Shown piece by piece: positions 1 through 37,897 of a DNA stretch of 37,897 bases. A program made the position numbers and the translations under genes. The notes under the pieces are model-generated. The model had not been told where the DNA came from. It saw only the letters and a program-made list of their open reading frames with translations, and ran no database searches. This DNA comes from a virus, in the IMG/VR virus record IMGVR_UViG_3300014827_000009, positions 1 through 37,897 of that record. One strand, 5' to 3'. How positions within the stretch are numbered: position 1 is the stretch's first letter; the number at the start of each line of letters is the position of its first letter.

Positions 1-1
1 C

Positions 2-40
2 AAACCACAAGGAAGTGCTATTAATTTAATAGATAAGTAA
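2..40 (+). CDS. 3' end of an unidentified gene (partial)
   Basis: An open frame enters from the left edge and stops with TAA at 38-40, reading KPQGSAINLIDK. Only 12 codons are visible, so no family can be assigned. It is followed by a short leader and the next plus-strand gene, which fits a co-directional array. It could be a chance open frame. Confidence 0.35.
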   Translation, partial: KPQGSAINLIDK

Positions 41-99
41 TACATCGAAAACTAGATTTTATGCTAATATAAATAAATTTAGGAAGAAGGACATATTAA

Positions 100-606
100 A
101 TGGAAAAGTATTTTATTGTAACGGAACAATCAAAGCTTCATAAAGACTATTTTACTCATAAGAACAATGAGGAAAAAATAAACATAATTTCTAAGGATTT
201 TATGGATAAATATGAAATAGATACGCATTCATATTATTGTTCAAACTCAGCTTTTTACATAGTCCCAACTGAAAAAGACTTAGAAAAGTTTGGCAAAATA
301 CTATGTAAACCTGTAGATAACGGATTAATGGCATTTAAGAAAACTTCAAAAATAAATAAAGCATGGGTTGATTTATTAGAAGAAAAACAAATTGCTCCTA
401 CTCATAAACCATTTATTCAATTCTATTTTGATAGGGGTTATGGAAAAACAAGAAACAGGTTATTTAATATTGGTGATACGGTTTATTGTTCATTTGAAGG
501 TGAACATGATTTTAGTAATCCAGAAGGATTTGAAGAAATTAAAGGTAGTGAATTCTTTAAGATTGTAGAAGAAGAAAATGAAAAAAGAAAAATAGAATCC
601 CTATAG
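100..606 (+). CDS. hypothetical protein, 168 aa
   Basis: An ATG at 100 follows a clear SD (GGAAGAAGG, 82-90). The product is soluble and charged, with no signal peptide, membrane segment or recognised motif. The middle (about residues 80-140) is rich in Lys, Phe and Tyr, and the C-terminus (EEENEKRKIESL) is a charged helix. The leader carries TTTTATG and then TATAAATA before the SD, the first copy of a box repeated in front of most small genes here. First complete gene of the small-gene array. Function unknown. Confidence 0.8.
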   Translation: MEKYFIVTEQSKLHKDYFTHKNNEEKINIISKDFMDKYEIDTHSYYCSNSAFYIVPTEKDLEKFGKILCKPVDNGLMAFKKTSKINKAWVDLLEEKQIAPTHKPFIQFYFDRGYGKTRNRLFNIGDTVYCSFEGEHDFSNPEGFEEIKGSEFFKIVEEENEKRKIESL

Positions 607-648
607 AACTGATCTTTGATGGTATTAGAAAGAGGAAGGAGTGAATTT

Positions 649-879
649 GTGAATTATATTAATTGTGATAAGTGTAAATATAAAGATAAAAATATCGGTT
701 GCAATGCTAAAAAATGCTATAGTCCAAGTAATATATTTTATGGAGCATATAATAAAATTCATTTACTGTTAAATGCTATGATAAAAAGAACTCCTTGTAA
801 TCACCCCACAAGTAAATGCAGTTTCAGGGCGATGAAAAAATACTGTTCATTGTACAAAGGTGGTTGTGATAATCGTTAA
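649..879 (+). CDS. Cys-rich mini-protein, putative zinc binding, 76 aa
   Basis: The frame is open further upstream, but the strong SD AGGAAGGAG (633-641) points to the GTG at 649, so I use that start. The product opens with NCDKCKYKDKNIGCNAKKC and has further Cys/His near the C-terminus (PCNHPTSKC, KYC, GGC). The CxxC pairs suggest a structural zinc site. The family is not recognised. The leader has TTTGATGGTATTAGAAAG, a variant of the array's pre-SD box. Confidence 0.75.
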   Translation: MNYINCDKCKYKDKNIGCNAKKCYSPSNIFYGAYNKIHLLLNAMIKRTPCNHPTSKCSFRAMKKYCSLYKGGCDNR

Positions 880-913
880 AATTAACCTTTTAAGGGATTA
901 GAAAGGAGAAAAA

Positions 914-1144
914 ATGAATAATAAATATCCTGATGATATCATGCGAGTTATGAGAGAAAGTTTACTGTTAGATGATAATGATACTAAAAAAGACGATAAA
1001 ATAAATAAGATGAACTATAAAAAAGTTCTAAAGGAAGTATTAATTTTAAAACATCTTCTTATTGTTAGAGGAATTGATAAAGATATTATTGATTTAATAA
1101 TCGCTGACTCAAAAAGAATTTATGATTGCCAATTAAAAAACTGA
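914..1144 (+). CDS. hypothetical protein, 76 aa
   Basis: An ATG at 914 follows GAAAGGAG. The product is a small, highly charged, probably alpha-helical protein. A Lys/Asp-rich N-terminal half is followed by a hydrophobic helix around residues 40-65 (VLKEVLILKHLLIVRGIDKD). The leader contains TTTTAAGGGATTAGAAAGGAG, a clean copy of the array's pre-SD box plus extended SD. No family recognised. Confidence 0.75.
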   Translation: MNNKYPDDIMRVMRESLLLDDNDTKKDDKINKMNYKKVLKEVLILKHLLIVRGIDKDIIDLIIADSKRIYDCQLKN

Positions 1145-1174
1145 TTTTAACGTATAGAAAGAAGGAAAATTAAT

Positions 1175-1513
1175 ATGGATTTTGATAAACTGGTAGATTT
1201 AGAGTTAACTTTTCATTTCTATGGAGTATGTAATAATCAATTTAAACTTGATAGTAATGTATATGAAGCTATGGAAGATCCTGATGATGGTTATAGGTCT
1301 TATATGGAAAGTGTAGAAGTAGTCGATTCGGATGGAATATTTTTTGATACACCAATATCAACTGTAAAAATAGAAGGTGCTGATAGCATAGAAGGTTATA
1401 GATTAATAGATATTGAAGATGGTCATGTTTGGCTTGAATTTGGGACTGAAGATTGGGGAGGTTGGTACCCATATTTCGTATTTAACTATGAACCAAAAGC
1501 ACCCAAAGAATAA
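1175..1513 (+). CDS. hypothetical acidic protein, 112 aa
   Basis: An ATG at 1175 follows AGAAAGAAGG. The product is acidic and rich in Asp, Glu, Trp and Tyr (for example EFGTEDWGGWYPYFVFNYEP near the C-terminus). It has no membrane segment and is probably a small beta-rich fold. The leader has TTTTAACGTATAGAAAGAAGG, close to the one before the gene at 4212. Overlapping open frames on the other strand have no SD and look like shadows. Function unknown. Confidence 0.75.
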   Translation: MDFDKLVDLELTFHFYGVCNNQFKLDSNVYEAMEDPDDGYRSYMESVEVVDSDGIFFDTPISTVKIEGADSIEGYRLIDIEDGHVWLEFGTEDWGGWYPYFVFNYEPKAPKE

Positions 1514-1559
1514 ACATTTGAAAAGAGAATTTGATCGTATAAGGAAGAAGGAAATAATA

Positions 1560-1805
1560 ATGAATAAAGTAGAGTTTAAGAATGGTAGCATAATAGAAAT
1601 CGTTGAGTCAAAAAATATTTCCAGAGGGCAAGGACATTTTGTAGAGGTAGATATTGACCAAGTTATTAAGTTGGATAACTTAGTAGAAGCGTTTAATGAT
1701 TTAGGAATTGCAATTAAATATACAGATGGTACATTTAGAGAATTTGGATGCGTAATGCTAGATTTACAAAAGGTATGGGGAGAATTAGAAGACTTGGAAA
1801 AGTAA
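1560..1805 (+). CDS. hypothetical protein, 81 aa
   Basis: The open frame extends upstream into the previous gene, but the SD AAGGAAGAAGG (1541-1551) and the ATG at 1560 mark the real start. The product begins MNKVEFKNGSIIEIVESKN and contains an acidic central stretch (HFVEVDIDQVIKLDNLVEAF). It looks like a small soluble alpha/beta protein. The leader TTTGATCGTATAAGGAAGAAGG is another box variant. Function unknown. Confidence 0.75.
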   Translation: MNKVEFKNGSIIEIVESKNISRGQGHFVEVDIDQVIKLDNLVEAFNDLGIAIKYTDGTFREFGCVMLDLQKVWGELEDLEK

Positions 1806-1860
1806 CCTCCCTCATGCTACCGTATGCTTCCATTTGCTACGTTTTTCAGAGGTATAAACA
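1806..1860 (+). repeat. dispersed intergenic element, copy 1
   Basis: Directly after the stop codon the sequence reads CCTCCCTCATGCTACC, then ATGCTTCCATTTGCTACG, then TTTTTCA. Related blocks occur at 5700-5760 and 23794-23850, each also between a stop codon and the next SD. Copy 1 lacks about ten bases present in copy 3 between CCATTT and GCTACG. It is non-coding and its function is unknown. Confidence 0.6.
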
Positions 1861-1883
1861 CGATAAAAGAGGAGTTTTATCGT

Positions 1884-2072
1884 ATGTTGAATTGGTTATT
1901 CAGTTTAATTGATGGGAAAAGCAAAATGGAAGAAACTAAGCCAGTTTTTATGTATCATATCCCTTTCCCTGTAGATGGAATCCCTATAGTATCTAAAAAT
2001 AAGTTTGGTCTCAAAGAAATCGACTACATGGAAATACATAATATAGTAGACGGAACAACTAGAAGAATTTGA
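1884..2072 (+). CDS. hypothetical protein, 62 aa
   Basis: The ATG at 1884 is chosen over a longer in-frame start because it follows a good SD (AGAGGAG, 1868-1874). The N-terminus MLNWLFSLIDG is short and amphipathic, possibly membrane-associating. The rest (about residues 20-62) is soluble, with FMYHIPFPVDGIPI. No family recognised. Confidence 0.65.
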   Translation: MLNWLFSLIDGKSKMEETKPVFMYHIPFPVDGIPIVSKNKFGLKEIDYMEIHNIVDGTTRRI

Positions 2073-2128
2073 AACTCATGTTTCATGCTAATACGAATTA
2101 TAAATAATATAATAATGGAGGAATATAA

Positions 2129-2911
2129 ATGGGAAAAGAATTATTAAGGAGTTTAGAATTAAACAGGATATATCAAATGGATTGTTTAGAAGGAATGAAG
2201 CTGATACCTGATAAAAGTGTTGATATGATCCTCTGTGATTTACCATATGGGACTACACAAAATAAATGGGACTCTATTATTCCACTGGATAAACTATGGG
2301 AGCAATATAATAGAATAATTAAAGACAAAGGAATGATATGCTTAACATCTGCGGAGCCATTCACTAGTATGTTAATTACGAGTAATATGAAAATGTTTAG
2401 ATATGATTTAATTTGGGAGAAAAGTCATGCGGTGGGATTTCTAAATGCTAGACGAATGCCAATGAGAAAACATGAAAATATATTAACTTTTTATAAGCAT
2501 TTGCCTGTTTATAACCCACAAATAGAAGATAAACCCAAAGAAAATATTAGACCAATATCAACTAAGAATAGACTTACTTCTAATTATGGAAAGTTTGATG
2601 AAGGCAATCATAGAACAATACCAAATGATAAAACGTATCCTGCAAGTGTTCTGAAAATACCAAATGAATCTAAAACTGCAACTTTTCATCCAACGCAGAA
2701 ACCAGTTAAACTTTTTGAATGGCTAATTAAATCTTTTACTAACGAAGGTGATTTGGTCTTAGACAATTGCATGGGTAGTGGGACAACTGCTGTCGCATGT
2801 ATATTAAATAAGCGTAAATGGATTGGTTTTGAAACTGACTCAAAATACATAGAACTTGCAAACAAACGACTTGAACAAATACAATTAGGTGATGATATGA
2901 AGGTTTACTAA
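2129..2911 (+). CDS. DNA methyltransferase, beta-class (amino-methyltransferase), 260 aa
   Basis: The product would transfer methyl from S-adenosylmethionine to an exocyclic amino group in DNA (N6-adenine or N4-cytosine). The catalytic motif IV is DLPYGTT at residues 37-43. HPTQKPVKLFEWLIK (motif X region) comes late, followed by the SAM-binding DNCMGSGTTAV near residue 213. This order (IV, recognition region, X, I) is the beta class. The length matches solitary phage methyltransferases. No restriction endonuclease is adjacent, so it is probably an orphan that protects the element or modifies its own regulation. The start has a GGAGG SD, and the leader carries TTTCATGCTAATACG and TATAAATA. 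Confidence 0.92.
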   Translation: MGKELLRSLELNRIYQMDCLEGMKLIPDKSVDMILCDLPYGTTQNKWDSIIPLDKLWEQYNRIIKDKGMICLTSAEPFTSMLITSNMKMFRYDLIWEKSHAVGFLNARRMPMRKHENILTFYKHLPVYNPQIEDKPKENIRPISTKNRLTSNYGKFDEGNHRTIPNDKTYPASVLKIPNESKTATFHPTQKPVKLFEWLIKSFTNEGDLVLDNCMGSGTTAVACILNKRKWIGFETDSKYIELANKRLEQIQLGDDMKVY

Positions 2912-2980
2912 AATACATAAATCGGCAATGTAATTTAACAAAAAAGTTCATGTTTCAAAGGGGGAAGGAGAATTTTTTTA

Positions 2981-3127
2981 ATGATTCCTTGGGAAGAACA
3001 GATTCCAGAATGCACAGGGTGCGTGTATCACGAACCACCATATGATATTTGCAGATGTTGTCATTTTGCGTTTAGCGAAAACAAAACAAACTATTTCGAA
3101 CAGAAGGAGGAAATAAAATATGATTAA
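2981..3127 (+). CDS. Cys-rich mini-protein, 48 aa
   Basis: A very short gene with a strong SD (GGGGGAAGGAG, 2960-2970). It encodes MIPWEEQIPECTGCVYHEPP and then YDICRCCHF. The CxxC at 11-14 and CRCCH at 24-28 could form one zinc site. It ends inside the start of the next gene (8-base overlap), and the next gene's SD AGAAGGAGG lies in its last codons, so the two are probably translationally coupled. Similar Cys-rich mini-proteins recur through the array. Confidence 0.7.
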   Translation: MIPWEEQIPECTGCVYHEPPYDICRCCHFAFSENKTNYFEQKEEIKYD

Positions 3128-3440
3128 AACGATTACCATTATGGATAATGAAGATGGAACGCAAAAGATATTTCTTAATAATTTTCAATGCAACGGGTCT
3201 GAAATTACCATAGATAGGGCTGAGTTTTTGTTTGTTGTTAATCAGGATCAGCATCATAATTTAGGTTGCAGTGCAGAGATAAATTTGCATATCAAATGCC
3301 TTACCAATAAGAATGACGAATTATACCGAATGTATGTGTCTGAGAAGGATATGTCCTTGTTATCCAATAAGGATCTATTAACTGAATTAAAAAACCGCAA
3401 AGTATTAAAAGAGGAAATAGTTTATAAAGTTACACCTTAA
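3120..3440 (+). CDS. hypothetical protein, 106 aa
   Basis: An ATG at 3120, with SD AGAAGGAGG inside the preceding gene. The N-terminal two thirds look beta-rich (TITIMDNEDGTQKIFLNNF). The C-terminal part is helical and charged (LLTELKNRKVLKEEIV). Not recognised. It is the last gene before the sigma-A promoter at 3471. Confidence 0.75.
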   Translation: MIKTITIMDNEDGTQKIFLNNFQCNGSEITIDRAEFLFVVNQDQHHNLGCSAEINLHIKCLTNKNDELYRMYVSEKDMSLLSNKDLLTELKNRKVLKEEIVYKVTP

Positions 3441-3470
3441 AACATAATTTTCATAGGGCATAAATAATTC

Positions 3471-3499
3471 TTGACTTGGCATTACTAATGAGATATAAT
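3471..3499 (+). promoter_or_regulatory. SigA-type promoter
   Basis: TTGACT (3471-3476), exactly 17 bases, TATAAT (3494-3499). It lies 27 bases before the ATG at 3527. The same TTGA(C/G)TT start and 17-base spacing recur at 6271, 18703 and 25487. Confidence 0.8.
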
Positions 3500-3526
3500 G
3501 TTATCAAAGGAGGTAAACAATACATA

Positions 3527-3682
3527 ATGCAAAAAGTTAAAGCAAAGATCAAAGGAACGTTCTGGGGAACTGCTATAGTTAAATTGGATAATTACGGCAC
3601 AATCGTTGAAGTAGAAGAGGTTGAAGAATTGGAGGACTTTGATAATTGTGAAGTGAAAGAGATTATTTATGAGATTGGTTAG
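3527..3682 (+). CDS. small acidic protein, 51 aa
   Basis: The open frame extends through the promoter, but the SD AAAGGAGG (3507-3513 region) fixes the ATG at 3527. The product begins MQKVKAKIKGTFWGTAIVKL and then becomes strongly acidic (VEEVEELEDFDNCEVKEI). Its predicted transcription start is only about 20 bases upstream, so the promoter at 3471 is its own. The basic N-terminal strand region with an acidic tail resembles small phage host-interaction proteins, but no family is recognised. Confidence 0.75.
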   Translation: MQKVKAKIKGTFWGTAIVKLDNYGTIVEVEEVEELEDFDNCEVKEIIYEIG

Positions 3683-3720
3683 TTTAAAAGATTACTTTCA
3701 AGGGGAAGGAGAAAAAGAAG

Positions 3721-3855
3721 TTGATACTTTGGAGATTAGCTATATTCATTACACTTCCTGTATGGTTGATTGCGGTTCCAATAGCAAATTTAGTTGAGGG
3801 TCATGGACTCAACTACAGAGATTTTAAGACTTGGATATTATATGGGTACAAATAA
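3721..3855 (+). CDS. small single-pass membrane protein, 44 aa
   Basis: A TTG start at 3721 follows the SD AGGGGAAGGAG (3701-3711). The N-terminal half is one hydrophobic helix (about residues 2-25, containing LAIFITLPVWLIAVPIANLV). A short polar tail ends in WILYGYK. The leader has CTTTCAAGGGG, a form of the pre-SD box. Role unknown. Confidence 0.6.
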   Translation: MILWRLAIFITLPVWLIAVPIANLVEGHGLNYRDFKTWILYGYK

Positions 3856-3891
3856 AAAGTCAATTTTAAAGGGTGAGAAAGGAGAATATAA

Positions 3892-4158
3892 ATGATTTTA
3901 AATTTGAGGAGCATTGATGGAGCAGGTAATTACTATGCAAATAATATGGAATTTGTAATTAGAAGAAAATTCTTATCGTCTAAATATATATTAGAGATCA
4001 ATGGTTCTGGATTTGGGTTTGAAAACTATCCACATTGGGTATTTAATAAAAAAGAAAATGCGGAAAGGCTAAAACAATATATAGTTGATAACTTTAATAG
4101 TGATTATCCAACGATTGATATTAGGAATATTCAAAGAGAAATATTAAAAAATGAATAG
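3892..4158 (+). CDS. hypothetical protein, 88 aa
   Basis: An ATG at 3892 follows GAGAAAGGAG. The product appears to be a small beta-sheet protein (residues 1-50, with VIRRKFLSSKYILEING) followed by a helix of charged residues (KKENAERLKQYIVDNF). The leader contains TTTTAAAGGGTGAGAAAGGAG. Not recognised. Confidence 0.75.
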   Translation: MILNLRSIDGAGNYYANNMEFVIRRKFLSSKYILEINGSGFGFENYPHWVFNKKENAERLKQYIVDNFNSDYPTIDIRNIQREILKNE

Positions 4159-4211
4159 CATCAAAAATTAGTTTTAACGTATAAATAATATATAGAAAGA
4201 GGTTAATGGTT

Positions 4212-4697
4212 ATGGAACAGTTCAAATTGGATAAACATTGGGACGATTTTAAATTAGGCAAGTTGGTTATCAATTGCAAAACAGAACAACTAGTAGATGA
4301 ATTCGCAAAATATTGTTATGATAAAGGAATGAAGTGGGGTTCTGGTGCATCACTGATTGAACTTACTTACTGGACAGAATTTGGATCAGAATTATGTTAT
4401 TCATACCATAATGGAATGTCAAATTGCCAATTAGACTACTACAAAGAGGAAGGATATAAAATTGTAGAATTTAATGGATTTAATACAAAATTAAAACGAA
4501 ACTCGCAGAAAATCACAACTAAAGAAATCATAGAAGTAATTTATCATGGCAAAGAAACAATCGTCCTCTTAAAATCAGGAGGGAAACACTACAAAGGCGT
4601 AGTTAAATTACATTATAATGATACATATAATAAAGAACAAGGATTTGTGCTTGCATATAATATTGCTAGAGAAAAACAAGAGAGAGGAGTTTATTAG
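4212..4697 (+). CDS. hypothetical protein, 161 aa
   Basis: Two in-frame ATGs exist. 4206 is only three bases from the SD GAAAGAGG, so 4212 is preferred. The N-terminal region (about 1-95) has aromatic and Cys residues. The C-terminal part (about 100-161) contains a beta-hairpin-like segment, VIYHGKETIVLLKSGGKHYK. The leader repeats TTTTAACGTATAAATAATA. Function unknown. Confidence 0.75.
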   Translation: MEQFKLDKHWDDFKLGKLVINCKTEQLVDEFAKYCYDKGMKWGSGASLIELTYWTEFGSELCYSYHNGMSNCQLDYYKEEGYKIVEFNGFNTKLKRNSQKITTKEIIEVIYHGKETIVLLKSGGKHYKGVVKLHYNDTYNKEQGFVLAYNIAREKQERGVY

Positions 4698-4701
4698 TCT
4701 G

Positions 4702-4729
4702 ACCTTTCGAAAGTTTCATTTCGAGTGGT
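4702..4729 (+). other. intergenic stem-loop without U-tract
   Basis: ACCTTTCGAAA (4702-4712) pairs with TTTCGAGTGGT (4719-4729) at ten of eleven positions around the loop GTTTCA. It sits between two closely spaced genes and is followed by ATAAGGAGG, not a T-run, so it is more likely an mRNA processing or stability element than a terminator. The 3' arm TTTCGAGTGG is the reverse complement of CCACTCGAAA, which occurs in two other intergenic regions (near 23571 and 24762). Confidence 0.55.
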
Positions 4730-4744
4730 TATAAGGAGGATTAA

Positions 4745-4912
4745 ATGAAGATACATGTAATTGTTTGTTTTCTAGTTATTGATGCTTTTTGTTTAGGAGC
4801 ACACATTATGAGAGGTAGCGAATTAGGAATCACTTCTGCTCTAGTTGCGTTAGTATGTTTTGGGTCTATGTACATAGGAGAAAGCAATAAAAAGAAGGAG
4901 ATTAAAATATGA
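4745..4912 (+). CDS. small membrane protein, 55 aa
   Basis: An ATG at 4745 follows TAAGGAGG. Two hydrophobic segments (about residues 4-19 and 30-44) are separated by a short polar loop (HIMRGSELG), and the tail is Lys-rich (ESNKKKEIKI). The stop overlaps the next start (ATGA at 4909), so it is translationally coupled to the next membrane protein. Function unknown. Confidence 0.65.
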   Translation: MKIHVIVCFLVIDAFCLGAHIMRGSELGITSALVALVCFGSMYIGESNKKKEIKI

Positions 4913-5280
4913 GTTTAGGTTTAATATGGATTTTGTCATATATTATATCAATAATGATTGTTGGAGTTATCATGGGGAGTTCTTTTATACTATTTGATTA
5001 TGGGTCTCATATTAGCATGGTAAAGAGCCGTAAAAAATATGGGAGAGCGAGTTACAAAATTTTTATGGAAGAGTTTTACAGATGTGATTGGAAACAAGAC
5101 ACTTTTTTTAAAAAAAGTTTATTCGACCGTGAAACTGATTCACAATTACATGCTTATATTATTGAGTTTGATGGTATCGGAATGATTATGAAAAATCCTA
5201 TTGAATATTGTAAAATGAGATTATTTGTGAGGAGTTATCTTAAAACGCTAAATCATGTTAAAGAATATATTTGGGAATAA
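4909..5280 (+). CDS. membrane protein with N-terminal anchor, 123 aa
   Basis: The start overlaps the previous stop by four bases, and an SD (AAGAAGGAG) lies in the previous gene. Residues about 2-30 form a hydrophobic helix (LIWILSYIISIMIVGVIMGS). The rest is soluble and rich in Lys, Arg and aromatic residues, so one end probably faces the cytoplasm. It pairs with the 55-aa membrane protein upstream. No family recognised. Confidence 0.7.
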   Translation: MSLGLIWILSYIISIMIVGVIMGSSFILFDYGSHISMVKSRKKYGRASYKIFMEEFYRCDWKQDTFFKKSLFDRETDSQLHAYIIEFDGIGMIMKNPIEYCKMRLFVRSYLKTLNHVKEYIWE

Positions 5281-5338
5281 ATTTAAGATTTTAAGGGAAT
5301 ATGAATAATTAAAACAATAATGAAAGAAGGAAATAATA

Positions 5339-5695
5339 ATGAGTGAATTTAATAAAGGCGATATGGTTCGAGTAATTGATGGAAGTTATTCTTTGGGAAT
5401 TGAGAATGGAGATTTTAAACACGTATGGGGAATGAATCTAATTGGTAGAGATTTTAAAGTATTACATACAGATTTAAAATTGCCCTCCACAGATGATGAT
5501 CAATTTAATACTATTATTCTTAGAGCGATGGACGATGATCAAATAGTATATACCCAAGAAAGATTTGTAAAATCACATATTGAAATTGTAAAGCCTATTA
5601 TAATTAATCTTACTATAAGTTCTTCAGAATCTTTTAATGTAGAACAATTCGCAAAAACCATTAAAGACTCTCTTAAAAATATTGGTTGTTCATAA
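5339..5695 (+). CDS. hypothetical protein, SH3-like N-terminus, 118 aa
   Basis: An ATG at 5339 follows GAAAGAAGG. The opening FNKGDMVRVIDGSYSLGIENG has the hydrophobic/Gly-Asp pattern of KOW/SH3-like beta barrels. A central acidic turn (DDDQFNTIILRAMDDDQIVY) and a C-terminal helix (VEQFAKTIKDSLKNIG) follow. The long leader has TTTTAAGGGAATATGAATAA. Fold assignment is tentative. Confidence 0.7.
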   Translation: MSEFNKGDMVRVIDGSYSLGIENGDFKHVWGMNLIGRDFKVLHTDLKLPSTDDDQFNTIILRAMDDDQIVYTQERFVKSHIEIVKPIIINLTISSSESFNVEQFAKTIKDSLKNIGCS

Positions 5696-5699
5696 AATA

Positions 5700-5760
5700 C
5701 ACCTCTCTAATGCTTCCGAATTCTCGTGTATGCTCCATATCCCTAGCACCAAAACCCGTT
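5700..5760 (+). repeat. dispersed intergenic element, copy 2
   Basis: It reads CACCTCTCTAATGCTTCC and ends in AGCACCAAAACCC. It aligns almost end to end with copy 3 (23794-23850) and partly with copy 1 (1806-1860). It begins right after a stop codon. No ORF with an SD is present. Confidence 0.6.
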
Positions 5761-5794
5761 AAAAAAGAAGTTTTAAAGGAAAGGAGTTAAGCAA

Positions 5795-5995
5795 ATGACA
5801 GAAATTAAAAGCGAGTCAATATTCCTAGATGGTGGGAAATATGAAGTTATTTTTGATCAATCTGGTTACTCTACTGAATTTTATGCTCTACGATATGGTG
5901 AAAAATGGAGAAGTCTTACAGGAGATAATTTAGTTTTGTGTATGTTTCAAAGGATTCAGGACTTAGAAGATAAGTTATATACTAGTATTAAATAA
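5795..5995 (+). CDS. hypothetical protein, 66 aa
   Basis: An ATG at 5795 follows GGAAAGGAG. The product looks like a small beta-rich domain (residues 8-45, with GGKYEVIFDQSGYSTEFYAL) ending in a short helix (IQDLEDKLYTSI). The leader contains TTTTAAAGGAAAGGAG. Not recognised. Confidence 0.7.
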   Translation: MTEIKSESIFLDGGKYEVIFDQSGYSTEFYALRYGEKWRSLTGDNLVLCMFQRIQDLEDKLYTSIK

Positions 5996-6053
5996 TATGA
6001 TCTAGGAAATTGAAAGTTCACTTTCATAGGGTAAATAATAGAAAGGAGTTGAT

Positions 6054-6245
6054 ATGATGAACGCTAAGGACTTAAAGATTGGTGATATCGTTGATGCTTA
6101 CATAGAAGGTGAAAAAACACAGAGGGTTATGATTATTGAAATTGGTGAAGATTTAGTTTATGGAATTAGCTCAGATAATGAGGAATATGCTATTGAGCCA
6201 CGGAGCGAAGTTGAAGCAGTAATTGTGAATATTAATGATCTATAG
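6054..6245 (+). CDS. hypothetical small beta-barrel-like protein, 63 aa
   Basis: Two adjacent ATGs (6054 and 6057) follow GAAAGGAG. The second has the more usual spacing, so the protein may be 62 aa. The product is MNAKDLKIGDIVDAYIEGEK and continues with alternating hydrophobic and acidic residues, an SH3/KOW-like pattern. It is the last gene before the replisome promoter at 6271. Function unknown. Confidence 0.7.
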   Translation: MMNAKDLKIGDIVDAYIEGEKTQRVMIIEIGEDLVYGISSDNEEYAIEPRSEVEAVIVNINDL

Positions 6246-6270
6246 TTTTACTACATATATATAATTTAAT

Positions 6271-6299
6271 TTGACTTTAGTATTACCATATGTTATACT
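6271..6299 (+). promoter_or_regulatory. SigA-type promoter of the replisome operon
   Basis: TTGACT (6271-6276), 17 bases, TATACT (6294-6299). The TG one base before the -10 also makes it an extended -10 promoter. It is the only strong promoter I see before the gene run from 6462 to 18697. Confidence 0.8.
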
Positions 6300-6346
6300 A
6301 TATATACAGAGTTAAACAATAAATATTTAGAGAAAGGAAGATGCTT

Positions 6347-6427
6347 GTGAAGAATCGCGGTAACTGCTGGGTTCCAGTTAAACGAATGTGCAGTCCTCCT
6401 TCAATATTTTTATCCTACACTAAATAA
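6347..6427 (+). CDS. possible leader peptide, 26 aa (28 aa from ATG 6341)
   Basis: After the promoter comes AGAAAGGAAG (6331-6340), with an ATG at 6341 (too close) and an in-frame GTG at 6347 at good spacing. The frame encodes MKNRGNCWVPVKRMCSPPSI and ends FLSYTK at TAA 6425. It is richer in G/C than its surroundings. Its last third overlaps the 5' arm of a hairpin that covers the SD of the SSB-like gene, so translating it would open or stall at that hairpin. Peptide function unknown; it could act only in cis. Confidence 0.5.
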   Translation: MKNRGNCWVPVKRMCSPPSIFLSYTK

Positions 6428-6450
6428 TAAATAAAATATTGAAAGAAGGA
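6397..6450 (+). promoter_or_regulatory. hairpin sequestering the SD of the SSB-like gene
   Basis: TTCAATATTTT (6400-6410) is perfectly complementary to AAAATATTGAA (6433-6443), 11 bp. The flanking TCC (6397-6399) can also pair with GGA (6448-6450) in the SD, and TCCTTC can pair with GAAGGA directly. The 5' arm lies in the leader ORF, the 3' arm abuts or covers the SD of the gene at 6462. There is no U-tract, so control would be translational rather than by termination. Confidence 0.55.
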
Positions 6451-6461
6451 ATTATATACAT

Positions 6462-7649
6462 ATGGCTAAGAAGGAAGATAAGAAACCACTAAAAAAAGGT
6501 CAATCATTATTTCAACTAATCGGAGAAGCTAAGATCACAGATTTCACATTTAAGATTGATGAAACATCTAAGAAGTCTGATTGGATTTATAATGTACTAA
6601 ATCTTGGTGTTGACTGCGGAGCAGGGAATGTAGTTTATGCAGACTTAATGGGTGGATTTGGTTCTGAGAGAGATAACATCCTTTATGTACATGGGAAAAA
6701 AGAAAATGATAAGGGTAAACACGTTGATGATTATGATAATAGATATACAATTGCATGGGAAGATCGGTTTGATGAGGAAATCCTTGAAACTATTGGAGAA
6801 CAATGCTTCTTGACTGTTGGACTTGAGAAAGATAGTAAAGGTAAGACATTTGCTAAAAAGTTCTTATCTGCATATGACGCAATTGAATATGTTAAAGAAA
6901 ATCTTGTTAGTGGAACAGTTATTAATGTCAAGGGTGGTTTCAAATACACTACATATAATGATACTGTACAAGTAAAGAAAGAAATCAAAAGTATCTTTTT
7001 ATCAAAGGTAGATGATACTACTAAGTATAAGGCAACATTCACACAAGCTATTCTCTTAGATAAAAATAGTATAGGCAAATTAGACAAGGAAAAAGCTGTT
7101 TATCCTATCTATGCAAGGGTAGTAGACTATACAAAAGAATACAATGGCAAGGAAGTAAAACAAAATATTACCTTTGCAAAAACTTTTGAATTAGAAGTAG
7201 ATAAAGAGAAACCAGAGAATACCAAAAAATTCATTGATAAGGTATTAAAGGTTAAAAAGGATATTACAGAGGTTACTATTGATGGTGATATTGTCGAAGG
7301 TCAGTCTTTAGTTAATGTTACAGAAGCAGACATTCCTGAAGATATCATGGAACTCATCGAAATGGGAGCTTACACTATGGAAGAAGCAGTAAATAAACTT
7401 GCTGTTGGTGGAAGTAAAGAGAAGAAAATGGTAATTCGCAGACCTGCTATTAAAATGGTAGGTAAGGATGATGATAAGAAACCAGTAATTCTTAAAACTG
7501 AGAGCCAATATAAAGAGGAAGATTTAATCTTTGACTTTATGATTGAGGATGAACCAGAGGAAGACGATGATGACACTTTGGATTCTGAGGATAATGAAGA
7601 AACTAAAGATGAAGATGACTTATCATGGATGGATGCACTAGACGAATAG
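6462..7649 (+). CDS. putative ssDNA-binding-like replisome protein with acidic tail, 395 aa
   Basis: First structural gene of the replication operon (ATG 6462, SD GAAAGAAGGA). About residues 15-150 and 155-270 are beta-rich with no enzyme motif. Residues 355-395 are extremely acidic (DEPEEDDDDTLDSEDNEETK) and end DDLSWMDALDE. An acidic C-terminal tail after an OB-type core is the layout of SSB proteins and of T7 gp2.5, where the tail recruits partners. The nuclease gene at 11978 ends in nearly the same peptide (DDLSWMEGLLD). The SSB role is inferred from this layout and the neighbours, not from a recognised family signature. Expression may be controlled by the leader ORF and hairpin upstream. 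Confidence 0.65.
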   Translation: MAKKEDKKPLKKGQSLFQLIGEAKITDFTFKIDETSKKSDWIYNVLNLGVDCGAGNVVYADLMGGFGSERDNILYVHGKKENDKGKHVDDYDNRYTIAWEDRFDEEILETIGEQCFLTVGLEKDSKGKTFAKKFLSAYDAIEYVKENLVSGTVINVKGGFKYTTYNDTVQVKKEIKSIFLSKVDDTTKYKATFTQAILLDKNSIGKLDKEKAVYPIYARVVDYTKEYNGKEVKQNITFAKTFELEVDKEKPENTKKFIDKVLKVKKDITEVTIDGDIVEGQSLVNVTEADIPEDIMELIEMGAYTMEEAVNKLAVGGSKEKKMVIRRPAIKMVGKDDDKKPVILKTESQYKEEDLIFDFMIEDEPEEDDDDTLDSEDNEETKDEDDLSWMDALDE

Positions 7650-7660
7650 TATACTTGGAT

Positions 7661-7692
7661 ACTTTGGAGAGGGTGTTTGCCTTCTTCAAAGT
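7661..7692 (+). other. stable intergenic stem-loop
   Basis: ACTTTGGAGAGGG (7661-7673) pairs with CCTTCTTCAAAGT (7680-7692), 13 bp with two G-U pairs, loop TGTTTG. It lies between the SSB-like gene and the ATPase gene. AACATATAAT follows, with no U-tract, so partial termination or mRNA processing/protection is more likely than full termination. It could let the first gene be expressed above the rest. Confidence 0.65.
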
Positions 7693-7732
7693 AACATATA
7701 ATTAATATTATTAATTGAAAGAAGGAATTTAG

Positions 7733-8869
7733 TTGTCAGAAAGAAAATTCGGTAAGAAAAATGTAATCAAGGTTGACCCTCTAGCTTATAATTTAGGACT
7801 CATCGGAGAAAGTGGTATTGGTAAAACTACTCTCGCAAAAGAAGTATGTGAAAAACTTGTTGGTGAAGATGGATACATGATCTTTAATATTGGCAAAGAG
7901 GATGGTATTGATGCCATTGCAGGAGCTATTTATGAAGATATCCCAGACTGGGATGCTTTTGATGAAGTTACTGATGATATTTTAGAGAATAAACTCACGG
8001 ATTATAAGGATCTCAAGGTTATTATCTATGATACATTAGATGAATTATTTGAAATTGCTGAACCTGAAGTAATTAGATTACATAATCGAGAGAATCCAGA
8101 AAAACCAACTCAATCAATTAAAGCAACTTTTGGTGGATACATGGCTGGAGAAGATAAAGCTGCTGAGATTATCCTAACTAAAATGTGGGAACTTAAAAAA
8201 ATTGGCGTTAGCATGTTTATTATTGGTCATACGAAGAAAAGAACAATGACAGACGTTGCTACTGGGCTTGAATATGACATGTTGACTACTAATATGTCAC
8301 ATAGATACTTTAGTGCATTAAAGACTAAACTCCACGTATTAGGTGTAGGTTCTATTGATAGAGAGATTACACAAACCAAAACAGGAAGAAAAGTAGGCAA
8401 GGGGAAAGATAAAAAGGATGAGATTAAGGGGTCTATTGAAACTGAAACACGGAAGATTACATTCCGAGATGACAATTTCAACATAGATTCAAAATCAAGA
8501 TTCTCAGAAATTGTTGATTCTATTGCATTTAGTGCAGATGAGTTTATCAAGGCAGTAGAAGAAGCAATTAAAGTTGAGCATGATAAACAAAGTGGGAATA
8601 AATCTATCGAAGACACTAAAGTAGAACAAGCAGAAGCGAAAGAATTAATTGATGAAAAAAATGCCACCGATAAAAAAGCAGAATTTGAAGTAAAAGAAGT
8701 TGAACAACTTGTCGCTATGATTACTAGCTTTGTTAAGGCTAATAAAACAAGTCCACAATTATTAAAACCATTACTTCTCAAGAGTAAAGAGTTAGGCTAT
8801 GTTAATCCTACAAAAGTTGATAATCTAGAAGATGCAAACATCTTATTCGATTTGATTGACGGTAAATAA
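7733..8869 (+). CDS. RecA-fold ATPase, Sak4/AAA_24-like, 378 aa
   Basis: TTG start with SD GAAAGAAGG. Walker A is GESGIGKT at residues 25-32. Walker B is VIIYDTLDEL at 96-105. A polar segment (MFIIGHTKKR, near 163-172) resembles the RecA-fold sensor region. The C-terminal third (about 270-378) is Lys/Glu-rich and helical. This is the layout of phage Sak4-type single-strand annealing/recombination ATPases and of phage nucleotide-binding proteins, which usually sit beside an SSB gene as here. It could load or act on ssDNA coated by the upstream protein. Exact subfamily uncertain. Confidence 0.75.
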   Translation: MSERKFGKKNVIKVDPLAYNLGLIGESGIGKTTLAKEVCEKLVGEDGYMIFNIGKEDGIDAIAGAIYEDIPDWDAFDEVTDDILENKLTDYKDLKVIIYDTLDELFEIAEPEVIRLHNRENPEKPTQSIKATFGGYMAGEDKAAEIILTKMWELKKIGVSMFIIGHTKKRTMTDVATGLEYDMLTTNMSHRYFSALKTKLHVLGVGSIDREITQTKTGRKVGKGKDKKDEIKGSIETETRKITFRDDNFNIDSKSRFSEIVDSIAFSADEFIKAVEEAIKVEHDKQSGNKSIEDTKVEQAEAKELIDEKNATDKKAEFEVKEVEQLVAMITSFVKANKTSPQLLKPLLLKSKELGYVNPTKVDNLEDANILFDLIDGK

Positions 8870-8879
8870 ATTATAGTTA

Positions 8880-8906
8880 TTAGGGAGGGAGTAAATTCCT
8901 CCCTAA
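8880..8906 (+). other. intergenic stem-loop without U-tract
   Basis: TTAGGGAGGGA (8880-8890) pairs with TTCCTCCCTAA (8896-8906), about 11 bp with one G-U pair, loop GTAAA. CTTTACAGAGGTG follows, with no T-run. It is the second stable hairpin between consecutive replisome genes and is probably an mRNA stability or processing element. Confidence 0.65.
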
Positions 8907-8925
8907 ACTTTACAGAGGTGAAAAT

Positions 8926-9381
8926 ATGTCTGAACAACCTAGAAAAGATCAGGACTGGATTGATCTTTATGAGTATGTTAAAAAAGAGATTATGGGTTAT
9001 ACGGAAGACTTAAAACTACCTAAATATATGATATTAAGGTTAAAGGGCTTATCTAATGGTCAATTCTTAGCCAATAAAAAAGCAGAATCCTTAGCAAGTT
9101 ATGACATGAAAACAATCCTTTTCACTTTCAAAGCATATAGACAAAATATTTTAGGTGGATTTAGAGCTAATAATACAAAATTTACTAATGAACAGCACAA
9201 ATTCAATTACGCTTTAGTTATAGTCGAAAGTAATATCAATGACATGGTTATTAGATTAAAGAATGCAAAATCAGCTAAGACCAAAGCAGAAAATATAAAT
9301 ATGGATAATATCTTCCATAAAGGTGCTGAATATAAGACAAAAACCAAAGAAGCAAGTAATACATTGGATGATTTATGGTAA
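8926..9381 (+). CDS. unknown replisome-operon protein, 151 aa
   Basis: An ATG at 8926 follows AGAGGTGA. The product is basic and largely helical. Residues 10-115 carry several amphipathic helices (QDWIDLYEYVKKEI, KFNYALVIVESNIND). The Lys-rich C-terminus ends NTLDDLW, a shortened echo of the DDLSWM tail on two other proteins of this operon. It lies directly before the DnaB-like helicase, the place where helicase loaders or accessory factors are often coded, but no loader ATPase motif is present. Function inferred only from position. Confidence 0.65.
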   Translation: MSEQPRKDQDWIDLYEYVKKEIMGYTEDLKLPKYMILRLKGLSNGQFLANKKAESLASYDMKTILFTFKAYRQNILGGFRANNTKFTNEQHKFNYALVIVESNINDMVIRLKNAKSAKTKAENINMDNIFHKGAEYKTKTKEASNTLDDLW

Positions 9382-9389
9382 AGAGGTAG

Positions 9390-10910
9390 GTGACAACTAT
9401 TACGGAAAGTAAGACAAAAAGTACAACCAAGAAATCTGCATTTGAAGAGGAAACAATAAAAACCACAAAATTAATCATGACTTACAAGTTAGCATGTGAA
9501 GCTAATATAGTCTCCATATGTTGGTCTATGCCAGAAATGTATTATACATATGATAAATTAAATATTAAATTGTTCAATAATAACTGTTGGAAGGTATATT
9601 TTCAGATAGGATATGACATTGTAATCAAGGAAAGAAAGCAAGTGCTTGATGATATCACTGTTGGTTTATATCTTGAAAAACATTTAAAACTTAAAGAGCA
9701 GTATGAAAAATATAAAGGTTATGAAACAATTGAGAACGCAAAGGCATATGTTAAGACAGATAATATGGATGGTTATATTAATGAACTGTATAAATGGAAT
9801 GCTGTACTAGATTTACTTAAAAGAAAGTTTGCTATTGCTGATAGAATCAAGGACTTTGTGGATATGACTTCTGAGCAAATATATGATGAGTTTGAAGCAG
9901 TATTGAATCATGTATTTGTTAATGTAGAAGGCGATGACTTTACTTATGATATTGCAGATGGTTTGGATGAATTAATTGAAGAACTAGATCAAGGAACTGC
10001 AATAGGACTTCCATTAAATAATGCCCCAATATTGAATAAAGAAATAGGAGGTAATCTTGAGGGCAATATTACTTTGGTTGGAGGATTAAGTGGTGCAGGC
10101 AAGACTGCTATGAGTAGGACATTAATTATTCCAAGCATCCTTGAACACAAAGAAAAGATTGTCATCATGATAAACGAGGAAGGGAAAAAGAAGTGGCAGC
10201 GCGAAATGCTCGTATGGATCGCGAACAATGTTTTCAAGGAAGATTTACAAAAGTATGTGGTAAGAGATGGTAAATATAAAACAGAAACAAAGGAATTATT
10301 AAAAAAATGTTCTGAATGGTTAAAGCAATATAAGAATAGTATTATTTTGAAACCATTCACACAATATACCACTGCCAAAGCAATTAAGACAATCAAGAAA
10401 TACTCTAGTATGGGTGTTAAATACTTCATCCTTGATACTTACAAAGCAGACGCTAACACATCAGATAGTCAAGCATTTTGGTTTAGTATGCAACAGAATA
10501 TGGTTGAGATAAACGATGTTATCAAGGCAGAAGCAAAGAACGTACATATTTGGATTACATTTCAATTAAGTAAAGGGAGTTCTAAGCAAAGATATTATGA
10601 TCAAGATAATATTGGTATGGCTAAAAACATTGTAGACGTTGCCTCAACATGTCTTATGATTAGAAAGATATTTGATGATGAACTAGAGGGTGGAAAACGA
10701 GAACTAGATGTCTATAGAAAAGAAAAAAGACAAGGCAATATAGAGTCTCAGATACCAGTTAAATTAAAAAAGGGTAAAAATTATCAGTTGATATTTATTG
10801 TTAAGAATCGCGAAGGTAGTACAAATGATTATCAGATAGTCGTGGAACATGACCTTTCTAGAAATACATATAAAGAAATTGGTTATACTGTTGTGCCAGT
10901 AGACTTCTAG
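9390..10910 (+). CDS. DnaB-like replicative helicase, 506 aa
   Basis: A GTG at 9390 follows AAGAGGTAG. The product would unwind DNA at the fork as a RecA-fold hexamer. The N-terminal half (about 1-190) is helical. The helicase core begins near residue 195, with Walker A GGLSGAGKT at about 231-239. It continues with VIMINEEGKKKWQREM, the Walker B-like KYFILDTYKADAN, the sensor-type IWITFQLSKG, and IVDVASTCLMIRK. The overall order matches DnaB/gp41-type helicases, but the sequence is divergent. It is followed by the primase-like gene, the usual helicase-primase pairing. Confidence 0.85.
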   Translation: MTTITESKTKSTTKKSAFEEETIKTTKLIMTYKLACEANIVSICWSMPEMYYTYDKLNIKLFNNNCWKVYFQIGYDIVIKERKQVLDDITVGLYLEKHLKLKEQYEKYKGYETIENAKAYVKTDNMDGYINELYKWNAVLDLLKRKFAIADRIKDFVDMTSEQIYDEFEAVLNHVFVNVEGDDFTYDIADGLDELIEELDQGTAIGLPLNNAPILNKEIGGNLEGNITLVGGLSGAGKTAMSRTLIIPSILEHKEKIVIMINEEGKKKWQREMLVWIANNVFKEDLQKYVVRDGKYKTETKELLKKCSEWLKQYKNSIILKPFTQYTTAKAIKTIKKYSSMGVKYFILDTYKADANTSDSQAFWFSMQQNMVEINDVIKAEAKNVHIWITFQLSKGSSKQRYYDQDNIGMAKNIVDVASTCLMIRKIFDDELEGGKRELDVYRKEKRQGNIESQIPVKLKKGKNYQLIFIVKNREGSTNDYQIVVEHDLSRNTYKEIGYTVVPVDF

Positions 10911-10928
10911 AGAAAGGACATAAAGTAA

Positions 10929-12005
10929 ATGAACGCAACGGAATTAATAGACTATATAATAAAAAACGATAAGAGTGCAGAAATATTAGAAAAACTTGAA
11001 TGTCATCATATCAAAGAATACAAAACAGAATTCCGTTGTGGATTGCCTTCTCATTCAAGTAAAGATGCTGTTTCTTTAAAAAGAGAGACATTAAAGACAA
11101 AGATATATCAATCAGATAGTAATATTATTAAAGGTAATATATTTACTTTATGTCAAACTATCAAGGATATATCTTTCTCTGAAGCTAATAGGTATCTTCA
11201 TAATTTATTTGGACTTGAATACAAGTTTGAATATAAGAAAAAGGATGATAAGGAATTTAAAGATCCACTAGAAATATTTAAGAAGGTTAAAAAAAGAAGA
11301 TATCACTATGATATAGATAATTTAGATGTTATACACGAGGATTGTTTGAGTGAGTATATGCCATATCCACATATAGAATGGATAAGAGAAGGAATAATGC
11401 CTTGGACATGTAAAGAATTTAATATTGGATATAGTGTTAATAGAAAAAGAATAGTTGTGCCACATAGGTACTGGAGTGGGGGTAAGAATGATTATGTAGG
11501 GGTAATGGGTAGGACTGTAATTAAGGAATGGGATATGTTGGATATTCCAAAATACTTCCCACTAAAAAACTTCCCAAAGACTATGAATCTATATGGACTG
11601 CAAGAAAATTACCAAGCTATACAAGAAGTAGGGCATGTAGTAGTTTACGAGGCCGAGAAGAGCGTTTTAAAGCGTCATAGTAGGAATGATGGTACTGGAG
11701 TTGCAGTATGTTGTCATGACGTTTCTGATGAGCAAGTAAAGATCCTCATTGGTCTGAATGTAGATGTAGTTATCGCTTTTGATAAAGGCATTTCAATAGA
11801 GCATATAAGAAGTACATGTGATCGTTTTTATGGAGTTAGGACTGTATATTACATATATGATAAATATGACATACTTAAAGAAAAAGAGTCACCAGCAGAC
11901 GCAACCAATAAAATTTTTAACTATCTGTTGAAATATAAAACACTTTACGATGAGAAAGAAAGAAGGATATATTTAGAATGGCAAGAAAAACAGGTGAACA
12001 ATTAG
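10929..12005 (+). CDS. DnaG-like primase homologue with Toprim domain, divergent, 358 aa
   Basis: An ATG at 10929 follows GAGAAAGGAC. The N-terminus (residues 25-75) resembles a CHC2 zinc-finger region: CHHIKEYKTEFRCGLPSHSS and then GNIFTLCQ. The usual second CxxC pair is not evident. Residues about 150-235 match the primase region before Toprim. The Toprim segment contains VVVYEAEKSVLKRH, with the conserved Glu, and VDVVIAFDKGIS, where DKG replaces the usual DxD. It probably makes RNA primers for the fork, or is a reduced primase/helicase adaptor. Its last 28 bases overlap the next gene. Confidence 0.75.
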   Translation: MNATELIDYIIKNDKSAEILEKLECHHIKEYKTEFRCGLPSHSSKDAVSLKRETLKTKIYQSDSNIIKGNIFTLCQTIKDISFSEANRYLHNLFGLEYKFEYKKKDDKEFKDPLEIFKKVKKRRYHYDIDNLDVIHEDCLSEYMPYPHIEWIREGIMPWTCKEFNIGYSVNRKRIVVPHRYWSGGKNDYVGVMGRTVIKEWDMLDIPKYFPLKNFPKTMNLYGLQENYQAIQEVGHVVVYEAEKSVLKRHSRNDGTGVAVCCHDVSDEQVKILIGLNVDVVIAFDKGISIEHIRSTCDRFYGVRTVYYIYDKYDILKEKESPADATNKIFNYLLKYKTLYDEKERRIYLEWQEKQVNN

Positions 12006-13114
12006 AAGCAATTAAGAAGAAATTTAATGTTAGTAAATTGTGGAGTTGGAGCAGATACAATAATTATAAAAATAGTTCATATGAATACTATCTTAAATAC
12101 ATAGCAAAAATTAAAGAAGATCGGGATGATGGGATTTATGGGGTGAGTGGGAACGGTTGCCATACAATTCTTGAGAACTTTTATTCTAAAAAGATTAAGT
12201 ATGAAGATATGTTACAAGAATATGAGAATGCTTTGTTTACATATAATGCAGGTGAATTAAAATATGATAGAACCAATGAAGAAAAAAATAGAAATATTGC
12301 AAAGAAATATGAAAATAGTATTAGACATTTCTTCCAACATCATGATATAATAAATAATAAATGTGAAATAGAAAAGTTTATTACCATAAGAATCAATAGT
12401 TTCGTTTTTCAAGGCTACGTAGATTTTATGCATAAAGAAGATGGTTGTTTTATTATCACAGACTGGAAGACATCTAGCATTTATACTGGTAAGAAGATAA
12501 ATAAAGAGAAAGGACAATTAGTTCTATATGCTGAAGGGATTAAGCAACTAGGAGTTCCTTTAGAAAAGATTAAGATCAGATGGGATTTTCTGAAGTATGT
12601 AATTGTTGAAGTAGAACAGGCAAATGGCAAGATAACTCAAAGAAATATTGCACGAAATGAAATTGGTTCTAGTCTGGTATCAAACGCTAAGATGTGGTTA
12701 AAAAAAGAGAAGTGTTATTCTGACGAAGAAGTTGATTCATACTTAGAATTATTGTCTATGACAAATGACTTATCTTGTCTTCCAGAGAATGTACAAAGTA
12801 AATATAATATGAAAGACTGTTTCGTGTATATCCCATTCACACAAGAGGAAATAGACAATCTGAAATCAAACATTGTTGATACTATTGTTGAAATCAGTAA
12901 AAAAGAAGGGGAATATGATAGAACACAAGATGAAAACGTATGGTGGGAAGAAATTACTGACGTAGATTCATATTTCTTTGCAAACCTAAGTGGGTATAGT
13001 AGTTTTTTACATAAACCATATGCAGAGTATCTTAGTAAAAGAAAATCCTATGTCAATTCAGTAGATAGTAAAGAGGAAGATGATTTAAGCTGGATGGAAG
13101 GATTATTAGATTAG
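11978..13114 (+). CDS. PD-(D/E)XK nuclease, Cas4/RecB-like, with DDLSWM tail, 378 aa
   Basis: An ATG at 11978, inside the end of the primase-like gene, has SD AAGAAAGAAGGA. The nuclease core lies near residues 145-190: GYVDFM, then FIITDWKTSS (the D-x-K pair of the PD-(D/E)XK fold), then KGQLVLYAEGIKQLG, a motif III/QxxxY match. Early residues SWSRYNNYKNSSYEYYLKYI resemble the RecB-family entry motif. The four-Cys iron-sulfur signature of classical Cas4 is not evident. The C-terminus EEDDLSWMEGLLD nearly repeats the tail of the SSB-like protein. It probably processes DNA ends in replication or recombination. No CRISPR array is nearby. Confidence 0.82.
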   Translation: MARKTGEQLEAIKKKFNVSKLWSWSRYNNYKNSSYEYYLKYIAKIKEDRDDGIYGVSGNGCHTILENFYSKKIKYEDMLQEYENALFTYNAGELKYDRTNEEKNRNIAKKYENSIRHFFQHHDIINNKCEIEKFITIRINSFVFQGYVDFMHKEDGCFIITDWKTSSIYTGKKINKEKGQLVLYAEGIKQLGVPLEKIKIRWDFLKYVIVEVEQANGKITQRNIARNEIGSSLVSNAKMWLKKEKCYSDEEVDSYLELLSMTNDLSCLPENVQSKYNMKDCFVYIPFTQEEIDNLKSNIVDTIVEISKKEGEYDRTQDENVWWEEITDVDSYFFANLSGYSSFLHKPYAEYLSKRKSYVNSVDSKEEDDLSWMEGLLD

Positions 13115-13130
13115 GAGGAATTCTTTATTT

Positions 13131-16100
13131 ATGGACAATTTTACGGCTTATCACGTTCACGATGATACGAGTAACTGTAATGGTTATGCTGACTCATGCT
13201 CTAGTTATAAAGAATATATAAAGTTAGCTAAAAAACAAGGCATGAAGGCGATTGCATTCTCGAATCACGGAGGCATGTATGATTGGATGAAGAAGAAGCA
13301 GGATTGTGATAAAGCAGGGGTTAAATACATACATGGCATCGAATCATATTTATGTACTAAATTTGAATCGGACGAAAGAGGATACCATATTGGTTTGTAT
13401 GCTAAAAACTATGATGGTGTTTTGGAGTTAAATTTATTAAATTCTAAATCTACTTCTAAAGGCAAACTGGATGATAAAACAGATAGACATATGTATTATA
13501 ATCCTAGAATATCTCTTGAAGAATTAATGAAAACAAGCGAAAATATCATTGTCACGACTGCTTGTTTAGCTTCAATCTTATGGAGAAAAAAAGATGATGA
13601 GGATGATTATGTTTTAAGATTCCTTGAATGGATGTCTAAGAATAGTAGTAGATGCTTTTTAGAGATCCAATACCACACTCATATACAACAAATAGAATAT
13701 AATAAATTATTATGGGGTTGGAGTAAACAATATAATATCCCTCTCATAGCAGGTACAGATACGCATTCATCTTCAAAATACAAGGCAGAATGCAGAAAAA
13801 TACTACAAATATCAAAGGATAGTTTTTATGGAGACGAAGATGCATTTGATTTAACATGGAAGAGTTTCAATGAATTGGTTGAATGTTTTAAAACTCAAAA
13901 CGCACTACCTGAAGATGTATGGATGGGTGCTATAGATAATACCAATAAGCTTGCCGATATGGTAGAGGAGTTTAAATTAGATAAGTCATTCAAATACCCT
14001 AACCTATACGGTGATAATGCGGTAGATATTTGGAAGAAAACTATAGCAAAAAAACTACAATATAAAGTTGCTAATAAGATAATTGATATTGAACGTATTG
14101 TAGAATATAAGCTCAAAATTAAAGAAGAATTTTCTGCAATGAAAAAACAAAATATGGAAAGTTTTATGATGTTTATGGCAGAATTAGTTGACCATTGTAA
14201 TGAAAATGATATACCTTATGGGTTTTGCCGTGGATCAGTTGGTGGTAGCGAAATAGCGTTTATTACAGATATTACCGACGTAGACCCTTTAAGATGGAAT
14301 ACTGTTTTTTCAAGGTTTTGTAATGCAGAAAGGGTTTCTCTTGCAGATATTGATATAGATTTTGCACCAGAAGATCGTGTAAAAGTTTATGAATTTATTA
14401 TCAATAGATTTACACCTGAAAAAACTGCGTATATATCATCGTTCTCCACCTTGAGAGATAGAGGCACAATTGATGTATTAGCTAAAGGTTTAAAGTACGA
14501 AGATTTAGATGCAGTGATGGGTATTAAGAATCAATTCGATAAATTATTTGACGAGTATTTTAAAATTATTCAAGAAGAGGTCAACTTAGAAGAATTAGAA
14601 GAGGCAGATGCAAAGTCAGTTGATTTTGATTATCATGAAGTTTACTGTAGCAGGATAAGAAATGTTAAGTCCCTGACAAGAGCTAATAACTTAAAGAAAG
14701 AATTCCAAAATCTGAAAGATGATAACAAAGATTTATTTTATTACTTCGATGGATTAAAAGGGACCATTATTGCTAAAGGCACTCACCCAGCAGGTATCAT
14801 CGGATCGCCTATTACACTTGCTGATAACTTAGGTGTTTATTATAAGAACGGAGATGAGTCTCAGCCAGTATCAATATGTTCTATGAAAGCAGTAGATTCA
14901 GTGAACTTTGTTAAATTTGACATACTAGGATTAAAAGCCGTTGGGATCATGAAAGATATATACAAATATGTTAATTCAAATTATCTCAAAGCACATGAAA
15001 TTGATTGGAATGATAATAAAGTTTGGGACAATATGGTTACTTCAAGTGTCGGGGTCTTCCAATTTGAAGGAGATTACGCTTACTCACTACTCAAAGACTT
15101 CAAACCTCGTTTTATTAATGACATGTCCTTGGTGAATGCTGCACTACGTCCATCTGGAAAATCATACAGAGATAGACTGATTAGAAAAGAACTTAATGTA
15201 AATCCTTCAGAGCAATTAGATACTTTGTTACAAGACAATTATGGTTATCTAGTTTATCAAGAAGACACTATTAAATTCCTAACTGATATTTGTGGGTTTA
15301 GTGGGTCTTTAGCAGACACTACGAGAAGAGCAATTGGAAAGAAAGATATCGTCTTACTTACAGAGCAACTACCAAAGATACTTGAAGGATATTGTAATAA
15401 GTCTAATAAACCAAGAGAAGAAGCAGAAGAAGAAGTAAAACAATTCCTCCAAATTATTGATGATAGTTCGGAGTATCAATTTGGATATAATCACAGCACT
15501 GGTTATAGTATGAATGGGTATGCAGAGACTAGATTGAGAACATATTATCCCTTAGAATTTGTTACAGCGTACTTAAATAGATCAGAAAATACCGAGGACA
15601 CCAATAGAGGGATCGCACTTGCACAACAATTAAATATTAAGATTAACCCTATATCATTTGGAAAATCGGTTGCAGAATACACATATGACAAAAAAGAAAA
15701 CAGTATCTATAAAGGTATTGCATCAATTAAATTTCTTAATGAACAAGTGCCAAAAGAATTATACGATTTAGCGCAGCAAAAAGAATATACTGATTTCATT
15801 GATTTATTGGGTGATATAAAAACTACGTGTGTCAATACTCGTCAACTTAAAATTTTGACAGGATTAAATTTCTTTAGGAGATTTGGTAAAAATAAAAAAC
15901 TTCTTCAGATTATAGAATCATACGATAATTTTGCTTCACGTAAACAAATCAACTTCAAAGATATTACTAAACTCAATATTAACGAACGTATGTTGCAGAG
16001 ATATAGTAATAAAACAACAGAAACTCTTTATAAAGAATTAGATATGATGGGGTATATCAGAGAAGCGATACAAACAATTGAAGATAAACCTTTGTCAATC

Positions 16101-16427
16101 AAAGAACAAGTAAAATTCGAGATGGAGTTCCTAGAATATACCGAATACATAAACGAGAATGCTGGGGATGGGTTTTATATTATAACCAAATTTGAGACAT
16201 ATAAAGACAAAACTAAGCCGTATTTAACTATGAGACAAGTAAAAACAGGGATAGATATGAGGACAAAGATTAAAGATGGTAAGATTTATGTAGAGAATCC
16301 ATTCAAACTATATGATGTTCTAAAAGTTAATGCATTTAAGACACAGTATAAAACTAAGAACGTAGGTGGTAAATGGATGAAATCAAATGAACTTGAGGAG
16401 ATTCTTATTAGTTATGAAGTGTATTAA
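13131..16427 (+). CDS. dnaE: DNA polymerase III alpha subunit (C-family, DnaE-like), 1098 aa
   Basis: An ATG at 13131 follows TAGGAGGAA. The N-terminal PHP domain (about 1-260) starts YHVHDDTSNCNG, with HxH, and has FSNHGGMYDW and GTDTHSSS. The catalytic region has YGFCRGSVGGSEIAF, the aspartates of DIDIDF (D406, D408, D410) and the third carboxylate in KFDILGLKAVG (D597). VYQEDTIKFLTDICGF and a helix-hairpin-type region follow, and the C-terminal 200 residues are OB/accessory-like. Close to full length for DnaE. There is no separate exonuclease domain. It would be the element's own replicative polymerase. Confidence 0.93.
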   Translation: MDNFTAYHVHDDTSNCNGYADSCSSYKEYIKLAKKQGMKAIAFSNHGGMYDWMKKKQDCDKAGVKYIHGIESYLCTKFESDERGYHIGLYAKNYDGVLELNLLNSKSTSKGKLDDKTDRHMYYNPRISLEELMKTSENIIVTTACLASILWRKKDDEDDYVLRFLEWMSKNSSRCFLEIQYHTHIQQIEYNKLLWGWSKQYNIPLIAGTDTHSSSKYKAECRKILQISKDSFYGDEDAFDLTWKSFNELVECFKTQNALPEDVWMGAIDNTNKLADMVEEFKLDKSFKYPNLYGDNAVDIWKKTIAKKLQYKVANKIIDIERIVEYKLKIKEEFSAMKKQNMESFMMFMAELVDHCNENDIPYGFCRGSVGGSEIAFITDITDVDPLRWNTVFSRFCNAERVSLADIDIDFAPEDRVKVYEFIINRFTPEKTAYISSFSTLRDRGTIDVLAKGLKYEDLDAVMGIKNQFDKLFDEYFKIIQEEVNLEELEEADAKSVDFDYHEVYCSRIRNVKSLTRANNLKKEFQNLKDDNKDLFYYFDGLKGTIIAKGTHPAGIIGSPITLADNLGVYYKNGDESQPVSICSMKAVDSVNFVKFDILGLKAVGIMKDIYKYVNSNYLKAHEIDWNDNKVWDNMVTSSVGVFQFEGDYAYSLLKDFKPRFINDMSLVNAALRPSGKSYRDRLIRKELNVNPSEQLDTLLQDNYGYLVYQEDTIKFLTDICGFSGSLADTTRRAIGKKDIVLLTEQLPKILEGYCNKSNKPREEAEEEVKQFLQIIDDSSEYQFGYNHSTGYSMNGYAETRLRTYYPLEFVTAYLNRSENTEDTNRGIALAQQLNIKINPISFGKSVAEYTYDKKENSIYKGIASIKFLNEQVPKELYDLAQQKEYTDFIDLLGDIKTTCVNTRQLKILTGLNFFRRFGKNKKLLQIIESYDNFASRKQINFKDITKLNINERMLQRYSNKTTETLYKELDMMGYIREAIQTIEDKPLSIKEQVKFEMEFLEYTEYINENAGDGFYIITKFETYKDKTKPYLTMRQVKTGIDMRTKIKDGKIYVENPFKLYDVLKVNAFKTQYKTKNVGGKWMKSNELEEILISYEVY

Positions 16428-16444
16428 GGAAGTAGGTATGTTAA

Positions 16445-18697
16445 TTGAAAGATAAAATTATAGTAGAGTTTCAAGGAACTGTAGTTGCTAATCCATATAA
16501 TACTGAGGATTTTAAAATATATGGGTTAGTAGTTGATAATATTAAATTTCCTAATATTCAAATAAACAACTACGGCAATGTAAGTCTTATTGGTAATCTT
16601 CCAGACCTTGAGGATGGAGTCGAATATAGCATAAAAGCAGAAGAGCAAAAAGGCAAGAATGGGATGTCTTATAAGTTTATCAATATAAAACGAGATAGGC
16701 CCAAAACAGAAGCATCAACTAGATTGTTCCTGCAAAGTATATTAGATAGTAATAGTCATGTTGATGAGGTCATGAGAGAGTATCCAGACATTATTGATAG
16801 AGTGATTAATAATCGTCTGGAGGATATTGACTTAAATAAACTATATAATATAGGAGAATTTAGGTTCAATGTTATTAAGCGAAAGATTATAGAAAACTTC
16901 TCATTAGCAGAGTTAGTTACAGAGTTTAAGGGATTTATTGAGTTCAAGGTCTTAAAAATCCTTTATGATAAATATGGTTCAATTGAAAAGATAGTAGAGA
17001 AACTACAAGATAATCCATACAAGTGTTTATGTGGTTTATCACGTATCGCGTTCAAAACAGCAGATAAGATACTCCTAGAGTTTAACAAAGAGTGTATGAA
17101 TATGAAAGCTAAAGGAGAAAAACCACCTATTGATTTTACATTTGATTTGGCAACCTCAAGTCAAAGACAAAAATCAGCTATTATGTTCTTGTTGGGTGAG
17201 AATGAAAATGATGGTAATACAAAGATTGATATAAAAACTCTGAGAAAGCAATCTGAAGCTATTGCAAATAAGTGTATTGAACACTTTGTTGATATTATAA
17301 AGAATGATGAAGATGTACACTTTGACAAAGATAATCATACAGTTTCCTTAGAAGAGACATATGAGACAGAGAAATACATAGCTAATAAGATATTACAAGG
17401 TTTAAAAGTAGATAATAAGTGGAACTTAGATACGGAGAAATACAAAGTTAATTGTGATGTTACTCTCACAGATCAACAGTATCAAGTTCTACCTATGGTA
17501 TGTAATTCAAATATATGCATCCTCAATGGGTTCGGTGGTTCAGGCAAAAGTCAAACAACTAAATCAATTATTGACATGCTGAGAGCTAATAATAAAACAT
17601 TTATCTTATTAGCACCTACTGGCAGAGCGTCTAAGGTGCTCTCAGAATTCACCAAAGAACCTGCATCTACAATTCATCGTGGACTAGGTTATATGCCCCC
17701 TGTGTGGTCTTACAATGAAGATTATCCATTGCCTTATGATATAGTAATTGCAGATGAGTTTTCTATGGTCGATGTGTTCTTAAACAAGAGATTATTAGAA
17801 GCTATAAACTTCAATAATACAAAGTTATTGATGATTGGAGACTCTGCTCAAATACCTTCTGTTGGGGCTGGAAATGTTTTCTTTGATTTAATTAACTCTA
17901 ATACAATTCCAATTGTTTCACTCACACAAATATTTAGATATGGAGAAGGAGGAGTTTTAACAGTAGCAACTAAGACTAGAAATAGTGACAAATTTTTAAG
18001 TGAATCGAAAAGTCCACAAATATTTGGAGAAGACAAAGGTTATGTATTTATACCAACACAACAAGAAAAACTGATTAATAATATAACTAGTTTATATAAA
18101 AAACTATTAAGTTCAGGAAATTCCAAGGAAGATATCATGATATTATCGTCTTATAATATAGGTGAGTATGGGACTATAAATATCAATAAGCATCTTCAAC
18201 CTATCTCCAATCCTAATGTTTTAAGAAATGGAATAAATGTTCAACTTGGAGATACAAAGTTTTATGAAAATGATCTAGTAATTCAAACAATGAATAATTA
18301 TAAAGCAATTAAGCAAAATGATGGATGGGATGAAGAGGAAAAAACATTCATTGCAAATGGCGAAATAGGTAAAATAGTTAAGATTGATCATGGCAAAGTA
18401 ATTATACAATTTGATGAGTTAGTTGTTTATACTAAGGCAGATTTAATAAATGTTAAATTAGCCTACAGCATTAGCACGCATAAAAGCCAGGGAGGTCAAG
18501 CAAAGATAGTAATTCTTATCACTCCTAAAGCCCACACATTTATGCTAAATAGTAATCTTATCTATGTAGGACAAACAAGAGCAAAACAAAAGGTATTTCA
18601 CTTTGGGGAAATAGAAACAGTCAATAGAGCAATTAAAAAGAAGGCTGATTTCAACAGGAAAACATACCTTAAAGAATTAGTTACTAATAATATATAA
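16445..18697 (+). CDS. RecD2-like SF1B DNA helicase, 750 aa
   Basis: The TTG at 16445 is the first start with acceptable spacing from AAGGAAGTAGG; a nearby ATG (16438) runs into a stop. An N-terminal OB-like segment and helix-hairpin repeats occupy about residues 1-330. Walker A is GFGGSGKSQTT (G362-), Walker B is IADEFSMVD (D437-E438). MIGDSAQIPSVGAG, QIFRYGEGG and the C-terminal AYSISTHKSQGGQAKIVI, YVGQTRAK are SF1B helicase motifs III-VI. This matches RecD2/TraA-type 5'-3' helicases. It is the last gene of the replisome operon; a new promoter begins six bases after the stop. Confidence 0.9.
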   Translation: MKDKIIVEFQGTVVANPYNTEDFKIYGLVVDNIKFPNIQINNYGNVSLIGNLPDLEDGVEYSIKAEEQKGKNGMSYKFINIKRDRPKTEASTRLFLQSILDSNSHVDEVMREYPDIIDRVINNRLEDIDLNKLYNIGEFRFNVIKRKIIENFSLAELVTEFKGFIEFKVLKILYDKYGSIEKIVEKLQDNPYKCLCGLSRIAFKTADKILLEFNKECMNMKAKGEKPPIDFTFDLATSSQRQKSAIMFLLGENENDGNTKIDIKTLRKQSEAIANKCIEHFVDIIKNDEDVHFDKDNHTVSLEETYETEKYIANKILQGLKVDNKWNLDTEKYKVNCDVTLTDQQYQVLPMVCNSNICILNGFGGSGKSQTTKSIIDMLRANNKTFILLAPTGRASKVLSEFTKEPASTIHRGLGYMPPVWSYNEDYPLPYDIVIADEFSMVDVFLNKRLLEAINFNNTKLLMIGDSAQIPSVGAGNVFFDLINSNTIPIVSLTQIFRYGEGGVLTVATKTRNSDKFLSESKSPQIFGEDKGYVFIPTQQEKLINNITSLYKKLLSSGNSKEDIMILSSYNIGEYGTININKHLQPISNPNVLRNGINVQLGDTKFYENDLVIQTMNNYKAIKQNDGWDEEEKTFIANGEIGKIVKIDHGKVIIQFDELVVYTKADLINVKLAYSISTHKSQGGQAKIVILITPKAHTFMLNSNLIYVGQTRAKQKVFHFGEIETVNRAIKKKADFNRKTYLKELVTNNI

Positions 18698-18702
18698 TTT
18701 AG

Positions 18703-18731
18703 TTGACTTATAATACCCCGTATGGTACAAT
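18703..18731 (+). promoter_or_regulatory. SigA-type promoter
   Basis: TTGACT (18703-18708), 17 bases, TACAAT (18726-18731), with TG one base before the -10. It opens the nucleotide-metabolism block. The leader between it and 18798 carries TTTTAAGCTATATTAAAAGGAGG. Confidence 0.75.
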
Positions 18732-18797
18732 AATATACAGGAAGTCATTCAAATAAAAAACAAATTTTAAGCTATATTAAAAGGAGGTGGTAAATAC

Positions 18798-19190
18798 ATG
18801 AGAATTATTATAGCAGGGTCAAGAGATTTTAGTGATTTTAATTTATTACAAAGTGAGGCACTACGTATTATTAAAGAATTAAAACTAGATGGATTTAAAA
18901 CAACTAAAAATGTTGTTGAAATTGTTTCTGGAGGTGCTAGAGGAGCTGATCTTCTAGGAGAAAAATTTGCTAATACATATGGATTGAAGATCAAGAGATT
19001 TATTCCAGATTGGGATGGATTAGGTAAACGTGCAGGATATGTTAGAAATGCTGAAATGGCTACATATGCTAAACAAGACTCTCAATTAGGTGTACTTATT
19101 GCTTGTTGGGACGGGAAAAGTAGAGGGACTAAAAGTATGATTGATTTAGCAGAGAAGCATGGATTAAGAGTGTTTATAATAAGATATTAG
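18798..19190 (+). CDS. DUF2493/SLOG-superfamily protein, 130 aa
   Basis: An ATG at 18798 follows AAAAGGAGG. MRIIIAGSRDFSDF, then VSGGARGADLLGEKFANTYG, FIPDWDGLGKRAGYVRN and ACWDGKSRGTKSMIDLA form the typical DUF2493 pattern: a Rossmann-like SLOG fold predicted to bind nucleotides or nucleic acid. Relatives are common in phages of Bacillota and Gram-negative hosts, mostly without assigned function. A role in nucleotide signalling or nucleotide metabolism would fit the neighbours but is inference. Confidence 0.88.
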   Translation: MRIIIAGSRDFSDFNLLQSEALRIIKELKLDGFKTTKNVVEIVSGGARGADLLGEKFANTYGLKIKRFIPDWDGLGKRAGYVRNAEMATYAKQDSQLGVLIACWDGKSRGTKSMIDLAEKHGLRVFIIRY

Positions 19191-19198
19191 GAGGTGAA

Positions 19199-19648
19199 AT
19201 GATGATTCAATTCTTTAGGAATACAAAGAGAGGTATTGCAAATATAATCAAATGGTTTCCTGTGATATGGAGGGATAGAGACTGGGATCACTACTATATT
19301 TACTTAATATGGTACAAAAAATTTGATAATATGGAGAAATTCTTTAATAGTGATAAAGCATGGACTGCTAAATCAGAAGGCATTGCTGAACAAATTCATG
19401 AGGTTAAACTATTATGTGAAAAACTAATGAAAGATGATTATTTAGAAGAAGCATTGAAACCATATGAAGAAAAATATGGAGACGTAGAGTTATTTAAAAT
19501 TATTGATAATGAATTAGAATATAATGTCGATGAAGAAACCGTTTCAGCACATTGGAAATGTGGTAAATTAGCTGATAAGAATAGGGAAGAAGATAAGAAT
19601 AGGATGTTCGATTTGTTAAAGTTAAATATTGAAAATTTCTGGGATTAG
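19199..19648 (+). CDS. conserved phage-type hypothetical protein, 149 aa
   Basis: SD AGGAGGTGA overlaps the previous stop; two ATGs (19199 and 19202) are possible. The N-terminus (about 10-45) has the pattern KRGIANIIKWFPVIWRDRDW and DHYYIYLIWYKKFDNMEKFF, which I associate with a widespread phage hypothetical family. The rest is charged and helical. No catalytic motif. It is coupled to the DUF2493 gene and the next Cys-rich gene. Confidence 0.75.
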   Translation: MMIQFFRNTKRGIANIIKWFPVIWRDRDWDHYYIYLIWYKKFDNMEKFFNSDKAWTAKSEGIAEQIHEVKLLCEKLMKDDYLEEALKPYEEKYGDVELFKIIDNELEYNVDEETVSAHWKCGKLADKNREEDKNRMFDLLKLNIENFWD

Positions 19649-19663
19649 GAGGTGATATATAAA

Positions 19664-19858
19664 TTGTCTGATATTACTCAATGTCAATCTTTAAAATGTG
19701 CCAAGAGAAATCAATGCTACAGGATATTAGCTACACCTAGCGATCCACAAACATATGCTTTATTTGAACAAGTATGTACAGAGTTAAATGATTATAAATA
19801 TTTTTGGCAAGCAAGAAAAGAGTTTATTAAGGAAGAAGTTATTAAGGATAATAAATAA
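19664..19858 (+). CDS. Cys-containing small protein, 64 aa
   Basis: The SD AGGAGGTGAT (19649-19657) sets the TTG at 19664 as start; the upstream GTG would lie inside the SD. MSDITQCQSLKCAKRNQCYR has three Cys within twelve residues, and a fourth lies at VCTEL. This could be a small zinc or metal site. The C-terminus is a charged helix. It immediately precedes the ribonucleotide reductase gene, so a link to it is possible but unproven. Confidence 0.7.
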   Translation: MSDITQCQSLKCAKRNQCYRILATPSDPQTYALFEQVCTELNDYKYFWQARKEFIKEEVIKDNK

Positions 19859-19880
19859 TAATATTGGAGGATACATAAAT

Positions 19881-22800
19881 TTGAAAATAGAGCAATGGCT
19901 TACAGAACAACTAGGGAAAGATATTTGGGATAATAAATACCGATTTAAAACAGAATCATTTGATGAATGGGTAGATAGAGTATCGGCAGGTAATGAAGAA
20001 ACTAAACGATTAATCTATGAAAAGAAGTTCCTATTTGGTGGAAGAACATTATCAAATAGAAATACAGGTAAAAATGCAAGTTATAGCAATTGTTATTCAA
20101 GTGGTTATGCTCCAGATTCTCTACTAGGAATTATGGAACTCAATACCAATCTTGCTATGACTTATAAATCTCAAGGTGGTCAAGGATTATCATTATCTAA
20201 GATCAGACCAAAGGGAACGGATATTAATGGACAATTTGAATCAGATGGAATTTTACCTTTTATGAGAATTTTTAATATTACTACAGAAAGTGTTAGTCAA
20301 GGTGGTAGCAGAAAAGGTGCTCTATTAATGTCTCTTGCTTGTGACCATAAAGAAATTAATGAGTTTATTAATATTAAGACTAAAGATAACTCAATTAATA
20401 AAGCAAACCTTTCAGTTGAATTTGATGATGAGTTTATGTTAGCTGTTAAGAAATTCTATAAAACAGGTGAAAAAACAGTCCTTGATATTACTAAAGTATA
20501 TGAAGGTAAAACTATTACATATAAGATAACTCCAATTGATGTATATAAAAACTTTGCAAATAGTTCATATAACTGGGCAGAACCAGGTGCAATCATGACT
20601 CAAAGGTTTAGAAATTATAATCTAATGGAGTTTATTGTCGAATATGAGATTGTAACAGGCAACCCTTGCTTCACAGGAGATATGGAATTGCTAACAAAGG
20701 AAGGTTATAAAACACTCTCAGAATTAGAAGATAAAGAAGTACAAATTATTAATCCTGATGGCAACACATCAGAAGGAAAAGTTTGGTGTAGTGGAGAGAA
20801 AGATATTATTCAACTTACTTTAAGTAACAAGAAGAGGATAAGATGCACTCCAGACCATGTATTCATGTTAAATAATAATAATGAGTCACAGGCTAAAGAT
20901 ACTCTAAAACAAAGATTAACCTCTTATTACGGAGAAACTAATTTATCAGAAGATATTTTTGTACAATTAGGGTTCATCCAAGGAGATGGATGTGTTGGCA
21001 GAATTAACTCAGAACATCATCTAGGATTAGAAGTCAATATTGGAGATAAGGATGATGAGATTTTAGACTTGTTTGAAGTATCTAAGGTTGAAGGGAAACG
21101 TGCTTATTACATAAATGGCTATAATGATCTATTGGTACAGTATGGGTTTGATGGTAGCGTATTACCAGAACGAGTATTCCCTATTACCTATACATCTTGG
21201 ATGAAGTTTCAAAGAGCAAATTTCTTAAAAGGATGTTATTCGGCAAATGGTTGTGTGATTAAAACTCACAGAGTATCATACAAAACTACTTCAAAAGTAT
21301 TCTCATTGCAGTTAAAGAAAGCATTAGAAGAATTTGGGATCACGGCATATATTACTACTAATAAACCAACAATGGTTAAGTTTTCAAATGGAGACTACCT
21401 ATGCAAAGAAAGTTATGATGTTAACATTAGTAGATTAACTGATATAATTACATTTTATCAATCCATAGGGTTTATGCAACAATACAAAATCCATGATTTA
21501 GTTGATTTAATTAAAATTAAGAGTCCAAAAGTGACATCTATTAAAAAACTTCCAAAAGAAAAAGTATATGATTTCTCTGAGCCATTAACCCATTGGGGAG
21601 TAGTAGAAGGAGTAGTCGTACATAATTGTGGGGAACAACCTCTTCCAAAGGATGGTGCATGTAATTTAGGTTCAATGAATTTTTCTGCCTATGTTGTGAA
21701 CCCATATACTAAAGAATCATACTTTGATGATGATGCATTTTCAGAAGACGTTGGAGTAGCTATTAAATCATTAGATAATGTCTTAGACGAAGGGAAACTT
21801 CTTCATGCCTTAGAAAGTCAAAGACAAATGGCAAATGATTATAGGAATGTTGGATTAGGAATTATGGGTCTTGGTGATATGTTTATTAAATTAGGTATGA
21901 AGTATGGTAGTGAAGAATCTAAAAAAATACTTGAGACTATCATGATTGAAATGTTTAGAAGTGCTGTCTGGAAGAGTGCAGAATTAGCAGTAGAGAAAGG
22001 CAGTTTTCCTAAATATTCAGATAAAGTATTTGATTCAACTATTATTAAAAATCATTTTAGTGAAAAAGAAATTGGTACACTTAAAAAAATGGGATTAAGA
22101 AACTGTTCGCTTCTAAGTATTGCACCTTCTGGATCTATTGGAACAATGTTAGATATTACAACTGGAATTGAACCTTGTTTTTCACTTTCATACCAAAGAA
22201 AGACAGAATCATTACATAAAGATAAAGAAGTATCTTACACAGTATTCATGAGTAGTGCAAAAGAGTATATGGAATTATACAATACAGAAGTGTTACCTGA
22301 TTACTTCGTTACATCAAATGACATTCCTTGGAAAGATAGAATTGATATTCAATCTATTGCACAAAATCATGTAGACACAGCAATTTCTTCTACTGTAAAC
22401 CTTCCAGAGAGTGCGACGCTTGAAGAAGTCGAACAGTTGTATTTATATGCTTGGGAGAAAAAATTGAAGGGCGTGACTATTTTTAGAGACAATTGTGCAA
22501 GACTTGGTATTTTAACAAAACCAACAGTAGAAAAGAAAGCTATTGAAACAGTATTAGATCGTGGGTTTGTGACTAAAGCTCCATCAGAAGCAGAAGGTAA
22601 GACATATAAATTTGTTAGTGGCTGCGGTAATGCATATGTTGGAGTGACATGGGATGATAAAGGCAAGATTAATCAAACATTTACTAATAAAGGAAGTAGT
22701 GGTACATGTAGAAGTAATCAAGAAGCTGTTTCAAGATTGGTATCATTAGCATTGCGTGGTGGTATCCCCATTGAGAAGATTATTGATCAATTAGAAAGTG

Positions 22801-23075
22801 TAGATATTTGTCCATCATACATAAGCGCTAGAGCTAAAGGGAAACCAGTTAGTAAAGGAGTTAGTTGCCCACATGCTATTGCTAATATTCTTAAACAAGC
22901 AATTAAAGATGTTGGTGTTAAATTTGAGAATGTTGATATGATTTTGCAAACTAAGAAAGTAGTAAAAGAAGAAGTTGTTGATAATTCAAGATTATGCCCA
23001 GAATGCAAAGAATCTCTAGTCAGTGAAGGTGGTTGCATTCAATGCAAAAATTGTGGTTATAGTAAATGCGAATAA
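19881..23075 (+). CDS. nrdJ: adenosylcobalamin-dependent (class II) ribonucleotide reductase, intein-containing
   Basis: It makes deoxyribonucleotides from ribonucleotides. The start is the TTG at 19881 after TTGGAGG; the frame is open upstream but without an SD. The precursor has 1064 codons. Removing the 320-aa intein leaves 744 aa, a normal NrdJ size. Extein motifs include NASYSNCYSSGYAP (redox Cys), YKSQGGQGLSLSKIRP, the split NP/CGEQPLPKDGACNLGSMN (the N-x-C-x-E thiyl-radical site), LLSIAPSGSIGTMLDITTGIEP, and a C-terminal Cys-rich ribbon (RLCPECKESLVSEGGC, CKNCGYSKCE) typical of class II enzymes. It needs the host's cobalamin. dUTPase follows at once. Confidence 0.93.
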   Translation: MKIEQWLTEQLGKDIWDNKYRFKTESFDEWVDRVSAGNEETKRLIYEKKFLFGGRTLSNRNTGKNASYSNCYSSGYAPDSLLGIMELNTNLAMTYKSQGGQGLSLSKIRPKGTDINGQFESDGILPFMRIFNITTESVSQGGSRKGALLMSLACDHKEINEFINIKTKDNSINKANLSVEFDDEFMLAVKKFYKTGEKTVLDITKVYEGKTITYKITPIDVYKNFANSSYNWAEPGAIMTQRFRNYNLMEFIVEYEIVTGNPCFTGDMELLTKEGYKTLSELEDKEVQIINPDGNTSEGKVWCSGEKDIIQLTLSNKKRIRCTPDHVFMLNNNNESQAKDTLKQRLTSYYGETNLSEDIFVQLGFIQGDGCVGRINSEHHLGLEVNIGDKDDEILDLFEVSKVEGKRAYYINGYNDLLVQYGFDGSVLPERVFPITYTSWMKFQRANFLKGCYSANGCVIKTHRVSYKTTSKVFSLQLKKALEEFGITAYITTNKPTMVKFSNGDYLCKESYDVNISRLTDIITFYQSIGFMQQYKIHDLVDLIKIKSPKVTSIKKLPKEKVYDFSEPLTHWGVVEGVVVHNCGEQPLPKDGACNLGSMNFSAYVVNPYTKESYFDDDAFSEDVGVAIKSLDNVLDEGKLLHALESQRQMANDYRNVGLGIMGLGDMFIKLGMKYGSEESKKILETIMIEMFRSAVWKSAELAVEKGSFPKYSDKVFDSTIIKNHFSEKEIGTLKKMGLRNCSLLSIAPSGSIGTMLDITTGIEPCFSLSYQRKTESLHKDKEVSYTVFMSSAKEYMELYNTEVLPDYFVTSNDIPWKDRIDIQSIAQNHVDTAISSTVNLPESATLEEVEQLYLYAWEKKLKGVTIFRDNCARLGILTKPTVEKKAIETVLDRGFVTKAPSEAEGKTYKFVSGCGNAYVGVTWDDKGKINQTFTNKGSSGTCRSNQEAVSRLVSLALRGGIPIEKIIDQLESVDICPSYISARAKGKPVSKGVSCPHAIANILKQAIKDVGVKFENVDMILQTKKVVKEEVVDNSRLCPECKESLVSEGGCIQCKNCGYSKCE
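20667..21626 (+). mobile_element. intein with LAGLIDADG endonuclease region, inserted at the RNR catalytic Cys
   Basis: The intein starts with Cys (residue 263, CFTGDMELLTKEGYKTLSEL). Block B holds RCTPDHVFML. It ends VYDFSEP then THWGVVEGVVVHN, with the penultimate His and terminal Asn needed for splicing, and the next extein residue is Cys. So all protein-splicing residues are present. Endonuclease motifs are LGFIQGDGCV and FLKGCYSANG. In the second the expected acidic residue (ADG) is Asn, so cleavage activity may be reduced or lost. Length 320 aa. Confidence 0.93.
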
Positions 23076-23104
23076 TAAATAAAATAAAGTGAGGTAATTT
23101 ATAA

Positions 23105-23563
23105 ATGAGACTTAGAGGTTTCGAATTGGTATCAGTAGACAAAAGATTAGATGTTGCCCCTGCAATAATGCCAAAAAGAGGAACAAAAACAAGTGCAGGT
23201 TATGATTTCGCAACGCCTGTAAAGTTTAAAATAGCTTCACATGGTAAAGTGACAATCTGGACAGATATTAAAGCATATATGCAAGAGGGAGAAGTGTTAA
23301 CTCTTCACATTAGGAGTTCGATAGGAACTAAAAAAGGATTAAGACTTGCAAATATTACTGGGATTGTGGATTCTGATTATTATAATAATCCAGACAATGA
23401 TGGAAATATTGGACTAACTTTTTACAATGATAGTAATGATGCTGTAACCATTGAAGCAGGAGAACGAGTAGCACAAGGAATATTCTTGCCATTTCTTATT
23501 GCTGATAATGGAAATACTGACAATGAAAGAATTGGTGGATTTGGATCAACAGGGAAGGCTTAA
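23105..23563 (+). CDS. dut: dUTPase (dUTP diphosphatase), 152 aa
   Basis: It hydrolyses dUTP to dUMP, preventing uracil in DNA and feeding thymidylate synthesis. The five trimeric-dUTPase motifs are visible in order: TSAGYDF, RSSIGTKKGL, NITGIVDSDYY, AGERVAQGIF, and ERIGGFGSTGK at the C-terminus. Normal family length. Start ATG at 23105 after AAGTGAGGT. It follows the RNR gene with a 29-base gap. Its stop codon lies in the loop of a hairpin. Confidence 0.95.
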   Translation: MRLRGFELVSVDKRLDVAPAIMPKRGTKTSAGYDFATPVKFKIASHGKVTIWTDIKAYMQEGEVLTLHIRSSIGTKKGLRLANITGIVDSDYYNNPDNDGNIGLTFYNDSNDAVTIEAGERVAQGIFLPFLIADNGNTDNERIGGFGSTGKA

Positions 23564-23573
23564 TTGCCTTTCC
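23552..23573 (+). other. stem-loop around the dUTPase stop codon
   Basis: GGGAAGGC (23552-23559) pairs with GCCTTTCC (23566-23573) around TTAATT, which contains the TAA stop. No T-run follows (ACTCGAAACG), so this is a possible partial terminator or mRNA 3'-end stabiliser. The following CCACTCGAAA recurs near 24762. Confidence 0.55.
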
Positions 23574-23615
23574 ACTCGAAACGAAAATTTCAAAGGATGA
23601 AAGTAGGAACATACT

Positions 23616-23783
23616 ATGAGGAAATACAAATTAGAACCAATATTTGAATTTTTTAGTCATTGGGATACTAAACAATTTGCGTTAGGACTTCATTTATCAA
23701 GTGAGGATCTTGGCCCATATAGAGAATATTATTTACTTATAAGTTTAGGGTTTTGGCAAATATCTTTAGGATTTAGTAAATAA
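23616..23783 (+). CDS. hypothetical protein, 55 aa
   Basis: An ATG at 23616 follows AAAGTAGGAA. The product is aromatic-rich: MRKYKLEPIFEFFSHWDTKQ, then FALGLHLSSEDLGPYREYYL, ending LISLGFWQISLGFSK. The C-terminal 20 residues are hydrophobic and may associate with a membrane. The leader has TTTCAAAGGATGAAAGTAGG. Not recognised. Confidence 0.6.
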   Translation: MRKYKLEPIFEFFSHWDTKQFALGLHLSSEDLGPYREYYLLISLGFWQISLGFSK

Positions 23784-23793
23784 TCAAAAACAT

Positions 23794-23850
23794 ACATCTC
23801 TAATGCTTCCATTTACTCGCTCATGCTACGTTTTTCAAGCACTAAAACCC
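23794..23850 (+). repeat. dispersed intergenic element, copy 3
   Basis: It reads ACATCTCTAATGCTTCC and later CATGCTACGTTTTTCAAGC, ending ACTAAAACCC. Start and end match copy 2 (5700-5760), while the middle ATGCTACGTTTTTCA matches copy 1. It again begins just after a stop codon. Confidence 0.65.
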
Positions 23851-23880
23851 AATGAAAACTTTATTTTATAGGAAGGAGGA

Positions 23881-24186
23881 TTGAATATTATAAAAAAGAG
23901 AGCAATGAAAAAATGGATACCTAAAGACACAGTTTATTGTTATAAGTTGGTAGATGTAATTACATCTTATGATGAAAACAAGCCTCCGCAATTAGTAATA
24001 AAACCCTGCAAATGGCATAAGTACATAGGCAAGAATACACTTTCTGGAGAGTATGGTGGAAGAGAGTGGACAGAAACCGTTTCAGTTTATCGTTGTGAAT
24101 ACTTAAATTATACTGATACAGAGCAGAGTAGTTTATTATGGGATATGTGTAAAGAATGTGGAGAGCATTATGGGAGAGGGAGGTAA
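23881..24186 (+). CDS. conserved phage-type hypothetical, Cys/His-rich, 101 aa
   Basis: The SD AAGGAGG (23873-23879) is almost touching the TTG at 23881. The alternative ATG at 23905 has no SD of its own, so the start is uncertain. Motifs are IKPCKWHKYIG, VYRCEYLNYTDTEQSSLLWD and MCKECGEHYG, which together give Cys/His pairs for a likely zinc site. The SLLWDMCKECGEHY ending looks like a recurring phage hypothetical family. Function unknown. Confidence 0.7.
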   Translation: MNIIKKRAMKKWIPKDTVYCYKLVDVITSYDENKPPQLVIKPCKWHKYIGKNTLSGEYGGREWTETVSVYRCEYLNYTDTEQSSLLWDMCKECGEHYGRGR

Positions 24187-24196
24187 TTGATGATTT

Positions 24197-24361
24197 ATGT
24201 TTAAACTCATATGCATGACTTGCAATAATGAGATAGAAATAGAAGAAGATAGATACCGTATTAAACCAACTGATAATTTCAGCATTTTCATTAATGATGA
24301 CTATGGAGACGCTATTTATATTGAGTGTAATAATTGTTGTCAAGAAACTATAATTAAATAA
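24197..24361 (+). CDS. mini zinc-ribbon protein, 54 aa
   Basis: The ATG at 24197 is used; an earlier ATG (24190) hits a stop after four codons. The SD GGGAGGT lies about 13 bases upstream, inside the previous gene's end. The product starts MFKLICMTCNNEIEIEE and ends YIECNNCCQE. Two CxxC pairs 35 residues apart make a simple zinc ribbon. Function unknown. Confidence 0.6.
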   Translation: MFKLICMTCNNEIEIEEDRYRIKPTDNFSIFINDDYGDAIYIECNNCCQETIIK

Positions 24362-24385
24362 TGTTATTTTAAGGATGTGATTCTA

Positions 24386-24502
24386 ATGAAATTGACACTA
24401 GAAGAACTAGGAAAGTATTTAGATAAAATCTCAAATATCACAAATGCATCAGCAAATGCTATTGGTAATTCAATGAAAAATTTACTTGCTAATTTAAAAT
24501 AA
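24386..24502 (+). CDS. very small protein, 38 aa
   Basis: An ATG at 24386 follows AAGGATGTGA. The product is MKLTLEELGKYLDKISNITN followed by an Ala/Asn-rich amphipathic helix ending KNLLANLK. The leader has TTTTAAGGATGTGA. It has the right spacing and SD to be real, but there is no homology evidence. Confidence 0.5.
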   Translation: MKLTLEELGKYLDKISNITNASANAIGNSMKNLLANLK

Positions 24503-24529
24503 TGATTTTAATTGAAAGGAGAGTTTATA

Positions 24530-24760
24530 TTGGAAAGAGGATTAATTAGAAAAGATTTAGCAAATTGTATGTTGGAAAAAGAAGAGATTGGTCTACTAAC
24601 GGAGGATAATTACATAAAGATTGATGATGTTTTGACGATAATTGATAGAATCGAAGTTAAAGTTAATGTGTTGAGAGAAGAGTTAATGCTGTATAGAAAT
24701 CTATCAGAAATAAACACAATATATGAGATGGCATTTGATCTTGGGAATGAATTATATTAA
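24530..24760 (+). CDS. hypothetical protein, 76 aa
   Basis: The SD GAAAGGAGAG (24515-24524) sets the TTG at 24530. The product is helical: MERGLIRKDLANCMLEKEEI, then DDVLTIIDRIEVKVNVLREE, a likely short coiled coil (about residues 35-65). The leader has TTTTAATTGAAAGGAG. Not recognised. Confidence 0.7.
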   Translation: MERGLIRKDLANCMLEKEEIGLLTEDNYIKIDDVLTIIDRIEVKVNVLREELMLYRNLSEINTIYEMAFDLGNELY

Positions 24761-24804
24761 CCACTCGAAAAACCTATTTTAAGCTAAGAAAGAAGGAAAA
24801 GATA

Positions 24805-25119
24805 ATGTATAAAAATAAAATATTTATAAAAGAAGTCTCAAGTATTAGTATCACTACTGGAGATACAGGATTTACAGTTGAGCTATTCCAAGGTTTTGAT
24901 GAAACCGAAGATAAATTTATCTTGACATGTGCTGAAGTTATTGACCAGTTTAAAAGAGGTTTCACCTGTGATATCCAAATTAATTTCAATCTAATTGATT
25001 ATGGCCACAATGACGCAGGAGTAAAACGAGAAGTAATTAGAGACTTAGTTTTAGTACATATTAGAAAGCATATGGAAGATTGTAACCGTCCAGAATTTGA
25101 ATATGTGTTTTATAAATAA
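24805..25119 (+). CDS. hypothetical protein, 104 aa
   Basis: An ATG at 24805 follows AGAAAGAAGG. The product appears alpha/beta: a beta-rich N-terminal half (SISITTGDTGFTVELFQGF) and a helical C-terminus (VIRDLVLVHIRKHMED). The leader has CCACTCGAAA, then TTTTAAGCTAAGAAAGAAGG. Function unknown. Confidence 0.75.
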   Translation: MYKNKIFIKEVSSISITTGDTGFTVELFQGFDETEDKFILTCAEVIDQFKRGFTCDIQINFNLIDYGHNDAGVKREVIRDLVLVHIRKHMEDCNRPEFEYVFYK

Positions 25120-25158
25120 TACATCAAAAGATAAATTTTATCGGAAAGGAGTAATAAA

Positions 25159-25299
25159 ATGACTTTAGGAGATAGAGGTTTTGTTGAATTCTTAGTTAAA
25201 AAAATTGAAAAAGAAGGTATACTTGGTTGTGGTTATGATACAGAAGAAATAAAACAAGATATTATAAGTATGATTTGGGATGCATACGATGAATTCTAA
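25159..25299 (+). CDS. very small helical protein, 46 aa
   Basis: An ATG at 25159 follows GGAAAGGAG. The product MTLGDRGFVEFLVKKIEKEG continues to an acidic end (MIWDAYDEF). The leader has TTTTATCGGAAAGGAG, the shortest box-to-SD spacing of the set. No family recognised. Confidence 0.6.
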   Translation: MTLGDRGFVEFLVKKIEKEGILGCGYDTEEIKQDIISMIWDAYDEF

Positions 25300-25320
25300 T
25301 TTAATATAGGAGGATAAATT

Positions 25321-25479
25321 ATGGAGACAGTAACCGATCCTTTAGTGATTACATATAGTAAATTATATATAATTGATAATGAGGAGGTTGGAGTAATGGA
25401 CGAAACAATAGTAGTAGCTTTAGAAGATGCTGAATTTATTGAATATGAAGCAGATACCACAGGATTTTTACAGTATTAA
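25321..25479 (+). CDS. small acidic protein with a strong internal start, 52 aa or 27 aa
   Basis: An ATG at 25321 follows TAGGAGG. A second, stronger SD (GAGGAGG, 25381-25387) precedes an in-frame ATG at 25396, which would give a 27-aa acidic peptide beginning MDETIVVALEDAEFIEYEAD. Both could be made. It ends just before the promoter at 25487. Function unknown. Confidence 0.55.
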   Translation: METVTDPLVITYSKLYIIDNEEVGVMDETIVVALEDAEFIEYEADTTGFLQY

Positions 25480-25486
25480 ATAGTTC

Positions 25487-25515
25487 TTGAGTTTATTGTA
25501 CTAATGATATATAAT
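25487..25515 (+). promoter_or_regulatory. SigA-type promoter
   Basis: TTGAGT (25487-25492), 17 bases, TATAAT (25510-25515). It would drive the genes from 25554 to 28042. Confidence 0.75.
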
Positions 25516-25553
25516 TAAACATATAGTAATAGGGGAAGGAGGTTGGAATTTAA

Positions 25554-26012
25554 ATGGCAAAGAGTAAAAGTCTGTTGACAAAAACTTCTGCTAAGAAAAA
25601 ACCAATTACTAAAAGAAGGAGTAAAACAACTGAATATTCCTATGAATCTGGTCAAGTAGTTATTTACATGGGTAATGTGATCGAAGGATACTCAGGGCAG
25701 GAAGCTAAGGTTATTAATAGATCAAGAACATATAATGCAGAATCTTATACCATCGAGTTTTCAGATGGAGAACAGTTAAAAACTACACTTGAAATTATAA
25801 GAGCAGTTGGAGAAATGGAAGAAGTAGAAACTATTGACTCTAATATTGAAGGTGATATTCCATTTACTGAAGATGGTAAGGAGAGTTATCATAATCCTAG
25901 AAGCTGTTTAAATCAAACTACTTTTGCACATTACGACTGTGATCATTGCCATTTTTTAGATAGGTGCGTGTTTATTGGTAAACATGAATATAAAAAATAT
26001 GATTTGCACTAG
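25554..26012 (+). CDS. hypothetical protein, basic N-terminus, SH3-like middle, Cys-rich C-terminus, 152 aa
   Basis: An ATG at 25554 follows GAAGGAGG. Residues 1-25 are strongly basic (KKKPITKRRSKTT), suggesting nucleic-acid contact. Residues about 30-85 look like a KOW/SH3-type barrel (SGQVVIYMGNVIEGYSGQEA). The C-terminus holds NPRSCLNQTT and HYDCDHCHFLDRC, a likely zinc site. First gene after the 25487 promoter. Function unknown; an RNA- or DNA-binding role is a guess from composition. Confidence 0.7.
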   Translation: MAKSKSLLTKTSAKKKPITKRRSKTTEYSYESGQVVIYMGNVIEGYSGQEAKVINRSRTYNAESYTIEFSDGEQLKTTLEIIRAVGEMEEVETIDSNIEGDIPFTEDGKESYHNPRSCLNQTTFAHYDCDHCHFLDRCVFIGKHEYKKYDLH

Positions 26013-26031
26013 GAAGGAGTAATTACATATA

Positions 26032-26634
26032 TTGAAAACACAAATAAATAAAATAGATAGTGATTGGGTAGACGTAAAAAACAAATGTCGCACCACAGTC
26101 AATAAAGACCATACAGAGAATATTCCTGATAGTAAATTCAAGACACAATTACTCATATCAGAACATTCACCAATTCGTCTAATCAAGATTAACTGGACAT
26201 GGAAAGATATTAAGTCATGGATTTCTGTTCATTGGTCTAGACATAAGTGGGAATGTTTTATAAGTACACAGAGAACTGATAGAACAGGGGTAGATAGGGA
26301 CTTAGAACCACAAGGGGCATTAGTTACCTTTGAGGGAGAAGCAAACGCTCAGGCACTAATTGATACAATGAGAAAGAGATTATGTTATCAAGCAAGTAAA
26401 GAAACAAGGGAATTAGCAGAAGATTTTAAGGTTATGACTAGGAAAAGTGAGCCTGAATTATCTGATGTATTTGTCCCTAATTGTGTTTATAGGTGTTCTT
26501 GTCCAGAGTTCAAAGAATGTGGGTTTTGGACTAAATTTATAAAGACATGTAGCAAAGAAGATTTAGTTAGTATTAAACGAAGATATAATATTTATAATAG
26601 TAATTTTCATCATAGAATGGAGATTAAAAAATGA
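26032..26634 (+). CDS. ThyX-like (FAD-dependent thymidylate synthase-like) protein, 200 aa
   Basis: A TTG at 26032 follows GGAAGGAG. The segments LLISEHSPIRLIKINW, SWISVHWSRHKWE, STQRTDRTGVDRD and RKRLCYQASKETRELAEDF line up with the order of ThyX motifs (a substrate-binding His/Arg region, an RHR-type motif, and the late AQxEIR-type helix). An unusual Cys cluster follows, VPNCVYRCSCPEFKECGFW. Phage proteins of this shape are often called ThyX-like, but activity is not established from sequence. It would supply dTMP alongside RNR and dUTPase. It overlaps the next gene by four bases. Confidence 0.72.
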   Translation: MKTQINKIDSDWVDVKNKCRTTVNKDHTENIPDSKFKTQLLISEHSPIRLIKINWTWKDIKSWISVHWSRHKWECFISTQRTDRTGVDRDLEPQGALVTFEGEANAQALIDTMRKRLCYQASKETRELAEDFKVMTRKSEPELSDVFVPNCVYRCSCPEFKECGFWTKFIKTCSKEDLVSIKRRYNIYNSNFHHRMEIKK

Positions 26635-27164
26635 ATATAATTCTTATCAGTGGCAAGGCACATTCAGGCAAAGGAACTGTAGGTAGAAAAATTGAAAATA
26701 TATTAAATAATCAAGGAAAACATGTTATCAGATGTAGCTTATCAACTTACATAAGAGAAATCGCCAAAAATGATTTTTATTGGGATGGGATAGATACATT
26801 AGAAAGTCGTATATTTATGGGTGAAGTTTATCGTATTGGGACAGAATTTTATCCTTATCATATGGCAAGAAGAGTTTGGGAAAGAGATATTAAACCCTAT
26901 GCAAATAAAAATACTACTGTTATTGTGGAAAGTTTTAGAGAATTAGTTAATTATGATTACTTTAATATACTTTTAAAAGAAGGATTGATTGATGAAATTT
27001 CTACAATAAGGATTATTAGACCAAAATTTAATTCAATCCAAAATGAAGAATTCGAAAAGCATGTTTCTGAATCTGATTTAGATGATTTTGAATTTGATTA
27101 TATAGTTGAAAATGATGGGTCTATTGAAGAATTAGACAATAAATTAAAGGAGATGTTTAATTGA
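26631..27164 (+). CDS. P-loop (deoxy)nucleotide-kinase-like protein, 177 aa
   Basis: Coupled to the previous gene by ATGA. Walker A is GKAHSGKGT at residues 8-16. A central Arg-rich stretch (YHMARRVWERDIKP) and TVIVESFRELVNYDYF could form the lid and Walker B region. Size and context fit phage dNMP kinases that raise dNDP pools. Specificity cannot be read. The last 40 residues are acidic. Confidence 0.75.
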   Translation: MNIILISGKAHSGKGTVGRKIENILNNQGKHVIRCSLSTYIREIAKNDFYWDGIDTLESRIFMGEVYRIGTEFYPYHMARRVWERDIKPYANKNTTVIVESFRELVNYDYFNILLKEGLIDEISTIRIIRPKFNSIQNEEFEKHVSESDLDDFEFDYIVENDGSIEELDNKLKEMFN

Positions 27165-27589
27165 AAAAGTTTAAATGTTATGTTGCAGGAAAAATGAGTG
27201 GTCTATCTCATGAGGAGATGAATGGTTGGCGAGTAGAAGCACATAGATTATTCCAAGAAAAATCTTACATTCCAATACATATTATTAATCCAGTAAATTT
27301 TTACAACTTCAATATGAATCCTGACTCATATGCAGAAAAGGAAGTTAAAGACTTTGATTTAAAGGCAGTAAAAGCTAGTGATGTAGTATTAGTTAATCTT
27401 GATTTTCCTGACAGTATAGGTACTGCTATGGAGGTCTGTATGGCACATGATGTATGGGATATACCCGTAATTGGATTTGGGAAAGGATTAAGTCACCCTT
27501 GGATGGAGCTATGCGTTACAAAGAGGTGTGTAAGTTTAGAGGAAGCTGTTAGTTATATTATTGATTTTTACATACCTATATTCAGTTAA
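27161..27589 (+). CDS. nucleoside 2-deoxyribosyltransferase-like protein, 142 aa
   Basis: The TTG at 27161 overlaps the previous stop, with SD AAAGGAG in the previous gene. YVAGKMSGLSHEEMNGWR, HIINPVNF, DLKAVKASDVVLVNLDFPDS, GTAMEVCMAHDV and IPVIGFGKG follow the nucleoside deoxyribosyltransferase/DUF4406-type Rossmann fold, with the expected Asp and Glu positions. It could exchange bases on deoxynucleosides or hydrolyse nucleotides. It completes a tightly coupled three-gene nucleotide set. Confidence 0.75.
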   Translation: MKKFKCYVAGKMSGLSHEEMNGWRVEAHRLFQEKSYIPIHIINPVNFYNFNMNPDSYAEKEVKDFDLKAVKASDVVLVNLDFPDSIGTAMEVCMAHDVWDIPVIGFGKGLSHPWMELCVTKRCVSLEEAVSYIIDFYIPIFS

Positions 27590-27613
27590 TTAGATATAAA
27601 AGGAGATTAAAAT

Positions 27614-28042
27614 ATGAATTATAACCGTGGGGTATGTAAGCAATGTGAAAAATGGTCTGCATGTTTTCAACCTTGTAATGATTTTTTAGATGCTAAGTTA
27701 GAATATGATTTAGCAAAAAAGAATAGATTGATTGAACTTTCTCTTAATAATTATCGTGGAAAGAAGATAATAAAGGAGAGTACGGTTATGTTTGATGATA
27801 TAAATTCTATTATGGAAATTGACGTAGATAATCCACTATATTTACTGATTTGTAATCATTTAATTGATCCGAGGAGGGCGGTAGACTTCCATGCATTGGT
27901 CTTATATATGCAAGAGCAGAATAAGGATTATTGCAATGACCTTAATTTGTGTCCAGAATGCAGGAGCGAACTGAAGGAATTTGTCGAGACGGAAGATGGA
28001 ATGCCATCAGAAAGATACTGGGCCTGTAGTCACGGTTGCTAA
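27614..28042 (+). CDS. Cys-rich hypothetical protein with internal start, 142 aa
   Basis: An ATG at 27614 follows AAAGGAG. The N-terminus has VCKQCEKWSACFQPC, the C-terminus LNLCPECRSELKEF and WACSHGC, two separate likely zinc sites. An internal SD (AAAGGAGAG, 27772-27780) before an in-frame ATG at 27788 could give an 84-aa form with only the C-terminal zinc site. Last gene before the origin region. Function unknown. Confidence 0.7.
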   Translation: MNYNRGVCKQCEKWSACFQPCNDFLDAKLEYDLAKKNRLIELSLNNYRGKKIIKESTVMFDDINSIMEIDVDNPLYLLICNHLIDPRRAVDFHALVLYMQEQNKDYCNDLNLCPECRSELKEFVETEDGMPSERYWACSHGC

Positions 28043-28049
28043 TTCCTCC

Positions 28050-28058
28050 TGTGGATAA
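28050..28058 (-). promoter_or_regulatory. DnaA box
   Basis: TGTGGATAA on plus, a perfect match to TTATCCACA on minus. It lies just after the stop of the gene at 27614. Confidence 0.75.
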
Positions 28059-28118
28059 CTTTTCTATCGCGCGGATTAATAGTAAGATATATAAGCCTTG
28101 TATTAGTTTCTTTTGTAT

Positions 28119-28177
28119 GTCAAAATTCTTTACTAGTCGCTAGTCAAAATTCTTTACTAGTCAAAATTCTTTACTAC
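28119..28177 (+). repeat. iterons, three direct copies
   Basis: GTCAAAATTCTTTACTAG at 28119-28136 and 28143-28160, and GTCAAAATTCTTTACTAC at 28160-28177. Copies one and two are 24 bases apart, two and three 17 bases apart and share one base. Confidence 0.85.
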
Positions 28178-28184
28178 TATTTTC

Positions 28185-28193
28185 TGTGGATAA
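28185..28193 (-). promoter_or_regulatory. DnaA box
   Basis: A second perfect TGTGGATAA, between the direct iterons and the inverted copy. Confidence 0.75.
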
Positions 28194-28204
28194 GTACCCT
28201 CTAC

Positions 28205-28222
28205 CTAGTAAAGAATTTTGAC
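28205..28222 (-). repeat. inverted iteron copy
   Basis: CTAGTAAAGAATTTTGAC is the exact reverse complement of the first two iterons. Together with them it can form a long cruciform, or bind the initiator in the opposite direction. It lies 11 bases past the rep stop codon side. Confidence 0.8.
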
Positions 28223-28233
28223 TACTTGACATT

Positions 28234-28626
28234 TTAACATTTTCTCTCTTCCATCATAATTTCATATAATTTTTCTGCACTAATCATTCCTGTTTTATGC
28301 ATATTCTCTACTTCTTCAGTTTCCTCTGAGCACAAGAAATACATCTTTTTCATATTACCCAACTTACCAAGCTTCGCAGACCATAGATATCCTTCATCTT
28401 CCAACCATTTCATTCCAGTTATGACGCTAGGTTTTGACAATAATGTGAGTTTAGTTAGTTGAGAAATGCTTATCCAATCACCAGTTTTAGAAAACCCCCA
28501 ACACTTTCTGATCATAATCAAGTAACATTTTAATGCTGATAAATTTGTGATACGAGGTATCAACTCATCAAATACAATATTTGGAACTTCCATATAATTT
28601 TTCTGTGGTTTAGGTAATCTAAACAA
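28234..28626 (-). CDS. RepO-like replication initiator, winged-helix domain, 130 aa
   Basis: A TTG start at 28626 with SD AAGAGGG. Residues about 10-90 match the phage replication protein O N-terminal domain: NYMEVPNIVFDELIPRITNL, LKCYLIMIRKCWGFSKTGDW, ISISQLTKLTLLSKPSVITG and MKWLEDEGYLW, a winged helix. The C-terminal 40 residues are charged (EETEEVENMHKTGMIS). In lambda-type systems this domain binds origin iterons, and here iterons lie directly beyond its 3' end. No helicase-loader domain is fused. The leader is about 210 bases and is covered by a candidate antisense RNA. Confidence 0.78.
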   Translation of the reverse strand: MFRLPKPQKNYMEVPNIVFDELIPRITNLSALKCYLIMIRKCWGFSKTGDWISISQLTKLTLLSKPSVITGMKWLEDEGYLWSAKLGKLGNMKKMYFLCSEETEEVENMHKTGMISAEKLYEIMMEERKC

Positions 28627-28640
28627 ATCATTTCCCTCTT

Positions 28641-28661
28641 TCTAGCAAAAGCAATGCTAGA
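28641..28661 (-). promoter_or_regulatory. hairpin just upstream of the rep SD
   Basis: On minus, TCTAGCA and TGCTAGA pair around TTGCTTT, immediately before AAGAGGG. There is no U-tract, so it is not an attenuator; it may affect access to the SD. Its sequence overlaps the -35 of the antisense promoter on plus. Confidence 0.5.
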
Positions 28662-28685
28662 CATTCAGAAAATACATGTTATAAT
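28658..28685 (+). promoter_or_regulatory. promoter of the candidate antisense RNA
   Basis: TAGACA (28658-28663), 16 bases, TATAAT (28680-28685). There is no gene with an SD downstream on this strand before the terminator at 28751. Confidence 0.65.
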
Positions 28686-28691
28686 GAGATA

Positions 28692-28797
28692 AGAGTTTCC
28701 CTTGTGGGACAAACAAATATCGTTTACAACTGAATCTTCCCTGTCTTGAACCCTTAATGTGAACAGTTTGGCTGCCGAACACATTGAGGGTTTTGCT
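28692..28797 (+). ncRNA. candidate antisense (countertranscript) RNA over the rep leader
   Basis: About 105 nt from the promoter at 28658 to a strong intrinsic terminator. It can form GTTTCCC TTGT GGGACAAAC as a first hairpin, a small AAAC/GTTT hairpin, then the large terminator stem. It lies entirely opposite the predicted rep mRNA leader (about 28839 to 28626, minus). This is the arrangement of plasmid copy-number RNAs such as RNAIII of pIP501. Size and ends are predictions. Confidence 0.62.
28751..28797 (+). terminator. intrinsic terminator of the antisense RNA
   Basis: CCCTTAATGT (28751-28760) pairs with ACATTGAGGG (28781-28790), one T-G pair. A five-base bulge follows, then GTTTGG/CCGAAC with triloop CTG. 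TTTT follows at 28791. Confidence 0.75.
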
Positions 28798-28845
28798 ATG
28801 CCACCAATTAAATTAATTTCTTCACAAGATATTTCTATCCCTTGT

Positions 28846-28873
28846 ATTATACTATAAATCGACAGGCTGTGCA
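28846..28873 (-). promoter_or_regulatory. predicted rep promoter
   Basis: On minus: TGCACA (28873-28868), 16 bases, TATAAT (28851-28846). The -35 lies inside a DnaA-box match (28868-28876), which would couple rep transcription to DnaA. The predicted start is near 28839. Confidence 0.5.
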
Positions 28874-28934
28874 TAAGTTTTTAGAAATATTTTCCCTTGT
28901 GTGTAACTTATGGTAGAAAATAAAGTTATACACA
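28868..28934. promoter_or_regulatory. second DnaA-box cluster
   Basis: TGTGCATAA (28868-28876) and TTATACACA (28926-28934) both fit TTATNCACA, and TGTGTGTAA (28898-28906) fits with one mismatch. Three sites in 67 bases upstream of rep. Confidence 0.55.
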
Positions 28935-28935
28935 A

Positions 28936-28980
28936 GAAAAAGAAAAATAAACCCCATCATAATTATTTGCTATGATAGGG
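28936..28980 (-). terminator. minus-strand intrinsic terminator
   Basis: On minus, CCCTATCATA (28980-28971) and TATGATGGGG (28961-28952 region) form a stem with one mismatch, followed by TTTATTTTTCTTTTTC. It would insulate the rep promoter from transcription entering from the par side. The plus strand has only a weak T-run after it. Confidence 0.6.
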
Positions 28981-28999
28981 CTTTACATTTAAAAATATG

Positions 29000-29028
29000 T
29001 TGTAAAATATGTGGTTTACCATTATAAT
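29000..29028 (+). promoter_or_regulatory. predicted parMR promoter
   Basis: TTGTAA (29000-29005), 17 bases, TATAAT (29023-29028). It lies about 90 bases before the ParM start. The leader contains the ACATAC-type repeats, so ParR could repress it. Confidence 0.5.
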
Positions 29029-29038
29029 TGAATAAATG

Positions 29039-29088
29039 ACATACGAATAGACATATTCAACAAACATTCCTATATATTTAAGTATGTT
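29039..29088 (+). repeat. possible centromere/operator repeats upstream of parM
   Basis: ACATAC (29039), ACATAT (29051) and ACATTC (29064) lie 12-13 bases apart. ATTTAAGTATGTT (29076-29088) follows, and is repeated exactly at 30264-30276 beyond parR. ACATAC is the reverse complement of the GTATGT core of the downstream repeats. Confidence 0.45.
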
Positions 29089-29116
29089 ATTAAATTATTG
29101 GAGGAGGAACATAGCA

Positions 29117-29968
29117 ATGGCAATTCAAATCATCCCAATTGACACAGGCCGTAGTTCTACAAAATTATTAAATGGGGTATCATTTAAATCAGTAGTCGGG
29201 GATTGGCATCATAGGGAAATATCTGATGATGAAGAATATGAAGTTATTATTAATGACAAAGAAAAATACTTTGTAGGTCAACTTGCACTAGATGAAAGTT
29301 TTGCACCTGTAGAAATGAATACTGCTTCTAAGATCCATAATCAAACTCGTGTATTGTTTTTAACTGGTGTAGCGTTATCAATTACTGAAGATGATTCAGA
29401 TTTATTCATTATTACAGGAGTACCAGTAGCAGACTTCAATACTAATACTAAATCTGCATTAGAAAATTTACTCTATGGAAAATATGATGTTCAAATAAAT
29501 GGAGTACACAAAAAATTTACCATCAATAATATTACAATGATTCCCGAGGGTGTCGCTGCGTTCCAATATGCGTTATCTAAAGATGAAAGCTTGGACGCTG
29601 GTAAAAAGAGAATTATTGATATTGGTTCTCTTACTGTTAACTATTCCAGTTTAAATGGTACTAAGTTTGTAACTAGGGACTCAGGCACAATTCCTTTCGG
29701 CACAATTAAAACTAAAGGAAAACAAATTGATAATGAGCAATATGTGGCAAAGATTATTGCTGAACTTAGTCAAAAATTTACTGACTATGACGAGTCTGAT
29801 AAGGTACTATTAACTGGCGGTGGGGCTTTACAATTTGGAGAATTATTTAAAAAATATTATAAGAATGCAGAAATTATTTTTAACCCTATTTTCAGTAATT
29901 GTGAAGGTTACCATAGAATGGGCGTGAAAAAATGGGCAAAAACACAGTCGAAAGCCAAAGCAGAGTAA
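29117..29968 (+). CDS. parM: ParM-like actin-family segregation ATPase, 283 aa
   Basis: The SD GGAGGAGG (29099-29107) sets the ATG at 29117; the frame is open upstream without an SD. It has the actin-fold signatures in order: IIPIDTGRSSTKLL (phosphate 1, residues 5-18), IIDIGSLTVNY (phosphate 2, about 174-184) and VLLTGGGALQF (adenosine motif, about 240-250). Its length is short-normal for ParM/StbA-type proteins. It should polymerise into filaments that separate plasmid copies, with the small ParR-like protein overlapping its 3' end as adaptor. Confidence 0.87.
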   Translation: MAIQIIPIDTGRSSTKLLNGVSFKSVVGDWHHREISDDEEYEVIINDKEKYFVGQLALDESFAPVEMNTASKIHNQTRVLFLTGVALSITEDDSDLFIITGVPVADFNTNTKSALENLLYGKYDVQINGVHKKFTINNITMIPEGVAAFQYALSKDESLDAGKKRIIDIGSLTVNYSSLNGTKFVTRDSGTIPFGTIKTKGKQIDNEQYVAKIIAELSQKFTDYDESDKVLLTGGGALQFGELFKKYYKNAEIIFNPIFSNCEGYHRMGVKKWAKTQSKAKAE

Positions 29969-30165
29969 AAAGAAAAGGTGTCTATTTTAATTTAGATGAT
30001 GAAGACGAATTAAAACTTTTTGAACAGGCAGATAAGATAAAGAACTTTAGTAAATGGGTTAAAAAACATTTACACAATGATGGTGTAAAAAACTATAGTG
30101 CAACAGAAAGAGATGTGGAAAAGAAGATAAGAGTTAAAGATGACATAGATGATATGATGCTGTGA
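29932..30165 (+). CDS. parR: ParR-like DNA-binding adaptor, 77 aa
   Basis: The ATG at 29932 lies inside the end of parM (37-base overlap). The SD is weak, suggesting translational coupling. The product has KRKGVYFNLDDEDELKLFEQ, then ADKIKNFSKWVKKHLHN, the beta-strand/helix pattern of ribbon-helix-helix ParR proteins, and an acidic tail (RVKDDIDDMML) that could contact ParM. Identity rests on size, pattern and position. Confidence 0.75.
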   Translation: MGKNTVESQSRVKRKGVYFNLDDEDELKLFEQADKIKNFSKWVKKHLHNDGVKNYSATERDVEKKIRVKDDIDDMML

Positions 30166-30197
30166 GACATGGGCTGTAATGCTTATGTCTTTCTTTG
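30165..30197 (+). terminator. intrinsic terminator after parMR
   Basis: AGACAT (30165-30170) pairs with ATGTCT (30185-30190), extended inward by GGC/GCT with G-U pairs around TGTAAT. TTCTTTG follows. Confidence 0.65.
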
Positions 30198-30204
30198 TTT
30201 ATAT

Positions 30205-30276
30205 TAGTATGTATAAAAGTGCATATTGTATGCCTATAAGTACATATATTTTGTTGAGTATGCATTTAAGTATGTT
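30205..30276 (+). repeat. AGTATGT-type repeats downstream of parR (possible parC)
   Basis: AGTATGTAT (30206), AGTGCATAT (30218), GTATGCCTA (30228), AGTACATAT (30239), AGTATGCAT (30257) and AGTATGTTT (30269). Most spacings are 10-12 bases, near one helical turn, as in ParR-bound centromeres. The last lies in ATTTAAGTATGTT, shared with the parM leader. Confidence 0.45.
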
Positions 30277-30376
30277 TATTTACCATAAAATACCTAAAGA
30301 GTAATAGGAATAATGGACAATCGTAGATTAATATAACTAGGTATACCCACAAACTAGTAAAGGAGTTGAAAACAAA

Positions 30377-30607
30377 TTGATAACTGATAAACTCAACAAA
30401 TCTGAGATCAAAGTTTTGGAAGTTTTGCAGAAACATTTTACCTGTGAAGAGTGCTCTACTAAGATATCAGTATTAGCTGAAATGACAGGACTGAGCTATT
30501 ACTCTGTGAGAAACATTATCAAATCGCTGTACATTGCAGATTTATGCACTAAGGGGAGACGAGATGGAAATGGTGAAACATATTATGTTACTGAAAGGAA
30601 GGTTTAA
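30377..30607 (+). CDS. winged-helix DNA-binding protein, 76 aa
   Basis: A TTG at 30377 follows AAAGGAG. LNKSEIKVLEVLQKHF, then KISVLAEMTGLSYYSVRNII and KSLYIADLCTKGRRDGNGET form a MarR-like winged helix-turn-helix (about residues 6-70). It is probably a small local regulator. A palindrome GGTATACC (about 30340-30347) lies just before its SD and could be an operator. Confidence 0.75.
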   Translation: MITDKLNKSEIKVLEVLQKHFTCEECSTKISVLAEMTGLSYYSVRNIIKSLYIADLCTKGRRDGNGETYYVTERKV

Positions 30608-30653
30608 TGGAATGAGAAAATTGGGCGAAATGTTAAGGAATGCTTCGTTAGAT

Positions 30654-30679
30654 AAAAAAATTCCCCTCAAGAGAGGGGA
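30654..30679 (-). terminator. minus-strand intrinsic terminator
   Basis: On minus, CCCCTC and GAGGGG pair around TCTT, followed by AATTTTTTT (seven T). It ends a short minus-strand transcript that would contain only the 25-aa peptide gene at 30761-30838. Confidence 0.7.
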
Positions 30680-30760
30680 TATGGCAAAAGGGTATAGTTA
30701 AGTTATTTAATATGATGAATCATATTTATGCACGTGTTCATCTATTTATGCCAGTACATT

Positions 30761-30838
30761 CTACTTACCAACCAAAGGTAAATAATGGAATGCTACCAAA
30801 CTAAGTCCGATCAATATTTTTATTACTGCTGGTGACAT
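30761..30838 (-). CDS. 25-aa hydrophobic peptide, candidate type I toxin
   Basis: On minus an ATG at 30838, preceded by GAAAGGAGTTG with an 11-base spacer, encodes MSPAVIKILIGLSLVAFHYL and ends PLVGK. It is one hydrophobic helix with a basic end. It has its own downstream terminator (30679-30654) and no other gene in the transcript. Small, isolated, membrane-spanning peptides of this kind beside plasmid partition genes are often type I toxins, but no antitoxin RNA could be assigned. It could also be a harmless membrane peptide. Confidence 0.5.
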   Translation of the reverse strand: MSPAVIKILIGLSLVAFHYLPLVGK

Positions 30839-30925
30839 AAGAATATCAACTCCTTTCAAATGAATCATGATAATAGTATTGCCTAAAATTAAATTATATA
30901 TACACATTAAAGGGAGGGTTTTAAA

Positions 30926-31393
30926 ATGATTGTAAGAATCAACGGTTCGGAATTAAACAAAACATGTATTCATCCCATGATGGATATTGATAGGGGAATT
31001 TTAGTTAATCAGTGGATTGATATGGGTAAGAAAGTAGAAAATGCATTTAAAAATTATTTATTACCATCATCTATTCTTTTTGGAGTTATTAATTTAGCTG
31101 ATCCAGTATTTGCTGCTGTTGCACATGTAGTACCATCTACTGCTAATCCAGTTGGCACATCAAATTTAATAGTTTCATTGTGGCCTATTATTACAATGAT
31201 TCAAGATTTAGCATTACCAATTGGAATTATAGTTTCTATATGGGGAATGGTAGAAATGATAATCGGTTCACCTGGGTGGAAACAAAAACTAAAATTTGCA
31301 GTTATAGGCTATGTCAGTATGTTTATTATACCCACATTTTTTGTAGCTATTCATAATGCATTTAGTGCAATTCCAATAATTATTCCGAAGTAG
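30926..31393 (+). CDS. membrane protein, pilin-like (TrbC/VirB2-type?), 155 aa
   Basis: An ATG at 30926 follows AGGGAGGG. After a soluble N-terminus, residues 45-70 form a hydrophobic stretch ending VFAAVAH (a possible signal-peptidase site). Two more membrane helices follow (about 80-112 and 118-145) joined by a short loop, GSPGWKQKLKF. The layout of cleavable leader plus two helices with a basic loop is that of TrbC/VirB2 pilins, but the sequence is not a clear member. It is first in an operon with an M23 peptidase and a coupling-type ATPase, which supports a transfer or secretion role. No sigma-A promoter is obvious upstream. Confidence 0.6.
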   Translation: MIVRINGSELNKTCIHPMMDIDRGILVNQWIDMGKKVENAFKNYLLPSSILFGVINLADPVFAAVAHVVPSTANPVGTSNLIVSLWPIITMIQDLALPIGIIVSIWGMVEMIIGSPGWKQKLKFAVIGYVSMFIIPTFFVAIHNAFSAIPIIIPK

Positions 31394-31406
31394 GGAGATA
31401 ATTATT

Positions 31407-32063
31407 ATGATAATAAAATTTTTACAATTTCCCGTAACGGCTAAATTTGGAGCGATTGACAGTATCCATAAAATTCCTCACTCTGGAGTAGACATTGGTG
31501 CTCCATTGGCTACTCCAGCCCAATCACTCACGAATGGAGTGGTTGATAGAATAATTAACGACAATATTATTGGCAATGGTATTGGAGTAAAGTTAGATAG
31601 TGGTAAGGAAATGGTTTATGGTCATCTATCAAAAATAAATATCACATATGGTCAAAATGTAAAAGTTGGTGATGTATTGGGATTAACTGGAAATACTGGC
31701 AGGTCTACAGGCCCCCATATCCATATTGGACTCATATCGAATGGGCAATATTTAGACCCAAGTAACTATTTGGCACAACCAACAACATCTAACCCTATGG
31801 GATTTTTCCAAAACACTTGGCATGTCTTAACAACTCCTGGAACTCAATTATTAGATGAAGCAAAGCAAAGCGTATTTAATAAGTTTCTAGTATTTTTGTC
31901 AGATTTATTCCATTGGGTAATCCAAAATAGCGACTATGCTTTATTACTTGCGATGTTGTTTGCATTATTGGCTATTTTCGGTTCTAAAAAGGCAGTAAAA
32001 GGAGTTTATTGGACATTCGCATTCTATATAATATTAAAATTCTTGGGGGTGGTAACATTATGA
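31407..32063 (+). CDS. membrane-anchored M23 (LytM) peptidase, 218 aa
   Basis: An ATG at 31407 follows TAGGGAGAT. Zinc ligands of the LytM fold are visible: H25 and D29 in HSGVDIG, H73 in YGHLS, and H104/H106 in TGPHIHIG. The peptidase is at the N-terminus with no signal peptide. The C-terminal 70 residues carry two or three membrane helices (LFHWVIQNSDYALLLAMLFA and beyond). It could open cell-wall cross-links for a transfer or injection machine. It overlaps the ATPase gene by four bases. Confidence 0.88.
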   Translation: MIIKFLQFPVTAKFGAIDSIHKIPHSGVDIGAPLATPAQSLTNGVVDRIINDNIIGNGIGVKLDSGKEMVYGHLSKINITYGQNVKVGDVLGLTGNTGRSTGPHIHIGLISNGQYLDPSNYLAQPTTSNPMGFFQNTWHVLTTPGTQLLDEAKQSVFNKFLVFLSDLFHWVIQNSDYALLLAMLFALLAIFGSKKAVKGVYWTFAFYIILKFLGVVTL

Positions 32064-34381
32064 TTTTCGCAGATAAAATTAAAATTATTAGACAGATAAA
32101 AATATTTGATATTATAGACCCAAAATATGTTAGATTTAAAATAATTCCTGATTCATCGGCTAGAAATTATAGAACAGAAGACTTTGTTAAAACAATTTCA
32201 GATCAGTTTAAACTTCCTATTGATAGAATTATAAGAAAAGCTATCTTCCCAAGAGGGTATAGAATTCAAGAGAGAGCATCTTTTGAGATAGATTTTAAAG
32301 AGGGAAGTGTTACGTTTTATATTAGCGTCCCTGAGACATTAGCCCCACTTATTTATAGAAGATTAGCTTCCATATGGGAAAAAACAACGATTGAAAAAGT
32401 TGAAAAAGCAGAAGAATTTGATCCCAATAAGACAACTGTATATGAATTAGTTTATAATAAACATGATTTATATTCCTTACACACTGATGCAAAAGACAAT
32501 CTTCCCCTTGTATCTCTAATAGAGGCAGGAAGATTAATAGGAGAAAATGAAAAAGCAAGAATGTTTTGCTATCTTGACCCAATTCACCAATTATCATGGC
32601 AATCTGAATTAGATGAAGCATGGGATAAATTAAGAAAAGGAAACGCTCCTAGAAAGTGGAATCAATCATTTAAAAATATTACTTTTACTATTGCACTAGG
32701 ACTGACTGAAATTATAAGAGAAATAATTACGGGATTAAGTGATATAGTTAGTGATGGTAGTGGTCAAAATATTTATGCTAAAAAACCTTCAGATCCAGAA
32801 GGACAAAAATATACAATTGAAAATTTATCTAGTGCCACAAAAGAAAAAAGAAATAAACCATCTATGAGAACTTATCTTTGGGTTGTTGCTGAATCAGATG
32901 AGCCTGTAAGAGGAAATACAATTGCAAAAACGATAGCTAGTAGTTTTCACGATATATCCTTAGACAATGAATTAGCTCCCTATCAACTAAAAGGTAAAAA
33001 AGCAAATGAAGTATTAAGAATTATGACTAATTATAAACCTCCTAAAATAAAAATAAATTATAATATCATGTCTTCGGCAGAGATATCTAAAATAGTTCAG
33101 ATTCCAGGGAGGGAACTTCAAGAAAAATATCCAGAAATAGAAAGAATTGAATTAGCCGAAGTTGAAGTAAGTAACAAATTCTTAGATGCATCAAAAGGAA
33201 TTGAATTAGGAGATGCAACATTTAAAGGGAAAACCATTAAAGTATATCAACCTGTAGATGATCCAGACGAGGCATGTTTGCCGAATGTTGGTATAGGTGG
33301 AATGGGGCAAGGTAAAACCAAAGGGTTGTGTGCTAACTGGTTAATAGGAGCATATTTAAAAGGGTATGGAGGATTAGCTATTGACCCTAATAAACGTGAA
33401 ATTGGAGATCAAATAGAATTTGCGGTCAAAGCTGGAGTTGTAAAAAGGGAAGATTTTATACGAATAGATTTGGGGCAACAAGCATTCTCATTAGATTGGT
33501 GTGAAACGCTACACGACTCCAGTACAAAGGCTAGGTTAGCTGGTACTGCAATTGATTTCTTTGGGGTAACAGACGACACTACAGGGCAAACTGAGAGATT
33601 TTTAAGAGCTGCTATAATCGGAATGACAACTGGAAAAGTTTCAGAAATTATTAAAATCTTTAATGATAAAATATATCTTAAAAAGGTTATTGAGGATATG
33701 GATGAAGGATTGAACAAAACAACATTAAGAGAATTTGAAACCATGAGTGATGGAATGAAGGGTAAAATATTATCTCCTATTTATAATAGATTGAATAAGA
33801 TACTTTCTGACCCACATTTAGCTAATTGTGTAGAATCCAATAATAGTTTAGATATGGTTCAATTAATGTCTCAAAAGAAAATTATAGTGATTGATATACC
33901 AAGTGATGATTTAGATAAATCAGCAATAGATGTTATTGCAAATCTACTTTGTTCTAAAATTGATATTGCTATGAGACTGAGAAAGAAAATAAATGGGCCA
34001 GAGGCAGAGTTTCCTTTCTACATTTTACTTGACGAACCCCATCAATTTCTTCGTTCGGCATCTATATGGGAATCGGCTGCTGTGGAGAGTCGTAAATGGA
34101 AAATTGGATATTTCTGGACATTTCATTATTGGGAACAGATTCCAACTAACTTACAAAAGGCAATTAGGAATGCACTGCCACATTATCATATTTATCCTAC
34201 AAGTAAATTAACTTGGCAAAGTTTAAGAGAAGAAATATATCCATTCACTCTAGAGGATGCTCTTAAGTTAAAACGGTGGCATGCAATTAACATAGTCAGA
34301 ACTGGTGGAGAAAATGAAAAACCATTTATAACTAAGATGCAATTACCACCTGAAAAGAGATTTAAGAAGGGCAAAATTTAA
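32060..34381 (+). CDS. HerA/VirD4/TraG-like ATPase, 773 aa
   Basis: The ATG at 32060 (ATGA overlap, SD GGGGGTGG) is preferred to the longer open frame. The N-terminal 390 residues are unique to this type and include a hydrophobic segment near 215-230. The ATPase core has Walker A GGMGQGKT at 413-420, FLRAAIIGMTTG, and Walker B PFYILLDEPHQFL with D658-E659. SRKWKIGYFWTFHYWEQIPT is a typical sensor/arginine-finger stretch of the HerA-FtsK-VirD4 superfamily. It would pump DNA or protein through a membrane channel. With the pilin-like and M23 genes it forms a minimal transfer-like operon. No relaxase is seen in the window. Confidence 0.8.
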   Translation: MIFADKIKIIRQIKIFDIIDPKYVRFKIIPDSSARNYRTEDFVKTISDQFKLPIDRIIRKAIFPRGYRIQERASFEIDFKEGSVTFYISVPETLAPLIYRRLASIWEKTTIEKVEKAEEFDPNKTTVYELVYNKHDLYSLHTDAKDNLPLVSLIEAGRLIGENEKARMFCYLDPIHQLSWQSELDEAWDKLRKGNAPRKWNQSFKNITFTIALGLTEIIREIITGLSDIVSDGSGQNIYAKKPSDPEGQKYTIENLSSATKEKRNKPSMRTYLWVVAESDEPVRGNTIAKTIASSFHDISLDNELAPYQLKGKKANEVLRIMTNYKPPKIKINYNIMSSAEISKIVQIPGRELQEKYPEIERIELAEVEVSNKFLDASKGIELGDATFKGKTIKVYQPVDDPDEACLPNVGIGGMGQGKTKGLCANWLIGAYLKGYGGLAIDPNKREIGDQIEFAVKAGVVKREDFIRIDLGQQAFSLDWCETLHDSSTKARLAGTAIDFFGVTDDTTGQTERFLRAAIIGMTTGKVSEIIKIFNDKIYLKKVIEDMDEGLNKTTLREFETMSDGMKGKILSPIYNRLNKILSDPHLANCVESNNSLDMVQLMSQKKIIVIDIPSDDLDKSAIDVIANLLCSKIDIAMRLRKKINGPEAEFPFYILLDEPHQFLRSASIWESAAVESRKWKIGYFWTFHYWEQIPTNLQKAIRNALPHYHIYPTSKLTWQSLREEIYPFTLEDALKLKRWHAINIVRTGGENEKPFITKMQLPPEKRFKKGKI

Positions 34382-34399
34382 TAAAATAAGCATATTCAT

Positions 34400-34428
34400 T
34401 TGATTATTGAATATAACTGTGCTAAAGT
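34400..34428 (+). promoter_or_regulatory. possible SigA-type promoter
   Basis: TTGATT (34400-34405), 17 bases, TAAAGT (34423-34428). It lies 44 bases before the DGQHR gene. The -10 is weak (four of six). Confidence 0.45.
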
Positions 34429-34472
34429 ATTAAAAAAGAACGTTTTATGCAAATTATAAGGAGGATTTTAAT

Positions 34473-35825
34473 ATGGGTAAAATAATTAATCTAAATGATG
34501 GAAGTGATGATGCCGATATGATCCAAAAAGAGATGGAGAACGACGAGATATTTGATAGAGGATCTAGAGATGGGAAGATTGAAGAACAAGAAATGAAACC
34601 CATGCAAAGTCTTAGTGAGAGGGTAAAGTTAGAGGATAATGATAGTGAAGAAAAAACTGAACAGCAATTAAAAAAAGAAACTAGAAAAAGATTAAAAATA
34701 CTCAATAATGCAGAAACATGGAACTTTAATGAAGTGGTTGAAATATTCAGAAATGGTGGATTTAAAAAATATCAAACAGTGGCAAGTGCAGAATTTTTAG
34801 GAAACCTGTACGACCAGAAAATAGCAATCTACCAAGGCGAATTGCAAAGAGGATATCGGTACAATAAAAAAGGAGACCAATTAGCTGTAAGGAGTAACAA
34901 GCAAATCAATTTGATCCTTGAGGCTATTTGCAAGGACTCTATGCATGGTGGTTTTATAACCCTTAATTTAAATAGTAGCGAAGAAAACCTTGCTAATTTT
35001 GATGAAGATGAACACACATTAACTGCACCAATTACACAAAAATTACAAATCCTAGATGGCCAACACAGATTGGCAGCGTTTTCAAAATTAATTCGTTTAT
35101 ATAAACGCAATCCTGAGTCAGTTCCTAACCCATCAGAATACTTCATCAGTGTAGCAATTGAAACACTTAATGATCAAGATTCAAAATCTTTGTTTTCTGA
35201 GTACGCAACAAAAAGTCTGAAAATAAATCGTAGCAGAGGAGAATTTTTAAATGTAACAGATAATGTTAATAAACTATGCAGATCCATAATGGACAAAAGT
35301 GACATGCAAGTTGAGGTAGTTAGCACATCAATAAAATCGTCTAGTCATTCAATCATTACTTTTGGCGTATTTTCAAAAATTATCAAGGACAACTATTCGC
35401 CTCAAACTAAAAAAGAAATAGAATCCCTAAGTAATTATCTCACATTATATTTCGATTGCATTATAGAAACATTTCCAGAATTCATGGCAAGTAAGGATTT
35501 AGAAAGGCGGTCAGAACTTCGGAAACAGTTTCTAACAATGGAGCCTTTGGCATGGTCGGGTTACGCAAAAATAAGCACACTTCTACAAGGTAAAAGTAGT
35601 GATGAAATGTTAAAGTTACTTGATAAATTCAATAGTAAAGTTGAGTACAAAGGGTGGAAGGGCAAATTCTTATCAAGAGAAAATCCTATCTTCTGGAAAA
35701 TTATGAGAGAAGGCAATAAAATCGTATCAACTAGTAGCAGTACAACTTGGATTAATAAGGTATTTACTGAGTTTATAATTGAAGGGAAAAGTTTAGAGGA
35801 AATTGGCAGAGAAGAAGTAAAGTAA
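34473..35825 (+). CDS. DGQHR-domain (DndB-like) protein, 450 aa
   Basis: An ATG at 34473 follows TAAGGAGG. Residues 1-75 are acidic and low-complexity. The core begins near 95, with the signature ILDGQHRLAAFSKLIRLY (D195-R199), the hallmark of the DGQHR/DndB family (ParB-like fold). It continues with QGELQRGYRYNKKGDQ and SLFSEYATKSLKINRSRGEF. In dnd phosphorothioate systems DndB is a regulator, but here no dndA, C, D or E gene is present. It ends at a bidirectional terminator. Function here unknown. Confidence 0.82.
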   Translation: MGKIINLNDGSDDADMIQKEMENDEIFDRGSRDGKIEEQEMKPMQSLSERVKLEDNDSEEKTEQQLKKETRKRLKILNNAETWNFNEVVEIFRNGGFKKYQTVASAEFLGNLYDQKIAIYQGELQRGYRYNKKGDQLAVRSNKQINLILEAICKDSMHGGFITLNLNSSEENLANFDEDEHTLTAPITQKLQILDGQHRLAAFSKLIRLYKRNPESVPNPSEYFISVAIETLNDQDSKSLFSEYATKSLKINRSRGEFLNVTDNVNKLCRSIMDKSDMQVEVVSTSIKSSSHSIITFGVFSKIIKDNYSPQTKKEIESLSNYLTLYFDCIIETFPEFMASKDLERRSELRKQFLTMEPLAWSGYAKISTLLQGKSSDEMLKLLDKFNSKVEYKGWKGKFLSRENPIFWKIMREGNKIVSTSSSTTWINKVFTEFIIEGKSLEEIGREEVK

Positions 35826-35835
35826 AAGGGATAAA

Positions 35836-35871
35836 AAAGACACTACAATCCAAAAGGAAGGTAGTGTCTTT
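35836..35871. terminator. bidirectional terminator between convergent genes
   Basis: AAAGACACTAC (35836-35846) and GTAGTGTCTTT (35861-35871) form a perfect 11-bp stem. On plus, AACTTATTTATTTTT follows. On minus, TTTTTTATCCC follows. It serves the DGQHR gene (plus) and the endonuclease-like gene (minus). Confidence 0.85.
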
Positions 35872-35874
35872 AAC

Positions 35875-37608
35875 TTATTTATTTTTCTCTAAATATTCTT
35901 TATAATACATCCAAACTAACTTTGTCCCATCTAACCCTTTACCAGAAGATTTTTGCACGTGCAAACAACATTGAACTATGCCACTCTTATTAATATTATG
36001 TTTATTAGATGCATCTAACGCACTATTAAAAATTTCATTTGTTGTTAAGCATATTACACTTTTTGTTAAATACTTACGTTCATATTTTGAATTAATCAAA
36101 ATGGTTTTCTCTTCTTCTGGTTTAATCACATAATCATCATAATACATCCATACTAGAGGTTCATTCGTAATAGGGTGCTTACCTGCTGATTTATGATTCC
36201 CTTTACAACATTGAGATATATTTGGTCTAATTGATTCACGACCACCTTCGGATGCTTTATATAAACTATCAAATATTTCACCAGTAGTTGTACATATTAC
36301 CTTTATACATATTTCTTCCTTGGTGTTATAATTACACCAACTCAATTTAGCACCTTTTTTGAGATAGTTCCTTATTGTGCATTTATCTAATTTTAGTTCC
36401 ACACCAATTTTGGATATATCCCTGATACCACTACTCCACATATCACAAGATATTTTTACTAAACTACTACATCCTGCTTCATGACATTTTAACCAATCTA
36501 TATCTTCTTCTTTAAAGTTCAACAAAGTTGGCAATTCACTATTCATAATATTTTCTCTAATAAACTCCATATCAGAATATCTACAATCTACTATTATATA
36601 GTGGCTAATTCCATTTTTATTAGCAACGGTTAATTTATTTCTATCGTTATCTTGTATATCTTTTAAACTTCCCCACTTACTTTTAGTTTCTTGATAATGC
36701 TGAATTCCTTGGATTTCAATAATCCCGTTTATATGATTTATATATAAATCATATCTATATTTTAAACACCATTCAAAAGTTCTTTTTGATAACTGGATCT
36801 CAAATACCTGATGTAATTGTTCCAATACGCTTGTAATGAATTTTTCTGGGTATGATACTCCGTCCGAGCATTTGTTACAACCAAGACCATGATTAATTAG
36901 ATTTGAAATTTTAATCATTTTTTCGTAGCCACAATCAGGACATTTTACTAACGCCATCTCACCAGCCCCAAAAGAATATTTATGTGCATCTTCTTTATTT
37001 ACAAAGAAATTTATTAAATGTGGGTGGGTTACAAATATTGTGTTACATCTATCGCAATCAAGGCTTCCCTTTTGACCACGTGTGAATGCATAGGTAGCTT
37101 TCTCTTCTGACCCATGTTCTGGATGATCTAGGCATTTAAACCAATACCCTTTTCTGTTCAACCCATGAGAAGCATAACTAATATCTTTAGGAGATACTTT
37201 ACTACCGCGCCTATCAATATTCAAATTATAATCCCAACGTAACATTACTATGTCTGCTTCTTCTTTAGTTAAATGATCATAGCACCAATCATAAAAAGAG
37301 TCCCAATGTTTAAATCCTGCATTAGCACACCTTTGACAATAATATTTATTATCTTCTTTGACCTGTGTTTTATAATCATACCATCTTATTCCTATTAATT
37401 GCTTGCCACAACTATCACATTCAATATCTACCTTTGCACTAGCTCTATCTTGCAAATCTTCTACTTTAACAGTAATCTTTGTTCCTTTTTTAACCAGCAT
37501 TTTCCTATTGTGTTCATTATAATATCTTTCTATTTTATATCCCTTATCTTCATACCACTTTATATTTTTACTAGAAAACCCTATCATAACTTCTTTAGTA
37601 ATTAACAT
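35875..37608 (-). CDS. zinc-ribbon/PD-(D/E)XK-like nuclease with NUMOD-type repeats, putative homing endonuclease, 577 aa
   Basis: ATG at 37608 with SD AGGAGTGA. From the N-terminus: zinc ribbons (IECDSCGKQL with YYCQRC; FKCLDH with LDCDRC; VKCPDCGYEK with GCNKCSDG) over about residues 60-248. A nuclease-like segment follows at about 250-375: YPEKFITSVLEQL, then YRYDLYI, GIIEIQGIQHYQ and HYIIVDCRYSD, resembling Vsr/EDxHD-type endonucleases. A helix-turn-helix stretch lies near 400-430. Two related C-terminal modules contain VICTTTGEIFDSLYKASEGG and VICLTTNEIFNSALDASNKH, both ending LVWMYY, like NUMOD DNA-binding repeats. It probably recognises a long DNA site and spreads itself. It has its own promoter and a structured leader. 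Confidence 0.78.
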   Translation of the reverse strand: MLITKEVMIGFSSKNIKWYEDKGYKIERYYNEHNRKMLVKKGTKITVKVEDLQDRASAKVDIECDSCGKQLIGIRWYDYKTQVKEDNKYYCQRCANAGFKHWDSFYDWCYDHLTKEEADIVMLRWDYNLNIDRRGSKVSPKDISYASHGLNRKGYWFKCLDHPEHGSEEKATYAFTRGQKGSLDCDRCNTIFVTHPHLINFFVNKEDAHKYSFGAGEMALVKCPDCGYEKMIKISNLINHGLGCNKCSDGVSYPEKFITSVLEQLHQVFEIQLSKRTFEWCLKYRYDLYINHINGIIEIQGIQHYQETKSKWGSLKDIQDNDRNKLTVANKNGISHYIIVDCRYSDMEFIRENIMNSELPTLLNFKEEDIDWLKCHEAGCSSLVKISCDMWSSGIRDISKIGVELKLDKCTIRNYLKKGAKLSWCNYNTKEEICIKVICTTTGEIFDSLYKASEGGRESIRPNISQCCKGNHKSAGKHPITNEPLVWMYYDDYVIKPEEEKTILINSKYERKYLTKSVICLTTNEIFNSALDASNKHNINKSGIVQCCLHVQKSSGKGLDGTKLVWMYYKEYLEKNK

Positions 37609-37649
37609 TATATATCACTCCTACCTTTAATTATGAGTCTGAATGGAAT

Positions 37650-37687
37650 AAAAGAACTTAAACTGTAAAGGTCAGTTAAGCTCTTTT
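37650..37687 (-). promoter_or_regulatory. leader hairpin with U-run upstream of the endonuclease-like gene
   Basis: AAAAGA, CTTAA, CTG (37650-37665) pair with CAG, TTAAG, TCTTTT (37673-37687), with one mismatch and one bulge. On minus it is followed by TTTTATTCC inside the leader, so it could be an attenuator. The loop CTTTAC on minus can also pair with GTAAAG near the mRNA 5' end. Confidence 0.5.
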
Positions 37688-37745
37688 GTTTTACCTCTAA
37701 CTAGGTTTCGAACCCTAATCAAAGAACCATATACTTTACATACTA

Positions 37746-37774
37746 ATTATATCACATTTATTACATTAAATCAA
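37746..37774 (-). promoter_or_regulatory. promoter of the endonuclease-like gene
   Basis: On minus: TTGATT (37774-37769), 17 bases, TATAAT (37751-37746), with an extended -10 (TGATATAAT). The predicted leader is about 130 bases. Confidence 0.7.
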
Positions 37775-37792
37775 GGAATGCATAAAAATAGT

Positions 37793-37866
37793 TATGTACG
37801 TATTACGGACACAACTGCCAAAAACACCCCTTATTCAACCTATATATGTGCGTATTACGGACATAA
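37793..37866 (+). repeat. direct repeats at the window edge
   Basis: TATGTACGTATTACGGACAC (37793-) and TATGTGCGTATTACGGACAT (37845-) are 22-base copies differing at two positions, 52 bases apart, sharing CGTATTACGGACA. They lie upstream of the minus-strand promoter at 37774. They may be operator or iteron-like sites. The set may continue beyond the window. Confidence 0.6.
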
Positions 37867-37897
37867 AAACATACTCAAACAAGCCTATAGCAACAAA

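Follow-up and report, generated by a model that had tools for sequence, protein, structure and literature searches.

The stretch of DNA analysed here, referred to as the window, is an entire IMG/VR virus record of 37,897 nt, which apparently does not represent a complete genome. Our analysis centres on a short minus-strand replication gene, rep, and the region between it and a divergent partition gene:

28234-28626, minus strand: rep, encoding a 130-aa RepO-type winged-helix initiator, with a TTG start at 28626
28634-28639, minus strand: ribosome-binding site of rep, AGAGGG, located 7 nt 5' of the TTG at typical spacing, as read from the sequence
29114-29968, plus strand: divergent neighbour of rep, encoding an actin-like partition protein of the ParM type (PF17989, E 2.3e-23; phrog_691, partition protein)

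The reading frame, the TTG start and the AGAGGG motif are as an earlier note on this DNA had described them, and its identification of a RepO-like winged-helix protein is borne out by profile searches. Rep matches PF04492 (Phage_rep_O) with 29.4 bits, above the cut-off of 28.7, over residues 10-83, which covers the winged-helix domain, and it also matches PHROG families of the type 'replication initiation O-like'; a six-frame search of the record with PF04492 yielded 28.3 bits, slightly below the cut-off. The AlphaFold2 model of Rep (mean pLDDT 84) comprises a helix-turn-helix, a wing and two C-terminal helices, and structure comparison with this model gave generic winged-helix matches only (TubR, MarR types and the DnaD N-domain), none with an E-value below 1e-3. 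According to profile searches, the RepA_N (PF06970) and Bac_RepA_C (PF18008) domains are absent from Rep.

Downstream of rep, and outside the gene, lies a block of repeats accompanied by two sites that resemble DnaA boxes in sequence:

28119-28222: four iterons (CTAGTAAAGAATTTTGAC), three direct and one inverted, the likely origin
28050-28058: DnaA-box-like TGTGGATAA
28185-28193: DnaA-box-like TGTGGATAA between the iterons

The relatives L008, L010 and L011 share this layout, the latter two with a different repeat sequence. Between two subgroups, the iterons vary in step with the Rep recognition helix (residues 61-71): in the window and L008 the helix reads TLLSKPSVITG and the iterons contain AAAGAATTTTGAC, and in most other close relatives the helix reads TGLSRQSCI and the repeats contain TAGAATTTAGAC. 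We infer that Rep probably is the initiator acting at this iteron origin.

Opposite the rep leader, the plus strand carries a compact promoter-terminator unit, which faces a predicted promoter for rep itself:

28658-28663, plus strand: -35 element of the antisense promoter, TAGACA (promoter scan and shuffle test)
28680-28685, plus strand: -10 element, TATAAT, with TG extension and a 16-nt spacer (promoter scan and shuffle test)
28692-28797, plus strand: predicted antisense RNA of about 105 nt, its start placed 7 nt past the -10 element, with a small 5' hairpin at 28698-28709 (folding)
28749-28792, plus strand: antisense terminator hairpin; in the rep leader the same stretch forms the target hairpin, SLI (T-run at 28791-28794; stem covariation)
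28846-28873, minus strand: predicted rep promoter, TGCACA-16-TATAAT, its spacer containing TGTCGA; L010 has the same site

The antisense promoter had been noted before as TAGACA-16-TATAAT and stands up well to scrutiny: it matches 11 of 12 consensus bases, ranks first among 27 promoter-like sites between 26.5 and 30.5 kb, and scores above all 300 dinucleotide shuffles of its own region. The same holds for the claim that some 105 nt without a gene lie opposite the rep leader, as the plus strand over the unit contains no gene of note; moreover, because the minus-strand promoter at 28873-28846 puts the rep start near 28839, both RNAs would overlap fully. The terminator had been called strong, which is fair for its stem (13 pairs, one mismatch, 18-nt loop) and less so for its tail, which is merely TTTT. 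Our automated terminator scan overlooked this hairpin, since it limits loops to 8 nt. Folding of the antisense strand gave a z of -2.07, and no Rfam family matched.

The rep leader is predicted to fold into three elements, namely SLI, a long helix between two segments termed P and P', and a hairpin just 5' of the ribosome-binding site. P adjoins SLI; P' shares positions with the antisense promoter and abuts the hairpin:

28717-28748, minus strand: P, pre-emptor segment, the sense-strand counterpart of the antisense RNA's 5' region (with P shuffled, the ribosome-binding site closes)
28660-28684, minus strand: P', switch segment, its predicted partner being either P (open) or the ribosome-binding site (closed)
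28641-28661, minus strand: hairpin TCTAGC-ATTGCTTTT-GCTAGA, directly 5' of the ribosome-binding site and the predicted core of the closed state

An equivalent of this hairpin is present in the leaders of relatives. In the window it is followed by AAGAGGGAAATG, bearing out the earlier remark that it has no U-tract; its role needs to be redrawn, as it merely forms the core of the switch, and the part that changes partners is P'. In the predicted closed state, ATTTTCT (28667-28673) pairs with GGGAAAT (28630-28636). Several further candidates were rejected. A leader peptide found no support, as the 69-aa minus-strand ORF at 28665-28874 begins 5' of the predicted promoter and has no family match, and a reading frame across the L002 leader is not common to the other relatives. 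Pairing of the target-hairpin loop with the loop of the ribosome-binding-site hairpin, sought by eye, was dropped because it is not universal and fails in L012. YUNR U-turn motifs occur in most loops and carry no weight, since chance alone gives about one per loop.

We modelled the antisense-bound state by removing or masking the region that the antisense RNA would cover, using single-strand energies at 37 °C rather than simulating the duplex. In each of the 16 leaders tested (L014 was left out), opening the ribosome-binding site was predicted to become more costly once P was removed, by 1.6-10.4 kcal/mol, with P' pairing with the ribosome-binding site instead; folding, one of the checks suggested in the earlier note, thus yields two exclusive leader conformations. 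The same measure for 27 other gene leaders of the window, taken as a control, averaged -0.7 and reached at least 1.5 in two. Shuffled P left the ribosome-binding site closed (Stouffer z -10.8 for ten leaders, which are related and not fully independent), indicating that P itself, not mere upstream RNA, keeps the site open; as all 17 loci are related, such combined z-scores overstate independence, and the P test is individually weak in L008, L011 and L015. In the window, opening the site is predicted to cost 1-2 kcal/mol in the open versus about 5.5 in the closed state, whichever start sites are assumed. Here the pairing of P' with the ribosome-binding site is modest, at about seven pairs, some of them G-U, and shuffled upstream sequence closes the window site equally well in 23% of cases. 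As a positive control, pSK41 was taken through the same procedure, which returned a switch of 7-10 kcal/mol and an RNAI promoter whose predicted transcript measures about 84 nt.

Using Rep and Rep alignments as queries, we identified 16 distinct relatives besides the window; they lie on virus-like contigs and, in the case of L018, on a contig of a Bacilli MAG. Their loci stem mostly from a small set of metagenomes, and the plasmid collection contained no relative of the window by DNA or, at E 1e-5, by Rep protein. On direct inspection, the antisense promoter-terminator unit is present in 17 of 17 loci. The promoter was found in all 11 loci examined first, ten of them with an extended -10 element, at a mean z of 4.3 versus shuffles and beating essentially all dinucleotide shuffles (1.7% of shuffles in the worst case, L016), and also in the six loci found later; the terminator hairpin occurs in all 17. 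A fixed automatic promoter-plus-terminator rule recovered the unit on the antisense strand of 16 of 17 family leaders, with the match in L018 being a second unit farther upstream, and missed L021, as its promoter matches only 9 of 12 consensus bases. Applied to the sense strand, this rule returned none; among the controls it picked out 2 of 321 random stretches but not one of the 12 distant RepO phages.

The target hairpins themselves covary. Among 14 distinct hairpins, 5'-arm identity is 41% and 152 of 168 cells (90%) are paired; in pairwise comparison, 506 of 905 cells have changed on both sides, a count that exceeds the number of independent events because related loci were counted separately. 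Arms swapped between loci are paired to 55% on average and to 71% at most. This pattern, obtained by the comparison of relatives that the earlier note had called for, is the one expected if an antisense RNA and its target had diverged in the manner of incompatibility determinants. Taken together, the 17 loci and the covariation constitute comparative evidence that strongly supports the proposed antisense control of a RepO-like initiator.

Three side observations concern the leaders of relatives. First, the loop AGTTTTGCCGACACA of L008 and L012 is the exact reverse complement, over 15 nt, of the L011 loop (shuffles reach 9 at most), and the loop comparison sets L008/L012 against L011/L018; an inversion of the target loop between the two arms of the stem seems to have taken place and would alter antisense specificity. 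Second, L008, L009, L011, L012, L013 and L018 have a second, conserved antisense-strand promoter and a terminator about 290-410 nt upstream of rep, of the type TTGATT-16/17-TATAAT (TTTACA-17-TATAAT in L018), and a sense-strand terminator hairpin (AAAGTTAGTAGT...ACTAACTTTTTT) between this second unit and the first. The second unit, which was not seen in the window, could be a further layer of RNA control or an insulator. Third, TGTCGA(A), which resembles a Spo0A box, is conserved upstream of rep in 15 of 17 loci, on the sense strand and 5' of the target hairpin; in the window it sits at 28859-28864 (minus strand) inside the predicted rep promoter. It might link replication to sporulation or serve as some other operator.

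Based on these results, we consider it probable that an antisense RNA of about 105 nt limits the RepO-type Rep through a leader switch that acts on translation, much as in pSK41, beside an iteron origin. Without the antisense RNA, P would pair with P' in a long imperfect helix, leaving the ribosome-binding site free. The antisense RNA would bind the target hairpin and cover P, thereby releasing P', which would then pair with the ribosome-binding site atop the hairpin at 28641-28661, and no Rep would be made. As the antisense RNA would rise with copy number, replication would be under negative feedback; its probable starting point is the block of iterons immediately downstream of rep. It is from the anatomy, the conservation, the stem covariation and the two exclusive foldings, all computed or sequence-based, that we infer that both RNAs are made and bind each other, that translation is the step affected and that copy number follows.

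The output of the switch appears to differ within the family. The hairpin whose 3' arm contains the ribosome-binding site is trailed by a T-run of 4-6 in L016, L021-L025 and L029, a leader layout nearly identical to that of pSK41; in L029, P and the ribosome-binding-site arm consist of identical letters, AGACAGGGG. L014 has an extra 91-aa ORF (2726-3001) between the antisense unit and rep, which ends at the rep start and has its own leader with a terminator-like hairpin and T-run. Such T-runs, the terminator that precedes the next gene start in L014, and the example of pT181, which works that way (PMC5703833), would suit an antisense RNA that provokes premature termination of rep transcription, as in pT181/pIP501-type attenuation, instead of blocking translation. 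The hairpin of the window, however, has no U-tract, nor do those of L008-L013 and L018, and we regard attenuation as improbable here. Since the T-run is absent from the window clade, translation is the likely step there, and the mechanism would differ from classic attenuation, as had been anticipated. Family-wide, one antisense switch may have two outputs, one with a T-run in L016-like members and a translational one in the window clade. We consider it very unlikely that the antisense RNA acts mainly by interfering with transcription or by exposing the duplex to RNase III cleavage, the leader folds being side effects: two promoters do face each other across about 150 nt, and full complementarity would form a duplex, but the alternative pairings of P, P' and the ribosome-binding site are kept across very different sequences, and interference alone needs none of them. 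Scarcely credible is a control of copy number by the iterons, through Rep titration and handcuffing, with little or no part for the antisense RNA, as the four iterons and two DnaA-box-like sites, with their conserved layout downstream of rep, might suggest, for the antisense unit is found in 17 of 17 loci and covaries, and iterons and antisense control can coexist.

The 38-kb record carries a rather complete replication set of its own. On its plus strand we find genes for DNA polymerase III alpha (13131-16427), a RecD-like helicase (16445-18697) and a DnaB-like helicase (9390-10910), a ribonucleotide reductase gene split by an intein with a LAGLIDADG domain (19788-23075), and a gene for a DndB-like protein (PF14072; 34473-35825) that adjoins the gene of a 790-aa ATPase; the latter is 34-38% identical to Bacillus and Geobacillus phage proteins, for example from TP-84. 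The record gave no match to five terminase/portal profiles, nor to the relaxase profiles tried. Three relatives carry terminases, one of them together with a ParA-like protein near rep (named by sequence motifs only), suggesting that part of the family are probably phage-plasmids. A broader reading, which we offer as a serious possibility without leaning towards it, is that these loci represent an undescribed replicon family of Bacilli-associated extrachromosomal elements, some with phage terminases, that would combine a RepO-type initiator with one antisense leader switch, whose output would have diverged (a U-tract, for termination and/or a hidden ribosome-binding site, versus purely translational control in the window clade) and whose target loop would be invertible between members. 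If this were true, target-loop inversion would be a new way to change incompatibility. The 17 replicons would also offer a natural series in which to follow termination versus translation control of one RNA switch, and the origin of incompatibility groups.

In the literature, with subscription journals mostly outside our search, we came across no account of a RepO-type initiator under antisense control. The earlier note had taken Inc18 plasmids such as pIP501 as its model; the closest counterpart is instead RNAI of pSK41, an antisense RNA of about 83 nt that makes the rep leader hide its ribosome-binding site (PMC5703833). In both systems an antisense RNA of similar length, recognized in the window from sequence only, is bounded by a promoter and a terminator of its own and lies opposite the rep leader; the target hairpin lies well upstream of the start codon and is directly followed by P; the leader would sequester the ribosome-binding site after antisense binding, as folding predicts for the window; and parM adjoins rep. 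In contrast to pSK41, the closing helix of the window differs and lacks the T-run that trails the pSK41 hairpin, and its 130-aa RepO-type Rep has neither RepA_N nor Bac_RepA_C, both of which are found in pSK41 Rep. In RepA_N plasmids the origin is inside rep, whereas the iteron block of the window is downstream of it.

Other known systems share single aspects. RNAIII of Inc18/pIP501 is likewise directed against a long rep leader, but that system combines a PriCT_1 initiator and a CopR repressor with terminator-based attenuation, and none of these was found at the window rep; here Rep belongs to Phage_rep_O, the upstream neighbour is the divergent parM and not a CopR gene, and there is no U-tract. 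The pre-emptor logic recalls pT181 repC, where the antisense RNA frees the 5' arm of the ribosome-binding-site hairpin, but the output in pT181 is transcription termination, which the window hairpin without U-tract does not match, and pT181 replicates by the rolling-circle mode. With lambda-type O proteins, Rep has in common the N-terminal winged-helix DNA-binding domain and the binding-site repeats; it differs in consisting of the N-terminal domain only and in having its repeats outside the gene, and distant RepO phages are without the antisense unit (0/12).

The claim that no described system shows such a pairing has to be qualified by pPR9/pUSA03, in which a phage-type HTH initiator is joined to a pSK41-type RNAI control region (PMC5703833). 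It stands insofar as the two initiators are not the same protein: in pPR9 Rep, an HTH_36-like N-terminus accompanies a retained RepA C-terminal domain, and there is no convincing relation to the window Rep (hhalign probability 5%). In RepA_N plasmids of other genera, similar RNA control is not apparent (PMC5703833), and the module would therefore have spread apart from the initiator or arisen again. While the mechanism is thus already known from staphylococcal plasmids, the initiator family and the elements are new, and our analysis suggests that the antisense leader switch of staphylococcal RepA_N plasmids also occurs with an unrelated, phage-type initiator.
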